Assembly: GCF_016786325.1 (NCBI RefSeq)
Contig: NZ_JADWYU010000102.1
Coordinates: 1 to 64,000, forward strand
Reading direction: 5' to 3'
Source of the DNA: Frankia nepalensis
Lineage (GTDB): Bacteria > Actinomycetota > Actinomycetes > Frankiales > Frankiaceae
Length of the DNA stretch: 64,000 nucleotides
Shown here: positions 1-64,000 of the stretch, one piece after another
Layout: each line of letters opens with the position of its first letter
How positions within the stretch are numbered: the first letter of the stretch is position 1
Translations under genes and position numbers: made by a program
Notes under the pieces: model-generated
The model's database searches: none
What the model was told of the DNA's origin: nothing
Seen by the model: only the letters and a program-made list of their open reading frames with translations

Positions 1-69
1 AATTGATAAGTAGCGCCCCCCCCACCGCTGCGCCCGGGCCCAGCGGCGGGCGTCGCGGGTGGGGTCCGC

Positions 70-168
70 GTGGGTGACGTGTCCGCGCCAGGCGGGCAGG
101 CCGTCGGTGTGAACCTCGGCCAGGTGGTCCAGTCCTGGCTGCCCCAGACCCGGCACGAGAACAGCTAG
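70..168 (+). CDS. Short ORF carrying the same peptide motif as the N-terminus of the following NACHT-WD40 gene
   Basis: A GTG-initiated ORF of 32 codons; the frame is closed upstream by stops at 4-9, so little more can belong to it. It contains VGDVSAPGGQAVGVN, matched by VGEVSAPGGQAVGVN near the start of the next gene (codons at 203-244). Across the 12 identical codons of VSAPGGQAVGVN all five nucleotide differences fall at third positions, which suggests both copies have been translated and kept under selection. The next gene starts 4 bp after the stop. In STAND-type conflict systems a small adaptor domain is often shared between an effector and its ATPase. This could be such an adaptor tail, a separate small peptide, or a decayed duplication of the gene's 5' end. 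Function unknown. Confidence 0.35.
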   Translation: MGDVSAPGGQAVGVNLGQVVQSWLPQTRHENS

Positions 169-172
169 CCCG

Positions 173-3100
173 GTGGCCACCGAGCCGGACCGGGTGACCG
201 TCGGGGAGGTGTCCGCCCCGGGTGGGCAGGCCGTCGGGGTCAACTACGGCCGGGTGCTCCAGCAGCGGTTCGCGGGCCCGTTCCGGCTGCTACGGCAGGC
301 CACGATCCCGCTCGACCCCCTTCCCGGCGACCTGCAGCTCACCGATCCGGCCGAGCCGGACAACCCGGTGGCCCGGTTCCGGGGACGCGCCGAGCTGATC
401 GGCCGGATCGACGCGTTCCTCGCCTGGTGCGTGGCGCGGCGCCGGGGCGGCTACCTGCTGGTCGAGGCCGAAGCCGGGATGGGTAAGTCCGCGCTGGCGA
501 CCTACCTGGCCTTCACCAGGGCCTGGCCGGCGCACTTCACCCGCCTCGCCGAAGGCCGCGCGCCCGCGACCGCCCGTCTCAACCTGGCAGCGCAGCTGGT
601 CGCCCGCTGGCGGCTCGAGGACGCCGCACCGGGCGGCGTCCTGCCGGACCGGGCCGACGCCACGGCCTGGCTGTACGGTCGGCTGTGCGACGCCGCCGAA
701 CGCCGGGACCAGACCGAGCCCGACGTCCCGGTGGTGCTCCTCGTCGACGGCCTGGACGAGGCGCCGCCCCCGGCCGCCGGCGAGCTTCCGCTTGGCCTGC
801 CGCCGAGCCTGCCGCCCGGCGCCGTCGTCATCGCCACCACCCGGCCGCGGACCATCGCGATCCCGTCCGGGGCGCGGGTGGTCGAGCGGATCGACGTCGA
901 AAACTCGGCCAACCGCCGTGACCTCCTCGACTATCTGGTCGCGGTCGCGACCACCGACCCGGCGATCGGCGACGCGCTGCGCGCGGCGCGCCTGTCGGTC
1001 GACGCCTTCTGCCAGACGTTGCTGGACCGCGCCGACGGGGTCTGGATCTATGCCCTGACCGTGCTCGACGAGATCCGCCGCGGGCGCCGCCGTCCCACCG
1101 ACGTCGACCAGCTCCCCGAAGGGCTCGCCGGTTACTACGCCGACAACGTCACCCGCTGGCGCGGCGAGCTCGGCGACGACGGCTGGCGGACGCACGGCCT
1201 GCCGCTCCTGACGACGCTCGCCGCCATCCGCGAGCCCCAACCGGCCGCCACGCTCGCCACCTGGGCCGACATCCCCTAAAGGGTCACCCGGAACCTGCTC
1301 CGCGGGCCGTTCCGGCCGTTCCTGGTCGTCAGGCCCGACGGCGACCCCGACCGCTACCTGCCGCGCCATCAAAGCCTGCGCGACTTCTGCGCCGGAGCGT
1401 CGCCGCGCGACGCCGACGACGAGGACCTGCGCCACCTCGCCTTCGAGCTGGCCACCGCGACGCGCGCCGCCCACCGCCGCATCGCCACGGCGCTCATCCC
1501 CGGCGGTCCTGGCGACACGCGGGGAGCGCCCGCGGCGACGGGCTACGCCCGGACGAACCTGCCCGAGCACGCCGCCCTCGCCGGGCTGCTCGACGACCTG
1601 GTCAACGACCCCGGATTCCTGGTGGCCTGCGACCCGGCGATCCTCCTGCGCCATCGACGCGACCTGACGACGGCCGACGGGATCGCCGCGCTCAACGCCT
1701 ACGAACAGGCCGTCGACGAAGGGCCGTTGCACCCCGGCGACCCGCTCGTCTGGTGGCTGCACGTCTGGGCGTCCAGGACCCGCGCCACCGTCCTCGCCGA
1801 GGCCGCCGCCCGCCAGGCCGGCCGCCCCTGGGTCGTCCAGGCCGCCATGTGGGCCGGCGCCATTCACCGCACCCTGGGCGGGTACACGCGCGCGGTGTGG
1901 GCACTGGCGCCGGTTCCCCTGGCCGACGGGCGCACCCTGCTCGCCTCGTCCGGGGACTACGACGGGACCGTGCGGCTGTGGGATCCGGCCAGCGGGCAGC
2001 CGGTCGGCACGCCCCTGGCCGACGGGTCCCGAGGCTGGGTCGACAGGTTGGCCGCGCTGCCGCTGCCCGAGGGACGTACCGTGCTCGTTTCCGGTGCCGG
2101 CGGCACGGTGCGTCTGTGGGATCCGGCCAGCGGGCAGCTGGTCGACACGTTGGCCGTCGGTGACGCCTACGCGACGGCCGCGCTGGGGGTGGTGCCGCTG
2201 GCGGACGGGCGGACCCTACTCGCCTACACCGCCGGCCGGACGTTGCGCCTGTGGGACCCGGCCAGCGCGCGGCCGGTCGGCGTGTCGTTGACTGATTTCC
2301 CGGGTAAGACGCTGGCCGCCCTCTCGCTGCCCGACGGGCGCACCCTGCTTGCCTACGACGACGAGCGCGCGGTGCGGCTGTGGGACCCGGCCAGCGCCCC
2401 GCCGGACGGCACGCCGCTGGTCGGCCACTCCGGACCGGTCGAGTGCCTGGCGGCGGTGCCCCTGGCGGACGGGCGCACCCTGATCGCCTCAGGGGGAAAG
2501 GACACGACGGTACGGCTCTGGGATCCGCTCAGCGGCCGACCGGACCGCGCGCCGATGAACGGTCACGGCGACGAGGTCCTGTCGTGCGCGGCGGTACCGC
2601 TGGCCGATGGGCGGACCCTGCTCGCCTCCGGCGGATATGAGTGGGACCCGACCGTGCGCCTGTGGGATCCGGTCAGCGGCCAGGCGATCGGTCCAGCCAT
2701 GGAGGGCCACGACGGATCGGTCGACGCGTTGGCCGCGCTGCCGCTGGCCGATGGGCGTACCTAGCTCGCCTCCGGCGGATATGACCGGACCGTGCGGCTG
2801 TGGGATCCAGCGACTTGCCGACCGCTGGGCAAGCCGCTGACCGGTCACTCCGGATCGGTGAACGCGCTGGCGGCAGTGCCACTGGCCGATGGGCGGACCC
2901 TGCTCGCCTCCGGCGGACATGACCGGACCATACGGCTGTGGGACCCGGTCATCCGCCGACCGGCGGGCAGACCGCTGACCACCCCCACCGCATGGGTCAA
3001 TGCTCTGGCGGCCGTGCCGCTGGCCGACGGCCGTACCCTGCTCGCCTCCGGCGAGGTCGACGGGGTGGTGCGCCTCTGGGACGCGGCCCGGCGCACATCG

Positions 3101-3418
3101 GCCGGATCGCTGACGATCGCCGGCGGCGCGGACCCGGTGCGGGCGTTGGCCGTGCTGCCCATGCCCGGCGGCCGGACGCTGCTCGCCGCCGCCGGGGACT
3201 ACGACGGAACCGTGCGCCTGTGGGATCCGGCCACCGGGCAACTGGTCAGCGCGCTGGCCGGCCACGCCGCGTCGGTGGGGGCGCTGGCGGCCGCACCGTT
3301 GCCCGACGGGCGTGTCCTGCTCGTCTCCGCGGGCGCGGACCGGGCAATCATGGTCTGGGCCCTGACGACCGACCAGGTCGCCCCTGGCCAGCAGGGACCG
3401 CTCGACGGCTTCGCCTGA
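173..3418 (+). pseudogene. NACHT-type STAND ATPase with C-terminal WD40 repeats, interrupted by two in-frame stop codons
   Basis: One reading frame runs through the region and would encode about 1080 residues. The first third is a NACHT-like P-loop ATPase: Walker A AEAGMGKS near residue 105 and Walker B VVLLVDGLDE near residue 190. From about 1900 on there are 11 WD40-like repeats with the recurring motifs DGRTLLASGG and TVRLWDP, forming a beta-propeller sensor. Two stops lie in this frame: TAA at 1277-1279, between ATPase and repeats, and TAG at 2762-2764, where the repeat consensus DGRTLLASGG has lost a Leu codon. No frameshift is seen and the repeats continue past both stops. STAND proteins of this kind act as ATP-dependent switches in conflict, cell-death and signalling systems. 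As it stands it is probably dead unless stops are read through; the N-terminal 368 residues could still be made. Confidence 0.85.
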
Positions 3419-3419
3419 C

Positions 3420-4121
3420 GGTGTGCCTGCCGACCATCCCATCCGCGCTGATCGGCTCGTCGTCGATCATCGCGTCCAGCAGGGCCGTGGCGAGGTCGTC
3501 CTGGGGCTTCGCCCGGCGCTCGCCGAGGAGCGTCTGGAGGTACTCCAGGGTCTGCCGGGTGGCCTCGCCCGCCGAGACGGCGCCCTCGCCCTCGTGCGCC
3601 TGGTGGTTGATCAGCGTCGCCCAGGCGTGGAACTTCTCGAAGTCCTCGGCCGGCAGGCCCATCATCTCGGTGAAGATGGTGGTGGGCAGCGGCGCCGCGA
3701 GGTCGGCCTTCAGGTCGCAGTGGCCCTTGTCCTGGAACTTCCCGATCAGCATGTCGCACAGTTCGCGGATCTTCGGTTCGAGCGCGGCGATGTTCCGCGG
3801 CGAGAACGCCCGGGAGATCAGGCCGCGGTACTTGGCGTGGTCCGGTGGGTCGACCTCGAGCGGCGGCAGCGGGCGGTGGCCGCCGCCCGACGGGATCCGG
3901 GCGCCCTTCGCGCTGGTGAAGACCGCCGGATTCTGCATGATCGTGCGGACGTCCTCGTAACCGGAGACGATCCAGAAGCCGCCGTGGACGTCGCTGTGCG
4001 CGACGGGGCAGCGCTCGCGCATCGCCGTGGACACGGCGAACGGGTCCGCGCCGAGCCGCGCGTCGTGGTGGTCGAAGTGCCGCACGAAGTGCTCGACGAG
4101 ATCCGGGTCCATGCTGTTCAT
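3420..4121 (-). pseudogene. Truncated cytochrome P450, N-terminal half only
   Basis: Starting at ATG 4121, the protein reads as the N-terminal half of a bacterial class I P450: RERCPVAH early, the substrate-access region VDPPDHAKYRGLISRAFSPR (B'-C helices), and helices up to LLDAMIDDEPISADGM. A full P450 has about 400 residues. Here only about 225 are present, and the I-helix AGxxT region, the ExxR motif and the haem-binding Cys loop are all missing. Beyond about 3430 the frame runs antisense into the end of the WD40 gene, so the deletion junction lies around 3420-3435. No haem enzyme can be made. The lost half was probably removed by the rearrangement that brought the NACHT-WD40 gene next to it. 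Confidence 0.8.
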
Positions 4122-4221
4122 CGCCTATCTCCGCATCCGGGGTCAACCGTCGTCGTCATGTGAGCAGAGTCTCGGGGCGCCGTTATCCGGCGCGTTACTT
4201 CCAGGACTGGCCCGGGTCGGG

Positions 4222-4521
4222 TCAGCCCCGCGCGGGAGTCGGCTGTGCGCCGCGGTCGCGGCCGAAGTAGATCTCCCGCAGCGCGCCGACGTCCCCGTCC
4301 GCCGCGACCGTGTTCGCCGCCACCCGGCCGTGCTCCAGGACGACGACGTCGTCGGCGACGGACAGCGCCTGGTCGGCGAGCTGCTCGACCAGGACGATCG
4401 CCAGACCCGACGCCCTGAGCCGGCTCACCGTCGCCAGGACCTCCGCCACGATCACGGGGGCGAGCCCGGCCGACGGCTCGTCGAGCATCAGCAGCGACGG
4501 CTTCGGGATCAGCGCCTGGGC
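4222..4521 (-). pseudogene. C-terminal fragment of a LivF-type ABC transporter ATPase
   Basis: About 100 codons encode the C-terminal part of a branched-chain amino-acid-type ABC ATPase: Walker B LLMLDEPSAGLAP, the switch region IVLVEQLADQALSVADDVVVLEHGRV and a short tail. The Walker A half and the signature motif are missing; upstream the frame hits a TAG at 4528-4530 and homology fades around 4518. It cannot be functional alone. The lost 5' part abuts another fragment on the opposite strand, so this is a deletion or recombination scar. Confidence 0.7.
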
Positions 4522-4624
4522 GACCGACTACGCTCTCGCGCGCGACCTCGCCTCCGCTGTAGACCTCCACGAAGGCACCGCCCGCCGCTACATCGCCGAG
4601 CTTCGCCAGGCCACGCCCACCTGA
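4522..4624 (+). pseudogene. C-terminal remnant of an unknown helix-turn-helix-like protein
   Basis: The last 33 codons before TGA 4622-4624 read ATDYALARDLASAVDLHE followed by GTARRYIAELRQ, which resembles a helix-turn-helix tail such as those of plasmid or integrative-element proteins. The same frame further upstream is antisense to the LivF fragment and shows no homology. It looks like the 3' end of a gene cut by the same event that truncated LivF. The family assignment is uncertain. Confidence 0.35.
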
Positions 4625-4729
4625 CCAGGACCCCCGCGACGCGGGCCGAGTGCGTCAATGCCGCGGCGGGACTTTTCGACTTTGCGGGGTGGTCCGCTAG
4701 GCGACGGTGATAGCGGTACAACCCTTCTC

Positions 4730-5731
4730 ATGGTGGACCGCTGGGGAGCTGTCCGGCGTTCGGGCCGGCGCTGGTTGCTGGCGGTTGCCGGTCTGGCGAT
4801 GCTGGGCGCGGTCGCGGCGGTGGTGGCGATCTGGCATCTGCCGGACCGGATGTACACCGACCAGGCTGCTCAGGCTTCACTGCAGGGCGGGCTGTTGACC
4901 GCGGCCGCCGCGCTGACGGCGGTCGCCGGCGGTTTGATCGCGTTGGATGAGACCAGGCGGGCGAACGCGAACACCCACGTCCGGGAGTTCTACGTCGAGG
5001 CGGCGAAGCTGCTCAACGATCCGGACAACCTCGGTGTCCGCCTCGCCGGCATCTACGCCCTGGAACGCGTCGCGATCGACTCTCCAGCGGACCAGCGCAC
5101 CGTCGTCGAGGTCCTGTCCGCTTTCGTCCGCGAAAATGCCAGCCAGCCAGCGCCAGACCCGGCCGGCGTCGCCGCGCGCCGACGGTATGGGACCGACGTC
5201 AAGGCCGCGCTGACCGTCCTGGGACGCCTGCCCGCGCGCAGCCTGGTCCCTCGTGCCGCGTTGAACCTGCTCGGAGGTCTGCCCGACCCGACGGTCATCC
5301 CCCGTGCCGACCTCGGCAGCGTCGACCTGCCGAACCTCTTCCTCCGCCGGGCGAACCTCACCGGCGCCTCCCTGGAATGGGCGAACCTGGCTGGTGCCGT
5401 GCTGGACTGGACGAACCTGAGTGAGTCCATGTTGTACGGGGTGAACCTGCGCGGCGCTTCCCTGGAGGGGACGAACCTGACGCGCGTCAGGCTGGACGAG
5501 GCGGACCTGACCGGCGCGTCGCTGAAGTGGGCGAACCTGACCAACGCCATGTTGAACGGGGCGAACCTGACCGACGTCACGCTGACCGACGCGATCCTGA
5601 CCGGCGCCACGCTGGACGGGGCGGATCTGGGCCGCGTGCGGGGCCTCAGGCAGCAACAGGTCGACGTGGCGAAGGGGGACCCTCGGACGCGACTGCCGGA
5701 AGGAATCAATCGGCCGGCGTGGTGGGTCTGA
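4730..5731 (+). CDS. Membrane-anchored pentapeptide-repeat protein
   Basis: About 333 residues from ATG 4730; an upstream in-frame start at 4658 would add 24 residues of poor character. Two hydrophobic segments lie near the N-terminus (WLLAVAGLAMLGAVAAVVAI and LLTAAAALTAVAGGLIAL). A helical cytoplasmic section follows (HVREFYVEAAKLL, GIYALERVA), then a C-terminal right-handed quadrilateral helix of about 20 pentapeptides of the A(N/D)LxG type (RANLTGASLEWANLAGAVLD). Pentapeptide-repeat solenoids mediate protein contacts, and a few mimic DNA. Membrane-anchored forms of this layout are common in actinomycetes but functionally undefined. It stands alone, flanked by gene fragments. Confidence 0.85.
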   Translation: MVDRWGAVRRSGRRWLLAVAGLAMLGAVAAVVAIWHLPDRMYTDQAAQASLQGGLLTAAAALTAVAGGLIALDETRRANANTHVREFYVEAAKLLNDPDNLGVRLAGIYALERVAIDSPADQRTVVEVLSAFVRENASQPAPDPAGVAARRRYGTDVKAALTVLGRLPARSLVPRAALNLLGGLPDPTVIPRADLGSVDLPNLFLRRANLTGASLEWANLAGAVLDWTNLSESMLYGVNLRGASLEGTNLTRVRLDEADLTGASLKWANLTNAMLNGANLTDVTLTDAILTGATLDGADLGRVRGLRQQQVDVAKGDPRTRLPEGINRPAWWV

Positions 5732-6065
5732 AAAGCTCACCACCAGCGGTCATCTGTGGATCTTGCCCATCCGGTGGCGCGCGCGAATCCGGGCCGGTTC
5801 CCGACTACCAGGTAGCGAACGGTCGACGGACGTTCTCCGCCACCTGGCACCCAACGTTTCCAGGCCGACTGTCAACTATGGCCTGAGACGGCAGCATCCA
5901 GCCTGCCGAGCTTCCAGGCCAGGCTGTCGCTTGCGGCCGCACTCATCTGCGGGTTGGTCCCCTCGCGTCAGTGGTTCGAGAACGGGAGCCTGTGCAATGG
6001 CGGTGCCGCGCAGCTCGGGGTGGACGAAGCAGGTTGCCGGACCCGGTGTCGCGCGAATCGGGTGT
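5732..6065. other. Intergenic region without recognisable gene
   Basis: I see no convincing coding sequence, RNA or repeat here. It separates the 3' end of the pentapeptide-repeat gene from the 3' end of the minus-strand dioxygenase gene. Confidence 0.5.
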
Positions 6066-6899
6066 TCAGGCGACTGCTTCCTCGCCGACGAGGGTGGTGC
6101 GGTGCATGAGCCGGCGGGAGGCGGCGGTGTAGGGCTGGGCTCGGTGCAGGATGCCGGTGTTGTCCCAGAGGACCAGGTCGCCGCGCGACCACTGGTGGCG
6201 CAGGGAGAACCGGGGCTGGGTGGCCCAGTCGAGCAGCCGGTCGAGCAGCGCGCGGCTTTCGTCTTCCGGCCAGCCGACGATGTGGTCAGCCGTCGTGCCG
6301 ACGAGCAGTGACTTGCGGCCGTTGCGCCGGGTCCACACCAGTGGGTGCTCGCGGGAGGGGACCTTTCCCCAGCTGGCGCGGATCTTGTCAGAGGCGTCGG
6401 GGTTGATGAGTCGCTGGGTGGCGGCGAAGCTGTGGACCACGCGTAGTTCTGCGTACTGGGCCTTGTCCTCGGCGGACAGCGAGTCGTAAGCGGCGTAGAG
6501 GCTGGCGAACTCGGTGTCGCCGCCCTCGGTGGCGACCTCCAGCGCGGTCAGCAGGGTCGCCTTCTGCGGCACCAGGTCGTTGGCGCCGTCGATGTGCCAG
6601 TAGAAGGTGCCGGTCCGGTAGGCCGCGAGGGTGCTTTGCGCCGGGTCGAGGGAGATCGCGGAGACCTCAGGGAAGTCCTGCTGACCGCCCATCGGGGCGA
6701 CGACGACCTCACCGAGCAGCCGGCTGAGCGCGACGAGGTCCGCGTCGCGAATGTGGGCCTCGCGGTAGATGACGACGCCGTGCTCGTCGAGGTATTTGCG
6801 AGTATCGGCGGCGAGGGTCGGGTCCGCCAACTGGTGGCCGGCGAGGCCCGTGATCTGGACGCCGACCTCGGCGCTGATCGGGCTGACGGTGACGGACAT
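6066..6899 (-). CDS. TauD/TfdA-family Fe(II)/2-oxoglutarate dioxygenase
   Basis: 277 residues from ATG 6899, the usual size for the family. The 2-His-1-carboxylate iron site is visible as YWHIDG (His102, Asp104) and the distal His252 in ILHRAQPY, with the 2-oxoglutarate-binding Arg about 11 residues later (SRRLMHRTTL). Family members hydroxylate sulfonates, aryloxyalkanoates or other small acids, using O2 and 2-oxoglutarate and releasing succinate and CO2. It is the last gene of a minus-strand operon with a CMD-like protein, a SnoaL-like protein and an amidohydrolase, which suggests a catabolic route for an aromatic or ether-type compound. The substrate cannot be told from sequence. Confidence 0.88.
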   Translation of the reverse strand: MSVTVSPISAEVGVQITGLAGHQLADPTLAADTRKYLDEHGVVIYREAHIRDADLVALSRLLGEVVVAPMGGQQDFPEVSAISLDPAQSTLAAYRTGTFYWHIDGANDLVPQKATLLTALEVATEGGDTEFASLYAAYDSLSAEDKAQYAELRVVHSFAATQRLINPDASDKIRASWGKVPSREHPLVWTRRNGRKSLLVGTTADHIVGWPEDESRALLDRLLDWATQPRFSLRHQWSRGDLVLWDNTGILHRAQPYTAASRRLMHRTTLVGEEAVA

Positions 6900-6958
6900 C
6901 GGTGGCTCCCGTCGGATCGGGTCTGAGTCGGGTCGGGTGGAGGCGCCGCGCCGCGCGG

Positions 6959-7555
6959 CTAGCTCGTCGCCAGCTGGCGACGGGTGATCGCGTCGCGCAG
7001 GTCGTCGTCGATGTCGATGGCGCACGAGGCGAACATGTAGGCGAGCGTCTCGTAGGCACCGACGGTGAAGATCACGTCGAGGAGCTGTTGGACGTCGAGC
7101 TTGTCGGCGAGCACGGACCAGGTGGCGTCGCTGATCTTCCCGGTGCTGATCAGTTCGTCGCAGGCGCGCAGCAGGGCCGCGTCGAGCGGGTCCCACAGTG
7201 GGGCGTCGGGGCCGAGGGCGATCCGTTGGATCTCCTCGTCGGACAGGCCCTCGTCGCGCGCGATGAAGGTGTGCTGGAGCCATTCATAGCCCGTCTTGCG
7301 CAGCGCCGCGACGCGGAGCACGATCAGTTCTCGCTGCCGGCCGGTCAGGGTGGTGGTCGACATGAGGTGGCCGTTGAACGTGTAGAACGCCCGCGACAAC
7401 GTGGTGTGGTGGGCGAAGGTCCCGAGCGTGTTCAGCGCCTTCGAGCGGCCCTCGGTGGACAGTTTTCTTGGCGTGCCTGGGGGTTCGAGGGCGGCCAGGA
7501 TCTGCCGCATTTCCTTGGGCCACTCCTTGGGTGGGAGCGGCTCGATGCGTGCCAT
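6959..7555 (-). CDS. Carboxymuconolactone decarboxylase / AhpD-like family protein
   Basis: 198 residues from ATG 7555, with a purine-rich GGAAGAAGAGAG upstream acting as ribosome site. It shows the all-helical CMD fold pattern: RELIVLRVAALRKTGYEWLQHTFIARDEGLSDEEI, given here only to locate the core at residues 76-110. The CxxC of AhpD peroxidase-type members is absent; the EWLQH motif is kept as in decarboxylase-like members. Such proteins often sit in actinobacterial aromatic or steroid catabolic clusters with unknown substrate. It lies 59 bp upstream of the dioxygenase gene and is probably cotranscribed with it. Confidence 0.85.
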   Translation of the reverse strand: MARIEPLPPKEWPKEMRQILAALEPPGTPRKLSTEGRSKALNTLGTFAHHTTLSRAFYTFNGHLMSTTTLTGRQRELIVLRVAALRKTGYEWLQHTFIARDEGLSDEEIQRIALGPDAPLWDPLDAALLRACDELISTGKISDATWSVLADKLDVQQLLDVIFTVGAYETLAYMFASCAIDIDDDLRDAITRRQLATS

Positions 7556-7664
7556 GAAGAGTCTCTCTTCTTCCAGGATCGGCCAGAGGAGCGCCCCGGT
7601 CGGTGCGCCGATCAACCCGGTTGTCCGCGGTCCGCGTCGAGAACCCGTACTGCGAGGGAAGTGC

Positions 7665-8210
7665 CTACTGGCGGCTGCCCGACGGTTGGCCGCCCGGGGC
7701 GGCGATAGCCGGGCAGGTGTGCTCGGCGCGGTGGTAGCCGTCGTGCCAGCCGTCGGTGCCGAGCAGGTGCAGCTTCCGTTCATGCAGCCGCCAGCCGTCG
7801 GCCGTCCGTACGGCGACGTCGTGGTAGTAGCCCCAGACCTGCGGAGTCTTCCCCGCCTGGGTGCGGTGCCAGGCGTACATCGACGTCCGGACGGTTGCGC
7901 GGTCGTCGCTGTCGAACACGATCAGGACGTTGGCGTTGTGGTGGCTGGTCGCGGCGAACCCGTAGTCGACGCCGTCGCGGATGGCGCTGTCGAGCAGTTC
8001 CCGGTAGGCACGGCGGCCGTGGATGACGGGCGCGGAGCCGGGCCCGTAGTCGATGACACAGTCGTCGGTGAACAACGCCGCCAGCTCGTCGTTCAGCTTG
8101 TGGTCCACGCAGTAGGAGTACCGGTGGACGAGATCGACGATCGCGTCCTTGTCGAGCAGCCGCCGCAGCGCCCGCCGGTCGTCCCCGACACCGTCGTCGG
8201 AGGAGCTCAT
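7665..8210 (-). CDS. SnoaL-like (NTF2-fold) protein
   Basis: 181 residues from ATG 8210. The N-terminal helix LLDKDAIVDLVHRYSYCVD, the following FTDDCVIDYGP and the strand RTSMYAWHRT are typical of the cone-shaped SnoaL/ketosteroid-isomerase-like fold, which covers isomerases, cyclases, dehydratases and small-subunit-like proteins. The start overlaps the stop of the upstream amidohydrolase gene by 4 bp, indicating translational coupling. It probably acts on the same substrate as its neighbours, as an isomerase, dehydratase or non-catalytic binding protein. The exact reaction is unknown. Confidence 0.85.
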   Translation of the reverse strand: MSSSDDGVGDDRRALRRLLDKDAIVDLVHRYSYCVDHKLNDELAALFTDDCVIDYGPGSAPVIHGRRAYRELLDSAIRDGVDYGFAATSHHNANVLIVFDSDDRATVRTSMYAWHRTQAGKTPQVWGYYHDVAVRTADGWRLHERKLHLLGTDGWHDGYHRAEHTCPAIAAPGGQPSGSRQ

Positions 8211-9448
8211 ACGGCGACCGGGGCTTCGAGTCCGAACAGCTTGGCCGTGGTCCCGCCGAGGATCGCCGCCCGGTCTTCTGGGCTGACGCCGCGGAACTGC
8301 TGCTCGATCGCTTCACGGGTGCGTCGGAAGGTGCCCTCCGGGTGCGGGTAGTCGACGCCCCACACGAGCGTCGACAGGCCGGTGATGTGCCGGCACGCCA
8401 GCGCGATCGGGTCCTCCTGGAACGACACGTGGATCTGACGCTGGACGTACTCGCTGGGCCGCAGCGGGTATGGCCACCGCTCGTTGAGCTTGAACACCTG
8501 CGCCATACCGGGCTGGTCGTCCTCCGGACGGTTGTCGTCCCAGAGGCCGACCCAGAAGTCGCGGTCCTGACCGACTCCCAGCGTCCACGCCTTGTCCATC
8601 GCGGCCATGAACGACACCAGCCAGTTCGCGTTGAACTCGACCAGCACGAAGTGCAGGTCCCCGAACCGCTCGGTGACGCCGCCGCCCACCAGGGAGGCGA
8701 TGATCTGCTGGGGGGCCAGGGACTGCTGGGTCGTGGCGAACACGATCCGGTCGACGACGAGGTTGTCGGTCAGCGGCTGGCTCTGTGCCTGGACGGTGAG
8801 CATGAGGCCCCGCAGCGTCGGTGACGCGGCACGGCTCACTTTCACCCCGCCGGTCGCGACATGGAACACCACGACCATGCCGTTCGCCTGGGCCGTCGCC
8901 CACACCCGGTCGAGCTCCCGCGAGTGGTACGGAATCGGCGACACGGCCGGTAGGAGGATCGCCCGCAGGCCGAGCGCGGCGGCCCGCTCGATTTCAGCCA
9001 CCGCGTCGTCGACATCGGTCATCGGGATGGGGGCGGTCGGCGCGATCCGCGCCCGGTGCGGGCGGAACGTCTCGGCGACGTAGTCGTTGTACACGCGGGC
9101 GTGCGCCATCGACAGCTCGTGGTCATCCGAGTAAAGGCCGAAGAACGACAGGTTCGGGTGCATCACCTGCGCCCGGACACCCTCGCTGTCCATGTCCTCA
9201 AGGATCCGTTCGGGCCGGCCGGTGTTGGGCGAGCCGTCGAAATGCGGGTAGGCGGAGTTCGTCCAGCCCTCGAACCCGGGCGTGTGCAGCTTCCGGAAGT
9301 TCGTTCGCCCGTCCTCGCCCAGCGGGGCGATCTTCAGATCCTCCTCCCAGACGGCACGGTCCCGCAGGTGCTTCGGGAGCCGGGTCAGGAAGAGATCGGA
9401 CGGCTCGACGATGTGCCCGTCCGCAGAAACGAGGAGTTCTTCCGACAC
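8207..9448 (-). CDS. Amidohydrolase-superfamily (ACMSD-like) metal-dependent hydrolase or decarboxylase
   Basis: 413 residues from ATG 9448. The family start SADGHIVEPSDLF supplies the first metal-binding pair, FHVATGG the central His, and WGVDYPHPEG near the C-terminus the conserved Asp and active-site region. This is the pattern of amidohydrolase_2 (ACMSD/LigJ/LigY-like) TIM barrels, which decarboxylate or hydrate/hydrolyse aromatic-ring degradation products. It is the first gene of a four-gene minus-strand operon, with a 104-bp intergenic region shared with a divergent TetR gene. That arrangement suggests TetR control by the pathway substrate. Confidence 0.88.
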   Translation of the reverse strand: MSEELLVSADGHIVEPSDLFLTRLPKHLRDRAVWEEDLKIAPLGEDGRTNFRKLHTPGFEGWTNSAYPHFDGSPNTGRPERILEDMDSEGVRAQVMHPNLSFFGLYSDDHELSMAHARVYNDYVAETFRPHRARIAPTAPIPMTDVDDAVAEIERAAALGLRAILLPAVSPIPYHSRELDRVWATAQANGMVVVFHVATGGVKVSRAASPTLRGLMLTVQAQSQPLTDNLVVDRIVFATTQQSLAPQQIIASLVGGGVTERFGDLHFVLVEFNANWLVSFMAAMDKAWTLGVGQDRDFWVGLWDDNRPEDDQPGMAQVFKLNERWPYPLRPSEYVQRQIHVSFQEDPIALACRHITGLSTLVWGVDYPHPEGTFRRTREAIEQQFRGVSPEDRAAILGGTTAKLFGLEAPVAV

Positions 9449-9498
9449 GGTGGGTCCCTACGCTTTCGACAGGCGACTTGAAACTCGGTGTCACGTTA

Positions 9499-9511
9499 GC
9501 GACCGGGTCGC
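9499..9511. promoter_or_regulatory. Candidate TetR operator palindrome
   Basis: GCGACCGGGTCGC is a perfect 6-1-6 inverted repeat in the short region between the divergent amidohydrolase operon and the TetR gene, 42 bp before the latter's start. Position and symmetry fit an autoregulatory operator controlling both directions. No binding evidence exists beyond the sequence. Confidence 0.45.
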
Positions 9512-9552
9512 GCTGGTGCAAGCTGGTCTTAAGCGGCGGGTACGATCTGGCA

Positions 9553-10140
9553 GTGAACACGGCGACACGGACGAGCGCGCGGGACGTCGCCCGCGGCGCG
9601 GTCCGAGCGATGCTGGCCGAGGTGGCGCTGGAGCTGTTCCGCCGCGACGGCTTCGACAAGGTCACGATCAACGACATCGCCGCGGCGGCCGGGGTGTCCC
9701 GTAGCACCGTCCTGCGCTACTTCGGCACCAAGGAAGACGCCGTCCTCGGTGCCTTCGACGCGCACGGCGAACAGGTCGCCGGTGCGTTGCGCGCCCGTCC
9801 CTCCGGCGAGGACGACTGGACGGCGCTGCGCTACGCGCTCGACATCGTCGTCGACATCTACCGCCAGGATTCCGAGGCCGCCCTCGCCACGACCCGGCTC
9901 GTCCTGGCCACCCCCGCGCTGCACACCCGCCAATGGGAGAAGCAGCACAGCTGGCGACCCGCGCTGGCCCAGGCACTCGCCGAACGCGGCGCGTCCCCAC
10001 GGCCGGAGATCACGCACACCGTACGAGCCGCCGCTGCCCTGGACTGCCTGAACATCGCCATTGCGCACTGGGCGAGATCCGACAACACCCTCAACCTCGA
10101 CGACCTGCTGGACGAAGCCTTCGCCGCACTGCGACAGTGA
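9553..10140 (+). CDS. TetR-family transcriptional regulator
   Basis: 195 residues from GTG 9553. The frame is open far upstream, but that part is antisense to the amidohydrolase gene and is not coding. The N-terminal HTH is typical: ALELFRRDGFDKVTINDIAA, then AGVSRSTVLRYFGTKEDAV. The C-terminal two thirds form the ligand-binding helices. It is divergent from the amidohydrolase, SnoaL, CMD and dioxygenase operon, with a palindrome between, and is probably the pathway repressor. Confidence 0.88.
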   Translation: MNTATRTSARDVARGAVRAMLAEVALELFRRDGFDKVTINDIAAAAGVSRSTVLRYFGTKEDAVLGAFDAHGEQVAGALRARPSGEDDWTALRYALDIVVDIYRQDSEAALATTRLVLATPALHTRQWEKQHSWRPALAQALAERGASPRPEITHTVRAAAALDCLNIAIAHWARSDNTLNLDDLLDEAFAALRQ

Positions 10141-10274
10141 CCAACCGGCCGCCCCGAAGCCTTTGTCGCCTACGTTTCCCGGGCCGCTGGCGAGGACGGA
10201 AAGGCACCTGGGGGCCGCCAGCGGACCCATGACGCTCGGGCGCCGTCCGCTGCCGCGTGAGAGGAAAACACACC

Positions 10275-11279
10275 ATGGGCCTTGAACAACCGGCTGTCGC
10301 GTTGTCCTGTGGCCTACCACCGGGACCGGACTTCGCGGATCTCGCCGTCCTGGCCGAACGACTCGGCTATACCCGGATCTGGATCTACGACTCCGCCGCG
10401 CTGTGGGAGGACCCGTTCGTCCACCTGGCACTCGCGGCGACGCGAACAACCAGGATCGGGCTGGGTACCGCCGTCCTGATACCCCAGCAGCGCTCGGTCA
10501 TGGCCATGGCAAGCGCCATCGCCACCATCGACCGGATCTCCAACGGCCGCTTCCTGGCCTGCTTCGGCACCGGATTCACCGCCCGCCTCACCGTCGGCCA
10601 ACGCCCGATGACCCTCGACGCGCTGACCACCTACGTGACCGCACTGCGCAGCCTGCTCGCCGGCGAGACCACCACCGTCGACGGAAAACCCGTCCGGATG
10701 CTGCACGCCGACGGGCTCGCCGCCCCACGCCCACTCGACGTCCCGCTGTGGCTAAGCGTCTTCGGCCCTCGCGGCACAGCCATAGCCACCGACCTCGCAG
10801 ACGGTGTCATCGGCCCACCCCACCCCACCCTCCCGACCGCGACCATCCTGTCCGGCACAGTCCTCGACCCCAGAGAAAACCCCGGATCGGACCGAGTCAG
10901 GGAAGCCGTCGGGCCATGGCGCGTCGTCGACTGGCACAACGCCTACGCCCGCGGCGGCGCCGAAGCCGTCGACGCCATGCCAGGAGGCCAGACCTGGCGC
11001 AAGGCACTGGAAGCAACCGCTCCTGCCGACGAACGCCATCTCAACATTTTCGAGGGACACGTCACCCACCTGCCGGACCGCGACCGGGGGCTGCTCGACC
11101 ACATCGACACCAAGACGATGATCGGCGAACCCGCCCGCATCGCCCGCAGTCTCACCCGCCTCGCGGCAGCCGGCTACCAGGAAGCCATCTACACACCCTC
11201 CGGACCAGACCTCGTCCGCGAACTCACCACCTTCATCACCGCCCACAGTGCACTCCCGACCAGGCGTACACCGCGATGA
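10275..11279 (+). CDS. LLM-class (luciferase-like, F420 or flavin-dependent) oxidoreductase
   Basis: 334 residues from ATG 10275, preceded by GAGAGGAAA. It shows the TIM-barrel pattern of bacterial luciferase-like and F420-dependent enzymes: LAERLGYTRIWIYDSA, DPFVHLALAATRTTRIGLGT, IDRISNGRFLACFGTGF, PLWLSVFGPRGTAIATDLADG and the late IGEPARIARSLTRLAAAGYQ. F420 is likely in an actinomycete, but the sequence does not decide between F420 and FMN. It lies downstream of the TetR gene and probably belongs to the same catabolic locus. The stop overlaps the start of a small ORF by ATGA. Confidence 0.85.
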   Translation: MGLEQPAVALSCGLPPGPDFADLAVLAERLGYTRIWIYDSAALWEDPFVHLALAATRTTRIGLGTAVLIPQQRSVMAMASAIATIDRISNGRFLACFGTGFTARLTVGQRPMTLDALTTYVTALRSLLAGETTTVDGKPVRMLHADGLAAPRPLDVPLWLSVFGPRGTAIATDLADGVIGPPHPTLPTATILSGTVLDPRENPGSDRVREAVGPWRVVDWHNAYARGGAEAVDAMPGGQTWRKALEATAPADERHLNIFEGHVTHLPDRDRGLLDHIDTKTMIGEPARIARSLTRLAAAGYQEAIYTPSGPDLVRELTTFITAHSALPTRRTPR

Positions 11280-11419
11280 CCGCCCTGCCACGCGCCCGGT
11301 ACCACAGCCCCATCATCCAGGTCAGCCGTGACGTGGCCACCGCCGTGCTGCCCACCGACTCGGGTCGCGAGAACGTGCGAGCGTTCAGGGCCTACCTCCG
11401 CGATCTTCAGGTTGCCTAG
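11276..11419 (+). CDS. Small ORF translationally coupled to the LLM oxidoreductase
   Basis: 47 codons starting at an ATG that overlaps the preceding stop codon as ATGA. The peptide (MTALPRARYHSPIIQVSRDV...) has mixed composition and no recognised domain. The tight overlap favours translation. It may also be the start of a longer gene lost by rearrangement, because the next gene is convergent 70 bp away. Confidence 0.35.
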   Translation: MTALPRARYHSPIIQVSRDVATAVLPTDSGRENVRAFRAYLRDLQVA

Positions 11420-11489
11420 TCACTAGCCACCTCCCGGCCGGCTTCCCGCCGCTGTGTCCCATGCGTGTCCTGGTGGCTACGTTTCGCTA

Positions 11490-12308
11490 TCAGTCCTGGT
11501 CGGTGAGTAGCAGTGTGGCGAGCGGTTCGAGGGTGGTCACGAGCTCGTCGAGCTCGTCGGGCCCGAGGCTCTCGTACGGCTTCGCGGCGAGGTCGTCGGT
11601 GAGCGCCTCGACTCGCTGCCTGACGGCGCGGCCCGTTTCGCTCAGCCAACCATCGTCTCCGATCAGGTTACGGGCGCGCATCCCGTCGATCACGGCGGCG
11701 AGCTGCGCTGGGGGGAGGTGGTGGATCCGTCCGAACTTCTCCGCGGGCATGCCCACGCCGAGGGCGTAGAGGACGTGGGCCTCCAGACCGCTGACACCTT
11801 CGATCATCAGGGCGGCGATGTGCCCGTCGCCACGGTGCTCGCGCAGCATGGAAGCCGCATGGAAGAGACGAGCCACCACGTCATCGGGGATCGGGATCGC
11901 GCGCAGCGCGGCGTACATGGGCCGGCCTTCGAACGGTGCGCTGGTCGCAGCCCGCAGCAACAGTTCGGCGGCCCGTGCGAAGGCGGGCGAGTCGACGTGA
12001 TCGCCGAGAGCCCGCCGCAACGCCTTCACACAACCCACCTGACGAGCGGCGATCGCCGCTTCGGGCGTGGTCGTGTCCCACACCTTCGGGATGTGGCGGG
12101 CGACCTCGCCGGGAGCGAAGTTGTAGAAGAGCGCGTCCACCACTTCCGCCGGGACGAGACCCAGAGGCGCCGCCCGTCCGGCGAAGTAGGTATCCCAGTA
12201 GTTGGTGAACCCCAGGGCGAACATCGCCTCATTGGGTTCGTCGGCCGCGTAGGGGATGACACCGATCGGCTCGACCAGCTCGAACATCCGGCGTGCCATC
12301 GAGTTCAT
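11490..12308 (-). CDS. SCO6745-family protein (helix-rich, HTH-like)
   Basis: 272 residues from ATG 12308, with a strong AGGAGGA ribosome site 7-14 bp upstream on the minus strand. The sequence begins MNSMARRMFELVEPIGVIPY and has the family pattern: YFAGRAAPLG, an internal helical core (PAFARAAELLLRAA), DGHIAALMIEGVSGLEAHVL and a C-terminal section resembling a winged HTH (LSETGRAVRQRVEALTD). The family is common in actinobacteria and its biochemical role is unknown. Confidence 0.8.
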   Translation of the reverse strand: MNSMARRMFELVEPIGVIPYAADEPNEAMFALGFTNYWDTYFAGRAAPLGLVPAEVVDALFYNFAPGEVARHIPKVWDTTTPEAAIAARQVGCVKALRRALGDHVDSPAFARAAELLLRAATSAPFEGRPMYAALRAIPIPDDVVARLFHAASMLREHRGDGHIAALMIEGVSGLEAHVLYALGVGMPAEKFGRIHHLPPAQLAAVIDGMRARNLIGDDGWLSETGRAVRQRVEALTDDLAAKPYESLGPDELDELVTTLEPLATLLLTDQD

Positions 12309-12489
12309 GGTCTGATCCTCCTGCTGCCCACCGCATCTTGCGGAACACTCACGATCACTTAGACGCTGGACCCCCGCGAAACTCATCGATGGGAGTGGCC
12401 CGCTCGACCGCGCACACCCGCCCGGAGACCCTGGCCGTCCACGACGTCTCACCGCACGAGCGGTGGGCGGTCACCCGCGGCGCCTACTT

Positions 12490-12714
12490 GCCGCCGCCGG
12501 CGACAAGGTTGTGACCCATTGGACGGCGGTCGGCACCGACACCGTCGGTTTCATGGGGCACAGCCCGACCGGGCGGACGGCGACCGTCACCGGCATCACC
12601 ATCCACCGGCTCGCCGGCGGGCTGCTCGTCGAGCATTGGGACGAGTGGGACCTGGCTGGCCTGCTCCAGCTCGGCATCGCGGGCCCAGCCGGCGCGGACG
12701 GGCCCGGCGCCTGA
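12490..12714 (+). pseudogene. C-terminal fragment of a SnoaL-like polyketide cyclase-type protein
   Basis: From about 12500 the frame reads DKVVTHWTAVGTDTVGFMGH, then PTGRTATVTGITIHRLAGG and LLVEHWDEWDLAGLLQLG. This is the C-terminal half of ester-cyclase/SnoaL proteins, with the diagnostic GITIHR and EHWDEWD motifs. The N-terminal half is missing and upstream sequence in this frame shows no homology. It is most likely a dead remnant, though the open frame continues from an upstream ATG at 12463. Confidence 0.65.
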
Positions 12715-12827
12715 GGCCGCTGACCCGCCCCGTTTTTTCCGGACAGCGCCCCAACTAGAATGGGGACGGACTGTCGGGTCGCGGCGTTCGGGTGCTGGCG
12801 GTTGGGGACGCTGGTTGAATCACCGCG

Positions 12828-12941
12828 ATGGACAGCGTCGAGCTACGTGACCGGTTGGGCCGGCCGCGCCGAGCCCAGGTCGGCGCGATCCGGGTGCCCC
12901 ACAAGCCGCTGCTGCTGGTGTGGCTGCGCCGGGAGCCGTCT
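12828..12941 (+). pseudogene. N-terminal remnant of a phosphorothioate-DNA-binding (SBD) restriction endonuclease-like protein
   Basis: From ATG 12828 the first about 35 codons give RLGRPRRAQVGAIRVPHKPL followed by LLVWL, very like the conserved start of sulfur-binding-domain restriction proteins (the RAPHKPLLLLWLLGR block). Homology then stops and the frame becomes Arg/Ser-rich, so the rest of the gene is deleted or frameshifted. If correct, it is the scar of a Type IV restriction system that reads phosphorothioated DNA. Confidence 0.45.
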
Positions 12942-13183
12942 CGATGCGGCCCGCACTATGCCGCGACATCTTCGAACCGCTTCCTGGCGAGGAGAACTGG
13001 TCGGCTCTCTCATCGAAGGCGGGGCCTTCGGCCTGTGAGCCCCGCGGAGCACGTGTTCAGGGCCGATCTTGGCGGGTTGGGCATCGACCGGACGCGGGAC
13101 TTGCGAGCCGGTATGCGTCGCGCTCGCGGTTGCCGAATACCCGTCGCGGGCCTGCTTTCGCGCGGGTGGCAGGATGCGGTGGC

Positions 13184-13660
13184 ATGGGAGACAGCACCTT
13201 TACCGTGCAGCGTTCGACGACCGTCGACGCGCCACCTGAACGGATTTATGGCCATATCACCGACTTTCGTCAGTGGCGGGCCTGGTCGCCCTGGGAAGAT
13301 CTGGACCCGAATCTGACGCGTGCCTACTCGGGGCCCGAGTCGGGCGCCGGCGCGTCCTACGCCTGGTCCGGCAACCGCAAGGCCGGGCAAGGCCGCATGA
13401 AGATCATCGACGCCGACAGTCCCCGGACGCTGCGGGTCGAGCTCGTCTTCGAGAAGCCGTGGAAGTCCCGCAACGACGTGGTGTTCAGCATCGAGCCGGC
13501 GGGAGACGGCTCCCTGGTCACCTGGTCGATGACGGGGCCGAGGCCGTTGATGCTGAGGCTGCTGGGCTTCGTCATGTCCATGGAAAAGATGATCGGCCCG
13601 GACTTCGAGAAGGGCCTCGCCCGCCTGAAGGCTGCGGCCGAGAGCCCGAAGGCGCCCTGA
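13184..13660 (+). CDS. SRPBCC-family (START/polyketide cyclase-like) protein
   Basis: 158 residues from ATG 13184. The pattern is typical of small SRPBCC proteins: FTVQRSTTVDAPPERIYGHI at the start, WSPWEDLDP, GxGASYAWSGN, then strands ending in the helix MEKMIGPDFEKGLARLKAAA. This fold binds hydrophobic ligands, and the single-domain members are mostly uncharacterised. It is a complete gene with normal GC-rich codon use, standing between remnants upstream and a membrane protein downstream. Confidence 0.85.
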   Translation: MGDSTFTVQRSTTVDAPPERIYGHITDFRQWRAWSPWEDLDPNLTRAYSGPESGAGASYAWSGNRKAGQGRMKIIDADSPRTLRVELVFEKPWKSRNDVVFSIEPAGDGSLVTWSMTGPRPLMLRLLGFVMSMEKMIGPDFEKGLARLKAAAESPKAP

Positions 13661-13877
13661 CCTCGCCGGTCTCCGGCCGCCCCGTGTCGGTCGGCCGAGA
13701 TCGTCAGACGCCCAGCGGGATGCGAGCTGTCGCCGGCTCTTGGTTAACATTCGGATACCTGGCTGGCGATGATGTATCGCGGGCGGTCGCGCTACCCGGT
13801 GGCGACCTGGCGCCGGTGCCAGCGTATGGTTGGGTCAGCGGCAGGCCGTCGGCCGGAGCTCCCAACCGTTGGAGACG

Positions 13878-14576
13878 ATGATTTTTCTGACGGTGGCAGA
13901 ATCGACGCCAGACGGTCCGGCAGCTACCGCGGTGGAGTCCGCCGAACCCGACGCGCGACTTCCCAGGCCCATGATGATTGTCAGGCACGGGCTGCCCCAT
14001 CTTGTCGAGGCGACGGTCATACCGGCGGTCCTCTTTCTTGTCGTTCTGCACTTTTCCAGCTTCACGCTCGCCGCGTTGGCGGCGTTGGTGTGGGAATACG
14101 CCGCGGTGAGCCGCCGTGTGGCGATGAGGCGGCGGATCCCGGCGCTGCTGGTACTGTCCTCGATCGGGCTGACCGTGCGCACCGCCGTGGCAATCATGAA
14201 CGGCAGCGCCTTCATCTACTTTCTTCAGCCCGTCATCGTCGCTGGAGTCGTCGGATTGATGTTCCTGCTGTCCGCGCTTTCCCCGCGGCCACTCGTGCAT
14301 CGACTGGCTCGTGATTTCTGCCCGCTGCCTCACGGCGTGACGGGACGGCCCGGCGTGCGCAGGCTGTTTCTCGGGCTCACGCTCCTGTGGGCGGCGGTCA
14401 ACCTCGGGAACTCCGCCTTCACGTACTGGTTGCTGACATCCCAGACGACCGAGGTCTTCGTCGCGGTCCGCGGGATTACCAGCACCGCCCTGCCCGTCAC
14501 GGCCACGTTGATCACCATCGCCTGGTCGTGGCGGGTCGCCGGCCAGGAGGGTCTCCGCGCAACCCCCGCGGTCTGA
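13878..14576 (+). CDS. VC0807/DUF3159-like multi-pass membrane protein
   Basis: 232 residues from ATG 13878; a TTG at 13830 in frame is less likely. Five to six hydrophobic helices are visible, including VIPAVLFLVVLHFSSFTLAA, IPALLVLSSIGLTVRTAVAI, FLQPVIVAGVVGLMFLLSAL and LFLGLTLLWAAVNLGNSAFT, with the typical RPLVHRLARDFCPLP loop between. Members are annotated only as conserved membrane proteins. A truncated transposase begins within a few bases of its stop codon, so its 3' flank was replaced. Confidence 0.75.
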   Translation: MIFLTVAESTPDGPAATAVESAEPDARLPRPMMIVRHGLPHLVEATVIPAVLFLVVLHFSSFTLAALAALVWEYAAVSRRVAMRRRIPALLVLSSIGLTVRTAVAIMNGSAFIYFLQPVIVAGVVGLMFLLSALSPRPLVHRLARDFCPLPHGVTGRPGVRRLFLGLTLLWAAVNLGNSAFTYWLLTSQTTEVFVAVRGITSTALPVTATLITIAWSWRVAGQEGLRATPAV

Positions 14577-15400
14577 ACATCCAGGCCGGTCATCCTGCTG
14601 CCGACCTGCCCGTCCAGCTGTGCGGGCGGCTGCGCTCCGACCGGGTCTTCCGCCTGCCCGTGCCACCCCGCCCGCCGAGGGCGGACGGCCGCCCGCCCCG
14701 CCACGGCCCCGAGTTCCGTCTCGCAGACCCCGCCAGCTGGCCCGAGCCCGCGGTCACGACCAGCACGGATACGGCCCGCTACGGGCAGGCGGTCGCCACC
14801 GCCTGGGACCGGCCACACCCTCGACTGACTCGCCGCGCCGCCTGGGCCGGCCACACCGGCGAGCTCCCGATCCTCGAAGGCACCCTCGTCCGCCTCGTCG
14901 TCGAACGGCTGCCCGGCGAACGCAACCCGAAGCCACTGTGGCTGTGGTGCTCAACCACCAGCGCCACCGCGGCCCAGATCGACCGTTTCTGGCAGGCATT
15001 CCTGCGCAGATTCGATCTTGAGCACACCTTTCGCATGCTCAAACAGACCCTCGGCTGGACGACGCCCCGGCTACGCAACCCGGCCGCCGCGGACCGCTGG
15101 ACCTGGCTGATCCTGGCCGCCTACACCCAGCTCCGCCTCGCCCGGCCCCTGGTCATCGACCTGCGTCGTCCGTGGGAACGACCCGCCACCCGGCCCGCCC
15201 GACTGACCCCGGCCCGTGTCCGCCGCGGGTTCCGTAACCTCCGCCCGAAGACCGCCCAGCCGGCCAGTGCGCCGAAACCCAGCCGCCCCGGACCCGGCCG
15301 CCCCACTGGCAGCACGAACCGACGACCCGCCGCCACCCAGCCCGTCGGCAAGATCAGGGACGGCTCAACCCCGACACAGCCTGAGAGACAGACAAGTTAA
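14577..15400 (+). mobile_element. 5'-truncated IS transposase of the NF041680 type (C-terminal part)
   Basis: The open frame from about 14585 to TAA 15398-15400 reads as the C-terminal about 270 residues of an actinobacterial DDE transposase: DLPVQLCGRLRSDRVFRLPV, the WPEPAVTTSTDTARYGQAVA block, the glutamate-containing FDLEHTFRMLKQTLGWTTPR core and the tail RLTPARVRRGFRNLRPKT. The N-terminal half with the first catalytic Asp and the left end of the element are missing, so it is inactive. Homology starts directly after the stop codon of the VC0807-like gene. Confidence 0.8.
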
Positions 15401-15419
15401 ACAACAAGCTAAGGGGATA

Positions 15420-15586
15420 CGGTCGGAGTGCAGGAACATCTGGCCGGCGAACGATGCCCCACCGCGTGCGTTGAAGGCACCGCCGTCGCGGATGTGCTCA
15501 TCGAGCTCGCAGGCGCGCTCCCACAGATCAGGATGCTGGTCCCTCAACGACGCCCACCGGATGCTGCGCGAGCTCGGGCACGTTAT
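15420..15586 (-). pseudogene. Remnant of a phosphoadenosine phosphosulfate reductase-like protein
   Basis: About 55 codons on the minus strand read CPSSRSIRWASLRDQHPDLW, then ERACELDEHIRDGGAFNARG and FAGQMFLHSDRIPL. This matches the C-terminal part of phage- and island-borne PAPS-reductase-superfamily proteins (CP..R...W..LRD..PDLWE.A). There is no start and no N-terminal P-loop-like domain; the sequence is lost on both sides. I regard it as a decayed fragment. Confidence 0.4.
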
Positions 15587-16014
15587 TGAGAGTCTGTCGT
15601 TCCTGGCTGCAGCGAGCTACCGGGGGCGCGGCCCAGGACGCGTCACCGCAAGGGGATCCCCTAACGGCCACCGCTCGCGGAGCGCCGGGCCGAGTCACAG
15701 CGTCGGGCTCGCGCCGCTCGCCTTGACAGTCACTCTCGCTGCGTTAGGACGCACCCGCGCCGTTGCGATCGCGTGCGTCACCGCCCATCAGCGGTTCCGC
15801 AACCTAGACGCTCCGATCAGCGAACGGACGGCATCTGGGCGAATACCTCGTGGCCATCCAGGGTGATCTCGATCTGCCGCGCGGCGACAGGCAGCAGCCC
15901 GGCGTCCTTCCTGGAGGGCGGCGGGTCCAGGGGCGATTCTGGGAGGCACCTGCGCCGGCCTCGGCTTCTGTGTCCGCCGTAGCCACCCGGCCTAACCGCC
16001 TGCCCCAAGCCGCC

Positions 16015-16040
16015 CGCCGTACTCCGCGCGGAGTACGGCG
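16015..16040. promoter_or_regulatory. Perfect 26-bp palindrome upstream of the MMPL operon
   Basis: The half-site CGCCGTACTCCGC is followed directly by its exact reverse complement, with no spacer. It lies 56 bp upstream of the ATG of the MMPL exporter gene, where a repressor operator is expected. A second imperfect inverted repeat, GTCTG...CAGAC, follows at about 16044-16060. No TetR or MarR gene is adjacent. Alternative readings are a transcription-stop hairpin or a leader RNA structure. Confidence 0.6.
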
Positions 16041-16095
16041 AAGTGTCTGCCGTGGCCAGACGCGTCAACCCCGCCGGCTTGACAGCGTGATCGCC

Positions 16096-18210
16096 ATGAC
16101 TTCTGAACTACGGGCGCCTGACCACTCCGGTGCCGATACCAGACCGAAGAAATCACGGACCAAGACCATGCTGCCGTGGCTCATGCTGGCGGTGTGGATC
16201 GGGTTGGTGGTGGGCAGCTTCTCACTCGCCGGCAAACTCGACTCGGTGACCCGCGACGGCCAGGCCGACTACCTGCCGGCCAGCGCCCAGTCGACCAAGG
16301 TGCTCCAGGCCGAGGCCGGGCTGCCCGGCGGTGAGAACGGCCTGCTCGTGGTCTTGTACGAACGGCCCGACGGCCTCCAACCGGGCGATCGGGAGGCTGT
16401 GGCTCGCGGCCACGCCGAGCTGGCGGAGCGATTCGGCAACGACACCGATGCGCCGCCCCAGATCGTCGACTCCAAGGACGGCACGGCCCTGATGTATGCG
16501 CTGCCGCTCGACCACGAGGCGATCGATGAGGAGGCTGGCGCCACCGCGGAGGCGCGGGACCTGCTTGCCGACCGGCCGGACGGTCTGAACGCCTATGTCA
16601 CCGGTCCGACCGCGATCGGGGCCGACATGGACGAGGTCTTCGATGCCGTCGACGCGACGTTGATGCTCGCTACTGCCGCAGTGGTGGCGGTCCTCCTGAT
16701 CCTGACGTACCGCAGTCCACTGCTGTGGCTGGTCCCGCTCGTCTCGGTCGGGGCCGCGGCGGTCGCGTCGATGGGTGTCGTCTACGCACTTACACAAGTC
16801 TTTGATTTCACGATCACGAGCATGAGCTCAGCGCTGCTGATCGTCCTGGTCTTCGGCGCGGGCACCGACTACGCCTTGCTTCTCGTGTCTCGCTACCGCG
16901 AGGAACTGCACCACCACGAGCGGCCGATCGACGCGATGCTGGCGGCACTGCGTGGGGCCGGGCCGGCCATCCTCGCTTCGGCGGCGACGGTGGTCGCCGG
17001 CCTGTTGTGCCTCTTGGCCGCGGATCTCAACAGCATCAGCAGCCTCGGTCCGGTCGGTGCGGCGGGCATCGGGGCCGCGTTGCTGGTCATGCTGACACTC
17101 TTCCCAGCCCTGCTGGTGGTGCTCGGGCGCCGCGTCTTCTGGCCGTTCGTGCCGCGACTCGGGGTTGAGGCACACGCATCCGGATCGCGGTGGGCTCGGC
17201 TTGGCGAGCTGGTCGCGCGCCGCCGCGTCGTTGGCTGGGTGGTGCCGCTGGTGATCCTGGGCGGTCTCGCGCTGGGCACCGTTGGTGTCAACAGCGCCCT
17301 TCCGCAGCTGGACCAGTTCGCCCGTTCGACACCGGAGTCGGTGACCGGGGCGAAGCTGATCGAAGCGCGCTATCCCGACCAGGGCGGTCAGCCGCTGACC
17401 GTGATGAGTCGACCGGACCACAGCCGTGAGGTCCTGGCCGCCGTCGAAAGTACGCCGGGGGTTGTCAGCGCCGAGATCGGCCGGGCCAGCGACGACTGGG
17501 TGGAGATCTCGGTGATCCCGGTCGACTCGCCAGAAAGCACGGGTGAGACCGCAACGATCAAGCACCTTCGGGAGAACGTACGCGAGGTCGCCGGTGAGGC
17601 CGCGCTGGTCGGCGGTCCGAGTGCTGAAAAGCTCGACGAGGCCGAGACCAACAAGAGCGACCGCAATCTGGTGATGCCGCTGATCCTGCTGGTGGTGCTC
17701 GCCATCCTCGGGCTGCTGCTACGGGCCATCGTGGCTCCGCTAGTGCTGGTCGCCACCGTCGTGGTGTCGTACTTCGGAGCCCTCGGACTGTGCAACCTGT
17801 TGTTTGACCATGTGCTCGGGTTCGCCGGGTTGGAGTCATCGGTGCCCCTGATCGGGTTCCTTTTCCTGGTCGCCCTCGGTGTCGACTACAACATCTTCTT
17901 GATGACCCGGGTGCGTGAAGAAGCCGTCCGGCACGGCACTGTCGAGGGTACGAAGCGTGGCCTCGCAACGACCGGTGGCGTCATCACCTCGGCCGGCGTC
18001 GTGCTGGCGGCGACGTTCGCGGTGCTCGCCTCGCTGCCGCTCGTCATGCTCGTCGAGATTGGGATACTGGTGGCCGTCGGCGTGCTCATCGACACCTTGC
18101 TGGTGCGGTCCATCGTGGTTCCCGCACTGACGATGTCGCTGGGTTCGCGGATCTGGTGGCCCAGCAAGCTCTGGCGCGCGAGTGAGGACAGCGTCGATGA
18201 CCGTGTGTAG
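16096..18210 (+). CDS. MMPL/RND-family membrane transporter
   Basis: 704 residues from ATG 16096, which has the N-terminus expected for the family (RTKTMLPWLMLAVWIGLVVG). Two repeats each have a periplasmic loop and five to six transmembrane helices. The conserved intramembrane motif is seen as VFGAGTDYALLLVSRYREEL in the first half and FLVALGVDYNIFLMTRVREE in the second, carrying the proton-relay Asp-Tyr pair. The early YLPASAQSTKVLQ is also typical. Such proteins export lipids, drugs or secondary metabolites using the proton gradient. A histidine kinase gene starts 3 bp after the stop and a response regulator overlaps that, so the three form one operon. Confidence 0.92.
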   Translation: MTSELRAPDHSGADTRPKKSRTKTMLPWLMLAVWIGLVVGSFSLAGKLDSVTRDGQADYLPASAQSTKVLQAEAGLPGGENGLLVVLYERPDGLQPGDREAVARGHAELAERFGNDTDAPPQIVDSKDGTALMYALPLDHEAIDEEAGATAEARDLLADRPDGLNAYVTGPTAIGADMDEVFDAVDATLMLATAAVVAVLLILTYRSPLLWLVPLVSVGAAAVASMGVVYALTQVFDFTITSMSSALLIVLVFGAGTDYALLLVSRYREELHHHERPIDAMLAALRGAGPAILASAATVVAGLLCLLAADLNSISSLGPVGAAGIGAALLVMLTLFPALLVVLGRRVFWPFVPRLGVEAHASGSRWARLGELVARRRVVGWVVPLVILGGLALGTVGVNSALPQLDQFARSTPESVTGAKLIEARYPDQGGQPLTVMSRPDHSREVLAAVESTPGVVSAEIGRASDDWVEISVIPVDSPESTGETATIKHLRENVREVAGEAALVGGPSAEKLDEAETNKSDRNLVMPLILLVVLAILGLLLRAIVAPLVLVATVVVSYFGALGLCNLLFDHVLGFAGLESSVPLIGFLFLVALGVDYNIFLMTRVREEAVRHGTVEGTKRGLATTGGVITSAGVVLAATFAVLASLPLVMLVEIGILVAVGVLIDTLLVRSIVVPALTMSLGSRIWWPSKLWRASEDSVDDRV

Positions 18211-18213
18211 ACG

Positions 18214-19389
18214 ATGACGGCGCTCCGTCCGCCAGTAGCCGATTGGCTGCTGGCGGCGGGGTCGTTCGTGCTCGGCATCGTCGTCGCGGTGACGCTTGAT
18301 TCGGTCGATATGGACCACGAGCGAAGCGTGGATCTGTGGGCGATCGCGCTCCTGGGCGCGATGTCGGTGCCGTTGCTGGCCCGCCGGCGCTGGCCGATCC
18401 TCGCCCTCCTCGCGGTCCTCGCCGTCTCTACGCCGTACCACCTCCTCGACTATCCCCATGAGGCCACGATGCCGGCCTCACTTGTAGCGGCGTTCACGGC
18501 GGCGCGCTACAGCGAGGCACCGCGGCGGGCCGTCGCTGCCCTGGTGGCGGCGACCGCAGTGATCGTGCCGGTCGGCGCCGACGAGGCGTCGGGGGCACCT
18601 GGCGATGCTCTCCTCGGAGCCGGCTGGCTGTTCATGGCCTTCTTTGCCGGGTTGGCGGTCCGCTTCCATCAGGACTGGAAGGCCGCCGTCACCGCGCGGC
18701 TCGAGCAGGAGCGTGCCGACGAGGTCGAACGGCGAGTCGCCGAGGAGCGGGTCCTGATCGCTGCCGAGCTACACGACGTCCTGGCGCACGGCCTCGCGGT
18801 CGCGAACGTCCAGGCGTCCGTCGCCGCGCACCTGATCGACCAGCTGCCGGGCCGCGGGGATGCGTCGCTGCAGGAGCTGTCCAGCACGCTGCACGACCTG
18901 TCGGACACGAGCCGGGCGACACTCCATGAGCTGCGTGCCGTTCTGGACGTGCTGCATGGTGGCGAGGCCGAGCCAACCGAACCAGCGCCCCACCTCGGCG
19001 AGCTGCAGCGCCTGGTGGAGATGGCAGAGGCTGCTGATGTCCGGGTCGACGTGGAGGTAGGCGGGCTCCCGGACGAGCTACCGTCGACGGTATCCGTCGT
19101 GGCCTATCGGATCATCCAGGAGTCGCTCACCAATATCATTCGACACTCGACGGCCAAGCACGCGACCGTCCGCCTCGACCAGGACGGCCACCGGCTGCGG
19201 ATCGCGGTCGTCGATCCCGGGCCTGCGCGACCGGACTCAACCGTGACACCGGCCGGCTTCGGGATCGCCGGCATGACAGGGCGAGCGCAGGCCGTCGGCG
19301 GCGAACTGTCCGCCGGCCCGGGCGAGTCCGGAGGATTCGAGGTGTGGGTCAGCCTGCCGCTGCCGGAGATCCGGCGGGTGCCGTCGTGA
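18214..19389 (+). CDS. NarL-type sensor histidine kinase
   Basis: 391 residues. Several membrane helices form the N-terminal half (LLAAGSFVLGIVVAVTL and ALLGAMSVPLLARRRWPILA among them). A short coiled segment precedes the HisKA_3 dimerisation domain with the H-box ELHDVLAHGLAV (His187). The HATPase domain follows with SVVAYRIIQESLTNIIRHS and GFGIAGMTGRAQAVGGEL. No large extracellular domain is seen, so it is an intramembrane-sensing-like kinase. It follows the MMPL gene by 3 bp and overlaps the response regulator by 4 bp (GTGA), so the pair is translationally coupled. Confidence 0.93.
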   Translation: MTALRPPVADWLLAAGSFVLGIVVAVTLDSVDMDHERSVDLWAIALLGAMSVPLLARRRWPILALLAVLAVSTPYHLLDYPHEATMPASLVAAFTAARYSEAPRRAVAALVAATAVIVPVGADEASGAPGDALLGAGWLFMAFFAGLAVRFHQDWKAAVTARLEQERADEVERRVAEERVLIAAELHDVLAHGLAVANVQASVAAHLIDQLPGRGDASLQELSSTLHDLSDTSRATLHELRAVLDVLHGGEAEPTEPAPHLGELQRLVEMAEAADVRVDVEVGGLPDELPSTVSVVAYRIIQESLTNIIRHSTAKHATVRLDQDGHRLRIAVVDPGPARPDSTVTPAGFGIAGMTGRAQAVGGELSAGPGESGGFEVWVSLPLPEIRRVPS

Positions 19390-20030
19390 TCCGGGTCCTG
19401 CTTGCCGACGACCAGGCTTTGGTGCGCGGCGCGTTCGCGCTGCTGGTCAACTCCGCTGACGACATGGAGGTCGTCGGGGAGGCCGGCACCGGCGTCGAGG
19501 CGGTGACGCTGACCCAGGACCTGCGCCCCGACGTCGTCCTGATGGATATCAGGATGCCGAACACCGACGGCATCGAGGCGACTCGGCAGATCTTCGCTGA
19601 CGATGGATCGAGCGGCAGCAAGGTGCTGATCCTGACCACGTTCGAGACAGACACCAACGTACTGCGCGGCCTTCGCGCGGGGGCGTGCGGATTCCTGCCC
19701 AAGGACACCCGTCCGGACGCGTTGCTGGCCGCTATCCGCACCATCGCGGCGGGGGAGGCGCTGCTGTCGCCCGGCGCGACCAGGGCGGTCATCACCCGTG
19801 CGCTGAGTCGCCCGGACGCGCCTGCGTCCGAGCGGCTGGCCCGCCTGACGGCGCGCGAACGCGAGGTGCTTCGGCTGGTCGCTGCGGGCCGAAGCAACCA
19901 GGAGATCGCGGACGAGCTGGTCGTCAGCCCGCTGACCGCCAAGACCCACGTGGCCCGCATCCTGGCGAAGGTGGGCGCTCGCGACCGGATCCATCTCGTG
20001 ATCGCCGCGTACGAAGCCGGGCTCGCTTAG
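19386..20030 (+). CDS. NarL/FixJ-family response regulator
   Basis: 214 residues from GTG 19386, which overlaps the kinase stop codon; this start gives the canonical IRVLLADDQALVRGAFALLV N-terminus. The receiver domain has the acidic pair ADD, phospho-acceptor Asp54 in DVVLMDIRMP, the switch Thr in ILTTFETD and the Lys in GFLPKDTRPD. The C-terminal LuxR-type HTH reads LTAREREVLRLVAAGRSNQE, then IADELVVSPLTAKTHVARI. It probably controls the MMPL operon in answer to the adjacent kinase. Confidence 0.93.
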   Translation: MIRVLLADDQALVRGAFALLVNSADDMEVVGEAGTGVEAVTLTQDLRPDVVLMDIRMPNTDGIEATRQIFADDGSSGSKVLILTTFETDTNVLRGLRAGACGFLPKDTRPDALLAAIRTIAAGEALLSPGATRAVITRALSRPDAPASERLARLTAREREVLRLVAAGRSNQEIADELVVSPLTAKTHVARILAKVGARDRIHLVIAAYEAGLA

Positions 20031-20612
20031 GCGCTACGCCAGGCACTGACCCGCCCGGGCGAGTCCGGACATTCCACCCCGCGCCAACGGCGAGGCAGAG
20101 ACGTCAGTCAGTCTGGGCTACAGCGGGGTTTTCGGTCGCATGCATCGGATCTTCCGCAAGCCGAACCTATAGCGGGAACACGGCTGATCAGTGGCTGCAC
20201 CACCGTTCCAGCATCCCGGAGGACGCGTCCGGAGGTCTGTCCCGCACCGGGTTTGATGGAGGCGGTCAAACCAGGACGAAGCGGACGAGATGGGCGCGCC
20301 GAGGAAGTATCCCGTGGTTGTTCCCACTGTGCCGGTCCGACAGTTCCGCCGCTGGTGCTGTGGGCCGCTGGTCGGGGTCGCGCTGTAGTTGGCCACGGCC
20401 GCGGTGTGTGGGCGCGGGGCGCTGGAGCACCCAGCGACCGTGTGAAACCCCGCGGCTATGGCAACGACGCCTGCGCGTGGATGCGTGTGACCGGCCTCGT
20501 CGCCCAATGGGCGCGCCGCCGCGGCGTTCGGCGGCGGACAGGGGCACGGCCGTCGCGCATTAACTGATCGTGACCCGCTGCGCGAGAGCGCCCCGACGGC
20601 TACGGTTCGAAT
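20031..20612. other. Intergenic region, probably rearranged, no supported gene
   Basis: No ORF here has recognisable homology or consistent coding bias. An 8-codon stretch at 20290 (MGAPRKYP) resembles the start of IS3-type OrfA, but it is too short to call. The segment ends at the promoter region of the MDMPI-type gene. Confidence 0.4.
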
Positions 20613-21353
20613 GTGGACCATGGTGCTCTTCTGTTGGAGCAGAATCGTCTTCTCGCTGACCTGCTTGGCGAGGCTGACTGGTCCACGCCAGTCCCGACCT
20701 GCCCGGGCTGGACCCTCACCCAGATCATGCGCCACGTCGGACGCGCGCCGCGGTGGGCGACCACGATCGTCCGGACCCGGGCCCAGGAGGCCCTCGACCC
20801 TCGCGAGGCCGAGGGTGGCAGGCCACCGGCGGACCGCGACGGCGCGCTCGCCTGGTTTCGGCAGGGCCCGCGGCTGCTCCTGGAGGCCGTGGCCGACGAT
20901 CCGGAGGCGCGGGTGTGGACGACGGCCGCCGGGCTGCAGCCGGCGCGCTGGTGGGTCCGACGGCTGCACGAGGCGGTCGTCCACTGGGTCGACGCCGCGA
21001 TCGCGCTGGGTGTCGACCATCCGATCGAGCCGGCACTCGCCGCCGACGGAATCTCCGAGTGGCTCGACCTGCTGGTCGCGCTGCCCGGCGTCGCGATGCC
21101 GCGAGACGGGTCGACGATGCACCTGCACGCCACCGACGAGGGTCTCGGCGCCGACGGGGAGTGGACGATCCGCGGCGGCCCGTCCCGAATCGACTGGGAG
21201 CATGGCCACGGCTTTGGCGACGTCGCGCTGAGTGGTAATGCCGCGGACCTGCTGCTCGCGGTGATGCGCCGAATCCCCGGCGATGACGGCCGGCTGGTGA
21301 TCGCCGGCGAGCGGGAGCATTGGACGACCTGGCTCGCGAACACCGCCTACTGA
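20613..21353 (+). CDS. Maleylpyruvate isomerase-type (DinB-fold, probably mycothiol-dependent) enzyme
   Basis: 246 residues from GTG 20613. The N-terminal four-helix DinB-like domain is recognisable: LLGEADWSTPVPTCPGWTLT with the following HVG, and the metal-ligand region RRLHEAVVHWVDAAIALG. The C-terminal domain (LPRDGSTMHLHATDEG..., LSGNAADLLLAVMRRI) is the alpha/beta MDMPI_C-like part. Actinobacterial members of this superfamily use mycothiol and a divalent metal for isomerisation, S-transfer or detoxification. The exact reaction is unknown. It stands alone, with gene-free stretches on both sides. Confidence 0.85.
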   Translation: MDHGALLLEQNRLLADLLGEADWSTPVPTCPGWTLTQIMRHVGRAPRWATTIVRTRAQEALDPREAEGGRPPADRDGALAWFRQGPRLLLEAVADDPEARVWTTAAGLQPARWWVRRLHEAVVHWVDAAIALGVDHPIEPALAADGISEWLDLLVALPGVAMPRDGSTMHLHATDEGLGADGEWTIRGGPSRIDWEHGHGFGDVALSGNAADLLLAVMRRIPGDDGRLVIAGEREHWTTWLANTAY

Positions 21354-21758
21354 GGGTCCAGCGCCCCGGTCCGCGCTTCCGCAATGCCATCGACCCGCTC
21401 AGCGGGTGTAGGGATCGGATCTACCTGGCCAGTCTGAACTGCCGAGATGGCTTTGTTGGCCACTCGGCAACTGGCCGGCTCCTGCCTTGTTGGCCACTTC
21501 GGTGTCGGATGATTCATTCCTGCGACGGCGGTCTCACCGTCACCGTGACGTCCGGTGACCCGGTTTGCGGTGACGCGTCGCTGGCGAACTCGATCTACGG
21601 GTTCTTGCGCGAGGGTGGCGCGACGGCGCGCACGGCCGCTGCCCGGGACGAGCGCTGTCCGGTCCGAAAATGAGTGGAGCCGAGCCACCACAGTGCGGTT
21701 GGGTGGCGACGCGCGGGTCGCCGCGCGGCCCGCGGACATGGATGAGGAGGAGTGGACG
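21354..21758. other. Intergenic region without supported gene
   Basis: No recognisable gene. The motif TTGTTGGCCACT occurs twice about 35 bp apart (near 21454 and 21489), a short direct repeat that could be an old insertion scar. The last part carries the ribosome site of the VOC gene. Confidence 0.4.
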
Positions 21759-22121
21759 ATGCCGATCGCCACGCTGCGAGGCGTGACCCTGGACTGTGCC
21801 GATCCGCGGGCGCTGGCCCGGTTCTACCAAGAGATGACAGGCATGGAGCTGGGGTACAACGCCGACGGGTTCGTCGCCCTGACCGGCGGTTCTGGCTGTG
21901 ACCTGGGTTTCCAGCGGGTCGACGGATACCAGGCGCCGCGATGGCCCGGCCAGGTTGTGCCGCAGCAGTTCCACCTGGATCTCGGGGTCGAGGACCTTGA
22001 CGCGGCGGAGAAGCTGGCGCTGGGACTCGGCGCGGTCAGGCCGGATCACCAGCCCGGCGGCGACCGGTGGCGGGTGCTCCTGGACCCGGCCGGTCACCCT
22101 TTCTGCCTGGTCACCGGCTGA
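21759..22121 (+). CDS. VOC-superfamily (glyoxalase/bleomycin-resistance-like) protein
   Basis: 120 residues from ATG 21759, preceded by GAGGAGGAG; an ATG at 21738 in frame lies inside this purine run and is less likely. It shows two beta-alpha-beta-beta-beta units: GVTLDCADPRALARFYQEMT at the start, and QFHLDLGVEDLDAAEKLALG with VLLDPAGHPFCLVTG at the end. Metal-ligand positions (His of FHLDL and the C-terminal motif) are partly kept. Related proteins are glyoxalase-like lyases, dioxygenases or drug-sequestering proteins, and the substrate is unknown. Confidence 0.87.
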   Translation: MPIATLRGVTLDCADPRALARFYQEMTGMELGYNADGFVALTGGSGCDLGFQRVDGYQAPRWPGQVVPQQFHLDLGVEDLDAAEKLALGLGAVRPDHQPGGDRWRVLLDPAGHPFCLVTG

Positions 22122-22261
22122 CCACCGAACTGGCCCGAGGCCGCCTGGGTAGGTCTGGACCGCCTGCACCAGCAGCTCGGCCGGCCGCCGTCCGACGACA
22201 ACATACGCCGCCAGTAACGCTGTCCAGGCGGCGGCCCCGGCCCTGCGCCGGATGTGTCCAG

Positions 22262-22531
22262 TGGGCGACGCACGAGTTCTCGGTGCCAGCGCGGCAGGGT
22301 GGCAGGAGTGACGAGGAACGCCGACCAGCGCGGGCGGGGGAGTAGCTGCGCCAGCGTGGCCAGCAGCATCCGATCGGCCGGGCTGTACCGCGGCCGAGCA
22401 ATCTGCCGGCGCAGGACGGTCAACTGGTGGCGTAGGACGGCGATCTCGACGTCCTTCTCGTCGGGCCGATCTCCGAGGCCAGTGACTGTGAGCAGTTTGC
22501 GTACCATGAGGAATACGACAGTCGACACCAT
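22262..22531 (-). pseudogene. N-terminal fragment of an integrase-core (IS3/IS481-like) transposase
   Basis: From ATG 22531 the protein reads MVSTVVFLMVRKLLTVTGLG, DEKDVEIAVLRHQLTVLRRQ, SPADRMLLATLAQLLPRPRW and LVTPATLPRWHRELVRR. This is the well-known N-terminal segment of actinobacterial integrase-core transposases. After about 22270 homology shifts frame (WTHPAQGRGRRLD) and then stops, so the whole DDE catalytic core is missing. The right part probably replaced by the insertion or deletion that also placed the VOC gene. Confidence 0.7.
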
Positions 22532-22589
22532 GACCGACCATGATCCCCGACGTGGGGTCTGCCCAGCTCAGCGGCCCTAACCGTGAAGT

Positions 22590-23111
22590 TGCACCCCACA
22601 GGCTCTGGTCAAGGTGTTCCCCACCATCCGCGAGCAGAGGTGCTGGGTTCACAAAACGGCCAACGTTCTCGGCTCCCTGCTGAAGTCCGCGCAGCCCGGA
22701 GCGAAGAAAGCGATCCAGGACATCTACGACGCCGAGGACCGCGACCGCTCCGAGGCGGCGATCAAGATTTTCGCCCAGCTCCACGGCGTGAAGTTCCCCG
22801 AAGCCGTCAAGAAGGTCACCGCCGACCAGGGCCAGCTGCTGGCGTTCTACGACTTTCCCGCCGAGCACTGGATCCACCTGCGCGCCACGAACCCCCTAGA
22901 GTCCACCTTCTCCACCGTGAGGCCGCGGACCAAGGTCACCCGCGGGGCCGGCTCCCGCACCGCCGCCCTGGCCATGGTCTTCAAGCTGGTGGAGTCCGCC
23001 CGGCAGCGGTGGCGGGCCGTGAACGCGCCCCACCTCGTCGCCCTCGTCCGCGCCGGAGCGCGCTTCGAACGGGGTCGCCTCGTCGAACGCGATGAGGTGA
23101 TCGCCGCGTGA
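22590..23111 (+). mobile_element. 5'-truncated IS256 (Mutator) family transposase
   Basis: From about 22590 the frame gives KVFPTIREQRCWVHKTANVL, then the GVKFPEAVKKV block and DFPAEHWIHLRATNPLESTF with its conserved Glu, and the tail RWRAVNAPHLVALVRAGARF. This is the C-terminal third of an IS256 transposase. The two N-terminal catalytic Asp residues and the left inverted repeat are missing. The stop at 23109-23111 overlaps the start of the next gene, so the right end of the element is either inside or replaced by that gene. Confidence 0.8.
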
Positions 23112-23689
23112 GCCGATCGGCGGCCACTGAGGCACCCTGGATGGTTCTGGTCGGTCCGGCCGGCGCTGGGAAAACCACCCTCGGCCGAGAGCTCGCGGCG
23201 AGGACGCACAAACCGTTCGTCGATCTGGACGCCACCGCGGACGGGTACTACGCGGAGGTGGGATGGAGCATCGCCAAACTCCGCGAGCGCATCGCCGCGG
23301 TCGGACGCCTCGCGGCCGAAGTGGAATGGGAACCGGCCCGAGCACATGCCGTGGCCCGTGCCGCCGCGGATCATCCCGACGCCGTCATCGCACTGGGCGC
23401 GGGCCACACTAGCTACACCGATCACCGGCACCTGGTCACGGTCCGCGCCGCACTGAGCCGTTGCCGAGACGTGGTCCGTCTCCTTCCCTCCCCTGAACGC
23501 GAGGGCTCACTGACCGTGCTACGGCGACGCTGCGCAGCGAGCAAAGGCCGATCCTGGATCGTCGACGGGCACGACTTCCTCGCCCACTGGCTCGACGACC
23601 GCGGCACCGAGCTGGTCGCGACACGGACGATCTACACCCGTAACGAGACTCCCGCCCAGACCGCCGCACGACTGCTCCGAAGTAACTGA
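23108..23689 (+). CDS. Shikimate kinase-like P-loop nucleotide kinase
   Basis: 193 residues. The P-loop GPAGAGKTTLGRELAAR, the substrate-site-like VDLDATADGYYAEVGWSIAK and the ALGAGHTSYTD loop (a variant of the shikimate kinase GGG motif) place it in the shikimate/gluconate-kinase-like group. The tail IYTRNETPAQTAARLL contains the usual late R..R/T elements. It is unlikely to be the aroK of the main pathway because the substrate residues differ. The GTG at 23108 overlaps the stop of the truncated IS256 gene; ATG 23141 is an alternative start right before the P-loop. Confidence 0.75.
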   Translation: MSRSAATEAPWMVLVGPAGAGKTTLGRELAARTHKPFVDLDATADGYYAEVGWSIAKLRERIAAVGRLAAEVEWEPARAHAVARAAADHPDAVIALGAGHTSYTDHRHLVTVRAALSRCRDVVRLLPSPEREGSLTVLRRRCAASKGRSWIVDGHDFLAHWLDDRGTELVATRTIYTRNETPAQTAARLLRSN

Positions 23690-24723
23690 TCGGCAAACGA
23701 CGAGCACGCCAGATCCACAGGTATTGACGACGGCTCAAGATGGAGTGGCCCCGATCGGTACCGCGGCCGCACAGTGTGGTCGCAATGCAGATCTCGAGGC
23801 TCAGGGCCACCATCGCTGAACGCGAAGCAGCGAAGAGGGTTGCCTGCGTGCTGCCCGGGTGGTGCCCGGGCAGCATCGGCCGGCACCGGCGCAGGGCGCC
23901 CTCCAAGGCAGGACCTTCACAGCTTACGGTAGCTGGCGCATTCCCTGGACGATTCTCAGTCGCTTCATCGGAACGATCCAGGCCGCGCACGGCGGCAGTC
24001 CTAGCGCGGCTAGCGGTCACCATCCGTAGCCTCGGAGGCGTGGCAACCGTGGCCAGACCAGGGTCTGAACGGAGGCGCAGCTGACAGCACAGGTCAACAC
24101 CGGGTGGCATGCCGTCGGCGCGCCAGAGGCCACGGCCGAGGCCGTGGCCGCGTCGACGTCTTTCTGCGCATCAGGCCTCGGTACCGGCTGGGGCTCACTG
24201 GCCTCCTCGCGTCGCCGGCACCACACCGCCAGGTGGCGAGTCCAGGGCAGGGGCCGTGCCGTTTGGCGAGAGTCGGGTGGCCCGCCGGGTCCATGATGCC
24301 CGTGCTTCTGGGAGTGTGGCCTGCCTTCGAGGCTTTGCCACTACCAATGGCCGAGAACGGGCGAGGCCGCGTCGTTGAATGAGGCAACCAGCTATTTCTG
24401 TCTTTTTTCTGGAAAGCTTGGCCTAGAGCCGGCGAAAAACTTTTCTATCCGCGCTCCCTAGCCCGTCCGGGCGGGCGGTTGCGTACTATGTCCTGGAAGC
24501 TTGGAAGGTCGGCCGCGAGGTTCTGGCGCGGGTCCAGGTAGGTCTTCGAAGTCGCCGGAAGAGGGCCGGCGAGGTTGGCAACCCGCAGGCTCGGCGTCCC
24601 GCCGCATCGGGGACCGGCTGGGCGCGCGGGCGGTTCTCCCCGGAAGCAGTACCAGAAATCTGACGTCCGGTATCCCTCCTATGCCGCAACGGCGGCCACT
24701 TTTACCTTTCGCGACCTGCTTTT
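23690..24723. other. About 1 kb without supported gene, upstream of the serine recombinase
   Basis: No coding sequence is recognisable. A perfect hairpin, GGCCACGGCC-GA-GGCCGTGGCC, lies at 24128-24149. The stretch from about 24385 to 24480 is clearly more AT-rich than its surroundings and may hold the recombinase promoter or belong to the mobile element. The left attachment site of the island could also be in such a region, but I see no copy of the tRNA end here. Confidence 0.4.
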
Positions 24724-25149
24724 ATGGATGATATTTCCGTGATCTCTTTCGCCTTTTATGGCCGCGTGTCGGCTGAGGAGAACGAGGATGTTTCCTCCTC
24801 GCGCAACTGGCAGCTGGCGCGTGCTCGGGAGCTCATCGAGCCGTACGGTGTCATCGTCGCCGAGTATTTCGACGTCGGGCAGGGTCGGTCGTTGCCCTGG
24901 AGGGGCAGGCCGCGGGCGAACGAGCTGCTGGTGGATCTTATGGACCCCGGTCGCGGCTTCGACGCGGTCGTCATCGGCGAGGCGCACCGGGCGTTCTACG
25001 GGTATCAGTTCGGCCTGGTGTTCGCGCTCTTCAGTCGGCATGGTGTGGGTTTGTGGATCCCCGAGCTGGGCGGTCCGGTCGATCCGAGTTCCGAAGCCCA
25101 CCGCCAGATCATGTCAGCCCTCGGAAATCTGGCGCAGGGTGAAAGCCTC
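24724..25149 (+). pseudogene. Serine recombinase, N-terminal catalytic domain (5' part of an IS-interrupted gene)
   Basis: These 142 codons encode a resolvase/invertase-type catalytic domain: FAFYGRVSAEENED with the nucleophile Ser16, the GEAHRAFYG arginine motif, and LVFALFSRHGVGLWIPELGG up to LGNLAQGESL. The gene is cut at 25149 by an IS4-type element. Joining this part to 26741 (dropping the IS and one target copy) gives ...QGESLHNTIRVRAAMAAQ, the normal family sequence, and an uninterrupted 551-residue protein. As it stands the ORF runs into the IS and ends at 25260 without DNA-binding domains. Confidence 0.9.
25138..25149 (+). repeat. Target-site duplication of the IS4-type element, left copy
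   Basis: GGTGAAAGCCTC is present here and again at 26729-26740, directly flanking the two inverted ends. A length of 12 bp agrees with IS4-family elements. The perfect match indicates a recent insertion. Confidence 0.9.
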
Positions 25150-26728
25150 AATGCCACTTCCGCTAATTTGATCAAGCTGCGGTCTGGGGTTTTGTCGGGT
25201 TGGCGAGTCGTATCGTGGGCGGTGAGTGGTGGCGGGTGCCGTGCTGGCCGGGTTTCTTGACCGGGTACTGGTTGTGGCGGGCGCGGCGGACGGCGTGGGG
25301 GTAGGTGCGTTCGCGGCGGGTGTTGAGCCGGGTCGGCCGGGTGATGTCGGCGGCGATCTCGTCGAGGGTGTGTGCGCGTTGGTCAGGGGGAAAAGGCCGG
25401 GTCGGTGGCGATCCGGTCCCGGATGATCCTGACGGTGCGTAGGAACCTGATCCGGTCGGGGTCGATCCCGGCGGCGGTCGCGGCGTGGCAGGTCAGGGCG
25501 CTGATGGCGTGGTGGGTGAGCAGGTAGCCCCAGATCTCCTGGTAGACGGTGTCAGGATGCTGGGAACGCAGGACTTTTCCTGGGCCGCGCAGGTAGGTCT
25601 TGAGCTGCCTGTTGCCGGTCTCGTGTTCCCAGCGTTGCTGGTACGCCCCGGCCAGTGCGGTCGCGGTCGCCTCGCGGGGGTCGAGGATGGTGGTGAGCAG
25701 GGCGATGACCTCGTGTTTCCCGTCGCCCTCGCGGTCGGGCACGTCGTATTCGATGAGGCGGGCGTAGCGGGCAGTCGCCGGGTCGAGCGGCTCGCCGGCG
25801 CGGGCAGCGGCCACCAGCGCGTCGCGTGCCTTCCCGGTGGCCTTCGGGTTGACCAGCACGGTCAGGTACGAACCGTCGGGCAACGCGCGCAGCGGGGGCA
25901 GCCGCAGGCCGGCCTTGACTCGCCACAGCAACGCGGCGCCGGTGTCCGTGGCCGTGCACCAGTCCGTCCAGGAGTAGAAGTTCCGGTCCGCGAGCAGCAA
26001 CCAGTCGGACGTCAGGCGGTGGTAGAGAGTCCGGGCCAGCGCCTGTTCGCTGGCGGGTCTCGCCCCGCTGGCCGGACCGAGCGCGGCCAGGACCGCGGCG
26101 TGCGAGGCGCACTCGGACACGGTCACCGCGCGGACCTTCGGCAGCGCCCCCGGCGCGCCGTCACGGCCGGCCGGCAGGCCGAACGCGGCGATGTTCTCCC
26201 TTGAGGCCGGGACATCCCACTCCAGCCCGTCGATGCTCATCAGCCGCCACCGGCCGAGGAACGCCCCAACCGTGTCCAGGTCGGCGACCGGCCCGGCGAC
26301 CTGACAGAACAGTTCGGCCAGCGGCGCCGAGCCGAGCCGCTGGCGGGCTTTCGTCAGCCCGCCCGAGGTCGGTTCCCACCGCGGCCCGACGACGTCGAGA
26401 TCGTCGAGCGTGGCGGCGAGCCGGCGGGCGACCGCCTCGTAGTCGTCGTCCGCGAACAGCGCGAGCGCCATCACGAAGTAGGCCGCGACCTGCGGTGGGA
26501 TCGTCGTGTCGCTGCGCCGGGCGTTCTTCCCCGTCGCCTCGATCGCCTCGTCGACCGCGTCACGCGGGACGAACGACGTCAGAACCCCCAGCGAGATCCA
26601 GTCCGTCAGCGGGCTACCCGCCACCGCCCCAGCGTCCGCCACACCCCCTGATCATGCCGCCAACCAGACAGAACCGCTGGAACCGACACACCCACCACCA
26701 TCAAGATCCAACTAGTGGAAGTGGCATT
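25150..26728. mobile_element. Complete IS4-family insertion sequence (1579 bp)
   Basis: The ends are imperfect inverted repeats: AATGCCACTTCCGCTAATTT on the left and, read inward, AATGCCACTTCCACTAGTTG on the right (the first 12 bases identical, then scattered mismatches). The element is flanked by 12-bp direct repeats and carries one minus-strand transposase. It sits inside a serine recombinase gene, and its removal with one target copy restores that gene exactly. Confidence 0.92.
25383..26642 (-). CDS. IS4-family transposase, probably frameshifted at its 3' end
   Basis: 419 residues from 26642. Catalytic region: LMSIDGLEWDVPASRENIAA (first Asp), DWLLLADRNFYSW (second Asp) and YQQRWEHETGNRQLKTYL, the Y-x2-R-x3-E-x6-K signature with the catalytic Glu. 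The frame stops at 25383 just after TTTTCCCCC. In the neighbouring frame the coding continues as DQRAHTLDEIAADITRPTRL, then NTRRERTYPHAVRRARHNQY, and ends at 25172 inside the inverted repeat. So about 66 C-terminal residues of the original transposase appear to be lost by a one-base insertion, or reached by slippage. Confidence 0.88.
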   Translation of the reverse strand: MADAGAVAGSPLTDWISLGVLTSFVPRDAVDEAIEATGKNARRSDTTIPPQVAAYFVMALALFADDDYEAVARRLAATLDDLDVVGPRWEPTSGGLTKARQRLGSAPLAELFCQVAGPVADLDTVGAFLGRWRLMSIDGLEWDVPASRENIAAFGLPAGRDGAPGALPKVRAVTVSECASHAAVLAALGPASGARPASEQALARTLYHRLTSDWLLLADRNFYSWTDWCTATDTGAALLWRVKAGLRLPPLRALPDGSYLTVLVNPKATGKARDALVAAARAGEPLDPATARYARLIEYDVPDREGDGKHEVIALLTTILDPREATATALAGAYQQRWEHETGNRQLKTYLRGPGKVLRSQHPDTVYQEIWGYLLTHHAISALTCHAATAAGIDPDRIRFLRTVRIIRDRIATDPAFSP

Positions 26729-26740
26729 GGTGAAAGCCTC
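26729..26740 (+). repeat. Target-site duplication of the IS4-type element, right copy
   Basis: Second copy of GGTGAAAGCCTC, immediately after the right inverted end. The recombinase reading frame resumes in register after it. Confidence 0.9.
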
Positions 26741-27970
26741 CACAACACGATTCGGGTTCGGGCCGCGATGGCGGCACAGACGAAGATCGAGGGCCGCTAC
26801 CTGGGTGGCCGTCCGCCCTACGGCTACCGGCTTGCCGACGCGGGTCCGCACCCGCACCCGGCGAAGGCGGCCGACGGCCGACGCCAGCACGTGCTGGCGC
26901 TGGACCCTGACACCGCCCCGGTCGTTCAGCGGATCTTCACGCTCTTCCTCGATGGCGTGGGGCTTTACCTTGTCGCCAAGACGCTGAACAGCGACGGGGT
27001 CGTCCCGCCGTCCGGCGCCGATCCGGCGCGTAACCGGCACCGCGCCGGCACTGCCTGGGGCAAGAGCGCCATCCGCGCAATCCTGGTCAACCCGCGTTAC
27101 ACGGGCTACCAGGTCTGGAACAAGCAGCACAAGGCACAGGTGCCACTCGACGCCAATGATGTCGAGTTGGGCCACAAGACTCGCATGCGCTGGAACAACC
27201 CCGACACCTGGGTATGGTCCGACCAACCCGCGCACCCGCCGATCGTCAGCCGAGAGACGTTCGTGGCTGCCCAGGAGCGGCTCCTCTCGCCCCCGACGAG
27301 GAAGCAGACCGGGCAGCGAGTGAAGGGGCAACCGGCCCACCTGCTCCAGGGCATCCTTCGCCACGAGGAGTGCGGGCTGCGCATGCAGGCCCGGCGAAGC
27401 CATGGTCACGTCTACTACTGGTGTGGGTATTTCAACGAGTACGCGCCGGCGGAGGCGGTCGATCATCCGGTGAATGTCCGTGTCTGTGAGGGCGCGATCG
27501 TCACCCAGGTCGATGCCTGGCTTGCGACCGTGCTCGACTCCGTCGGACAGGTAAAGATCGGCCTGGCGCGGTCTGCCGGTCCGGAAGACGCGCGGCTTCG
27601 TTCGATCATCGCCGAATGCGACCAGAAGCTGGCTTACTACCGGGCCGTGATCGAGGCCGGCGCGCAGGCATCCCTGGTCGCCCGCTGGGTCAACGAGGTC
27701 GAAGCGCGAAGACGCGAGGCGATCGAGGCGTTGGAGCGCCAGGCTCCCGGGCCACAGGCCGAGCAGCCCGCGGCGGCCATCGATTGTCAGGACATGGCCA
27801 GCAAGGCTGGGATCTACCGAAAGATAGGGCTACGTCTCAGCTACAGCCGCGTGACGAACAGGATCACAGCCCAGCTGGACTCGTGCTCACTGACCACCAG
27901 GCTGACACTGGCCACAGTGGGCCACGATGCGCCCGACAGTTCTCTAACTACTGCGAGTGAGGGACCGTAA
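26741..27970 (+). pseudogene. Serine recombinase, C-terminal DNA-binding part (3' part of the IS-interrupted gene)
   Basis: 410 codons continue the recombinase in register: HNTIRVRAAMAAQ, then GRYLGGRPPYGYRLADAGPH, TAPVVQRIFTLFLDGVGLYL, the recombinase domain with AIRAILVNPRYTGYQVWNKQ, a reduced zinc-ribbon region (ILRHEECGLRMQ...YYWC) and a coiled C-terminal section. This is the large-serine-recombinase family abundant in actinomycete integrative elements and prophages. Separated from its catalytic domain it cannot recombine DNA. The stop codon lies 7 bp from the 3' end of a convergent tRNA-Leu gene, as expected for an integrase next to its attachment site. Confidence 0.9.
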
Positions 27971-27977
27971 CCCTCCG

Positions 27978-28062
27978 TGTCCGAGGGGGGACTTGAACCC
28001 CCACGCCCGTTAAAGGGCACTAGCACCTCAAGCTAGCGCGTCTGCCATTCCGCCACCCGGAC
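27978..28062 (-). tRNA. tRNA-Leu (anticodon GAG)
   Basis: The minus strand gives an 85-nt class II tRNA. The acceptor strand GTCCGGG pairs with CTCGGAC (one G-U), followed by discriminator A. The D-arm begins TGGCGGAATGGCAGACGC. The anticodon stem CTAGC/GCTAG encloses loop TTGAGGT, anticodon GAG. A variable arm, TGCCCTTTAACGGGCG, and a T-arm with GGTTCAAGTCC follow. CCA is not encoded. It reads CUC and CUU codons. It marks the likely boundary between the rearranged island and the resident chromosome. Confidence 0.97.
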
Positions 28063-28250
28063 CGGTGACTCCGGGGCTGCCGCCCCGGTGCGGTTCAGAT
28101 GCTACACGGTCCCGCAGGGTGCCTGTCGCAACCCCAGGCCACCAGAGGATCAAGGGCCGCCAGTCGACTTTGGATCATCATCGGTGATATATGGACCAGC
28201 GTCGCGACGCCCGTCAGGCCTGGTGAAAGGCCTGCGGCGTCGACGATTTG

Positions 28251-28301
28251 GGTAGCGTGACCGATTCGCTACCGCTCCGCCGGTTGTCAGGCTATCCTGA
28301 C
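28251..28301. promoter_or_regulatory. Two inverted repeats upstream of the HTH-PASTA gene
   Basis: GGTAGCG-N9-CGCTACC at 28251-28273 and GTCAGG-CTAT-CCTGAC at 28286-28301 are both perfect. The second ends 4 bp before the ATG at 28306. Because the gene encodes a helix-turn-helix protein, one of these is a plausible autoregulatory operator, and the second could also fold as an RNA hairpin that hides the start. Confidence 0.45.
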
Positions 28302-28305
28302 GAGC

Positions 28306-29133
28306 ATGAGCAGGGGTAAGGACGGGCCGGGGCACGACGGACGACGGGCGTGGGAACGGCTCGAGAGCTGGCTCGCGCGGGAGCACAAGCCGGAGTTCGG
28401 CGAGGCCGCGCTCGAGGCGCTGTCGGACGTCGGCACCGCGCGCCGGGAGCTCGACCGGATCGAGTTGGAGGCGGTGCGCGCCGCCCGCGGGCGCGGCAGG
28501 TCGTGGGCCGAGATCGCGACCCGTCTCGGGGTGACCCGCCAGTCGGCCTGGGAGCGCTGGCGTGACCTGGACGAGAACCTTCCGACGCCCCCGGCCGACG
28601 CCGCCGAGACCCCGGATGCCGGCCCCGGTTCGAGGTCGCGGCCACGCCCCGTCCTCCTGGAGGTCGACGAGGCGTTGCGGCGGGCGCGAGCCCAGGCCGA
28701 GGACGCGCTGCGGGACGGCGACGTGGGGGGTGACGACTCCGGCGGGGGCGCGGGCGGGCGCGGGTCTGGCAAGCGGTCGCGCCGCGGCCGGGGGAAGACG
28801 GTCGTCGTGCCGAACCTGGTCGGCCGGTCCTGGGAGGAGGCGCGGCGGCTGCTGGGGGAGTGGGGCCTGTTCGCCGCCGCGATCGGCCCGGCCACGGAGT
28901 ACGACGCCCCGATGGAGCTGATCGAGCCGGAACCGGGTGTGGTCGTCACCGGTCAGGCGCCGGAGGCGGGGGCGAAGGTTCCGTTCGGTTCGACGGTCCG
29001 GCTCTGGATGGGCCAGTCCGGCGGCGGCTCCGCCGGTGACCGCGAGCCGCGTCGGCCGTTGCCGTCCTCGCCGCCAGCCCGGGAGATGCTGCCCGAAACG
29101 GCCTCGACGACGGTCATCGCGGCCGTCGGCTGA
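28306..29133 (+). CDS. HTH protein with a C-terminal PASTA domain
   Basis: 275 residues from ATG 28306. The N-terminal half is helical and charged, with an HTH-like segment SWAEIATRLGVTRQSAWERW at about residues 66-85. A Gly/Ser/Arg-rich linker (residues 140-165) leads to one PASTA domain: VVVPNLVGRSWEEARRLLGE ... GVVVTGQAPEAGAKVPFGST ... VRLWM. No signal peptide or membrane helix is present, so this PASTA domain should be cytoplasmic. PASTA modules usually bind muropeptides outside the cell on PknB-type kinases and PBPs. The role here is unknown. Confidence 0.82.
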   Translation: MSRGKDGPGHDGRRAWERLESWLAREHKPEFGEAALEALSDVGTARRELDRIELEAVRAARGRGRSWAEIATRLGVTRQSAWERWRDLDENLPTPPADAAETPDAGPGSRSRPRPVLLEVDEALRRARAQAEDALRDGDVGGDDSGGGAGGRGSGKRSRRGRGKTVVVPNLVGRSWEEARRLLGEWGLFAAAIGPATEYDAPMELIEPEPGVVVTGQAPEAGAKVPFGSTVRLWMGQSGGGSAGDREPRRPLPSSPPAREMLPETASTTVIAAVG

Positions 29134-29324
29134 CCCGCCGGCGCGCGCCTGCCCTGGACAGGGCCGGCCCGACGCCCAGCTCGGCCAAGCCCGCCGTCGG
29201 CCGCCGCCGGCCGCTGGGCCTGCCCGGACAGGGCAGGTCCCGGCGAGATGCGGCGCGGCCCGGCGGCCCGGTGGTCGAGAGGGGCGCCGTGAACAGGGAC
29301 GAGCGCTCCCGCCGAACGGCGTCC

Positions 29325-29353
29325 TTGAACATGCAGGTAAATGCCTGCATAAT
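29325..29353 (+). promoter_or_regulatory. Promoter with ArsR-type operator in the spacer; probably leaderless
   Basis: TTGAAC (29325-29330) and CATAAT (29348-29353) form -35 and -10 boxes with 17-bp spacing. The spacer and -10 hold the inverted repeat ATGCAGG-TAAATG-CCTGCAT (29331-29350). The GTG start of the ArsR fusion gene lies at 29360, where transcription itself would be expected to begin, so the mRNA is probably leaderless and the gene autorepressed. Confidence 0.65.
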
Positions 29354-29359
29354 TTGAGC

Positions 29360-30196
29360 GTGACCGAAGCCGGTGGGACGGACAGGGCAGGGGCGGACCG
29401 GGTCTTCAAGGCGCTGGCCGACTCGACTCGCCGGCAGCTGCTCGACCGGCTGCGCGAGCGCGACGGGCAGACGCTCGGCGAGCTGTGCGCGGGCCTCGCG
29501 ATGGCGCGCCAGTCGGGCAGCCAGCACCTGGCCGTCCTCGAGGCCGCCAACCTGGTCAGCGCGGTCCGGCGTGGGCGCGAAAAGCTGCACTACCTGAACC
29601 CGGTTCCCATCCACGAGATCCAGGAGCGCTGGATCGGCAGGTTCGACCGGCCTCGGCTGGCGGCGTTGGGCGCTCTCAAACGACAGGCGGAGGGGCATGA
29701 GATGACCGGCCAACCGAGCTACGTGTACGTCACCTACATCCACAGCACGCCCGAGCGGGCCTGGCACGCGCTGACCGACGCGGACCTGACCGCCGCCTAC
29801 TGGGGGCACAGCAACATCTCCGACTGGCGCGAGGGCTCGGCCTGGGAGCACCGCCGCGTCGACGGCTCCGGCATCGCCGACGTCGTCGGCACCGTGCTGA
29901 CCTCCGAGCCACCACGGCTGTTGGTGATCACCTTCGACGAGCCCGGCGCCGAGCCGCCGAACGGGCCGTCCAGGGTGACCTTCCTGATCGAGCCGTACCA
30001 CGAGATCGTCCGGCTCACCGTCACCCACGAGAACCTCGCCGACGACAAGGCCCTCGAGGCGATCTCCGCGGGCTGGCCGGCGGTGCTGGCGAACCTCAAG
30101 TCGTTGCTGGAGACGGACCGGCCGCTGCCGCGGGCCCCCTGGGAGATGCACGCCGAGCTGCGCGCCGAGCAGTTGGCCCGGCACGACTCCCACTGA
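29360..30196 (+). CDS. ArsR-family regulator fused to a C-terminal SRPBCC (AHSA1-like) domain
   Basis: 278 residues from GTG 29360. Residues 10-105 form an ArsR winged helix: VFKALADSTRRQLLDRLRER, GLAMARQSGSQHLAVLEAAN, LVSAVRRGREKLHYLNPVPI. No metal-binding Cys pair is seen. From about residue 115 an SRPBCC domain follows: YVYVTYIHSTPERAWHALTD, YWGHSNISDWREGSAWEHRR, HENLADDKALEAISAGWPAV. These proteins are one-component sensors in which the hydrophobic-ligand fold presumably controls DNA binding. A palindrome in the promoter spacer supports autorepression. Confidence 0.9.
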   Translation: MTEAGGTDRAGADRVFKALADSTRRQLLDRLRERDGQTLGELCAGLAMARQSGSQHLAVLEAANLVSAVRRGREKLHYLNPVPIHEIQERWIGRFDRPRLAALGALKRQAEGHEMTGQPSYVYVTYIHSTPERAWHALTDADLTAAYWGHSNISDWREGSAWEHRRVDGSGIADVVGTVLTSEPPRLLVITFDEPGAEPPNGPSRVTFLIEPYHEIVRLTVTHENLADDKALEAISAGWPAVLANLKSLLETDRPLPRAPWEMHAELRAEQLARHDSH

Positions 30197-30278
30197 CGCG
30201 GCCGGCCGTCGGCCCGCTGACCCGCCGACCCGCGCGCCTGGGGCCGGGCGCGGGGTCGGCGCCGGTTCCGGGAGGTCG

Positions 30279-30848
30279 TCAACGGCTGGGAGCGCTGGCC
30301 TCGCCGATGACCAGGGTGCCGTCGCGCTCGCAGCTGACGGTGACGGTCACCAGGCCGAGCTCGCCAAGCTCGTCGGGGGAGTAGCCGTGCGCGGTCGCGA
30401 CGTCGCTGCCCGGCGGGTGAAGGCCGACGGTGACCCGCGGGGAGCCGGCGTCGCAGCCGCTGTCGGCGAGGAGCCGGCGGGCGGTGGCCTCGGCCTCGGC
30501 CGTCGCCTGGCTCCGGGTGGTCGTGAGCGCGGCGGCGCTGGCCGCTTCCTGGGCGGCGCGCCCGACGTCGAGCGACGCGTCCTGCCATCCGAGGGCTCCG
30601 TAAAGAACCCAGGCACCGGCCGCCACTATCCATATCCCGACGACGATTTCGACGATCCGGCCGCGCAGGCGGATCCGGCGCGCGCCGCGACCGGCTCGGC
30701 CACGAGGAAACCGGTCGCGGCTTCGCCGTGCGTGCTCTTGGCCGTGCTCGCCTGCGTCCGTGTCGCGGTCACCCGGGGAGTCGCCTGCACCGGGGGAGGT
30801 GTCCAGCCGCGCCGGCGTATCGCCGTGGCCGCTGGAACCGTCGGTCAC
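30279..30848 (-). CDS. TadE-like single-pass membrane protein
   Basis: The open frame is longer (to 31097), but its upstream part is lower in GC and lacks coding bias; GTG 30848 preceded by GGAACGGG is preferred, giving 189 residues. An Arg-rich stretch precedes one membrane helix, IVEIVVGIWIVAAGAWVLYG. The following SLDVGRAAQEAASAAALTTT and LLADSGCDAGSPRVTVGL...VTVTVSCE are typical of TadE/TadG-like pseudopilin-type proteins. No other tad genes are in the window, so it is either an orphan or a stand-alone secreted protein. The start is uncertain. Confidence 0.6.
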   Translation of the reverse strand: MTDGSSGHGDTPARLDTSPGAGDSPGDRDTDAGEHGQEHARRSRDRFPRGRAGRGARRIRLRGRIVEIVVGIWIVAAGAWVLYGALGWQDASLDVGRAAQEAASAAALTTTRSQATAEAEATARRLLADSGCDAGSPRVTVGLHPPGSDVATAHGYSPDELGELGLVTVTVSCERDGTLVIGEASAPSR

Positions 30849-31251
30849 CGGGCCCGTTCCGCGGTGGCGCGCCGTGACGCCCTCATGTCGCGCCTGTGCG
30901 TCGGCATCCGATGATTCTGCGCGATGGAACCGACGTATCCGTGAATTTGTCGGGTACGTTGCGTGGATCTGGTTCGGATCTTGTGAAGGTCTGGCCCGGC
31001 GCGGCCTGGCCCGGCCCGGCGCGGCTGTGCCGTGATCGTCCGATGCCTGGGAAAGTCGCGGGCAACGCCGCGTCGTTACGACCACATCGGCGAGCAAACG
31101 ACGATCAGATGGTCGCGCGCCGGGCCTGGTTTCGTGGGTTCCGTGGTTCCGTGGGATCCGCGCCAGAACCCGTTACGTGGCGTGGCCTGGAAGTCGGATC
31201 CGGGTTGGTGCGCGGGGACGGCGTCCTGGCCGCCGGGCGGCGAAAGGGTGA

Positions 31252-31286
31252 TGGCCGCCGGCATCGGTTCTCGATGCCGGCGGCCA
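31252..31286 (-). terminator. Hairpin terminator after the AMIN-like gene
   Basis: A perfect 15-bp stem (TGGCCGCCGGCATCG and its complement, loop GTTCT on the plus strand) begins 7 bp beyond the stop codon of the minus-strand gene. No T-run follows, as is usual for actinobacterial terminators. Confidence 0.75.
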
Positions 31287-31292
31287 GGGTCG

Positions 31293-31808
31293 TTACCGCG
31301 TCGGAATCGCCACGGTCACCTCCGTGCCCGAGCACTGGACGGTCGGATGCACGCCGGTCGGGGGCGCAGGTGCGCGCAGTCCGATGAAGTAGGTGACCAC
31401 GCCTTCGAAGTCGCCGCCACTACGAATCTGGACGACATTGGTGGTTCCGGGGACGGGGAACAGGTTCCGGGGGGCCGTCGGCCTGCCGTTCTCGTCGTGG
31501 GCCGCGGTGCCCTGGAAGACCACCTGGACGAACGACTGGCCGCGCACGGCGACGGGCAGGCCGGAGCCGTCCTGGACCAGCGCCGATCGTGGCACGTAGC
31601 GGGCCGCGACGTCCGTGGGGGCGAGCGGTCGGAACCGGAACCGCACGAGATCCGCGCGGGCGCTGGCCGCGTGGGCGGTATGGATGCCCGTGAGCACCGG
31701 CTGGACGGGCGTGGCGGGTGGTCCGCCGGCGCGCGCCGGAACCGTGCCGGCCGTCAGGCCGAGGGCGAGAACGAGCAGCGCGCCCATGTTCGACAGTGAC
31801 TTCCTCAT
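31293..31808 (-). CDS. Secreted protein with an AMIN-like domain
   Basis: 171 residues from ATG 31808. A signal peptide is clear: MRKSLSNMGALLVLALGLTA, cleaved near PARAGG. The rest is a single AMIN-like domain: VLTGIHTAHAASARADLVRF, SGLPVAVRGQSFVQVVFQGT, the AHDENGRPT turn and IRSGGDFEGVVTYFIGL. AMIN-like domains are found in actinobacterial exported proteins and are thought to bind cell-wall components. The gene is monocistronic with its own terminator. Confidence 0.8.
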   Translation of the reverse strand: MRKSLSNMGALLVLALGLTAGTVPARAGGPPATPVQPVLTGIHTAHAASARADLVRFRFRPLAPTDVAARYVPRSALVQDGSGLPVAVRGQSFVQVVFQGTAAHDENGRPTAPRNLFPVPGTTNVVQIRSGGDFEGVVTYFIGLRAPAPPTGVHPTVQCSGTEVTVAIPTR

Positions 31809-32547
31809 GATTCACCACCAATTCCTGTAAGGCCGGAGACTCTCGTCCGGACCATCGCGAGAAAGCCGTGGTGGAAATCGGGTGGGCCGACGGAAAACAC
31901 CCGTCTGCCCGCTGGTGAGAAGCCTGCGCTGGTGAGAAGGACCGAAGGAAGGTGCTGTGCGGCACGGGTCGGTTTGGGCGGCCACCTCCGTTCGCCGCCC
32001 AGCCTGCGCGACCGCGGCGCGTCCCGCCAGTCGTCCGCGACGAGCCGCGGTGGCGGCCACACATGGCGGAGCGCGACGGGCGCGACGGATATGGCGGGTA
32101 TGGCGGGCGTGGCGGGCGTGATGGCGCATGGCCGGCGCGGCGCTGAACAGACCTGCCGCGGCGCACGCCACGGTGGGTGGCGTGACCCGAGCCAGGGGTC
32201 CGCGCCGACGGGCCCGCGCCGGCGGGTGGAGCCGACGGCCGGCGGACATGGCCGGCGGGCGGGGCCGGGCGTTGCCCGCGTCCAGCCGGGTGACCGGATG
32301 GCCGACCGCCGTTCCAGCGGTCCGTGGTCACGGCCCGCGCCTCCGGGGGGCCGGGCGGGCCGGGCTGGTCACGGCGCGGTGGGCGGCACTCACCCCACGT
32401 CAGAGGGTTCCGGCTTGGGATTGTGTCTAAATATTTTGTGCCCTAGGGTGCGTGGCGGCCGTCACAGTCTCACCGCCCGTTGTCCCGCTCGTGTGGGGGC
32501 GATGAGCCGTCGAACGGGCGGCCGGTCAGCTGATCACGGGAGGGCGC
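31809..32547. other. Divergent intergenic region, about 740 bp
   Basis: No ORF here shows recognisable homology. It contains low-complexity GGCGGGTATGGCGGGCGT-type repeats around 32090-32130. A more AT-rich tract (GTGTCTAAATATTTTGTGCC, 32423-32442) lies about 105 bp before the solute-binding-protein gene and is the best candidate for its promoter. Promoters for both flanking genes should be here. Confidence 0.45.
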
Positions 32548-33876
32548 ATGGGGCAGACAGGTATCTCCGGCGACGGGCGGGAGGCACGGCCGGGCTGGCG
32601 GCGGCCGTCGCGCCGGCACGGGTCGGCGCTGGCCGCGTTATCGGCGTTCACGGCCGTCAGCGTGCTGCTCGCGGGCTGTGGGGGCGACGACGAGCAGGAC
32701 ACGCCGGCCGGCACGCCCAGCGCGGCCGCGTCCGCCGCCGACGTGCTGGGCCCGGTCGCGGCGGCGCAGGGCGCGCCGGTCAGGATCGGGCTGATCTCGG
32801 ACGGCAAGGGGCCGGTCTCGGACCTGGCCTACGAGAAGGACGTCGCCGCCGCGGCCGCGAAGTTCCTCAACGAGCGGCGTTCCGGCATCGGCGGGCGGCC
32901 GATCGAGCTGGTCTCGTGCGAGACCCTGGCCGATCCGGGCAAGGGCGCCGACTGTGCCAACCGGATGATCGAGGAGGACGTCGTCGCGGTCGTCGTCGGC
33001 TCGTCGTCGGTGGTGGAGAGCATCTGGCACCCGCTGCACGACGCGCACGTCCCGACGCTGTTCGGGACCGCGCCGACCCCGGCGCTGCTCGCCGACGCCG
33101 AGTCGACCTTCATCCTGTCCGACTCGATCTTCCCGCTGATCAAGCTGCCCATGCAGCTCGCCAAGGAGAACGGCGAGAACAAGGTGACGGTCGTCGCGAT
33201 CGACGTGCCGACCGTGATGGGCATCTACCAGTCCATCGCGCCGCGGATGTTCGAGGCGGAGGGGATGGAACTGGACGTGGTCGCCGTCCCGCCGGGCACG
33301 GCCGACATGACGCCGCAGATGCAGACGCTGGTGGCCGGGGGCCCGGGGCTCGTCCAGGTGCTTGGCAGCGACGCGTTCTGCATCGCGGCCTTCAACGGCC
33401 TGCGCACGGCCGGGTTCTCCGGCCCGCTCGCGGCCGTGGCCCAGTGCATCACCGACGCGACCCGCAAGTCGGTGCCCGGTGACACCCTCGAGGGGATCAC
33501 CATGTCGGCGAGCGCGCCCATCGGCACCGACAACCCGTCGACCGAACTGCTCGCCGCGGTCGCGGAAACCTACGGCAACGGCGAGTTCGAGGTCCAGCGC
33601 CAGGGGTCGTTGACGATGTTCACGACGGTGACCGCGCTGCAGGCCGCCACCAAGGGGATCTCCGGCGAGATCACCCCGGCCGCGATGACGGCGGCCATCA
33701 AGGCGATGCCGGAGTCGGAGCTGCCGGGCGCCGGCGGCCTGAAGTTCCGGTGCGGTGGCAAGGCCAACCCGTCGTCGCCGGCGGTGTGCGTGCGCGGCGG
33801 CCTGGTCACGACGCTGGACGGCAAGGGCCAGCCGACCGAGTACCGGGTGCTGGCCAGCACGCCGATCGAGGGCTGA
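32548..33876 (+). CDS. ABC transporter solute-binding lipoprotein, branched-chain amino-acid (LivJ) type
   Basis: 442 residues from ATG 32548. An Arg-rich n-region and hydrophobic core end in the lipobox VLLAGCGG (Cys near residue 49), followed by a Thr/Ala-rich linker. The mature protein is a type I periplasmic-binding fold: RIGLISDGKGPVSDLAYEKD, LVSCETLADPGKGADCANRM, VVVGSSSVVESIWHPLHDAH and the long C-terminal lobe. Such proteins bind branched-chain amino acids, amides, aromatic acids or urea. No Liv permease or ATPase gene is adjacent, so it is either an orphan receptor or works with a distant transporter. Confidence 0.88.
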   Translation: MGQTGISGDGREARPGWRRPSRRHGSALAALSAFTAVSVLLAGCGGDDEQDTPAGTPSAAASAADVLGPVAAAQGAPVRIGLISDGKGPVSDLAYEKDVAAAAAKFLNERRSGIGGRPIELVSCETLADPGKGADCANRMIEEDVVAVVVGSSSVVESIWHPLHDAHVPTLFGTAPTPALLADAESTFILSDSIFPLIKLPMQLAKENGENKVTVVAIDVPTVMGIYQSIAPRMFEAEGMELDVVAVPPGTADMTPQMQTLVAGGPGLVQVLGSDAFCIAAFNGLRTAGFSGPLAAVAQCITDATRKSVPGDTLEGITMSASAPIGTDNPSTELLAAVAETYGNGEFEVQRQGSLTMFTTVTALQAATKGISGEITPAAMTAAIKAMPESELPGAGGLKFRCGGKANPSSPAVCVRGGLVTTLDGKGQPTEYRVLASTPIEG

Positions 33877-33901
33877 CGGATATCGAGGTCTGACAGGTGG
33901 T

Positions 33902-34014
33902 GAGGTGAGCCGCGTTGACTCCGCCGTCGCCGGAGGGCCGAAGCTCGACACGTGTTCGATGCGTGTTCGATCCGGACCCGTCGGGTCGATCGGTGAGTTC
34001 GCGCGGCTCACCTC
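33902..34014. terminator. Long-range inverted repeat between convergent genes
   Basis: GAGGTGAGCCGCG at 33902-33914 is perfectly complementary to 34002-34014, with an 87-base loop that itself contains GACCC-GTC-GGGTC and two GTGTTCGAT repeats. It lies between the ends of the solute-binding-protein gene and the minus-strand LLM gene. A bidirectional terminator is the simplest reading; a structured RNA is possible. Confidence 0.5.
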
Positions 34015-34054
34015 TCCGAGCGTCAGGACGCCGCGGCACGCTGCCGCTCGGCGG

Positions 34055-35146
34055 TCAGGCGCGGTCCGCGGCGACCGGGACAGGCACCCGCGCAACAGGC
34101 GGCGGAGCATGCCAGTCGTCGATCGGCTTGTTCGGGATCTCCTTGCGGATGACCGGGACGATCTCGGTGGCGAAGATCTCCAGAGTCGCCCGGTAGTCCT
34201 CCGGGCTGATCGCCTGCGTGTCGACGTGGATGTGCACGAGGTCGTGCTGGAACTTCTCGTGCTGGGCCAGCAGGGTGTCGATCACCTGCTGGGGGCTGCC
34301 GACCAGCGCCGAGGTCTTGGTGAGGTAGTCCTCGAGCGTGGCGGCCCCGAGGCGGTCGAGGGCGCCGTGCTCATAGCGGCGGTTGTAGGCGAGGCGCCGC
34401 TCGAAGGCGGGCGTGAACTTCCGGACCGCCTCCTGGCTCGTCGCCGCGGCGAAGAAGCCGCCGGTGCCGACGCCGACCAGGGCGTGCTCGGGGTCGTGGC
34501 CGTAGGAGGCGAACCGTTCCCGGTAGTACTGCACGGTCTCGAGGTACCGGCCGACGGCGGCGGTCCCGATCGAGGTGAACACCGGGTCGCCGTGCCGGGC
34601 GGCGAAGTCGGCGCTTTCCAGGTTCGTGTTGGCGCCGTGCCAGATCCGCAGGTTCGGCCGCGCCGGGCGGGGCAGCGCGGTCACGTTGACCAGCGGCGGC
34701 CGGAAGCGCCCCTCCCAGCTCACCTCGGTCTCGTTCCACAGCGCGCGAAAGACCTCGTAGCTTTCCCGGAGGCGATCCCACTTGTCGTCGTCGGTCACGC
34801 CGAAGACGCGAAGGGTCTCCGCGTACCCGCCCTTTCCGATGACGAGGTCGAGACGCCCGCCGGCGAGGTGGTCCAGCGTCGAGTAGTCCTCGAAGGCGCG
34901 CAGCGGGTCGTGCAGGCCGAGTGTGGAGACGGTCGTGACCAGCTGGATCGTGCTGGTGTGGGCGGCGATGTTGGCGAGGATCACGGCCGGCGACGAGGCG
35001 GCCACCCGCCCGTCGTGCCGCTCGCCGATCCCGAAGGCGTCGAACCCGAGCTGCTCGGCGAGGACGGCCTCGTCGACGAGGTGCGCGAACTGCCGCCGCA
35101 CCGACGCGTGCTCGTCGGGCAGCGACGGCAGGAGAAGGAACTTCAC
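34055..35146 (-). CDS. LLM-class flavin-dependent oxidoreductase
   Basis: 363 residues from GTG 35146, chosen because it gives the canonical KFLLLPSLPDE start with GGGAGACC just upstream; the frame extends 20 codons further without homology. Typical luciferase-like barrel signatures: LAEQLGFDAFGIGERHDGRV, IQLVTTVSTLGLHDPLRAFE, DYSTLDHLAGGRLDLVIGKG and the late ALVGSPQQVIDTLLAQHEKF. It belongs to the alkanal-monooxygenase-like branch using FMNH2. Substrate unknown. It converges on the solute-binding-protein gene. Confidence 0.88.
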   Translation of the reverse strand: MKFLLLPSLPDEHASVRRQFAHLVDEAVLAEQLGFDAFGIGERHDGRVAASSPAVILANIAAHTSTIQLVTTVSTLGLHDPLRAFEDYSTLDHLAGGRLDLVIGKGGYAETLRVFGVTDDDKWDRLRESYEVFRALWNETEVSWEGRFRPPLVNVTALPRPARPNLRIWHGANTNLESADFAARHGDPVFTSIGTAAVGRYLETVQYYRERFASYGHDPEHALVGVGTGGFFAAATSQEAVRKFTPAFERRLAYNRRYEHGALDRLGAATLEDYLTKTSALVGSPQQVIDTLLAQHEKFQHDLVHIHVDTQAISPEDYRATLEIFATEIVPVIRKEIPNKPIDDWHAPPPVARVPVPVAADRA

Positions 35147-35666
35147 AGGGGGTCTCCCGGGGGATGAACCGGCGCCGCCGGCGCGGCGTTCCTCGGCCGC
35201 GCGCATGCGATGGGGCGGTTCGGCTTCCTCGAAAAGATCTTCGTCACGTGGCCTCTCCTGCCATGAGGCGGGACCAACCCACCGGTATGCCGCCTTGTTG
35301 TCGACGAGTCAGCTTGGCGGTTGGCCGAGGGCGTGGGGAGACTGCACCTTGACGTGCGTTATGTACTTCGAGGTGCGTATTGGCGGAAGGAGACCGATCT
35401 GTGAGCGGAACGGATGCCGGAGCCCACCTGACGGCCGTCGCCAGCGGAGGAGTCTGCGCGACGGAGCGGGACGCCCAGCATCGTTACGGACTCCGACGCC
35501 CGAACCGTCGCCGGACCGAAACGTCTGGAAGCCGGCGGCGGGCACGCAAACGCTCCGGCGGAAAGCCTGTCGCCGGCCCGAGTGACGCCGCTTTCCTCCG
35601 CGCCGTGTTCTAATTCCGCGAAGCATGTCGTGACCGTCAGCGAGCAGGCCACGGAGAAGCGAGAAG
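35147..35666. other. Divergent intergenic region, about 520 bp
   Basis: No convincing gene. It separates the divergent LLM oxidoreductase and patatin-like genes and should hold promoters for both. The base composition from 35220 to 35400 is more mixed than in the coding regions. Confidence 0.45.
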
Positions 35667-36875
35667 ATGCCAAAGGCGACCAGCCCCGACCAGGCGGACG
35701 AAAAGGTGCTCGGCATCGTCATCGCCGGGGCCGCGGCGCGCGGGGCGTACGCGGCGGGCGCGCTCGCGCGCCTCGCACCGAAGATCAAGACGTATCGGCG
35801 GCTGGTGGTCGTCGGCACGAGCTCGGGGGCCGTCAACGCCGCGTTGCTCGCCCAGAGCGCTCACAAACCTCCCGGCGAGATCGCCGCCGACCTGACCGAC
35901 GCCTGGAGGACCATCGACTCCTCAAGGGTCTTCGCGCCCGTGGTCTCCCCCTGCACCATGGCCAGGAGGGTGGCCGGGGCGATCCGCTCGCGCACGATCA
36001 CCAGCCTGGTGGACACCGCGCCGCTGCACACGACGGCGCGGGATCTCTACCGCCCCGACCAGGTCGCCAGCAACGTCGTCGACGGATACCCCGAGGCCGT
36101 CGCGGTCGTCGCGACACTCTGCCAGCAGGACGGGACGGGCGGGCGCAGCCGGGTGTTCCTGCACAGCAACGCCCCCGCGCCCCAGGTCCCTCCCGGCGGC
36201 GCACTGGACTATGTGCGGACGTCGCTCGAGTACGAGCACGTCGTCGCTTCCTCGGCGATTCCGGTCATCTTCCCGCCGGAGAAAATCGACACCCGTGGCG
36301 CGGCGGGTTTCTACCTCGACGGCGGTATCCGGCTGAACGCGCCCATAAAGCCCGCCCTCGACCTCGGGGCGACCGAACTGATAATCATCTCCAGCCACGC
36401 GACGGACTATCCGCCGCCGCCCTCGGCGCCCGTCGACCGCGTGCCGGGCGTCCTGGGCGCGGGCGCCCAGTCGCTGAACGCGGTGCTCGGCGACGCGATG
36501 ATCGAGGACATCAGGAACCTGCGGCGCGTCAACCGCTTCGTCAAGGCGGCCGGCGTCAGGGCGGCCTCGCCGAGCGGAGCGCCCTACAGGCGGGTCAACT
36601 TTCTTCTCGTCTCGCCGGGAAGCGGCGAACTCGCCGGTCTGGCGGCGGCCGTGTTCCGCGACCGCTACCGAGGGCGGCGGGCGATCCCGTCGCCTCACTA
36701 CCTGCGCGCTCCCGACTACCACGTGCTGGGCCTGCTGCAGACGGTTCTGGCCTGCCTGCGGGTCGGCGGCGACGACCGGGAACTGCTCAGCTTCCTGCTC
36801 TTCGACACCCAGTACATGGACGACCAGATCCGCCTGGGTGAGGCTCACGCCGCCGCCTCCTCCTGGCAGTACTGA
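35667..36875 (+). CDS. Patatin-like phospholipase
   Basis: 402 residues from ATG 35667. The patatin fold is shown by the oxyanion loop GIVIAGAAARGAYAAGAL, the nucleophile elbow VVGTSSGAVNAALL (Ser52, GxSxG) and the DGG motif of the catalytic dyad in FYLDGGIRLNAP (Asp near residue 218). ASSAIPVIFPPEKI before it is also conserved. No signal peptide is seen, so it is cytoplasmic or peripherally membrane-bound, probably acting as an acyl hydrolase on phospholipids. The last 28 codons with the stop are repeated directly after the gene. Confidence 0.9.
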   Translation: MPKATSPDQADEKVLGIVIAGAAARGAYAAGALARLAPKIKTYRRLVVVGTSSGAVNAALLAQSAHKPPGEIAADLTDAWRTIDSSRVFAPVVSPCTMARRVAGAIRSRTITSLVDTAPLHTTARDLYRPDQVASNVVDGYPEAVAVVATLCQQDGTGGRSRVFLHSNAPAPQVPPGGALDYVRTSLEYEHVVASSAIPVIFPPEKIDTRGAAGFYLDGGIRLNAPIKPALDLGATELIIISSHATDYPPPPSAPVDRVPGVLGAGAQSLNAVLGDAMIEDIRNLRRVNRFVKAAGVRAASPSGAPYRRVNFLLVSPGSGELAGLAAAVFRDRYRGRRAIPSPHYLRAPDYHVLGLLQTVLACLRVGGDDRELLSFLLFDTQYMDDQIRLGEAHAAASSWQY

Positions 36876-36971
36876 GTCCGTTTCCTGCTCTTCGACACCC
36901 AGTACATGGACGACCAGATCCGCCTGGGTGAGGCTCACGCCGCCTCCTCCTCCTGGCAGTACTGAGTCCGT
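36792..36971 (+). repeat. 90-bp tandem duplication of the patatin gene's 3' end
   Basis: 36792-36881 and 36882-36971 are identical except for one base (G at 36855, T at 36945). The unit includes the last 28 codons, the TGA and GTCCGT. The second copy stays in register after the stop, so readthrough of the first TGA would add the same C-terminal peptide once more. Confidence 0.95.
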
Positions 36972-37071
36972 CCGGATCGGGTCGACCACCGTTGTCCACA
37001 CCGTTGGCGGGCGGCTGTCGATCATGAATGTCGTGTCGGCGTGACGCCACATCCTCTCGGCCGGTCGGGTC

Positions 37072-37095
37072 GACAAGATAATCAACGGTGTTGAC
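37072..37095 (+). repeat. Intergenic motif copy A: AAGATA + inverted repeat
   Basis: ACAAGATAATCAACGGTGTTGAC contains the imperfect palindrome (A/G)TCAAC-GGT-GTTGAC. The same motif recurs near 41741 and 43790, in each case downstream of a gene. Function unknown. Confidence 0.5.
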
Positions 37096-37311
37096 GGGCG
37101 GTCTCGCGGCTTGTTGATCTTGTCTGCTTCCGGCTCCGTAGGCTTGACCGCTCCCCGCCCGGCTCCTCCTCGAAGACGCGATCATCGAGGCAGCCAACGA
37201 CGAAAAGGGCACGGGACGTTGGCTCACCGCGCCTTCGGGATTGCCGCGCTGGTGGTGTACACAGGTCGGACAGGATCTTCCGAAGCGTTGTCGCCACAGT
37301 CGCAGTGAGGT

Positions 37312-38142
37312 GTGGACAGAACCATGGGTGGCCAACGGCGACCGCGGTACGCCGACGATGTTCTCGGCGGCCCGGACGAGGCCGAACGCCTCCGGCTCGC
37401 CGCGATGGCCGAGGTCTGCGACCCGACCACGACCCGCGTGCTCGACGAACTCGGCGTCGCCGCCGGCTGGCGGTGCCTGGAGGTGGGCGCCGGCGCCGGG
37501 TCGATCGCGGCCTGGCTGGCCGACCGGGTCGCCGCGGCCGGCCACGTCGTCGCGACCGACATCGACACCAGCCACCTGGCCGACCTCGCCGCTTCGCGCG
37601 CGAACCTGACCGTCCTGCGGCATGACGTCACGCGCGACCCCGCGCCGGACGGCGGGCCGTTCGACCTCGTCCATGCCCGGTTCGTCCTGGAGCATCTCCC
37701 CGAGCGCGAGGAGGTCCTCGACCGCCTCGTGGCCTGGCTGAAGCCGGGCGGCGTGCTCGTCCTCGAGTCGATCGCCGAGTTCCCGGTCGACTCCTCGCCG
37801 CACCCGCCGTTCCGCGCGGCGATGCGCGGCATCGGCGAGGCGCTCGCGAGGACGATCGGCACGGACTCCGGCTGGGCGCGCGGCTTCCCGGGCCCGCTGC
37901 GTGACCGGCGCCTCGTCGACGTCGGAACGGCGGTCCACCTGCCGGCCACCGGCGGCGCCAACGCCTCCGCGCGATGCTGGACGTTGACCCTGACCCGCCT
38001 GCGGCCGCGCATCCGCGAGCTGGACCTCGCGTCCGAGGACACGCTCGACGAGGCGCTCGCCCAGCTCGCGGACCCGGCGTTCTTCGACCTGGCCTTCGCG
38101 ACGGTCATCGCCTGGGGCCGCGGACCGGCGGGCCCGCGTTAG
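37312..38142 (+). CDS. Class I SAM-dependent methyltransferase
   Basis: 276 residues from GTG 37312; ATG 37324 is an alternative. Rossmann-fold signatures: motif I CLEVGAGAGSIAAWLADRVA (SAM Gly loop), the acidic end of strand 2 VVATDIDTSHL, motif VLRHDVTRD, PFDLVHARFVLEHLPEREEV, and LKPGGVLVLESI (post-motif III). The C-terminal helical part is of the UbiE/small-molecule type. The substrate is not evident. The gene stands between the patatin gene and a convergent PLP decarboxylase. Confidence 0.88.
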   Translation: MDRTMGGQRRPRYADDVLGGPDEAERLRLAAMAEVCDPTTTRVLDELGVAAGWRCLEVGAGAGSIAAWLADRVAAAGHVVATDIDTSHLADLAASRANLTVLRHDVTRDPAPDGGPFDLVHARFVLEHLPEREEVLDRLVAWLKPGGVLVLESIAEFPVDSSPHPPFRAAMRGIGEALARTIGTDSGWARGFPGPLRDRRLVDVGTAVHLPATGGANASARCWTLTLTRLRPRIRELDLASEDTLDEALAQLADPAFFDLAFATVIAWGRGPAGPR

Positions 38143-38326
38143 GACGCTTCCCACGGATCATGTTCCGCGCGGCCTGGATCGCCGATCCGCGTACACAACC
38201 AGCGATCATCGACCCGATCCGGCCCGGTCACCTCGGGAGATCACCGGATCCGTACGCGGATCGGCGGTCGAGCATCCCGGTCAAGATCACGGGAAGGCCT
38301 GGCCCGGCCGGCCCCTCGGCGGCGGG

Positions 38327-39781
38327 TCACGGCAGCGGCACCAGGGTGGCGCGGACGCGGGCGGCGCAGGTGAGGATGACGTCGGCGGCGAACGCGGCAT
38401 CCTCGGGGCCGGTCTTCCAGGACGAGACGCTGACGCGCATCGCGGTCCGGCCGCGCCACCGGGTCGGGCCACACCAGATCCGCCCGTCGGCCTGGATCTC
38501 GGCTATCAGCGCCGCCGTCAGCGCATCCCCCTCGGCCGCGCCCCCGGCGGTGTCGCCAGGCTCGCCGTCGAGGCGGACGAGGACCTGGTTGAGGACGACC
38601 TCGTTGAGCACGGTCAGCCCGCCCACGGCGAGCCGGCGGGCGATCTCGGCCGCCGCGTCGCAGGCCCTGGTCACCAGGCCGGCCACGCCGGCGCGCCCAA
38701 GGGTGCGCAACGCCGCCCACACCTCGACCTGGCGGGCGCGCTGCGACGACTGGGGCGTGTGGTGCATGGGGTCGAACGTGTCCCCGGCCGGCACGTAACC
38801 GGCGGCGGCGGTGAACGTGCGCCGCAGGTGGGCGGGGTCGCGGACGACGGCGAGCCCGCAGTCGTGGGTGACGTTGAGCCACTTGTGGCCGTCGGTAGCC
38901 CACGAGTCCGCGCGGTCCAGGCCCGCGACCAGGTGGCGCCGGCCCGGGTCGGCGAGCGCCCACAGGCCGAACGCGCCGTCGACGTGCAGCCAGCCGGGCG
39001 CGGCGTGGGGCCGGGCGGCCAGCCAGTCGGCGATCTCGTCGAACGGGTCGAACGCGCCGGTGTTCACCTCGCCGGCCTGGGCGCAGACCAGCACCGGCCC
39101 GGCCAGGTCGGGGAGCGCGTCGGCGCGCATCCGTCCCTGGTCGTCGGCGGGGACGACGTGCACCCGGGAGCGCCCGAGGCCCACCAGGCCGAGCGACTTC
39201 AGCAGCGTCGAGTGCGCTCCCTCGCCGATGACCACGTCGAAGGCCGGGGCGCCGAACAGCCCGTCGGCCTGGGCGTCCCAGCCGAGCCGGGCGAGCAGCG
39301 TGTCGCGGGCGGCGGCCAGGCAGGAGGCGTTCGCGACGGTTGCGCCGGTGACGTAGGCGACGGCGCTGCCCGCCGGCAGGCCGAGCAGCTCGAGCAGCCA
39401 GCCGCGGGTGACGTCGTGCAGCTTCGCCGCGACGGGTGACATCACCGGCAGCGCCGCGTTCTGGTCCCAGGCGCTGGTCAGCCACGCCGCGCCGAGCGCC
39501 GCCGGCAGCGTGGCGCCGATGACGAAGCCGAAGTAACGGGCGCCGGCCGAGGCCATCGTCGCGGGACTGCCGGCGGCGTGCAGCAGGCGAAGCGTCTCGG
39601 ACGCGGGCACGCCGGCCTGGGGGAGAGGCTCGTCGAACGCGCCAAGCCCGGCGAAGGCCGCCGTGTCGGGTGTGGCAGGCCGGTCGTCGACCGTGGCCGC
39701 GTACTCGAGCGCCATCGCCGCGGCCGCCCGCAGCGCCTCCAGATCCTCGTCACGGTCCACGGCGTCATCCTGCCGGGGCAC
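38327..39781 (-). CDS. PLP-dependent group II decarboxylase
   Basis: 484 residues from ATG 39781. It shows the aspartate-aminotransferase-fold decarboxylase pattern: YFGFVIGATLPAALGAAWLT, YVTGATVANASCLAAARDTL, VVIGEGAHSTLLKSLGLVGL, the WLHVDGAFGLWALADP region with the PLP-ring Asp, and SWATDGHKWLNVTHDCGLAV with the Schiff-base Lys300. Relatives act on aromatic amino acids, glutamate or diaminobutyrate; the substrate here cannot be inferred. The gene is single and convergent with the methyltransferase. Confidence 0.9.
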   Translation of the reverse strand: MPRQDDAVDRDEDLEALRAAAAMALEYAATVDDRPATPDTAAFAGLGAFDEPLPQAGVPASETLRLLHAAGSPATMASAGARYFGFVIGATLPAALGAAWLTSAWDQNAALPVMSPVAAKLHDVTRGWLLELLGLPAGSAVAYVTGATVANASCLAAARDTLLARLGWDAQADGLFGAPAFDVVIGEGAHSTLLKSLGLVGLGRSRVHVVPADDQGRMRADALPDLAGPVLVCAQAGEVNTGAFDPFDEIADWLAARPHAAPGWLHVDGAFGLWALADPGRRHLVAGLDRADSWATDGHKWLNVTHDCGLAVVRDPAHLRRTFTAAAGYVPAGDTFDPMHHTPQSSQRARQVEVWAALRTLGRAGVAGLVTRACDAAAEIARRLAVGGLTVLNEVVLNQVLVRLDGEPGDTAGGAAEGDALTAALIAEIQADGRIWCGPTRWRGRTAMRVSVSSWKTGPEDAAFAADVILTCAARVRATLVPLP

Positions 39782-39947
39782 TTCTCCGGGGGCGACCGGT
39801 TATCGCCCACCCCACTGGCCCGCCACCCGGCCGCACTCGGGCTGCCTCCTGCTGTCGTTGTCCTCGCGGCCGGCCACCCGTTGCGGGTTGCCCGGTGTCA
39901 CGGGGCGTTTCCGCGGGGCGTGGCGGGGGAGTTCGCGGTCTGCGGCT

Positions 39948-39962
39948 GTCACGGAGCGTGAC
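39948..39962 (+). promoter_or_regulatory. Inverted repeat in the leader of hydrolase copy 1
   Basis: GTCAC-GGAGC-GTGAC is a perfect 5-5-5 inverted repeat 66 bp before the hydrolase start. An identical repeat lies at the same distance before the second copy (41999-42013). It is a candidate operator shared by both genes. Confidence 0.45.
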
Positions 39963-40027
39963 CAGATAGCCAATCAGCCGCGGGTGCCGTACTGGGTCCG
40001 CGCCGACCGACGGGGGGATTGACGTCC

Positions 40028-41641
40028 GTGAGCTCTTCCTTGTTGGTGAAGCGAAGACCGGTGAAGTGGTCGTGGGGGGTGCGGCTGTCGAGCGCGCTGG
40101 CGGTGTCGTCGCTGTCGGTGGCGGGTCTCGCGGGTCCGGCGGAGGCAGGCGGGCCGGCGACAGCGGGCCGGTTGTCGGCGTGGACGGCGTGTGGTGACGG
40201 GTTGGAGTGCGCGACGCTCCCGGTCCCGTTGGATCACGCGCACCCGGCAACCGGGACTATCGAGTTGGCGGTGATCCGGCGCCCTGCGGCCGACCCGGCG
40301 CGTCGGATCGGGTCTCTGGTCTATCTGGCGGGCGGGCCGGGGGACTCCGGAGTCGACTTCGTCGAGCGGGTCCCGAAGCTGTTCAACGAGTCGGTGCGTG
40401 ATCGGTTCGACATTGTCGGGTTCGACCAGCGGGGCGTCAGCCGAAGCGCCCCCGTCCGCTGCTTCACCGACGAGGAGAATGCCTCTGGAGAGGACTCGAT
40501 CGCCGGACTGCCGAAGGATCGGTCGGCAGTGGGTGGGGAGCACTCGCTGGCCGTCGTGCCGGTGGGGGCGAAGCGGTCGTCTGGAAACGACGTCATGGCC
40601 GGGTTCGACGAGACCGCCGAGGTGTACCGCGAGTTCGCCGCGAACTGCGGTCGCCTGAGTGGGCCGTTGCTGCCCTACCTGTCGACCGAGGCGGCGGCCC
40701 GCGACGTCGACCTGCTGCGCGCCGCGCTGGGCGAGCCCAAGCTCACCGCCTACGGCGCCTCGTACGGCACCCAGCTGGGCGCCACCTACGCCGCGCTCTT
40801 CCCGACCCGGCTGCGCGCCCTGGTGCTGGACGCGCCGGCCGACCCGACGCTGCGGATCAACAACCCGCTGGAGCACCTCAGGTTGAAGGCGTTCGCGTTC
40901 GAGGCGGCGCTCAACGCCTTCTTCGCCTGGTGTGCCCACGACCCCAAGTGTGGCTTCGGCCATGGTGACCCGGCGGGTGCCTACGACCGGCTGATGGCCC
41001 GGCTCGCCGAGAAGCCGCTTGACGTGCGTGACAAGGACGGCACCACCACCCCGGTCGACGCGTCGGTGGCGCGCACCGCCGTCGTGCAGCTGTTGTACGG
41101 CGAGTGGGGTTGGCCGGACCTTGGGCTCGGGCTGCAGCGCGCCGACGACTACGACGACGGCTCGATCCTGCTCGACAAGTCTCGCGGGGAGGCTTCCGCT
41201 CAGCGGGAGAGTGAGCCCTACAGCAACTCCAACGAGGCCATTGAGGCTATCAACTGCGCGGACCAGAGCTACCCGACCGACCTCGCCGTCTATCGGCGTT
41301 TCCTCGTCGATCTCGCCCGCCAGACCCCGCGGATCGGCGTGACGCAAGCTCTGGTCGGCCTGGCCTGCGCGTTCTGGCCCACGCGGCCTGCTTCCCGCTA
41401 TACCGGACCGTTCCAGGCGCAGGGGGCCCCGACGATTCTCGTGATCGGCACTACCGGCGACCCTGCGACGCCCTACCCGGAGGCGCGGACGCTGGCGGCC
41501 CAGCTGGGTGACCGCGGCGTCCTGCTGACCTGGCAGTCCTACACGCACGTCGCGTACAGGGGCTCCACCTGCGTCGACGAGATCACCGACCGCTATCTGA
41601 TTGATCTGGTGACGCCCAAACCGAACACGGTCTGCCAGTAG
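40028..41641 (+). CDS. Secreted alpha/beta hydrolase, TAP-like (tripeptidyl aminopeptidase type), copy 1
   Basis: 537 residues from GTG 40028, set by GGGGGG 10 bp upstream; a TTG at 40019 is too close to that site. A signal peptide (VRLSSALAVSSLSVAGLAGP, ending AEAGGP) predicts export. Catalytic triad: Ser245 in AYGASYGTQLG, Asp in LVIGTTGDPATPYPEA and His in SYTHVAYRG. The oxyanion region is LVYLAGGPGDSG and the C-terminal TAP-like lid domain is present. Family members release peptides or act as esterases outside the cell. A close paralogue follows in tandem with the same leader and terminator. Confidence 0.9.
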   Translation: MSSSLLVKRRPVKWSWGVRLSSALAVSSLSVAGLAGPAEAGGPATAGRLSAWTACGDGLECATLPVPLDHAHPATGTIELAVIRRPAADPARRIGSLVYLAGGPGDSGVDFVERVPKLFNESVRDRFDIVGFDQRGVSRSAPVRCFTDEENASGEDSIAGLPKDRSAVGGEHSLAVVPVGAKRSSGNDVMAGFDETAEVYREFAANCGRLSGPLLPYLSTEAAARDVDLLRAALGEPKLTAYGASYGTQLGATYAALFPTRLRALVLDAPADPTLRINNPLEHLRLKAFAFEAALNAFFAWCAHDPKCGFGHGDPAGAYDRLMARLAEKPLDVRDKDGTTTPVDASVARTAVVQLLYGEWGWPDLGLGLQRADDYDDGSILLDKSRGEASAQRESEPYSNSNEAIEAINCADQSYPTDLAVYRRFLVDLARQTPRIGVTQALVGLACAFWPTRPASRYTGPFQAQGAPTILVIGTTGDPATPYPEARTLAAQLGDRGVLLTWQSYTHVAYRGSTCVDEITDRYLIDLVTPKPNTVCQ

Positions 41642-41686
41642 GGCCGGTCCCGGAAGGCGCTGACGTCGTCTTCCGGTGGTCGTCGG

Positions 41687-41718
41687 CGGCCGGGCGAGCG
41701 GATCCTCTCGCCCGGCCG
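41687..41718 (+). terminator. Terminator hairpin after hydrolase copy 1
   Basis: CGGCCGGGCGAG (41687-41698) pairs perfectly with CTCGCCCGGCCG (41707-41718) across an 8-base loop, 45 bp after the stop. A counterpart follows copy 2. Confidence 0.75.
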
Positions 41719-41740
41719 TCTTCGCGTGGACAGACCATCA

Positions 41741-41760
41741 AGATAGTCAACACTGCTGAC
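41741..41760 (+). repeat. Intergenic motif copy B: AAGATA + inverted repeat
   Basis: AAGATAGTCAACACTGCTGAC, an imperfect version of AAGATAGTCAAC-nnn-GTTGAC, lies just after the terminator of hydrolase copy 1 and before a T5 run (CTGTTTTTGATC) that is also found after copy 2. Confidence 0.5.
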
Positions 41761-41998
41761 ACCCCGGAACGCTGTTTTTGATCGTGAAGTCGTTGGGTCG
41801 ATGCCAGAACTCGCGAGCATCAAAGGACTGAAGGCTGCTCCTACGGGCCAGTCGCGATCTTCCCGCCGGTCGAGCCCGTCCGCCGAGACGGTCGGCTCGG
41901 TCGCCAGTCCACCGCCGTTCTCAGCCACCCGTTGCGGGTTACCCGGTGTCGCGGGGCGTTTCTGGCGGGCGTGATGGGGGAGTTCGCCGTCTGCGGCT

Positions 41999-42013
41999 GT
42001 CACGGAGCGTGAC
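41999..42013 (+). promoter_or_regulatory. Inverted repeat in the leader of hydrolase copy 2
   Basis: The same GTCAC-GGAGC-GTGAC as before copy 1, at the same distance (66 bp) from the start codon. Its conservation between diverged leaders supports a regulatory role. Confidence 0.45.
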
Positions 42014-42078
42014 CAGAAAATCAATCAGTCGCGGGCGCCGTTGCGGGCCCGCCCTGACCGACGGGGGGATTGACGTCC

Positions 42079-43692
42079 GTGAACTCGTCCTTGTTGGTGA
42101 AACGAAGACCGGTGAAGGTGAAATGGTCGTGGCAGCTGCGGCTGTCGAGCGCGCTCGCGGTGTCGTCGCTGTCGGTCGCCGGTCTCGCGGGTCCGGTGGA
42201 GGCGGGTGGGCCGGCGACGGTGGGTCGGTTGTCGGCGTGGACGGCGTGTGGTGAGGGGTTGGAGTGCGCGACGTTGCCGGTGCCGTTGGATCATGCGCGT
42301 CCGGCGGCGGGGACGATCGAGTTGGCGGTGATCCGGCGCCCTGCGGCCGACCCGGCGCGTCGGATCGGGTCTCTGGTCTATCTGGAGGGCGGGCCGGGGG
42401 TCTCCGGCTTCGACAGCGTCCGTGACTCCGCCGAGCTGGTCGAGAAGCCGGTGCGTGACCGCTTCGACGTCGTCGGGTTCGACCAGCGGGGCGTCGGTCG
42501 AAGCGCCCCCGTCCGCTGCTACGCCGACACGGAGGCCGCCGAGAAGGCCTTGATCGGCGGGCTGCCGTGGGATCGGTCGGCGGCGAGTGGGTCACGCTGG
42601 CTGGCCGTCGCGCCGGTGGGGGCGAAGTCGTCGTACGGCGACGAGGTCCTGGCCGGGTTCGACGAGACCGTCGAGGAGCAACGCCGGTTCGCCGAGGGCT
42701 GCGGTCGGCTGAGTGGGCCGTTGCTGCCCTATCTGTCGACCGAGGCGGCGGCCCGTGACCTCGACCTGCTGCGCGCCGCGCTGGGCGAGTCCAGGCTCAC
42801 CGCCTACGGCGCCTCGTACGGCACCGAGCTGGGCGTCACCTACGCCGCGCTCTTCCCGACCCGGCTGCGCGCGCTGGTGCTGGACGCGGTGGTCGACCCG
42901 AGGCTGTCGATAGACAATCCGTTCGTCGAGATCTGGCTGCAGGCGACGGCGTTCGAGAAGGCGTTCGACACCTTCCTGGGCAACTGCAAGCGCGACCCGG
43001 AGTGCACGTTCGGCCATGGTGACCCCGCGGGCGCCTACGACCGGCTGCTGGCCCGGCTCGCCGAGAAGCCGCTTTACGTACGCAACGAGGATGCCAACAC
43101 CGTTACGGAGGTCGACGCGTCGGTGGTGCGCTTCGCCGTGGAGAAGCTGCTCTACAACGAGAGCAACTGGCCGAAGCTTGAGCTCGGGTTGCAGCGCGCC
43201 GACGACTACGACGACGGCTCGGTCCTGCTCGACGTCGTTCAGGGAAGCTCCGACCAGGAGGACGGGGTCTACGACAACCTTGCCGAGGCCAACGCCGCCA
43301 TCAACTGCGCCGACCAGAGCTATCCGACCGACCTGGCCTTCTACCGCGGCTTCGCCGCCACCATGGCCCTCGAGGCTCCGCGGTTCGGCCCGATGCTCGC
43401 GCTGGTTGGGCTGCCCTGCGCGTTCTGGCCCACGTCCCCGGCCTCCCGCTACACCGGGCCGTTCCAGGCGCCGGGGGCGCCGCCGATCCTGGTGATCGGC
43501 ACCACCGGCGACACGGCGACGCCCTACGTGGAGGCCCGGTCGCTGGCGTCCCAGCTGGGTGACCGCGCTGTCATGCTGACCTGGCGGTCCTTCACGCACG
43601 GTGCGTATGGGAACTCCACCTGCATCAACGAGGCGACCAACCGTTATCTGATTGACCTGGTCCCGCCCAAGCCGAACACGGTCTGCCAGTAG
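42079..43692 (+). CDS. Secreted alpha/beta hydrolase, TAP-like, copy 2
   Basis: 537 residues from GTG 42079, with the same GGGGGG ribosome site as copy 1. Signal peptide, oxyanion loop (LVYLEGGPGVSG), nucleophile (AYGASYGTELG), Asp (LVIGTTGDTATPYVEA) and His (SFTHGAYGN) are all kept, so it should be active. The copies are nearly identical in blocks (the N-terminus, and the stretch LLPYLSTEAAARD to LFPTRLRALVLDA) but diverge strongly between, for example around residues 140-180 and 270-410. This fits duplication, divergence of the substrate-lid regions and perhaps gene conversion elsewhere. Each copy has its own leader and terminator. Confidence 0.9.
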   Translation: MNSSLLVKRRPVKVKWSWQLRLSSALAVSSLSVAGLAGPVEAGGPATVGRLSAWTACGEGLECATLPVPLDHARPAAGTIELAVIRRPAADPARRIGSLVYLEGGPGVSGFDSVRDSAELVEKPVRDRFDVVGFDQRGVGRSAPVRCYADTEAAEKALIGGLPWDRSAASGSRWLAVAPVGAKSSYGDEVLAGFDETVEEQRRFAEGCGRLSGPLLPYLSTEAAARDLDLLRAALGESRLTAYGASYGTELGVTYAALFPTRLRALVLDAVVDPRLSIDNPFVEIWLQATAFEKAFDTFLGNCKRDPECTFGHGDPAGAYDRLLARLAEKPLYVRNEDANTVTEVDASVVRFAVEKLLYNESNWPKLELGLQRADDYDDGSVLLDVVQGSSDQEDGVYDNLAEANAAINCADQSYPTDLAFYRGFAATMALEAPRFGPMLALVGLPCAFWPTSPASRYTGPFQAPGAPPILVIGTTGDTATPYVEARSLASQLGDRAVMLTWRSFTHGAYGNSTCINEATNRYLIDLVPPKPNTVCQ

Positions 43693-43739
43693 GACCGCAT
43701 TCCGGACGGCGTCAAGGTCGTCGTCTCCGGGGCATCGTC

Positions 43740-43775
43740 GACGCCCGGTCGAGCGGATCCGCTCGACCGGGCGTC
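43740..43775 (+). terminator. Terminator hairpin after hydrolase copy 2
   Basis: A perfect 16-bp stem, GACGCCCGGTCGAGCG, with loop GATC and its exact complement, 48 bp after the stop codon. Confidence 0.8.
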
Positions 43776-43792
43776 CTTGCGTGGACAGAGCA

Positions 43793-43815
43793 ACAAGATA
43801 GTCAACGTTGTTGAC
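43793..43815 (+). repeat. Intergenic motif copy C: AAGATA + perfect inverted repeat
   Basis: AAGATAGTCAACGTTGTTGAC holds the perfect palindrome GTCAAC-GTT-GTTGAC (43801-43815), again followed by CTGTTTTTGATC. It sits in the same place relative to copy 2 as motif B does to copy 1. Confidence 0.5.
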
Positions 43816-43957
43816 GCCCCGACACCCTGTTTTTGATCTTGATGATCACTATGTCGTCACCCAAGTTCACAAGCTCCAAAGGACTGAAGACGCTCCTGTC
43901 GGCCAGTGGTGATCTTCGTGGATCCTCGGGCGCCGGTGGAGCGAGAGTGGGGCGGGT

Positions 43958-44557
43958 TCAGGCGGCGTAGGGGTGGGTGGCGCGGGCGGCGCGCAGCGCG
44001 TGGGCCCACCAGGCGAGCCGGTCGAGCAGGAGTTTGGCGGCTTCGGTGGGTCCGGTGGGGTCGTGGGGCTGGCCGTCGGGGCCGAAGCGGGCACGGGCGC
44101 CGTGGAAGCTGACGGTGTCGCGCAGGGTGGTGGCGTGTAGTTCGGCGAACACGGCTCGGAGGTGCTCGACGGCGCGCAGCCCGCCGGACAGGCCGCCGTA
44201 GGCGACGAACGCGACGGGTTTGGCGGCCCATTCGACGTGGTGGGCGTCGATGAGGATCTTCAGTGCCGCCGGGTAGCTGTGGTTGTACTCGGGGGTGATG
44301 ACGACGAAGGCGTCGGCGGTGTCGAGTCGGCTGGCGACACCGAGGCGTGGTGAGAGCTCGACGGCGCCGGAGTGCACCGCGGGGTCGTCCTTGACCATCG
44401 TCCGCATCGCCTCGCGGACGTCGATGACGTCGACGTCGAAGTCCGGGTGGGTGGTGGCCTCGCCGGCGAACCAGTCGGCGACGGTCGTGGCGAACCGGCC
44501 CTCCCGCACGCTCGCGACGATCAGGGCGAGTCGCAGCTGGTCGTCCCACATGCGCAT
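43958..44557 (-). CDS. NADPH-dependent FMN reductase-family flavoprotein
   Basis: 199 residues from ATG 44557, with AGGAGA just upstream on the minus strand; a second ATG follows two codons later. Flavodoxin-like fold: LALIVASVREGRFATTVADW (phosphate-binding loop), VITPEYNHSYPAALKILIDA (family motif) and FVAYGGLSGGLRAVEHLRAV. Members reduce FMN or quinones with NADPH and often protect against redox-cycling compounds. It is divergent from a SoxR-type regulator with a SoxR-box-like site between, which is the classic SoxR target layout in actinomycetes. Confidence 0.9.
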   Translation of the reverse strand: MRMWDDQLRLALIVASVREGRFATTVADWFAGEATTHPDFDVDVIDVREAMRTMVKDDPAVHSGAVELSPRLGVASRLDTADAFVVITPEYNHSYPAALKILIDAHHVEWAAKPVAFVAYGGLSGGLRAVEHLRAVFAELHATTLRDTVSFHGARARFGPDGQPHDPTGPTEAAKLLLDRLAWWAHALRAARATHPYAA

Positions 44558-44645
44558 CCGGTCTCCTGTTCCCCGCGGGCCGGGGGATGTGCCGGCCGGC
44601 CGGCGGTGGCGGGAGGGGTGTGGCGCCGGCTGCCGCCAGCCTGGT

Positions 44646-44665
44646 ACTTCAACAAAGGTTGAGGT
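44646..44665. promoter_or_regulatory. SoxR-box-like operator
   Basis: ACTTCAACAAAGGTTGAGGT is a near-perfect inverted repeat (CTTCAAC/GTTGAGG) resembling SoxR boxes of the ACCTCAA..TTGAGGT type. It lies in the region between the divergent FMN reductase and soxR genes, 89 bp from the reductase start, so it could activate the reductase promoter and regulate soxR. Confidence 0.7.
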
Positions 44666-44697
44666 CCAGTGCCGTGGCCGCGGGTACGGTGGCGCTC

Positions 44698-45360
44698 GTG
44701 ACGCCGAACGACGCCGGTCCGGCGGCGGCACCGGCCGCCCGTGACCCGATCTGTGACCCGATCTGCCATCCGGTGGCTTCCGCCGTCCCCGGTCCGAGGC
44801 CGCCGGGCCCTCGGGTGGCTCCGCCGGCCGGGCCGGCCCCGGAGTCTGGCGAGGCAGGCCTGGCGGCCGTCCAGGAGGCGGGTCGGGGTGGCGAGGCGCC
44901 CGGTGGCGGCCGGTCGCCGCGGGCCAGGCCCGTGCCTGAGCTGACGATCGGGGAGCTGGCGGCGCGTAGTGGGGTGGCGCCGTCGGCGCTGCGGTTCTAC
45001 GAGAGCCAGGGGCTCATCCGGTCTCGGCGCACGGCTGGCAACCAGCGTCGGTACAGCCGGGGCACGCTGCGTCGGATCGCGTTCATCCGGGCGTCGCAGA
45101 GTGTCGGGATCCCGTTGTCGGTGATCGGTGACGTGCTCGCCGGGTTGCCCGCGGACAGTACTCCTGGCCGGGAGTTCTGGGAGCGGGCGTCGGAGGACTG
45201 GGCGCGGGTGCTCAACGAGCGGATCCGGGCGCTGGAACGGCTGCGCGACCGGTTCACCGACTGCATTGGCTGCGGCTGCCTGTCGTTCGACCGCTGTGCT
45301 CTGGTCAATCCCGGTGACCAGGCCGCCCGGTTTGGTCCCGGGCCGCGCAACCTGCTCTGA
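44698..45360 (+). CDS. soxR: SoxR-type redox-sensing MerR-family activator
   Basis: The core is residues 79-220: MerR HTH LTIGELAARSGVAPSALRFY with ESQGLIRSRRTAGNQRRYSR, the dimerisation helix SEDWARVLNERIRALERLRD and the [2Fe-2S] site CIGCGCLSFDRC (four Cys in the SoxR pattern). SoxR senses redox-active compounds through its cluster and activates nearby oxidoreductase or efflux genes. GTG 44698 gives a 78-residue Pro/Ala-rich N-terminal extension with good third-position bias (including DPICDPICHP). GTG 44932 would give a normal-length 142-residue SoxR. The extension is unusual, so the start is uncertain. Confidence 0.85.
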   Translation: MTPNDAGPAAAPAARDPICDPICHPVASAVPGPRPPGPRVAPPAGPAPESGEAGLAAVQEAGRGGEAPGGGRSPRARPVPELTIGELAARSGVAPSALRFYESQGLIRSRRTAGNQRRYSRGTLRRIAFIRASQSVGIPLSVIGDVLAGLPADSTPGREFWERASEDWARVLNERIRALERLRDRFTDCIGCGCLSFDRCALVNPGDQAARFGPGPRNLL

Positions 45361-45527
45361 CCCGCCGGTTCTTGCCGGCTTCGCCGGTGGTCTGGCTCCT
45401 TGGCTGTTGGCGATGGTGGGTGTGGCCCGGTGTGGCCCGGTGTGGTCGGGTGTGGGCTCATCGTTGCCGGGACTGGATGCGTTGATGGGGGTGTAGGCGC
45501 AGACGTCCGGAAGCCGGGAGGCGAGGG

Positions 45528-46301
45528 GTGCGTGACGATGAGGAACGGGCATTCGAGGAGTTCGTCGGCAGATCGGCGGACCGGCTGCTGTTGAGCGCCG
45601 TGCTGCTCGTCGGCGGTGATCGGGCCGCGGGTGAGGACCTGCTGCAGGGGGCGTTCGAGCGGACCTACCGCCACTGGCCGAAGGTCAGCGAAGGCCACCC
45701 CGAGGCGTACGTACGCCGGGCGCTGGTCAACGGCGCGACCAGCCGCTGGCGACGGCTGCGGGCGCGGGTCGCAGAGGTGCCGCTGGTCACCGAGGGCCGG
45801 CCTGGTTCTCCGGAGGTGCCGGTCGCCGATCACGCGGAGGCGTTGTCGCTGCGGGATGGTCTGGTGCGGGCGCTGCGGACGTTGCCGCCGCGGCAGCGGG
45901 CCGTGATCGTGCTGCGCTATCTCGACGACCTGTCCGAGTCGGACGTGGCCGCGGCGCTGGGCTGCTCGGTCGGCTCGGTACGCAGCCAGGCCTCCCGGGG
46001 GCTTGCCCGGCTGCGGGAGAACAGCCATCTGCTCGACGGGCCGTCGACGGTGCGGGCGGCGCCGCGGGTGCCGGCGGGGGTGCCGGATGTGCTGACGAAC
46101 GAGTCCGATGCCGAGGCCGACGCGGAGATCGTGCTGGTCAGGGCTGTTCCGGATGTCGCGGTGCCGGTGCCGGGGGCGCGGGCGGCGCGGCTGCGGCCGG
46201 TGGCCGGGGGGCGCCACGGCGGGCAGCGGGCGCCGGCTGGCGCGTCGCCGGATGTCGTCGCGGCGCGTGAGGCGCGGCAGGAGAAGGGAAACGCGCGGTG
46301 A
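45528..46301 (+). CDS. SigE-type ECF RNA polymerase sigma factor
   Basis: 257 residues from GTG 45528 in a GGGAGGCGAGGGGTG context. Region 2: FEEFVGRSADRLLLSAVLLV and AAGEDLLQGAFERTYRHWPK. Region 4: LRTLPPRQRAVIVLRYLDDL and VAAALGCSVGSVRSQASRGL. This is the SigE-family ECF subgroup common in Streptomyces and Frankia. An extra about 80-residue Pro/Ala-rich C-terminal tail after region 4 is longer than usual. The stop overlaps the start of the following membrane protein by 4 bp (GTGA), the usual layout of sigma and anti-sigma partners. Confidence 0.9.
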   Translation: MRDDEERAFEEFVGRSADRLLLSAVLLVGGDRAAGEDLLQGAFERTYRHWPKVSEGHPEAYVRRALVNGATSRWRRLRARVAEVPLVTEGRPGSPEVPVADHAEALSLRDGLVRALRTLPPRQRAVIVLRYLDDLSESDVAAALGCSVGSVRSQASRGLARLRENSHLLDGPSTVRAAPRVPAGVPDVLTNESDAEADAEIVLVRAVPDVAVPVPGARAARLRPVAGGRHGGQRAPAGASPDVVAAREARQEKGNAR

Positions 46302-47434
46302 GCGTCATCGATCATGATCTGGAGACGCGGCTGCGGGCCGCGCGGGCCGAGCTGCCGGAGCTGACCGTCGACCCGTGGTTCACCGAGTCCGTGCGGGCGC
46401 GGGCCTGGCGGCGTACCGCGCGGCTGCGGGCGGCCGGGGTGGCGGCGCTGGTGGCGGCGGTCGTCGCGGGGGTGGCGATCCCCGCCGGGCTGCTCGGCGG
46501 CACGGGGCACAAGGGGTCGATCGTCCCGGCGAAGACGCCGGCGCCGCTGGTGGACGCCGTGCCGTGGACGTATGGCGGGATCACGGTCACCTGGCTGCCG
46601 GCCGGGACGGTGCACGTCCGGGACGGCAACGGTGGGCAGGGTTTCCCAGGCCCGATGAGCCAGGTGTCCATGCTGCTCGGCTACAACGAGTCGAGCTACT
46701 CCAGCACGTTCATGCGCCCGGACGGCAAGGAGGCGTCGACGATCGAGGTGGGCGTCAACTGGATGCCGGACCTGGCCGCCTTCGGGGGAAACGGTGACCT
46801 GAAGAGCGTCCTGGGCACCGGCGCGACGGAGACGACCGTGCGCGGCCAGCAGGCGTTCCAGACGAGCGGCACCGTCGAGGGACGCTACGAGGGTGGCCTG
46901 TACTGGCGGGAGGGCGCGGACGGCCCGCTGCTGGGCGTCTCGACGCGGGACGTCACCCCGATCGACTGGGCGGAGATCCGTGGGATCGCCGAGGGGCTGA
47001 GGTTGGACCGCGACCCGGGCGGGGTGGACCCGGCGACGGTGGAACAGGTCAAGGCCGCGTTCTCGGTCGTGTACGGGGCGGGCGAGGAGACCGACGAGGC
47101 GTGGCTCGCCGCGGTGCAGGACGGCGCGGAGCTGATCGAGCTCGCCCACCGGGCGCGGGACCGGTATCCCCAGCTGGTCGAGACGCTGGAGATCAGTTTC
47201 TCGTCGATGCGGCGGCTGAGCCCGACGTCGGTCCAGCTCAGCTACACGATCAGTTTCATCGATGACACGGTGCCGGCGATCAAGAGCATGTACGCGTCGT
47301 CGTCGCCGAACATCCGCCGCTCGGTCGGCGGCTCGGGTTCGGCGGTTCTGGTGGACGGCCGTTGGATGGTGTCCCGGGAGAGCTACTGCGCCCAGCTCCG
47401 CCAGATGGGTGACAAGGAGCTGGTGTGTTCCTGA
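46298..47434 (+). CDS. Probable membrane-anchored partner (anti-sigma-like) of the ECF sigma factor
   Basis: 378 residues from GTG 46298, translationally coupled to the sigma gene. The cytoplasmic part is short (RLRAARAELPELTVDPWFTE), followed by one membrane helix, GVAALVAAVVAGVAIPAGLL, and a long extracytoplasmic region without recognised domain, ending in a two-Cys tail (SYCAQLRQMGDKELVCS). The N-terminal segment DPWFTESVRARAWRRTARLR is the pattern found in proteins paired with SigE-type sigma factors. No ZAS zinc motif (HxxxCxxC) is seen, so anti-sigma function is inferred from position and topology. Confidence 0.8.
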   Translation: MSVIDHDLETRLRAARAELPELTVDPWFTESVRARAWRRTARLRAAGVAALVAAVVAGVAIPAGLLGGTGHKGSIVPAKTPAPLVDAVPWTYGGITVTWLPAGTVHVRDGNGGQGFPGPMSQVSMLLGYNESSYSSTFMRPDGKEASTIEVGVNWMPDLAAFGGNGDLKSVLGTGATETTVRGQQAFQTSGTVEGRYEGGLYWREGADGPLLGVSTRDVTPIDWAEIRGIAEGLRLDRDPGGVDPATVEQVKAAFSVVYGAGEETDEAWLAAVQDGAELIELAHRARDRYPQLVETLEISFSSMRRLSPTSVQLSYTISFIDDTVPAIKSMYASSSPNIRRSVGGSGSAVLVDGRWMVSRESYCAQLRQMGDKELVCS

Positions 47435-47460
47435 GCCGCGGCCAGGCCTGGAGCTGACGC

Positions 47461-47504
47461 GTCGGGCCGGTGGCACCCCGACCTCGGGGCGCCACCGGCC
47501 CGAC
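47461..47504. terminator. Bidirectional terminator between convergent genes
   Basis: A 21-bp stem with a single mismatch (left arm GTCGGGCCGGTGGCACCCCGA with its complement, loop CC; described from its ends GTCGGGCC...GGCCCGAC) lies between the stop of the sigma partner gene and the stop of the ABC permease gene. Confidence 0.8.
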
Positions 47505-47521
47505 GGCCGTGTGGGGGTGGG

Positions 47522-48805
47522 TCAGCGGTTGCGCAGGGCGTCGGTGAGGCGGATGCGGCTGCCGGTGCGTTTGACCGCGCCGGCGTAGATCCGGCCGGTG
47601 AGGCGGACGAGGGCGGCGATCGTGGCGGCGGCGAGCGCGACGGCCAGCGCGATCTGCCAGCCGGGCGCGGTGCCGGCGGCGATCAGCATGGGCATGATCA
47701 GGGGTGCGGACAGCGGGACGACCGACAGGACGTCGAGCAGACCGCTGTCCGGGTCCGACGGCAGCACGGAGACCCCGACCACGTACGGAATGATGATCAT
47801 CATGATGATCGGGGTGGTGACGCCGGCGACGTCCTCCTGCCGGGACACGAGCGCGCCGGTGGCCGCGAACAGCAGGGCGTAGAGCGCGAAGCCGAGCAGG
47901 AACCAGAGCAGCGACCAGGTCACCGAGCCGAGCGCGACCGAGGTGGGCAGGTCGAGCACTCCGGTGCCCAGGGCCATCGGCACGGCGACGGCGGCGTAGA
48001 GGACGAGCTGGGACAGGCCGACCAGTCCGATGCCGAGGACCTTGCCCGCCATCAGCTGCCACGGTTTGACGGTCGCGAGGAGCAGTTCGACGACCCGGCT
48101 CGACTTCTCCTCGACGACGCCCTGGGCGACCGTCGGGCCGAAGATGAGCAGCGAGATGTAGAGCAGGATGCCGGTGATGACGCCGAGGGCGATGCGCGCC
48201 CCGTGGCGCGGGTCGGCGGGGTCGAGGGCCTCGACGTGTACCCCGGCGGCGCCCATGGCGGCCTGGACCTGGGCGGGGTCGCCGCCGAGCGCGGTGATCT
48301 GCGCGTCGAGTGCCTGCCCGCGGGCGACGGCGGTGAGCAGGGCGCCGGTGACGTCGTCGAGCTCCTCGCGGACGACGACCTGGAGGCCGTCGGCGCCGGT
48401 GGCGACGACGGCGGCGTCGAGGTCGCCGTCCTGGACCTGGGCGCGGGCGTCGGCGGGGTCGGGGACGGTGACGGTCCGCAGGTCGACGCCCGCGCCGTCG
48501 GCGGCGGCGTCGAGCGCGGCGGCCGCGGTGGCGTCGGCGGGCAGGAAGCCGACGGTGCTGGTCGAGGTGCCGCCGGCGAACAGGGACGCGGCGCCGATCC
48601 CGAGGACGAGCGCGACGACGAACAGCGGCGTCATGATCTTGAAGGCTTTGGAGCGGAGCCGGGTGGAGACCTCCCGGCTCAGCACGAGCCACAGCACGCG
48701 GCGGGTCGTCGGCGGTGGCGGCGCGTCCTGGCCGGTCGCCGGGGCGGGCGGCCCGGTGGGGGTGGTCGTGGGCGGGTCGGTGTCGAGCCCGGTCGCGCCG
48801 CTCAT
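47522..48805 (-). CDS. ABC-2-type exporter permease (NatB-like)
   Basis: 427 residues from ATG 48805, preceded by AAGGAGGG. An N-terminal membrane helix (FKIMTPLFVVALVLGIGAAS) is followed by a large extracytoplasmic domain (residues 80-200) and then five helices: IALGVITGILLYISLLIFGP, LVGLSQLVLYAAVAVPMALG, WSLLWFLLGFALYALLFAAT and others. GVVEEKSSRVVELLLATVKP is the conserved cytoplasmic helix of NatB/ABC-2 exporters. Its start overlaps the ATPase stop (ATGA). NatAB systems export Na+, but relatives move peptides or drugs; the substrate is open. Confidence 0.9.
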   Translation of the reverse strand: MSGATGLDTDPPTTTPTGPPAPATGQDAPPPPTTRRVLWLVLSREVSTRLRSKAFKIMTPLFVVALVLGIGAASLFAGGTSTSTVGFLPADATAAAALDAAADGAGVDLRTVTVPDPADARAQVQDGDLDAAVVATGADGLQVVVREELDDVTGALLTAVARGQALDAQITALGGDPAQVQAAMGAAGVHVEALDPADPRHGARIALGVITGILLYISLLIFGPTVAQGVVEEKSSRVVELLLATVKPWQLMAGKVLGIGLVGLSQLVLYAAVAVPMALGTGVLDLPTSVALGSVTWSLLWFLLGFALYALLFAATGALVSRQEDVAGVTTPIIMMIIIPYVVGVSVLPSDPDSGLLDVLSVVPLSAPLIMPMLIAAGTAPGWQIALAVALAAATIAALVRLTGRIYAGAVKRTGSRIRLTDALRNR

Positions 48806-49782
48806 GGGCGTCCCTCCTTCTTCCACCGGGCCCGGCCGCGCCGGGTCGCCGGGGGTGGCGGGTCGGCGGGGGTGGGCGGCTCGTGGGTCACGACCTCGCG
48901 GAACAGCTGGGCCAGGGAGGGGCGGCGGTGGGCGAACTCGCGGACGGGGCCGGTCGCGAGCGCCGCGCGCAGGACCTGCTGGTCGTCGGCGCCGGCGGCC
49001 AGGCGCAGCTCGGTGCGGCCGCGGACGTCGCGGCCGGTGCTGAGCACGCTGGGCAGGGTGTCGGCCCAGCCGGCCGGCGCGTCGGGGGCGTCGACGACGA
49101 GCGTGGAGGCGCCGCCGGCGCGCAGCTCGTCGACGGGGCCGATGGCGACCATGGAGCCGGCGGAGACGATCCCGACCCGGTCGCACAGCCGTTCGACGAG
49201 GTCGAGCTGGTGGCTGGAGAAGACGACGGGCACGCCGGCGGCGGCTCGTTCGCGCAGCACGTCGCTCATCACGTCGACGGCGAGGGGGTCGAGGCCGGAG
49301 AACGGCTCGTCGAGGACGAGCACGGCCGGGTCGTGCACGAGGGCGGCGGCGAGCTGGGCGCGCTGCTGGTTGCCGAGGCTGAGGGCCTGCACCTCGTCGC
49401 CGAGCCGGGTCTCGATGCCGAGCCGGGCCGCCCACTGGCGGGTCGCGGTCCGGGCGGCGGCGGCACTCAGGCCGTGGAGCTGGGCGAGGTACTCCAGCTG
49501 CTCGCCGACTCGCATCTTCGGGTAGAGGCCGCGTTCCTCGGGCATGTAGCCGATCCGGCGGCGGACGTCGAAGGTGAGCGGGACCCCGTCGTAGCGGACC
49601 TCGCCGGCGTCGGCGGCCAGGACACCGAGCACGATGCGCATGGTGGTGGTCTTGCCGGCGCCGTTGCTGCCGACGAAGCCGAACAGCTCGCCGGCGCGGA
49701 CGTCGAAGGTCATGTCGCGCAGCGCGACGATGTCTCCGTATCGTTTGGACAGCTCGTTGATGGTCAGTGCTGCGCCGGGCAC
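48802..49782 (-). CDS. ABC transporter ATP-binding protein (NatA-like)
   Basis: 326 residues from GTG 49782; the 28 upstream in-frame codons are Arg-rich and not family-like. All ATPase motifs are present: Walker A GSNGAGKTTTMRIVLG, Q-loop region MPEERGLYPKM, signature ALSLGNQQRAQLAAALVHDP (LSLGN variant of LSGGQ), Walker B VLVLDEPFSGLDPLA and switch VFSSHQLDLVERLCD. The C-terminal extension (residues 230-320) is of the DUF4162 type, ending with a basic tail. It forms an exporter with the coupled permease gene. Confidence 0.93.
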   Translation of the reverse strand: MPGAALTINELSKRYGDIVALRDMTFDVRAGELFGFVGSNGAGKTTTMRIVLGVLAADAGEVRYDGVPLTFDVRRRIGYMPEERGLYPKMRVGEQLEYLAQLHGLSAAAARTATRQWAARLGIETRLGDEVQALSLGNQQRAQLAAALVHDPAVLVLDEPFSGLDPLAVDVMSDVLRERAAAGVPVVFSSHQLDLVERLCDRVGIVSAGSMVAIGPVDELRAGGASTLVVDAPDAPAGWADTLPSVLSTGRDVRGRTELRLAAGADDQQVLRAALATGPVREFAHRRPSLAQLFREVVTHEPPTPADPPPPATRRGRARWKKEGRP

Positions 49783-50091
49783 CTCGCCGCCTTCCGTGTC
49801 GGACGACCAGACCCGCCGTGTCCGGATGCCGGCCCGGCCGGTACCCGGGCTGGGCCTGGAGCACATCCCGTGGCCTCATCGTGCCAGCCGGCGGCGGGGT
49901 GTCCGGGGCCAGGCGCGGTGGGTCTGCGTGACTTCTGAGGTTTCCTACCCGCGACCGGAACCAGACATACTGGCGTCATCTTCGCGGCTTGGCGCCCTGT
50001 CCCGGGCCGCGCGCCGGTGGTGTACGGGGCCGCCGGGCGGCGCGGGGACGTCCGTGGTCGGCCGCGTCACCGGACGAGGGGAGCGCGCTGG

Positions 50092-51846
50092 ATGCCGCTG
50101 GCACCGTTGCGGGCCGGAGACCCGACCCGGGTGGGCGGCTACCAGCTGACCGCCCGGCTCGGCGCCGGCGGGATGGGTGTGGTGTTTCTCGGCGTCGCGG
50201 ACGACACCGCCACGGTCGACCTCGCGCAGGCGTTACGGCGCCCCGGGGCGGGCGGCGGCGGGGTGGAGGCGGCGGCGGGCGGGCGGCTCGTCGCCGTGAA
50301 GCTGATCCACGCCAGGGTGGCGGCGCTGCCGGACTACCGGGCCCGGTTTCGCCGGGAGGTCGCCGCCGCGCGGGCCGTCGCCGGGACCTGCACCGCCCGG
50401 GTGCTCGCCGCCGACCCGGACGCGCCCCGGCCGTGGCTGGCGACCGAGTACGTCGCCGGGCCGAGCCTCGCCGAGGTCGTCGCGGCGGGTGGCAGCCTGC
50501 CGGGGCCGACCGTGGAGGCGCTCGCGGTCGGGCTCGCGGAGGCGCTGGTCGCGATCCACCGCGCCGGTGTCGTGCACCGGGACCTGAAACCGGCGAACGT
50601 GCTGATCGCCCCGGCCGGGCCGCGGGTGATCGACTTCGGGATGGCCCGGCCGGCGGTCGGCGCCGCGGGCGGGGCGGCGGGCGCGGAGGTCACCCGCGCG
50701 GGCGCGATCGTCGGCAGCCCCGGCTATCTGGCTCCCGAGCAGGCCGAGGTCGGTGGCCGGGTCGGTCCCGCGGCCGACGTGTGGGCGTGGGGGCTGACCG
50801 TGCTGTTCGCCGCGACGGGCCGGGCGCCGTTCGGGACGGGCAGCGCCGAGGTGCTGCTGATCCGGTCGATGCATGTCACGCCGGACCTGTCCGGGGTGCC
50901 GCCGCGGCTGGCCGAGGTGCTGCGGGTGGCGCTGTCGCGTGATCCCGCGGCCCGGCCGCCGGCGGCGGCGCTGCTGGCCGCGCTGGTCGGTGACGCGTCC
51001 GACCAGGGCGCGGTGACGGCCCGCGTCCTCGGCCAGGTCTGGCGTCCGCTCGCGCCCGTGCCGGCCGCCGTCGCCCCACCGGCGCCGCCGGCGCCGCTGG
51101 CGACACCACCGGCGACGCCGCCCGCCGTCGCCGGGGCCGGGAACGGCGCGGTCGGGGCGTGGCCAGCCGCGGGGCCCACCGGCTGGCCGTCGGGCGGCGG
51201 GCCGGCGTCCTCGTCCTGGTCGCCGTTTGGGGTTCCGCCGCCCGGCGCCTACCCGGGTGACGGTCATGGTCCGTTCCCGGCCGCCGGCCCGCCGCCGCAC
51301 GGGCGGGCGCGGGGGCGGCGGCGCTGGCTCGTGCCCGTGGCGGCGGGCGCGCTGGCGCTGTCGGGGCTCGCGGGCGCGGGGATCACCACGGCGCTCGACG
51401 ACGACGGCTCCGCGCCGTCGCCCACGCCGTCACCGACTCCGGTCGTCACGGTGAGCGGCGTCGCCGGGGCGCGGCCCAACCTGCCCGGCCATCCGGGACG
51501 CACGGACCTGCTCGCCGGCCGGTGGACGGGCACCTACACCTGCGCGCAGGGGGTCACGGCCCTGCGGCTGGACCTCGTCCCGCTGCCGGCGGCGCCCGGC
51601 CTGGTGGTCGCCGTGTTCACGTTCTCGCCGGCTCCCGACAACCCGGGCGTGCCGGGCGGGTCCTACCTGATGACCGGGGTGTTCGAGGCGACCCGGCTGC
51701 GGCTGTCCGGTGAGCGCTGGCTCGAGCAGCCCGCGGGCTACCAGATGGTCGGCCTGTCCGGGACCTATGAGGAGACCCCGGACCAGCGGCTGTCGGGCCG
51801 GGTCGACGGGGCCGGGTGCGGCTCGTTCCAGCTCCGCAAGTCCTGA
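50092..51846 (+). CDS. Transmembrane Ser/Thr protein kinase (PknB-type)
   Basis: 584 residues from ATG 50092. The kinase domain (about 15-300) has LGAGGMGVVF at the Gly loop, Lys70 in VAVKLI, VVHRDLKPANVL (catalytic Asp near 164), VIDFGMARP (DFG) and GSPGYLAPEQAE. A Pro/Gly-rich juxtamembrane region (about 330-400) precedes one membrane helix, WLVPVAAGALALSGLAGAGI, and a 150-residue extracellular domain with a compact beta-pattern (LLAGRWTGTYTCAQGVTALR ... CGSFQLRKS) and two Cys. No PASTA repeats are seen, so the ligand is unknown. The nearby phosphatase gene suggests a phospho-signalling locus. Confidence 0.92.
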   Translation: MPLAPLRAGDPTRVGGYQLTARLGAGGMGVVFLGVADDTATVDLAQALRRPGAGGGGVEAAAGGRLVAVKLIHARVAALPDYRARFRREVAAARAVAGTCTARVLAADPDAPRPWLATEYVAGPSLAEVVAAGGSLPGPTVEALAVGLAEALVAIHRAGVVHRDLKPANVLIAPAGPRVIDFGMARPAVGAAGGAAGAEVTRAGAIVGSPGYLAPEQAEVGGRVGPAADVWAWGLTVLFAATGRAPFGTGSAEVLLIRSMHVTPDLSGVPPRLAEVLRVALSRDPAARPPAAALLAALVGDASDQGAVTARVLGQVWRPLAPVPAAVAPPAPPAPLATPPATPPAVAGAGNGAVGAWPAAGPTGWPSGGGPASSSWSPFGVPPPGAYPGDGHGPFPAAGPPPHGRARGRRRWLVPVAAGALALSGLAGAGITTALDDDGSAPSPTPSPTPVVTVSGVAGARPNLPGHPGRTDLLAGRWTGTYTCAQGVTALRLDLVPLPAAPGLVVAVFTFSPAPDNPGVPGGSYLMTGVFEATRLRLSGERWLEQPAGYQMVGLSGTYEETPDQRLSGRVDGAGCGSFQLRKS

Positions 51847-51930
51847 CCGGGCGCCGCGCCGGCGCGGCGCGGGCCGGGAAGGCGGGGCGGGTCGGTGCGC
51901 GCGGCCGGGTCGGCGTGGTCGACTGGTGAG

Positions 51931-52344
51931 GTGGCCGACTCCGACGCGCCGGTGACGCCGCCCGCGCTGTGCGGGCTGTGCGGGCATCCGTGGTCGACGC
52001 ACTTCGGCGGCGGGCCGACCGCCGTGTGGGTGACCTGTTGCGCCGCCCCGGGCGAGGGCGGGGCGGCGGCGGTCGCCGACGAGGGGGGCTCCGGGCCGGT
52101 CGCCGGCCTGGGCGGACCCGTTCCCACGTGCTACTGCCGGCGCGCGGTGGACGAGTTCCGCGCGGAGGCGCTGGCCGCCGCCGGCCGGTCCGGTGGCGCG
52201 GTCGTGTGCGTGACCTGCGGCGCGGCCCCGGCGCAGGACACCCAGTGCCGGGCCTGCCGCGACGCCCGCCAGCGGGCCCGGCGGGCCCGTTTCGCCGCCC
52301 GTCAGGCCCAGCTGGCCCGTGATGCCCGCCGCCGTGGCCGCTGA
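51931..52344 (+). CDS. Small Cys-rich, probably zinc-binding protein of unknown function
   Basis: About 137 residues (GTG 51931, or 12 codons longer from GTG 51895). Three Cys groups are seen: LCGLCGHPWSTHF, TCYCRRAVDEF and VVCVTCGAAPAQDTQCRACR. The last resembles a zinc ribbon. The C-terminus is a basic helix (RQRARRARFAARQAQLARDA). No family is recognised. It lies between the Ser/Thr kinase and the HATPase-GAF-SpoIIE phosphatase genes, all on the same strand. Confidence 0.55.
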   Translation: MADSDAPVTPPALCGLCGHPWSTHFGGGPTAVWVTCCAAPGEGGAAAVADEGGSGPVAGLGGPVPTCYCRRAVDEFRAEALAAAGRSGGAVVCVTCGAAPAQDTQCRACRDARQRARRARFAARQAQLARDARRRGR

Positions 52345-52569
52345 CGTCGCCATGCCCACTGGGGTCGCCGTCGCCGCCGAGGTCACCGAGGTCACCGTGG
52401 CCGGCGAGGAGCCTCCGGCCGGGCCAGTGCCCGGGCGGGGCAACGCCGCGGTGTCAGCCGGTCGGGCGGGGTGTGGCACGGGTTCCGGCGGGGTCTGGAA
52501 CGGTTGCGCCTGGTCACTGTCGGGTAGCCTCCCACAGGCTGGCCCAAGAACCCCGAAGGCCCGGAAAGC

Positions 52570-55356
52570 ATGGGAACGCGCGTGACCGACAGGACCGCAG
52601 GGGCTCAGCCTGATCCTCGGCAGGCCCTGTCCGGCGACGCCGGTGACCGGGTGGGGCCGGACCCGCGGGCCACGAGCGGCGAGGTCCTGGTGGACCTGTG
52701 CCTGCCGGACGCGGATGTGCGCGCCGTGCCCAGGGCGCGGCGGCTGGTGACGGCCACCGTGGCCGGGGTGACGTCGCGCCGCGAGCCACGCGCGGATGCC
52801 GCAGTGGTCGCGGTCGAGCTGCTCACCAACGCGCTGCTGCACGCCGCTCCACCCGTCACGCTGCGGCTGGTGGCCGATCGCGGGCGGCTGCGGGTGGAGG
52901 TGGCGGACGCGAGCCCGGTGGAGCCGGTGCGGCCGCGGGCGAGCTCGGAGGCGCTGACCGGGCGCGGGCTGCTGGTCGTGGACGCGCTCGCGGCCCGCTG
53001 GGGCATCAGCTCCGACGGCGCCGGCGGGAAGGTCGTCTGGGCGGAGCTCGACCTCGCGGACGTCGCCCCGGCCGTGCGCGGCGCGCCGCCCGCCGCCGGA
53101 CGGGTGGCCGACGAGCCGGCGGACGGGCCCGCCGCCGTGCGGGCGTTGCCTTTGCGGGCGGCCGCGGCGGGTGGGCCGGCGCGTTACCCGGTCACCCTGC
53201 CGGACGTGCCGACGGATCTGCTGCTGGACGCGAAGAGCCACGTCGACAACCTGGTCCGCGAGTTCACGCTGGCCGCCGGCGGGGCGGCCAGCGGGGAAAG
53301 CGGCACGGTCGCGGCTCCGCTGGCCCGGTTGATCTCCGTGGTCACCACCCGGTTCGCCGAGGCCCGCCAGGAGATCCGCCGCCAGGCGCTGGCCGCGGCC
53401 TCCGCCGGCGCGGCGCGGACCAGCCTGCGGCTCGCGCTGCCGCTGTCGATGGCGGACGCCGCCGAGGAGTACCTGGACGCGCTCGACGCCGCGGACCAGT
53501 ATGCCCGGGCCGCCCGGCTGCTGACGCTGGAGTCCCCGCCGCGGCACTGGGCGTTTCGCCACTGGTACATCTCGTCGCTGGTCGCGCAGCTGCGCGCCGC
53601 GAGCCGCGGCGAGCCGGCGCCGGTGACGCCGACCTTCGAGGAGCACCTGCTCGGGACCCTGGAGGAGGTCGCCGAGGCGCGGCGCGCGGCGGAACGCGGC
53701 GCCCGGCTGCAGGCGGTGACCGCGGCGCTGGCCGCCGCGACGAGACCCGAGCAGGTCGCCCAGGTCGTGCTGACCGAGGGTGTGACGGCGCTCGGCGCGA
53801 GCGGCGGCAGCCTGCTGGTGCCCCGCGACGGTGACCTGCTCGCCGTGCCGGGCGCGGTCGGCTACCCGGACGAGCTGGTCGCGCAGCTGCGCGCCGAGCG
53901 CCGCGACGCCGACCTGCCGGCGGCGGAGGCGATCCGCGAGGGGCGGGCGGTGTGGCTGGAGTCGGTGCAGGAACGGCACGGCCGCTTCCCCGGGCTGCGG
54001 CTGCTGGAGCCGAGGGCGGTGTCGCTGTGCGCGCTGCCGCTGGCCGTGGGCGGCCAGGTGCTCGGCGCGCTGCGGTTCTCGTTCGACTATCCGCGGCTGT
54101 TCGGCCTGGAGGACCGGGAGTTCGCCGAGACGCTGGCCGCGCAGACGGCGCTGGCGCTGGAACGGGCGCGGCTGATGGCCGCCGAGCGCCTCGCCAGGGC
54201 GCGGGTGACGTTCCTGGAGGAGGCGACGGGGCGGCTGACCGCCCGCCTCGACGAGGGCGCGACGCTGCGGGAGCTGGTCGGGCTGCTCGCGCCGGCGCTG
54301 ACGGAGCAGGCCGCGGTGTACCTGCTGGAGCCGGGCGGCGGCGCGCGGCTGGCGGCGCAGGCCGGCGGCGAGGCGGGCGGGCTCGACCCGGCGCGGGAGG
54401 CGACGATGGGCCTGGCCGCGCGCGGCGGCCGGCCGGTGGCCGCCGCCGACGCGGGTTCCGGCGGCGCCGGGGCGGTGCTGGCGGTGCCGCTGCGGGTGCA
54501 CGGCGAGACGGCGGGGGTGCTGGGGCTTCGCCGCGCGGCGGGCACGAACGGGTTCAGCGCCGACGAGCGGAGCCTGGTCAGCGACGTCGCCGACCGGGCG
54601 GCCGTCGCGCTGGCCCACGCCCGCACCTACCAGCGGGAACGCCAGACCGCGCTGACGCTGCAGCGCAGCCTGCTGCCCCAGCGGATGCCGGCCGTGCGCG
54701 GGGTGACGTTCGCCTGGCGGTACCTGCCCGCCGGCGCGGGGGCGCTCGTCGGGGGCGACTGGTATGACGTGCTGCCGCTGGACGACGGCACTCTGGCGCT
54801 GGTGATCGGGGACGTGATGGGCCGCGGCATCCAGGCGGCGGCGACGATGGGGCAGCTGCGGGCGAGCGCGCGGGCGAACGCCGCGGCCCGGCTGCCGGCG
54901 GGGATGGTGCTCGGCCAGCTCGACGCGGCGGTCAGCCGGCTGGAGCAGGAGCAGATCACGACCGCGGCGATGGCGGTGCTCGACCCGGTGGCCGGGACGC
55001 TGCGGGTCTCCTCCGCCGGCCACCTGCCGCCGCTGGTGGTGTCCCCGGCGGGGGAGGCGCGGTTCGTCGACGTGGAGGCGGGGCCGCCGCTGGGCGTCGG
55101 CCTGTCCGACGGCTGGGCGTCGTACCCGGAGACGACGGTGGCGTTCCCGCCGGGCAGCATCCTGCTGCTCTACACCGACGGGCTGGTCGAGGACCGTGAG
55201 CGGCCCGTCGAGGAGGGGATGACGGCGCTGCGCGCGGCGGCCGCGGGTGTGGGCGGGGCGGAGCAGCTGTGCGAACGGGCGGTGTCGGCGCTGGCCCCGG
55301 CGGGTGGCAACGACGACACCGCGCTGCTGGCGGTGTCCCTGTCTCCCGGGCGGTAG
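52570..55356 (+). CDS. Multidomain SpoIIE/RsbU-type PP2C phosphatase with N-terminal HATPase (anti-sigma-like) and GAF domains
   Basis: 928 residues from ATG 52570 (GGAAAG upstream). Residues 40-165 form an RsbW-like HATPase: the N-box ELLTNALLHA (83-92), then VADASPVEPV and TGRGLLVVDALAARWG. A helical linker (residues 210-370) follows. GAF 1 spans about 375-535 (LGASGGSLLVPRDGDLLAVP) and GAF 2 about 555-690. The C-terminal PP2C_SIG domain has GGDWYDVLPLDDG (727-739), LVIGDVMGRGIQAAATMGQL and GGNDDTALLAVSL. Both a serine-kinase-like and a phosphatase module sit in one chain, so it may switch an anti-anti-sigma (STAS) partner both ways. No STAS gene is nearby. Confidence 0.9.
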   Translation: MGTRVTDRTAGAQPDPRQALSGDAGDRVGPDPRATSGEVLVDLCLPDADVRAVPRARRLVTATVAGVTSRREPRADAAVVAVELLTNALLHAAPPVTLRLVADRGRLRVEVADASPVEPVRPRASSEALTGRGLLVVDALAARWGISSDGAGGKVVWAELDLADVAPAVRGAPPAAGRVADEPADGPAAVRALPLRAAAAGGPARYPVTLPDVPTDLLLDAKSHVDNLVREFTLAAGGAASGESGTVAAPLARLISVVTTRFAEARQEIRRQALAAASAGAARTSLRLALPLSMADAAEEYLDALDAADQYARAARLLTLESPPRHWAFRHWYISSLVAQLRAASRGEPAPVTPTFEEHLLGTLEEVAEARRAAERGARLQAVTAALAAATRPEQVAQVVLTEGVTALGASGGSLLVPRDGDLLAVPGAVGYPDELVAQLRAERRDADLPAAEAIREGRAVWLESVQERHGRFPGLRLLEPRAVSLCALPLAVGGQVLGALRFSFDYPRLFGLEDREFAETLAAQTALALERARLMAAERLARARVTFLEEATGRLTARLDEGATLRELVGLLAPALTEQAAVYLLEPGGGARLAAQAGGEAGGLDPAREATMGLAARGGRPVAAADAGSGGAGAVLAVPLRVHGETAGVLGLRRAAGTNGFSADERSLVSDVADRAAVALAHARTYQRERQTALTLQRSLLPQRMPAVRGVTFAWRYLPAGAGALVGGDWYDVLPLDDGTLALVIGDVMGRGIQAAATMGQLRASARANAAARLPAGMVLGQLDAAVSRLEQEQITTAAMAVLDPVAGTLRVSSAGHLPPLVVSPAGEARFVDVEAGPPLGVGLSDGWASYPETTVAFPPGSILLLYTDGLVEDRERPVEEGMTALRAAAAGVGGAEQLCERAVSALAPAGGNDDTALLAVSLSPGR

Positions 55357-55377
55357 CCCGCCGCCCGGATAGGCCCG

Positions 55378-55525
55378 CCTGTAGCTTCCAGCGAAAAGAC
55401 GACGGTGCCGAGTTCGAGCATCGCCTGGTAGACGGGGTGGGAGGCGTTGCGAGTGAAGCGGCGCAGGATCGCCTCGTGCCGACCCGGATCGCGGTGGCGT
55501 ACTTGACCGGCATGTCGTAGTTCTG
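55378..55525 (-). pseudogene. Tn3-family transposase remnant
   Basis: Read in two frames on the minus strand the stretch gives QNYDMPVKYATAIRVGT and then, after a frameshift, EAILRRFTRNASHPVYQAML with ELGTVVFSLEAT. This is the conserved C-terminal block of Tn3 transposases (KYATAIR.GT...EAILRRFTRN...HP.YQAMLE.G). Only about 50 codons remain. Confidence 0.6.
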
Positions 55526-55786
55526 CCGATGAGATCCCAGCGGATCGGCCGGGTCATCGCCGTCCCGCCGTTCCCTGCTCCGTTTCTCCCCGGACCCCGT
55601 GCTTGTCGGGGGTTGGGCTTGCGGGACTGCTGGAGTCGGCATCCACGGGCGGACGCCGACCCCTTCGGCCGCGCGGTTGTTCAGTTCTTCGGAGGAGATC
55701 CTGGCCAGTTATCACCTCCGCCTCTCCATCGTTGCTTCCTGCGTGGAAGGTCGGCGAGAAACCTGCCACCAGTTGCAAACGCAGAG

Positions 55787-56605
55787 TTACCTATGCTGCC
55801 GGTTATTCCAGGCCCGTCTGGCGGCCAGTCTGGCCGTGTCCCGCGCCGTTTCGTCCGGGTTTGCGAGATCGTAGACGGGTCGGCCGTCGAGGGGATGGGC
55901 CAGGGTCACGCGAAGACGCCAGAGTCTTTCGGGGGACCCCTGGATGACCCTGGCCCGCCTGCCCGGGGGCGACGGGACGAATTCGCCGGGTAGTGGTGGC
56001 GGGGCGTGGGCCGGATCGATGCCGACCGACATCAGCACGTCCAGACGGTCGGTCAGTTCCTGGACCTGCACGCTGGCCGGGACCTCTCCCCGGCCGCCGC
56101 GGATGGAGAGCAGTAGTTGGGCACCGTCGTGGCTCACCTCGACCCGGTCGACCGGGTGCTCCCACGGGGCGACGGCGTGGGGGTTGGGGGCGAGGAGTCG
56201 GGTGAGCCAGGCGGGGTCGGTCGTCGGTCCGATCAGCCTCCCACCGGGTAGGCGCGCATCCTTGCGGAGTGTTGCGCCCGGCCGTGCCGCGGTCCTGTTC
56301 AGTTCGGATACCGGATAGACGCCGAACGTCCGTCCTGGCTCGAATCCGGCGGAGATGGCGTGAGCCACAGTCACCGTCTCTGGGTCGGCGTGCGGCGGGG
56401 GTTGTTCCGGGATCCAGGCCGTCCAGGGGCGGGGCGGAGCGTCGTCGTCGAACTCGCCGGTGATCGACCGGGAGTCACCCCAGCCCCTTTTCGAGGCCGC
56501 TGTTCTCAGCAGTTCCGAACTCTCGGCGGGGGTGAACTGCCAGTTGGTGAAAGGGAGCAGCGGAGTGGTGGTGACGTCGAACTTCCGGCCTAGGTTCACC
56601 ACCAC
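55787..56605 (-). CDS. Hypothetical protein, family not recognised
   Basis: 272 residues from GTG 56605. The sequence looks like a real cytoplasmic protein: FDVTTTPLLPFTNWQFTPAE, a Trp/Pro-rich middle (PPRPWTAWIPEQPPPH), VDRVEVSHDGAQLLLSIRGG, VQVQELTDRLDVLMSVGIDP and a C-terminal helical tail (DETARDTARLAARRAWNNRQ). No known domain is recognised. Codon use is less GC-biased than in its neighbours, and it lies between a Tn3 scar and an AT-rich stretch, which suggests acquisition by transfer. Confidence 0.65.
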   Translation of the reverse strand: MVVNLGRKFDVTTTPLLPFTNWQFTPAESSELLRTAASKRGWGDSRSITGEFDDDAPPRPWTAWIPEQPPPHADPETVTVAHAISAGFEPGRTFGVYPVSELNRTAARPGATLRKDARLPGGRLIGPTTDPAWLTRLLAPNPHAVAPWEHPVDRVEVSHDGAQLLLSIRGGRGEVPASVQVQELTDRLDVLMSVGIDPAHAPPPLPGEFVPSPPGRRARVIQGSPERLWRLRVTLAHPLDGRPVYDLANPDETARDTARLAARRAWNNRQHR

Positions 56606-56637
56606 TCCGCCGTCCTTCAGGTTCGGTCGATCCCCTG

Positions 56638-56790
56638 CTAGACAGGGTCGGTCAGGGCCGATGTGCCGATGGCGTTCTGGATGTCCTGGTCGAAGGTGTA
56701 ATAGAAGCCACCGTCGGTCGGGCGCTCAAGTATATCTTCGTCTGTGACCCAATTCCTTTTTTCGACTATTACCGCTGCCCAGGCCGGAGA
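56638..56790 (-). pseudogene. C-terminal remnant of an unknown protein, or small start-less ORF
   Basis: Fifty codons, closed by TGA upstream and TAG at 56638, read WAAVIVEKRNWVTDEDILER, then PTDGGFYYTFDQDIQNAIGT. The peptide looks like genuine protein and the stretch is clearly AT-richer than the surroundings, but no start codon with a ribosome site is visible. It lies 32 bp upstream of the hypothetical gene on the same strand, so the two may once have been an operon of foreign origin. Confidence 0.4.
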
Positions 56791-57270
56791 TCATCGCCAT
56801 GGATATTGATCTCCAGCGCGGTCAGATCCTGAGGCCGAGTGGGAGCAGTGCGCGTCCGACCCGCCAGGGATCTTGCGGCGCATGTTGCTGTCTGTCACTG
56901 GCGCCATGCGCGCCTGGGTCCACCTGTCGACCAACCGGCAGAAGCTCGAATGCGCCAGATGTGGGCAGCCGCCGCCCTCGGCATCCCCGCCGGCGAAGCT
57001 GCCACCGGCCCAAGCCCGCGCTGCCGAGGAGCGCTGTCGTCTGCCGGTTGAGGTGAGGGGTGAGGCGCGGGCGTCCTGAAGCGCGCCGCGGGCGAGGACG
57101 GTGTTCCGGGTCGAGGCCGGTGGCCGGTCGCGCGTGCGAGGCCGGCGCGCGCCGGTGTCGGGACCAACGCCGGCGTGCCGGGTGATTGACACGACCACGG
57201 GACGGGGTTAGAACGGGTTTCAGTTTTCCCGTGACCTGGATCACGGTCTCACGGCAGGAAGGGGATCGGT
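56791..57270. other. Intergenic region without a supported gene
   Basis: Several short ORFs overlap here on both strands. One on the plus strand at 56873-57079 contains a CxxC (CARCGQ) but no recognised family. The last 100 bp should contain the promoter and ribosome site (CAGGAAGGGGATCGGT) of the phosphotransferase gene. Confidence 0.4.
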
Positions 57271-58437
57271 GTGCAGGCCGCGGAACGCGACCCCGAGTTA
57301 GTCCGCGCCCATCTCGCGGAATGGCTGGCCCTCCGGCTGGCCGGCGCCGAGGACGGCGTGACGGTCGGGCCGCTGACCAGCCCGGAAGGGCTGGGCTTCT
57401 CCAACGAGACCCACCTGTTCGACGCCACCTGGGGCGACGGCGATCAGCGGGTGGTCCGGCGGATGGTGCTGCGGATCGCCCCGACCGTCTACCAGGTGTT
57501 CCTCGAACCCCGGTTCGAGGAGCAGTACCAGGTCATGGTCGCGCTGACCGGCGTCGACGAGAACCTGCCCGTACCCGAGCTGTTCGGCTACGAACGCGAC
57601 CCGTCGGTGCTGGGCGCCCCGTTCTTCGTGATGGGCGCCGTCGACGGCCGGGCGCCGAACGACAACCCGCCGTACCACGTGTCCGGCTGGGTGCACGACA
57701 TCACCCCGGCCGACCGGGCCGCGATGTGGTGGGGCGGCGTCGACACGCTCGCCCGCGTCCACCGGCTCGACCCGCGCACGCTGGGCCTGGGGTTCCTCGA
57801 CAGCCCGCGCCGCGGCCGCGCCGGCATCGACCAGCAGCTGCGCTACTACGAGGAGATGCTCGACTGGGCGGGGGCGAAGGTGTTCGACACCCCGCCGGAG
57901 CCGCTCGCCACCGCCCGTGACTGGCTGCGCGCCCACCAGCCCGCCGAGCCCGACCCGCCGGTGCTGCTGTGGGGGGACGCCCGGATCGGCAACATCCTGT
58001 TCGACGACGCGTTCCGGGTGGCCGCGGTGCTCGACTGGGAGATGGCCGAGCTCGGCGCCCCGGAGACCGACCTCGCCTGGTTCCTGTTCCTCGACCGCCA
58101 CCACAGCGAGGGCTGCGACGTGCCCCGCCTCGACGGTTTCCCGACCCGGGAGCAGACCATCGCCCGTTACGAGCAGCTGCTCGGCCGGCCCGTGCGCGAC
58201 CTGGACTACTACGAGGTCTTCGCCGCCTACCGCTTCGCCGTCATCATGCTGCGGATCATGGTGATGTTCGTCGAGCTCGGGATGATGGACCCCACCACCG
58301 ACATGATCACGAACAACACGGTGAGCCGGATGCTCGCGACGCTGCTCGGCCTGCCCGCCCCCGGGCCGCCGCCCGCGCGGACCGGGCAGCCAGCGACCGC
58401 GCCGACGACCGTGCCCTCGGCCGCCCCGGCCAGCTGA
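57271..58437 (+). CDS. APH-family phosphotransferase (ACAD10/FadE36-like)
   Basis: 388 residues from GTG 57271. Aminoglycoside-phosphotransferase-like fold: GLGFSNETHLFDATW (ATP-binding loop), VLRIAPTVYQVFLEPRFEEQ (Lys position replaced, Arg/Glu present), VPVPELFGYERDPSVLGAPF, a Brenner-like catalytic motif VLLWGDARIGNILFDD (His replaced by Trp-Gly, Asp and Asn kept) and the Mg-binding VLDWEMAELGAPETDLAWFL. Such genes are common in mycobacteria and Frankia next to acyl-CoA metabolism genes and are thought to phosphorylate hydroxyacyl substrates. The following gene, in the same direction, is a likely partner. Confidence 0.88.
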   Translation: MQAAERDPELVRAHLAEWLALRLAGAEDGVTVGPLTSPEGLGFSNETHLFDATWGDGDQRVVRRMVLRIAPTVYQVFLEPRFEEQYQVMVALTGVDENLPVPELFGYERDPSVLGAPFFVMGAVDGRAPNDNPPYHVSGWVHDITPADRAAMWWGGVDTLARVHRLDPRTLGLGFLDSPRRGRAGIDQQLRYYEEMLDWAGAKVFDTPPEPLATARDWLRAHQPAEPDPPVLLWGDARIGNILFDDAFRVAAVLDWEMAELGAPETDLAWFLFLDRHHSEGCDVPRLDGFPTREQTIARYEQLLGRPVRDLDYYEVFAAYRFAVIMLRIMVMFVELGMMDPTTDMITNNTVSRMLATLLGLPAPGPPPARTGQPATAPTTVPSAAPAS

Positions 58438-58583
58438 CCGGCCCCACCCGACGACCGGCCCCTGACCGGCCCGGCGGGCCGGCCACCGCGGGTCCGCGCG
58501 GGCGCCGGCCCACCGTCCGTCCCCGCCCGCCGGCGCCCGCCACCTCGGGCGGGCGCCACGAGACCCGCCCAGGAGCGTCCCTC

Positions 58584-59678
58584 GTGCTGTCGCCGCTCGA
58601 CGACTACCCCGTCCACCAGATCCCGGCGCCGGTCCGCGAGGTCGCCACCTCCGACCGCAACTTCTACGACCGCTACTACTTCAACTGCGGCTCCCACGAC
58701 GGCGACACCTTCCTGGTCCTGGGCCTCGGCCAGTACCCGAACCTCGGCACCGCCGACGCGTTCGCGCTGCTGCGCCGCGGCGACGAGCACCGCGTCGTGC
58801 GCGCCTCGAAGGAACTCGGCGCCGACCGGCTCGACACGAGCGTCGGGCCGCTGCGCGTCGAGGTCGTCGAAGGGCTGCGCCGGCTGCGGTTCGTCGTCGA
58901 GCCGAACGACCACGGCCTGTCGCTGGACCTGACGTTCACCAGCGCCATGCCGGCGACCCTCGAACCCCGCCAGATCCTGCGCGGAGCCGCGAACCGGGTC
59001 ATCGTCGACGCCTGCCGGCTCGCCCAGACCGGCCGCTGGTCGGGCACCTTCACCGTCGACGGCCAGACCACCGAGGTCACCCCCGACCGCTGGTGGGGCA
59101 CCCGGGACCGCTCCTGGGGGATCCGCCCCAGCGGCGAGGGCGAGCCCGCCGGCCGGCCAGCCGACTTCCACACCCTGTTCTGGCTGTACCTGCCGATCCA
59201 GTTCGCCGACCACACGGTCATGGTGATCGTCCAGGAGGACGAGGCCGGCAACCGGTCCCTGGAGGAGGCCCTGCTCCTCTGGCCCGAGGAGACCGGCAAA
59301 CCCGCCGAACAGCTCGGCCGCCCCGACTTCACCATCGAGTTCCACCCCGGGACCCGCGTCCCGAAGTCCGGCACGATCCGGTTCACCCGCCGTGACGACA
59401 AGCTGCCCGAGATCACCGCCGAGATCCTCGTCACCGCCCACCTCGGCGTCGGCACCGGCTACGGCTTCGACCCCGGCTGGCGCCACGGCATGTACCAGGG
59501 CGCGCTCAAGGTCGACGGGGAGACCGTCGACCTCACCGACCCGGCCCAGCAGGGCCGCCTGATCGGCATCACCGACAACTTCGCCCGCTTCACCCGCGAC
59601 GGCCAGGTCGGCTACGGCCTGTTCGAGCTCCTCGCCGTCGGCCCGCACCGCACCACCGGCCTGACCGGCTTCCTGTAG
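58584..59678 (+). CDS. Conserved hypothetical protein, possibly lipocalin-like, partner of the phosphotransferase
   Basis: 364 residues from GTG 58584, with AGGAGCG 10 bp upstream. The frame is open far upstream, but that part overlaps the phosphotransferase and is a shadow. Features: DRNFYDRYYFNCGSHDGDTF, LVLGLGQYPNLGTADAFALL, RWWGTRDRSWGIRP (Trp-rich strand) and DFHTLFWLYLPIQFADHTVM. The beta-rich, Trp-rich pattern resembles the AttH/CrtC-type double-lipocalin proteins that hydrate or bind lipids, but this is only a resemblance. It lies 147 bp after the phosphotransferase gene on the same strand. Confidence 0.75.
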   Translation: MLSPLDDYPVHQIPAPVREVATSDRNFYDRYYFNCGSHDGDTFLVLGLGQYPNLGTADAFALLRRGDEHRVVRASKELGADRLDTSVGPLRVEVVEGLRRLRFVVEPNDHGLSLDLTFTSAMPATLEPRQILRGAANRVIVDACRLAQTGRWSGTFTVDGQTTEVTPDRWWGTRDRSWGIRPSGEGEPAGRPADFHTLFWLYLPIQFADHTVMVIVQEDEAGNRSLEEALLLWPEETGKPAEQLGRPDFTIEFHPGTRVPKSGTIRFTRRDDKLPEITAEILVTAHLGVGTGYGFDPGWRHGMYQGALKVDGETVDLTDPAQQGRLIGITDNFARFTRDGQVGYGLFELLAVGPHRTTGLTGFL

Positions 59679-59700
59679 AGGCGGACGCCGGCACCGCGCC

Positions 59701-59720
59701 GGGTCCGGCCGCCCGGACCC
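59701..59720 (+). terminator. Terminator hairpin
   Basis: GGGTCCGG-CCGC-CCGGACCC is a perfect 8-bp stem 22 bp after the preceding stop codon, followed directly by the palindrome GCCCCGGCC/GGCCGGGGC (59721-59738). Confidence 0.65.
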
Positions 59721-59822
59721 GCCCCGGCCGGCCGGGGCGTGCGCGGCGGCGGGTAGCGTCGGGGCGCGGGCCAGCCCAGGTCCGCGCCCGTCCCCGCCGC
59801 CGTCCGAGAGGGCTGCCAGCCC

Positions 59823-60158
59823 TTGCCTGTCGCCCGTTCCCTCGCCCTGTTCGCCCTCGCCGCCGTCTGCGAGATCGGCGGCGCCTGGCTGGTCTGGCAG
59901 GGCCTGCGCGAGCACCGCGGCCCGCTGTGGATCGGCGCGGGCCTCGTCGCGCTCGGCCTCTACGGCTTCGTCGCCACCTTCCAGCCCGACGGGAACTTCG
60001 GCCGGGTCCTGGCCGCCTACGGCGGGGTGTTCGTCGCCGGGTCGATCCTGTGGGGCGTCGTCGCCGACGGCTACCGTCCCGACCGGTTCGACGTCGCCGG
60101 CGCCGTGGTCTGCCTCGCCGGCATGGCTCTGATCATGTACGCCCCGCGCGGCGGCTGA
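59823..60158 (+). CDS. YnfA/UPF0060-family small membrane protein
   Basis: 111 residues from TTG 59823, the start that gives the expected N-terminus. Four helices in the SMR-like arrangement: [60 protein letters not shown] and [44 protein letters not shown] and the loop [12 protein letters not shown] are the family's conserved motifs. It resembles small multidrug transporters, but its substrate is not known. Convergent with the RidA gene (7 bp between stop codons). Confidence 0.93.
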
Positions 60159-60165
60159 CCGCCGC

Positions 60166-60570
60166 TCAGGACCCGACGAAGGCGAGCGCCTCGACCTCCA
60201 GCAGGAGCTCCGGGCGGAACAGGGCCGCCACCTGCACGGCCGTGCTCGCCGGCGGGCGGGCCGGGTCGATCACCGCGTCGCGGGCCGCGCGGACCGCCGG
60301 CAGGTGCGCGACGTCGACGACGAAGTACGTCAGCTTCACCACGTCGCTGAACGTCGCCCCGGCGGCGGTGAGGCAGCGGCCCAGGTTCGCGAACACCTGG
60401 ATCGCCTGCGCGGCCGGGTCACCGGCGCCGACGACCTGACCGGCCGCGTCGAGCGCGACCTGCCCCGAGACGGCGACGAGCCGGCCGGTCCCGGTCACCA
60501 CGTGGGTGTAGCCGACCCCGGGAGCGACTCCCTCGGGCGCGGCGATATGCGTCAGGTGTGACGATCCCAT
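60166..60570 (-). CDS. RidA-family protein
   Basis: 134 residues from ATG 60570. Family pattern: GVGYTHVVTGTGRLVAVSGQ, VALDAAGQVVGAGDPAAQAI, QVFANLGRCLTAAGATFSDV, VKLTYFVVD and the C-terminal RPPASTAVQVAALFRPELLL with EVEALA. RidA deaminates reactive enamines/imines; the catalytic Arg that canonical RidA has in the xRAA(V/T)QV..L region is replaced here by a Pro-Pro-Ala-Ser stretch, so it may belong to a non-deaminase Rid subfamily. The start overlaps the start of a divergent small ORF. Confidence 0.88.
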   Translation of the reverse strand: MGSSHLTHIAAPEGVAPGVGYTHVVTGTGRLVAVSGQVALDAAGQVVGAGDPAAQAIQVFANLGRCLTAAGATFSDVVKLTYFVVDVAHLPAVRAARDAVIDPARPPASTAVQVAALFRPELLLEVEALAFVGS

Positions 60571-60731
60571 CCGGGAAGTATCTCCCGCCGCGCCTGCCGG
60601 TCGGCTCCGACGCCGTCGACGCCGTGCTCGCGCACCTCGACGCGGTGCGCGCCGACATCGGCGCGTGGCAGACCCGGGCCCGCGACACCGCGTTCGGCCC
60701 GGCCGCCACGGACACCCCTCGCGGCGCCTGA
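60558..60731 (+). CDS. Small ORF overlapping the RidA start, possibly a gene tail
   Basis: 57 codons from GTG 60558 with strong GC third-position bias and a plausible helical sequence (GSDAVDAVLAHLDAVRADIG, AWQTRARDTAFGPAATDT). It is divergent from ridA and overlaps it by 13 bp. The helix pattern recalls the C-terminal tails of some actinobacterial oxidoreductases, so it may be a remnant rather than an independent gene. Confidence 0.4.
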   Translation: MTIPSGKYLPPRLPVGSDAVDAVLAHLDAVRADIGAWQTRARDTAFGPAATDTPRGA

Positions 60732-60864
60732 CCCCGGCCCGCGCCGACGGTCCGCGGGCCTTCCAGAAACGGGACCAGAACGGGACCAGACAGGACCTGG
60801 ACCGCTTTGTCGGCAGCGCGACTCGGCTTTCACCCGCCCCGTTGGGCCCTACTAAGGTGCGGCT

Positions 60865-61527
60865 GTGCGGATACGAGCGACGCGGACACGGGCGGTTGCA
60901 TCGACGGCGGTCGGCCTGCTCGCCGCGGTGACCGTGGCGGCCTGCAGCGCGACCAGCACGAGCGACGCGCCGCCCAGCACCCAGGCCCCACCGGGGACGA
61001 ACAGCACCGCCACGGCGTCGGCGACCCCCGGGGCCACCGCGACGGGCATGGCGAGCCCCGGCGGGAGCGTGCCGGGCGGCTCGTTCACCGCCCCCAAGTC
61101 GGCCTGCGACCTGGTCGACGTGGCCGCGCTCGAACGGGTCAGCGGCCGGTCCGGACTCGAACTGCGCAACGTCTCCTCCGGCACGCAGCTGGCCTGCGCG
61201 GTCACCGACGGCTTCGTCCCCGTCGGCGCGGTCACCCTCGCGATCCGCGAGGCCCCCGCCGGCGTCGACGCCCGCAAGGAGCTCGACGACACCGTCGCCG
61301 CCTCCGAGTACGGCAGGGACAACGTCCAGGAGATCCCCGGCCTCGGCGCCGCCGCCCGCTACGGGACCTCGCCGAGCATCGCCGGCCTGACGTTCGCCTC
61401 GATCTACGTCATCGACCTGCGCGGCTCCCAGCTCGCCAGCCTGTCGATCTCCATCGACGCGGGTGACCCCGCCACCGCCAAGGACCCCGTCGTCACCCTC
61501 GCCCGCGACGCCCTCGCCAAGATCTGA
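60865..61527 (+). CDS. Cell-wall-associated lipoprotein, DUF3558-like, copy 1
   Basis: 220 residues from GTG 60865. The signal peptide (VASTAVGLLAAVTVAACSAT) ends in a lipobox with Cys27. A Ser/Thr/Pro-rich linker (residues 28-72) leads to a globular domain: SACDLVDVAALERVSGRSGL, QLACAVTDGFVPVGAVTLAI, GLGAAARYGTSPSIAGLTFA and a C-terminal helix. The two Cys (CDLV and LACAV) could form a disulfide. The second copy at the end of the window shows the same spacing of these elements. Role unknown; typical of actinobacterial surface lipoproteins. Confidence 0.82.
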   Translation: MRIRATRTRAVASTAVGLLAAVTVAACSATSTSDAPPSTQAPPGTNSTATASATPGATATGMASPGGSVPGGSFTAPKSACDLVDVAALERVSGRSGLELRNVSSGTQLACAVTDGFVPVGAVTLAIREAPAGVDARKELDDTVAASEYGRDNVQEIPGLGAAARYGTSPSIAGLTFASIYVIDLRGSQLASLSISIDAGDPATAKDPVVTLARDALAKI

Positions 61528-61581
61528 CCCGCCGGCCGCGGCCCTTCCCGTCCGGCCGCCGCGGGTAGACCCGTCGCCGGA

Positions 61582-61623
61582 CGTCGACAGGCATCGCGAT
61601 GCCCTTTCGGATGTCTGTCGACG
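61582..61623. repeat. Inverted-repeat structure between lipoprotein and NUDIX genes
   Basis: CGTCGACAG (61582-61590) pairs with CTGTCGACG (61615-61623). The loop contains GCATCGCGATGC, itself a perfect 12-bp palindrome. CTGTCGACATG follows again at about 61649. It could be a terminator for the lipoprotein gene or an operator upstream of the NUDIX gene. Confidence 0.5.
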
Positions 61624-61801
61624 GGGTGTCGGACCGGGCGTCCCTTCCCTGTCGACATGTATTATTTTAGCGCATCCGGTTCGGGCTCGCCGTCCCCTCG
61701 GCGCGTTTTTATCGGCACCGCGAATTGCCACGAGAAAACGCGGAAAGAAGGCGCGGCCGATACGCCCTGCGCGTCAACCTTGTACCGGTATCATGCCGAC
61801 C

Positions 61802-62410
61802 ATGAGGCTGGACTTCGCGTGGTCCGACGACGGCGTCTACCACCAGTACTGCCTGCGCTGCCACGCCGAAGCGGTGCAGCGTACCTACGACGACGAGGGG
61901 CGCACGTTCTACCAGTGCGCGGCCTGCGGGCAGACCGCCGAGCGGTCGATCGTCCTCGACCCTGCCATCACCTGGTGGGTAGCTCCCGACGGTGAGTACT
62001 GGCACGAAAGCTCTGGCGTCTTTCTACGCAACCCCTCTGGCCAGTTCCTCTTCTACGAACGCACCATCTTCCCGTTCGCGCTCACCGTGCCATCCGGACA
62101 CGTGGACACTGGAGAACAGCCAGCCGCCTCCGCCGCCCGCGAGGTCAAGGAAGAAGTCGGTATCGCCCTGACCGGCCTCACACTGATCGGCACCGACGAC
62201 GTCCTCGGCGACTCCTGCCGCCGCGGCGCCGATGCCCATCGGTGGCACGCATTCCTCGCCCCAGTCGTGGACCTCACCGTGGAGGTCGCCGAGGAAGGGC
62301 GCCGCCCTCTCTGGCTCACCCTGGACGAGGCCGCCGCTCGCGACCTCACCGTGCCCGTACGCCATGCGATCAGCCTCTACCGCCACCAGCTCCAGCAGAC
62401 CGCCCGCTAG
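61802..62410 (+). CDS. NUDIX hydrolase with N-terminal zinc ribbon
   Basis: 202 residues from ATG 61802; the frame is open further upstream but AT-rich and non-coding there. A zinc ribbon (CLRCH ... CAACGQ, residues 17-42) precedes a NUDIX domain with a perfect box: GHVDTGEQPAASAA followed by REVKEEVGI (Gx5Ex7REUxEExGU). NudC-type NADH pyrophosphatases combine these two modules, though the NudC SQPWPxPxS motif is not seen. Probable substrates are NAD(H), capped RNA or related diphosphates. The region just upstream (61650-61800) is AT-richer and probably carries the promoter. Confidence 0.9.
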   Translation: MRLDFAWSDDGVYHQYCLRCHAEAVQRTYDDEGRTFYQCAACGQTAERSIVLDPAITWWVAPDGEYWHESSGVFLRNPSGQFLFYERTIFPFALTVPSGHVDTGEQPAASAAREVKEEVGIALTGLTLIGTDDVLGDSCRRGADAHRWHAFLAPVVDLTVEVAEEGRRPLWLTLDEAAARDLTVPVRHAISLYRHQLQQTAR

Positions 62411-62991
62411 GCAGTGACGGGGTCCGGTAGATACGGGGACCGACCGCCCAGGCCCTGGGACTGCCCATATGCCACCGCGACGATCTCCGCGAGTGGCGGT
62501 CAGGTCTGGCCCCGACCCCAGACTGGCGGGCCCACCACGAGCAGAGCTGGGCTCAGCCCGATCTCGCTATCGGCACCGGCGAGACGCTTGCCGAGCTCAC
62601 CAATCCGCGCAAGAACCGCCGTCTGTGATCTTGCAACGTCAACATCGCCCACGACAACGATCCTGGCCGCCACGCACGGCACTTGGATTGCCCGCGCTCC
62701 TCGCCCTTGGGCTTTCGATCGACTGTGTCTTCTGGCTGTCGATGCCCATGCCCGCGATATAAAAGATCATCTTCGACGAGCCTCACCTGCGCGCCGCCCT
62801 GGGCCCGGGCCTCGAGGACCCCGACTGGGTGCATCCCAACGGCCAGTCCCGCTGAGCCACTCGCATGCCGCCCACCGCGGCGTTCGGCGCGCGGCGGCGG
62901 CCCGAGGCCGGCAGCTGGAACAGGCCCGCTAACGCCACTGACCGTTCGGTTGCTGCTCAAGCCCCGGGTGGCGACGACCGTATGGGACTGA
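62411..62991. other. Gene-poor decayed region
   Basis: No complete gene. A 30-codon stretch ending at TGA about 62855 (KIIFDEPHLRAALGPGLEDP, then DWVHPNGQSR) looks like the tail of a lost gene, preceded by an in-frame TAA. The rest shows neither homology nor steady coding bias. Confidence 0.4.
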
Positions 62992-63240
62992 CGGCCGACC
63001 TCCGGCCACCGCGGGTCCGGCCGTACCGACGTCATCGTCTCCACCGGCGGGCCGCAACTGGCCTACGTCGCCCACGGCGCCGCCGTCGGTACCACCTGGG
63101 CCATCAGCGGCGGTGGCCTGCTCGCCGTCACGGCGATGCTCGCCACCGCCCTGCGCTTCCCCGCCTTCTGGCGCTACCGGGCATCCCCCGAACCCGACGG
63201 CGACGGCCCGGCGCCGGTGTCCCCTGACCCTGCCAGGTGA
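62992..63240 (+). pseudogene. C-terminal remnant of an MFS transporter
   Basis: In one frame up to TGA 63238-63240 the region reads TDVIVSTGGPQLAYVAHGAA, VGTTWAISGGGLLAVTAMLA, TALRFPAFWRYRASPEPD. This is the pattern of the last helix and tail of actinobacterial MFS permeases (S.GG...V......L.FPAFWRY). The remaining 11 helices are missing; the frame is closed by a stop at 62989. Confidence 0.55.
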
Positions 63241-63424
63241 CGTCGCGTGCCCGTCGTCGCGACGACCATCATCCGGGTGGGTGGGCAGGCGCCGGTCACG
63301 TGAGGCCCGTTCCACCCGGATCACCCGAAGCCGCAGGCGTTATTGGCGGTGAAAGCGGGCAGGCACGCCGTGGATGGGCGAATCGGTGCCCATCGGTCAG
63401 ATCGACTCGGCGGAGGGTGCGCAG

Positions 63425-64000
63425 ATGCGACGCCGAACGGCAGGAACCCGGGCGGTGGGAGCGGTCGCCGTGCTGGGCACCCTGGTCACCATCATGGGCT
63501 GCGACGCGGTCGATTCCACGTCCGAGCCGGGGGACAGGACCACTCCCGCGACCACCACGGCACCCGGCACGCCGGCCCCCCGTCCGGCCGGGCCGTTCGC
63601 CCTGCCCGCCTCGGCCTGCGACCTGGTCGAGGCGGGCACGGTCGAGCGGGTCGCGGACCGTACCTCGGTGGGCCTGACCCCGCTGGGCGGGTCACCGACC
63701 GGTCGGATCCACACGGTGCTGACCTGCGCGTTCACGGACGGAGTGCTGCCCGTCGGGCTGCTGACCGTCGACGTCCGCGACGCGACGGCCGGCAGGTCCG
63801 CCGCCGAGGAGCTCGACGAGTCACTCGCCGGTGGCCTGTACAGGACGGACGACGCCCAGGACGTGCCCGGCCTGGGAGACGCGGCCAGGTACGGCACGGC
63901 CCTCGACGTCGCCGGCCTCACCTACGCCACCGTGTGGGTCGTCGCGCTCGGCGACGGGCAGGTCGGGGACCTCACGGTCACCGTCGCCTCCCGCGCGCCG
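63425..64000 (+). CDS. Cell-wall-associated lipoprotein, DUF3558-like, copy 2 (cut by window end)
   Basis: At least 192 residues from ATG 63425 with CGGAGG upstream; no stop is reached. It is parallel in layout to the lipoprotein at 60865: signal peptide AVGAVAVLGTLVTIMGCDAV with the lipobox Cys, a Thr/Pro-rich linker, then SACDLVEAGTVERVADRTSV, VLTCAFTDGVLPVGLLTVDV, GLGDAARYGTALDVAGLTYA. The two proteins share motif order but only moderate identity, so the duplication is old. Confidence 0.85.
   Translation, partial: MRRRTAGTRAVGAVAVLGTLVTIMGCDAVDSTSEPGDRTTPATTTAPGTPAPRPAGPFALPASACDLVEAGTVERVADRTSVGLTPLGGSPTGRIHTVLTCAFTDGVLPVGLLTVDVRDATAGRSAAEELDESLAGGLYRTDDAQDVPGLGDAARYGTALDVAGLTYATVWVVALGDGQVGDLTVTVASRAP

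Follow-up and report, generated by a model that had tools for sequence, protein, structure and literature searches.

A conserved +1 frame change, probably a programmed ribosomal frameshift, in the transposase of an IS4-type element of Frankia nepalensis

Introduction

The review that defined the IS4 family names a single ORF and the absence of a frameshift as hallmarks of its transposases, the latter as a main one (De Palmenaer, 2008; PMC2266710). Members of the IS4 subgroup have -AATR ends, a target repeat of 10–13 bp, and a size of 1400–1650 bp (PMC2266710).

Trans-frame transposases are known from elements of the IS1/IS3 type. They are made from overlapping frames by programmed frameshifting, mostly −1 at A-rich sites, which links a DNA-binding part to the catalytic part. 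In bacteria, prfB (RF2) and the tsh gene of Listeria phage PSA shift by +1 at a sense codon followed by UGA, and CCC_UGA is the +1 site of the Listeria phage tsh genes (PMC5009743). In E. coli pheL, CCC_UGA shifts at 15%, and the preceding Phe is important (PMC5009743). CCC-U is a known +1-prone proline codon; structures show tRNA-Pro moving into the +1 frame on CCC-U (PMC7577736). The GeneTack survey lists DDE_Tnp_1 +1 clusters with A-rich sites (PMC3711429).

Here we describe an IS4-type element in a 64,000-nucleotide stretch of the Frankia nepalensis genome (the window) and compare it with these systems.

Results and Discussion

An IS4-type element interrupts a serine recombinase

An IS4-type insertion splits a serine recombinase within its catalytic domain; the features of the locus are shown in Table 1. 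The original prediction had described an element of 1579 bp whose ends are inverted and whose target site is duplicated perfectly over 12 bp. Both are present: the first 12 bp are the perfect reverse complement of the last 12 bp (15/16 over 16), and the target repeat occurs exactly twice in the window, at both borders of the element. The insertion is thus confirmed as real and exact, and it is ordinary as insertions go. The full-length element occurs once in its own 10.7-Mb draft assembly (398 contigs); the one further match of appreciable size there is a 69% relative on contig C351. The insertion may be recent, as had been proposed; a recent origin fits the single full-length copy and the unmutated target repeat. 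The predicted reversibility holds in a weak sense only, in that precise excision independent of the transposase can occur, if rarely, at any perfect target repeat, as is known for Tn10 and Tn5.

Table 1. Features of the element and of the interrupted recombinase locus (window coordinates)
Feature	Position	Strand	Basis or remarks
Serine recombinase, 5' part (resolvase domain, GRVS)	24724..25149	+	PF00239, just under Pfam cut-off; homologue comparison
Target-site duplication, left copy GGTGAAAGCCTC	25138..25149		Exact repeat
IS4-type insertion sequence	25150..26728	−	1579 bp; delimited by its ends, its length and the 12-bp repeat at either side; contains a transposase matching PF13006 and NF033592
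Terminal inverted repeat, left, AATGCCACTTCC	25150..25161		End comparison
+1-frame C-terminal tail with stop	25172..25384	−	70 aa from GAC, predicted pI 11.6; no in-frame start near junction
Proposed +1 shift site UUU-UCC-CCC-UGA	25383..25394	−	CCC 25386–25388, UGA 25383–25385
Transposase frame-0 ORF	25383..26642	−	419 aa, GTG start, UGA stop; complete D138, D219, E341, Y-2-R-3-E-6-K
Terminal inverted repeat, right	26717..26728		End comparison
Target-site duplication, right copy GGTGAAAGCCTC	26729..26740		Exact repeat
Serine recombinase, 3' part (recombinase domain)	26741..27970	+	PF07508
tRNA-Leu(GAG), adjoins recombinase 3' end	27977..28062	−	Also found beside homologous recombinases

The 12-bp target repeats of three related elements (L044, L057, L087) and of the window copy resemble GGN8CC or similar, which suggests a target preference.

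Joining the flanks without the element and one repeat gave an open recombinase frame (24724–27970) reading ...NLAQGESLHNTIRVRAAMAAQ, in the register that had been predicted. The recombinase relatives in the order are uninterrupted at the junction and agree with this joining, and in the reconstructed empty site the resolvase and recombinase domains share one frame, as in large serine integrases. The same prediction had the joining regenerate a conserved motif, QGESLHNTIRVR, and this part failed: homologues read KGERNRIKIRVR there instead. The position holds GGMSKGERNRIKIRVR or nearly so in 14/14 of the nearest homologues, against which the AQGESLHNTIRVR of the window is divergent. What the window shares with them there is confined to the register and the flanking IRVRxAMxAQ. 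At the IS target (25138–25161), consecutive residues of the window recombinase differ from those of its relatives (ESLHNT vs. ERNRIK).

ARAGORN placed a tRNA-Leu(GAG) beside the recombinase in 10/14 of the relatives' loci, as in the window. Actinobacterial tRNA-associated serine integrases likewise have resolvase and recombinase domains beside tRNA-Leu(GAG); the window recombinase differs from them in being interrupted by an IS. Because its homologues adjoin this tRNA, the recombinase is plausibly an island integrase, and the association supports such a role at a favoured site. The insertion may have frozen this island, as had been proposed. No att repeat that would mark the island limits was found: the 3' end of the tRNA has no second copy in the window, nor in the genome when searched with a 20-base pattern. 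Short cores, which are all that serine integrases need, would be missed in this way. At the same tRNA (window 27961–28005), the C-terminal part of recombinase relatives (L099, L111) is only about 44–55% identical, as if the tRNA-Leu site had been occupied repeatedly.

Upstream of the recombinase, the window contains a Mutator-family transposase remnant of which only the C-terminal part is left (PF00872; 22614–23110), a possible further transposase fragment (22094–22531), and, near the recombinase, a small P-loop protein resembling shikimate kinase/AAA (PF01202; 23108–23688). Elsewhere in the host genome, 27 tRNA genes lie within 3.3 kb of contig C357 (10141–13485; locus L151, 1141–4488), and unusual anticodons (Arg GCG, Leu AAG) are among them.

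The transposase gene is split over two frames

The transposase matched the IS4 domain models PF13006 (E 4e-24) and NF033592 (158 bits vs. a cut-off of 115). It has the D(60–110)D(100–150)E spacing (D138, D219, E341) and the Y-2-R-3-E-6-K signature (Y334, R337, E341, K348), and these residues are invariant or nearly so in 30 relatives. With the IS4 subgroup (PMC2266710) it shares the N-terminal IS4 domain, the DDE and YREK motifs, ends of the AATR type (AATG), the 12-bp repeat, and the size of 1579 bp. It differs from the subgroup in a coding sequence split by a conserved +1 frame change, with the conserved tail lying in +1 after UGA. By descent and motifs, the element is IS4, a variant that departs from the no-frameshift hallmark.

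This split was missing from the original prediction. The frame-0 ORF ends ...GCC-TTT-TCC-CCC-TGA, and directly after its stop the +1 frame reads DQRAHTLDEIAADITRPTRLNTRRERTYPHAVRRARHNQYPVKK.... The original prediction would be complete if the element were an ordinary single-ORF IS4 whose transposase is the 419-aa protein and whose 3' region is irrelevant; this reading agrees with all catalytic motifs sitting in frame 0 and with the NCBI annotation of relatives; the gene models of plasmid copies end at the frame-0 stop. We regard this as very improbable, given that the conserved +1 tail is homologous to the in-frame C-termini of relatives. Reinitiation was also considered and rejected as a source of the tail: it cannot make it at ATG, GTG, or TTG, because the window copy has none of these in its +1 frame over the interval of −30 to +50 codons.

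The predicted fused transposase has 489 aa. A model of it built from a 19-sequence alignment reached a mean pLDDT of 79, and the best PDB matches of the model by fold were Tn5 transposase complexes; no PDB relatives were found by sequence. In the model, helices 400–413 and 419–434 are connected by a loop that contains the junction, and the rest of the tail is modelled at low confidence (pLDDT <50 from residue 438).

The tail and the junction are conserved among homologues

By tblastn, relatives as distant as about 45% identity proved to have the same tail, again out of frame with the body. We then surveyed junctions in genome, metagenome-assembled, and plasmid loci, scoring the tail by HMM, with a match of at least 40 bits taken as a confident tail. 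Among 47 non-redundant homologues with a confident tail, it was in +1 at the same site in 40, in frame in six, and in the third frame in one. The surveyed tail-bearing homologues came from Frankiaceae, Streptosporangiaceae, Streptomyces, Rhodococcus, Mycobacterium, Frondihabitans, actinobacteria outside the class, and Cupriavidus, whose element belongs by its NCBI name to the ISBvi1 family.

Pairwise pN/pS of the tail was 0.49 in the +1 frame and 1.17 and 1.32 in the other two; by this measure, the tail is under purifying selection in the +1 reading only. The locus thus shows both a conserved site and a conserved, selected downstream frame, as programmed +1 shifting demands. That the stop reflects decay or sequencing error, and the transposase is a pseudogene, could be argued from the short homopolymer junction, where indels are common, and from the several source genomes that are drafts. 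This explanation is scarcely credible: the same site recurs in single-contig genomes and in complete plasmids from different laboratories, the frame-0 ORFs of the homologues are otherwise open, the tail is selected in +1, and mobile copies are 99.6% alike.

The bases of UUU UCC CCC are 88–100% conserved over 40 aligned junctions, and most neighbouring bases are less so. The five C's are nearly invariant (97–100% at positions −2 to +2 of CCC). UUU was present at 33/39 scored sites and in 36/400 (9%) of the Phe codons elsewhere in the same ORFs (binomial P 6e-29, a nominal value that ignores the relatedness of the sequences). The codon after CCC was UGA in 25/39 and otherwise UCA, UCC, CUC, CUG, CGG, or CGC, and the base after CCC was always a pyrimidine (C or U) in the scored sites. 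In a close relative from Frankia torreyi (L042), C7 stands in place of C5 at the junction; this copy would require another kind of shift and is possibly a product of drift or a dead copy.

When 56 proteins were placed on a maximum-likelihood tree, +1 members appeared across its deep branches and in-frame members were scattered. Two in-frame elements (L057 and L068) group within +1 elements from Streptomyces, from which they differ by the loss of one base; L057 encodes in frame exactly the FSPGR junction predicted from a +1 shift in its neighbours. One finished single-contig genome has two copies with 99.56% identity over 1572 bp, and three other elements (L011, L044, L087) lie, like the window copy, between exact 12-bp repeats. 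Sequence comparison of this kind shows that split-frame elements have moved recently, and trans-activation by another copy may have played a part. Phage copies with the frameshift were sought as well; the sole phage match was the E. coli IS4, which is of the in-frame type.

A proposed programmed +1 shift at CCC-Y

These observations point to a programmed +1 ribosomal frameshift at CCC-Y, and we consider it probable that the IS4-type cut-and-paste transposase is a trans-frame protein. It also appears fairly likely that, in a major branch of the IS4 family, synthesis of the full-length transposase is under the control of an ancient and widespread programmed +1 shift at UUU-UCC-CCC-Y. In the proposed mechanism, most ribosomes would stop at the UGA after CCC and release a 419-aa protein with the whole DDE core. 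A fraction would shift by +1, the peptidyl-tRNA-Pro on CCC re-pairing with CCU (or CCC) during a delay at the next codon; GAC would then be read and the 70-aa basic tail added. This shift would yield the tryptic peptide IATDPAFSPDQR. The in-frame relatives and the basic composition of the tail suggest that the element requires it to bind its ends or bring them into synapsis, and that it helps to hold the DNA ends. The shift would keep the full-length transposase, and with it transposition, low, and the tail-less frame-0 product might act as an inhibitor. The element itself inserted into the tRNA-Leu-associated serine recombinase and interrupted it.

The host genome encodes tRNA-Pro(GGG). Downstream RNA structure gave no signal as a stimulator (mean fold z 0.12 over 38 sites), and no other conserved stimulator was detected at the shift site among the aligned junctions; programmed +1 shifting does not strictly require such a structure. 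CCC is followed by a sense codon instead of a stop at roughly one site in three, which weighs against the proposal. CCC makes up 34% of the Pro codons in these genes; being so common, CCC alone cannot explain the efficiency of the shift.

The same tail could be reached without a ribosomal shift if transcriptional slippage on UUUUCCCCC deleted one base in part of the mRNA; the tryptic peptide would then be IATDPAFPPDQR. The T-run and C-run are conserved at the site, the DNA of L068 is itself one base shorter, and poly-A/T slippage is the likely route in several other IS families (PMC3711429). The runs are nevertheless short (U4, C5) and variable, with only CCC in L024 (UCU CCC UGA) and C6 in L016, L062, and L071. 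CCC remains intact and in frame, and the direction is +1 in nearly all, where mixed directions would be expected under the criterion of PMC3711429. We consider slippage unlikely.

A −2 ribosomal shift on C-CCC-CC is less probable still. It would enter the same frame with one extra proline, yielding the peptide IATDPAFSPPDQR; on UCC CCC, tRNA-Pro can re-pair perfectly two bases back, and the five C's are the best-conserved bases of the site. L024 lacks perfect −2 re-pairing, yet its tail is in the same frame, and known −2 shifts are rare.

The +1 shift at CCC-Y that we favour resembles prfB and PSA tsh in moving by +1 at a sense codon before UGA, and PSA tsh has the same CCC_UGA (PMC5009743). 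It differs from both in that the gene is a transposase, UUU UCC precedes the site, a structural stimulator was undetected, and the UGA is often replaced by a sense codon. Like the IS1/IS3-type elements, it would make a trans-frame transposase; unlike them, it would shift by +1, the site being C-rich and lying beyond a complete catalytic domain, and would add a basic tail.

Implications for the IS4 family

Sequence comparison supports the conserved +1 frame change well, the mechanism proposed for it is plausible, and it is of more interest than the insertion itself. One small +1 cluster in the GeneTack survey may be related to the IS4-type site (PMC3711429). We found no account of an IS4 frameshift in the open-access literature; ISfinder and closed papers were outside this search, so priority is unproven.

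If the proposal is true, one of the stated hallmarks of the IS4 family would no longer apply to a large branch, and the C-terminus would be missing from many IS4 transposases as annotated. The site would be among the most widespread natural bacterial +1 sites after prfB. Natural bacterial +1 sites are few, and this one would offer dozens of variants for studying how CCC-Y slips, including UGA or sense codons after CCC and in-frame reversions. Transposition would be tied to the state of proline tRNA and, where UGA follows, to RF2, which would provide a testable link between the state of translation and transposition.
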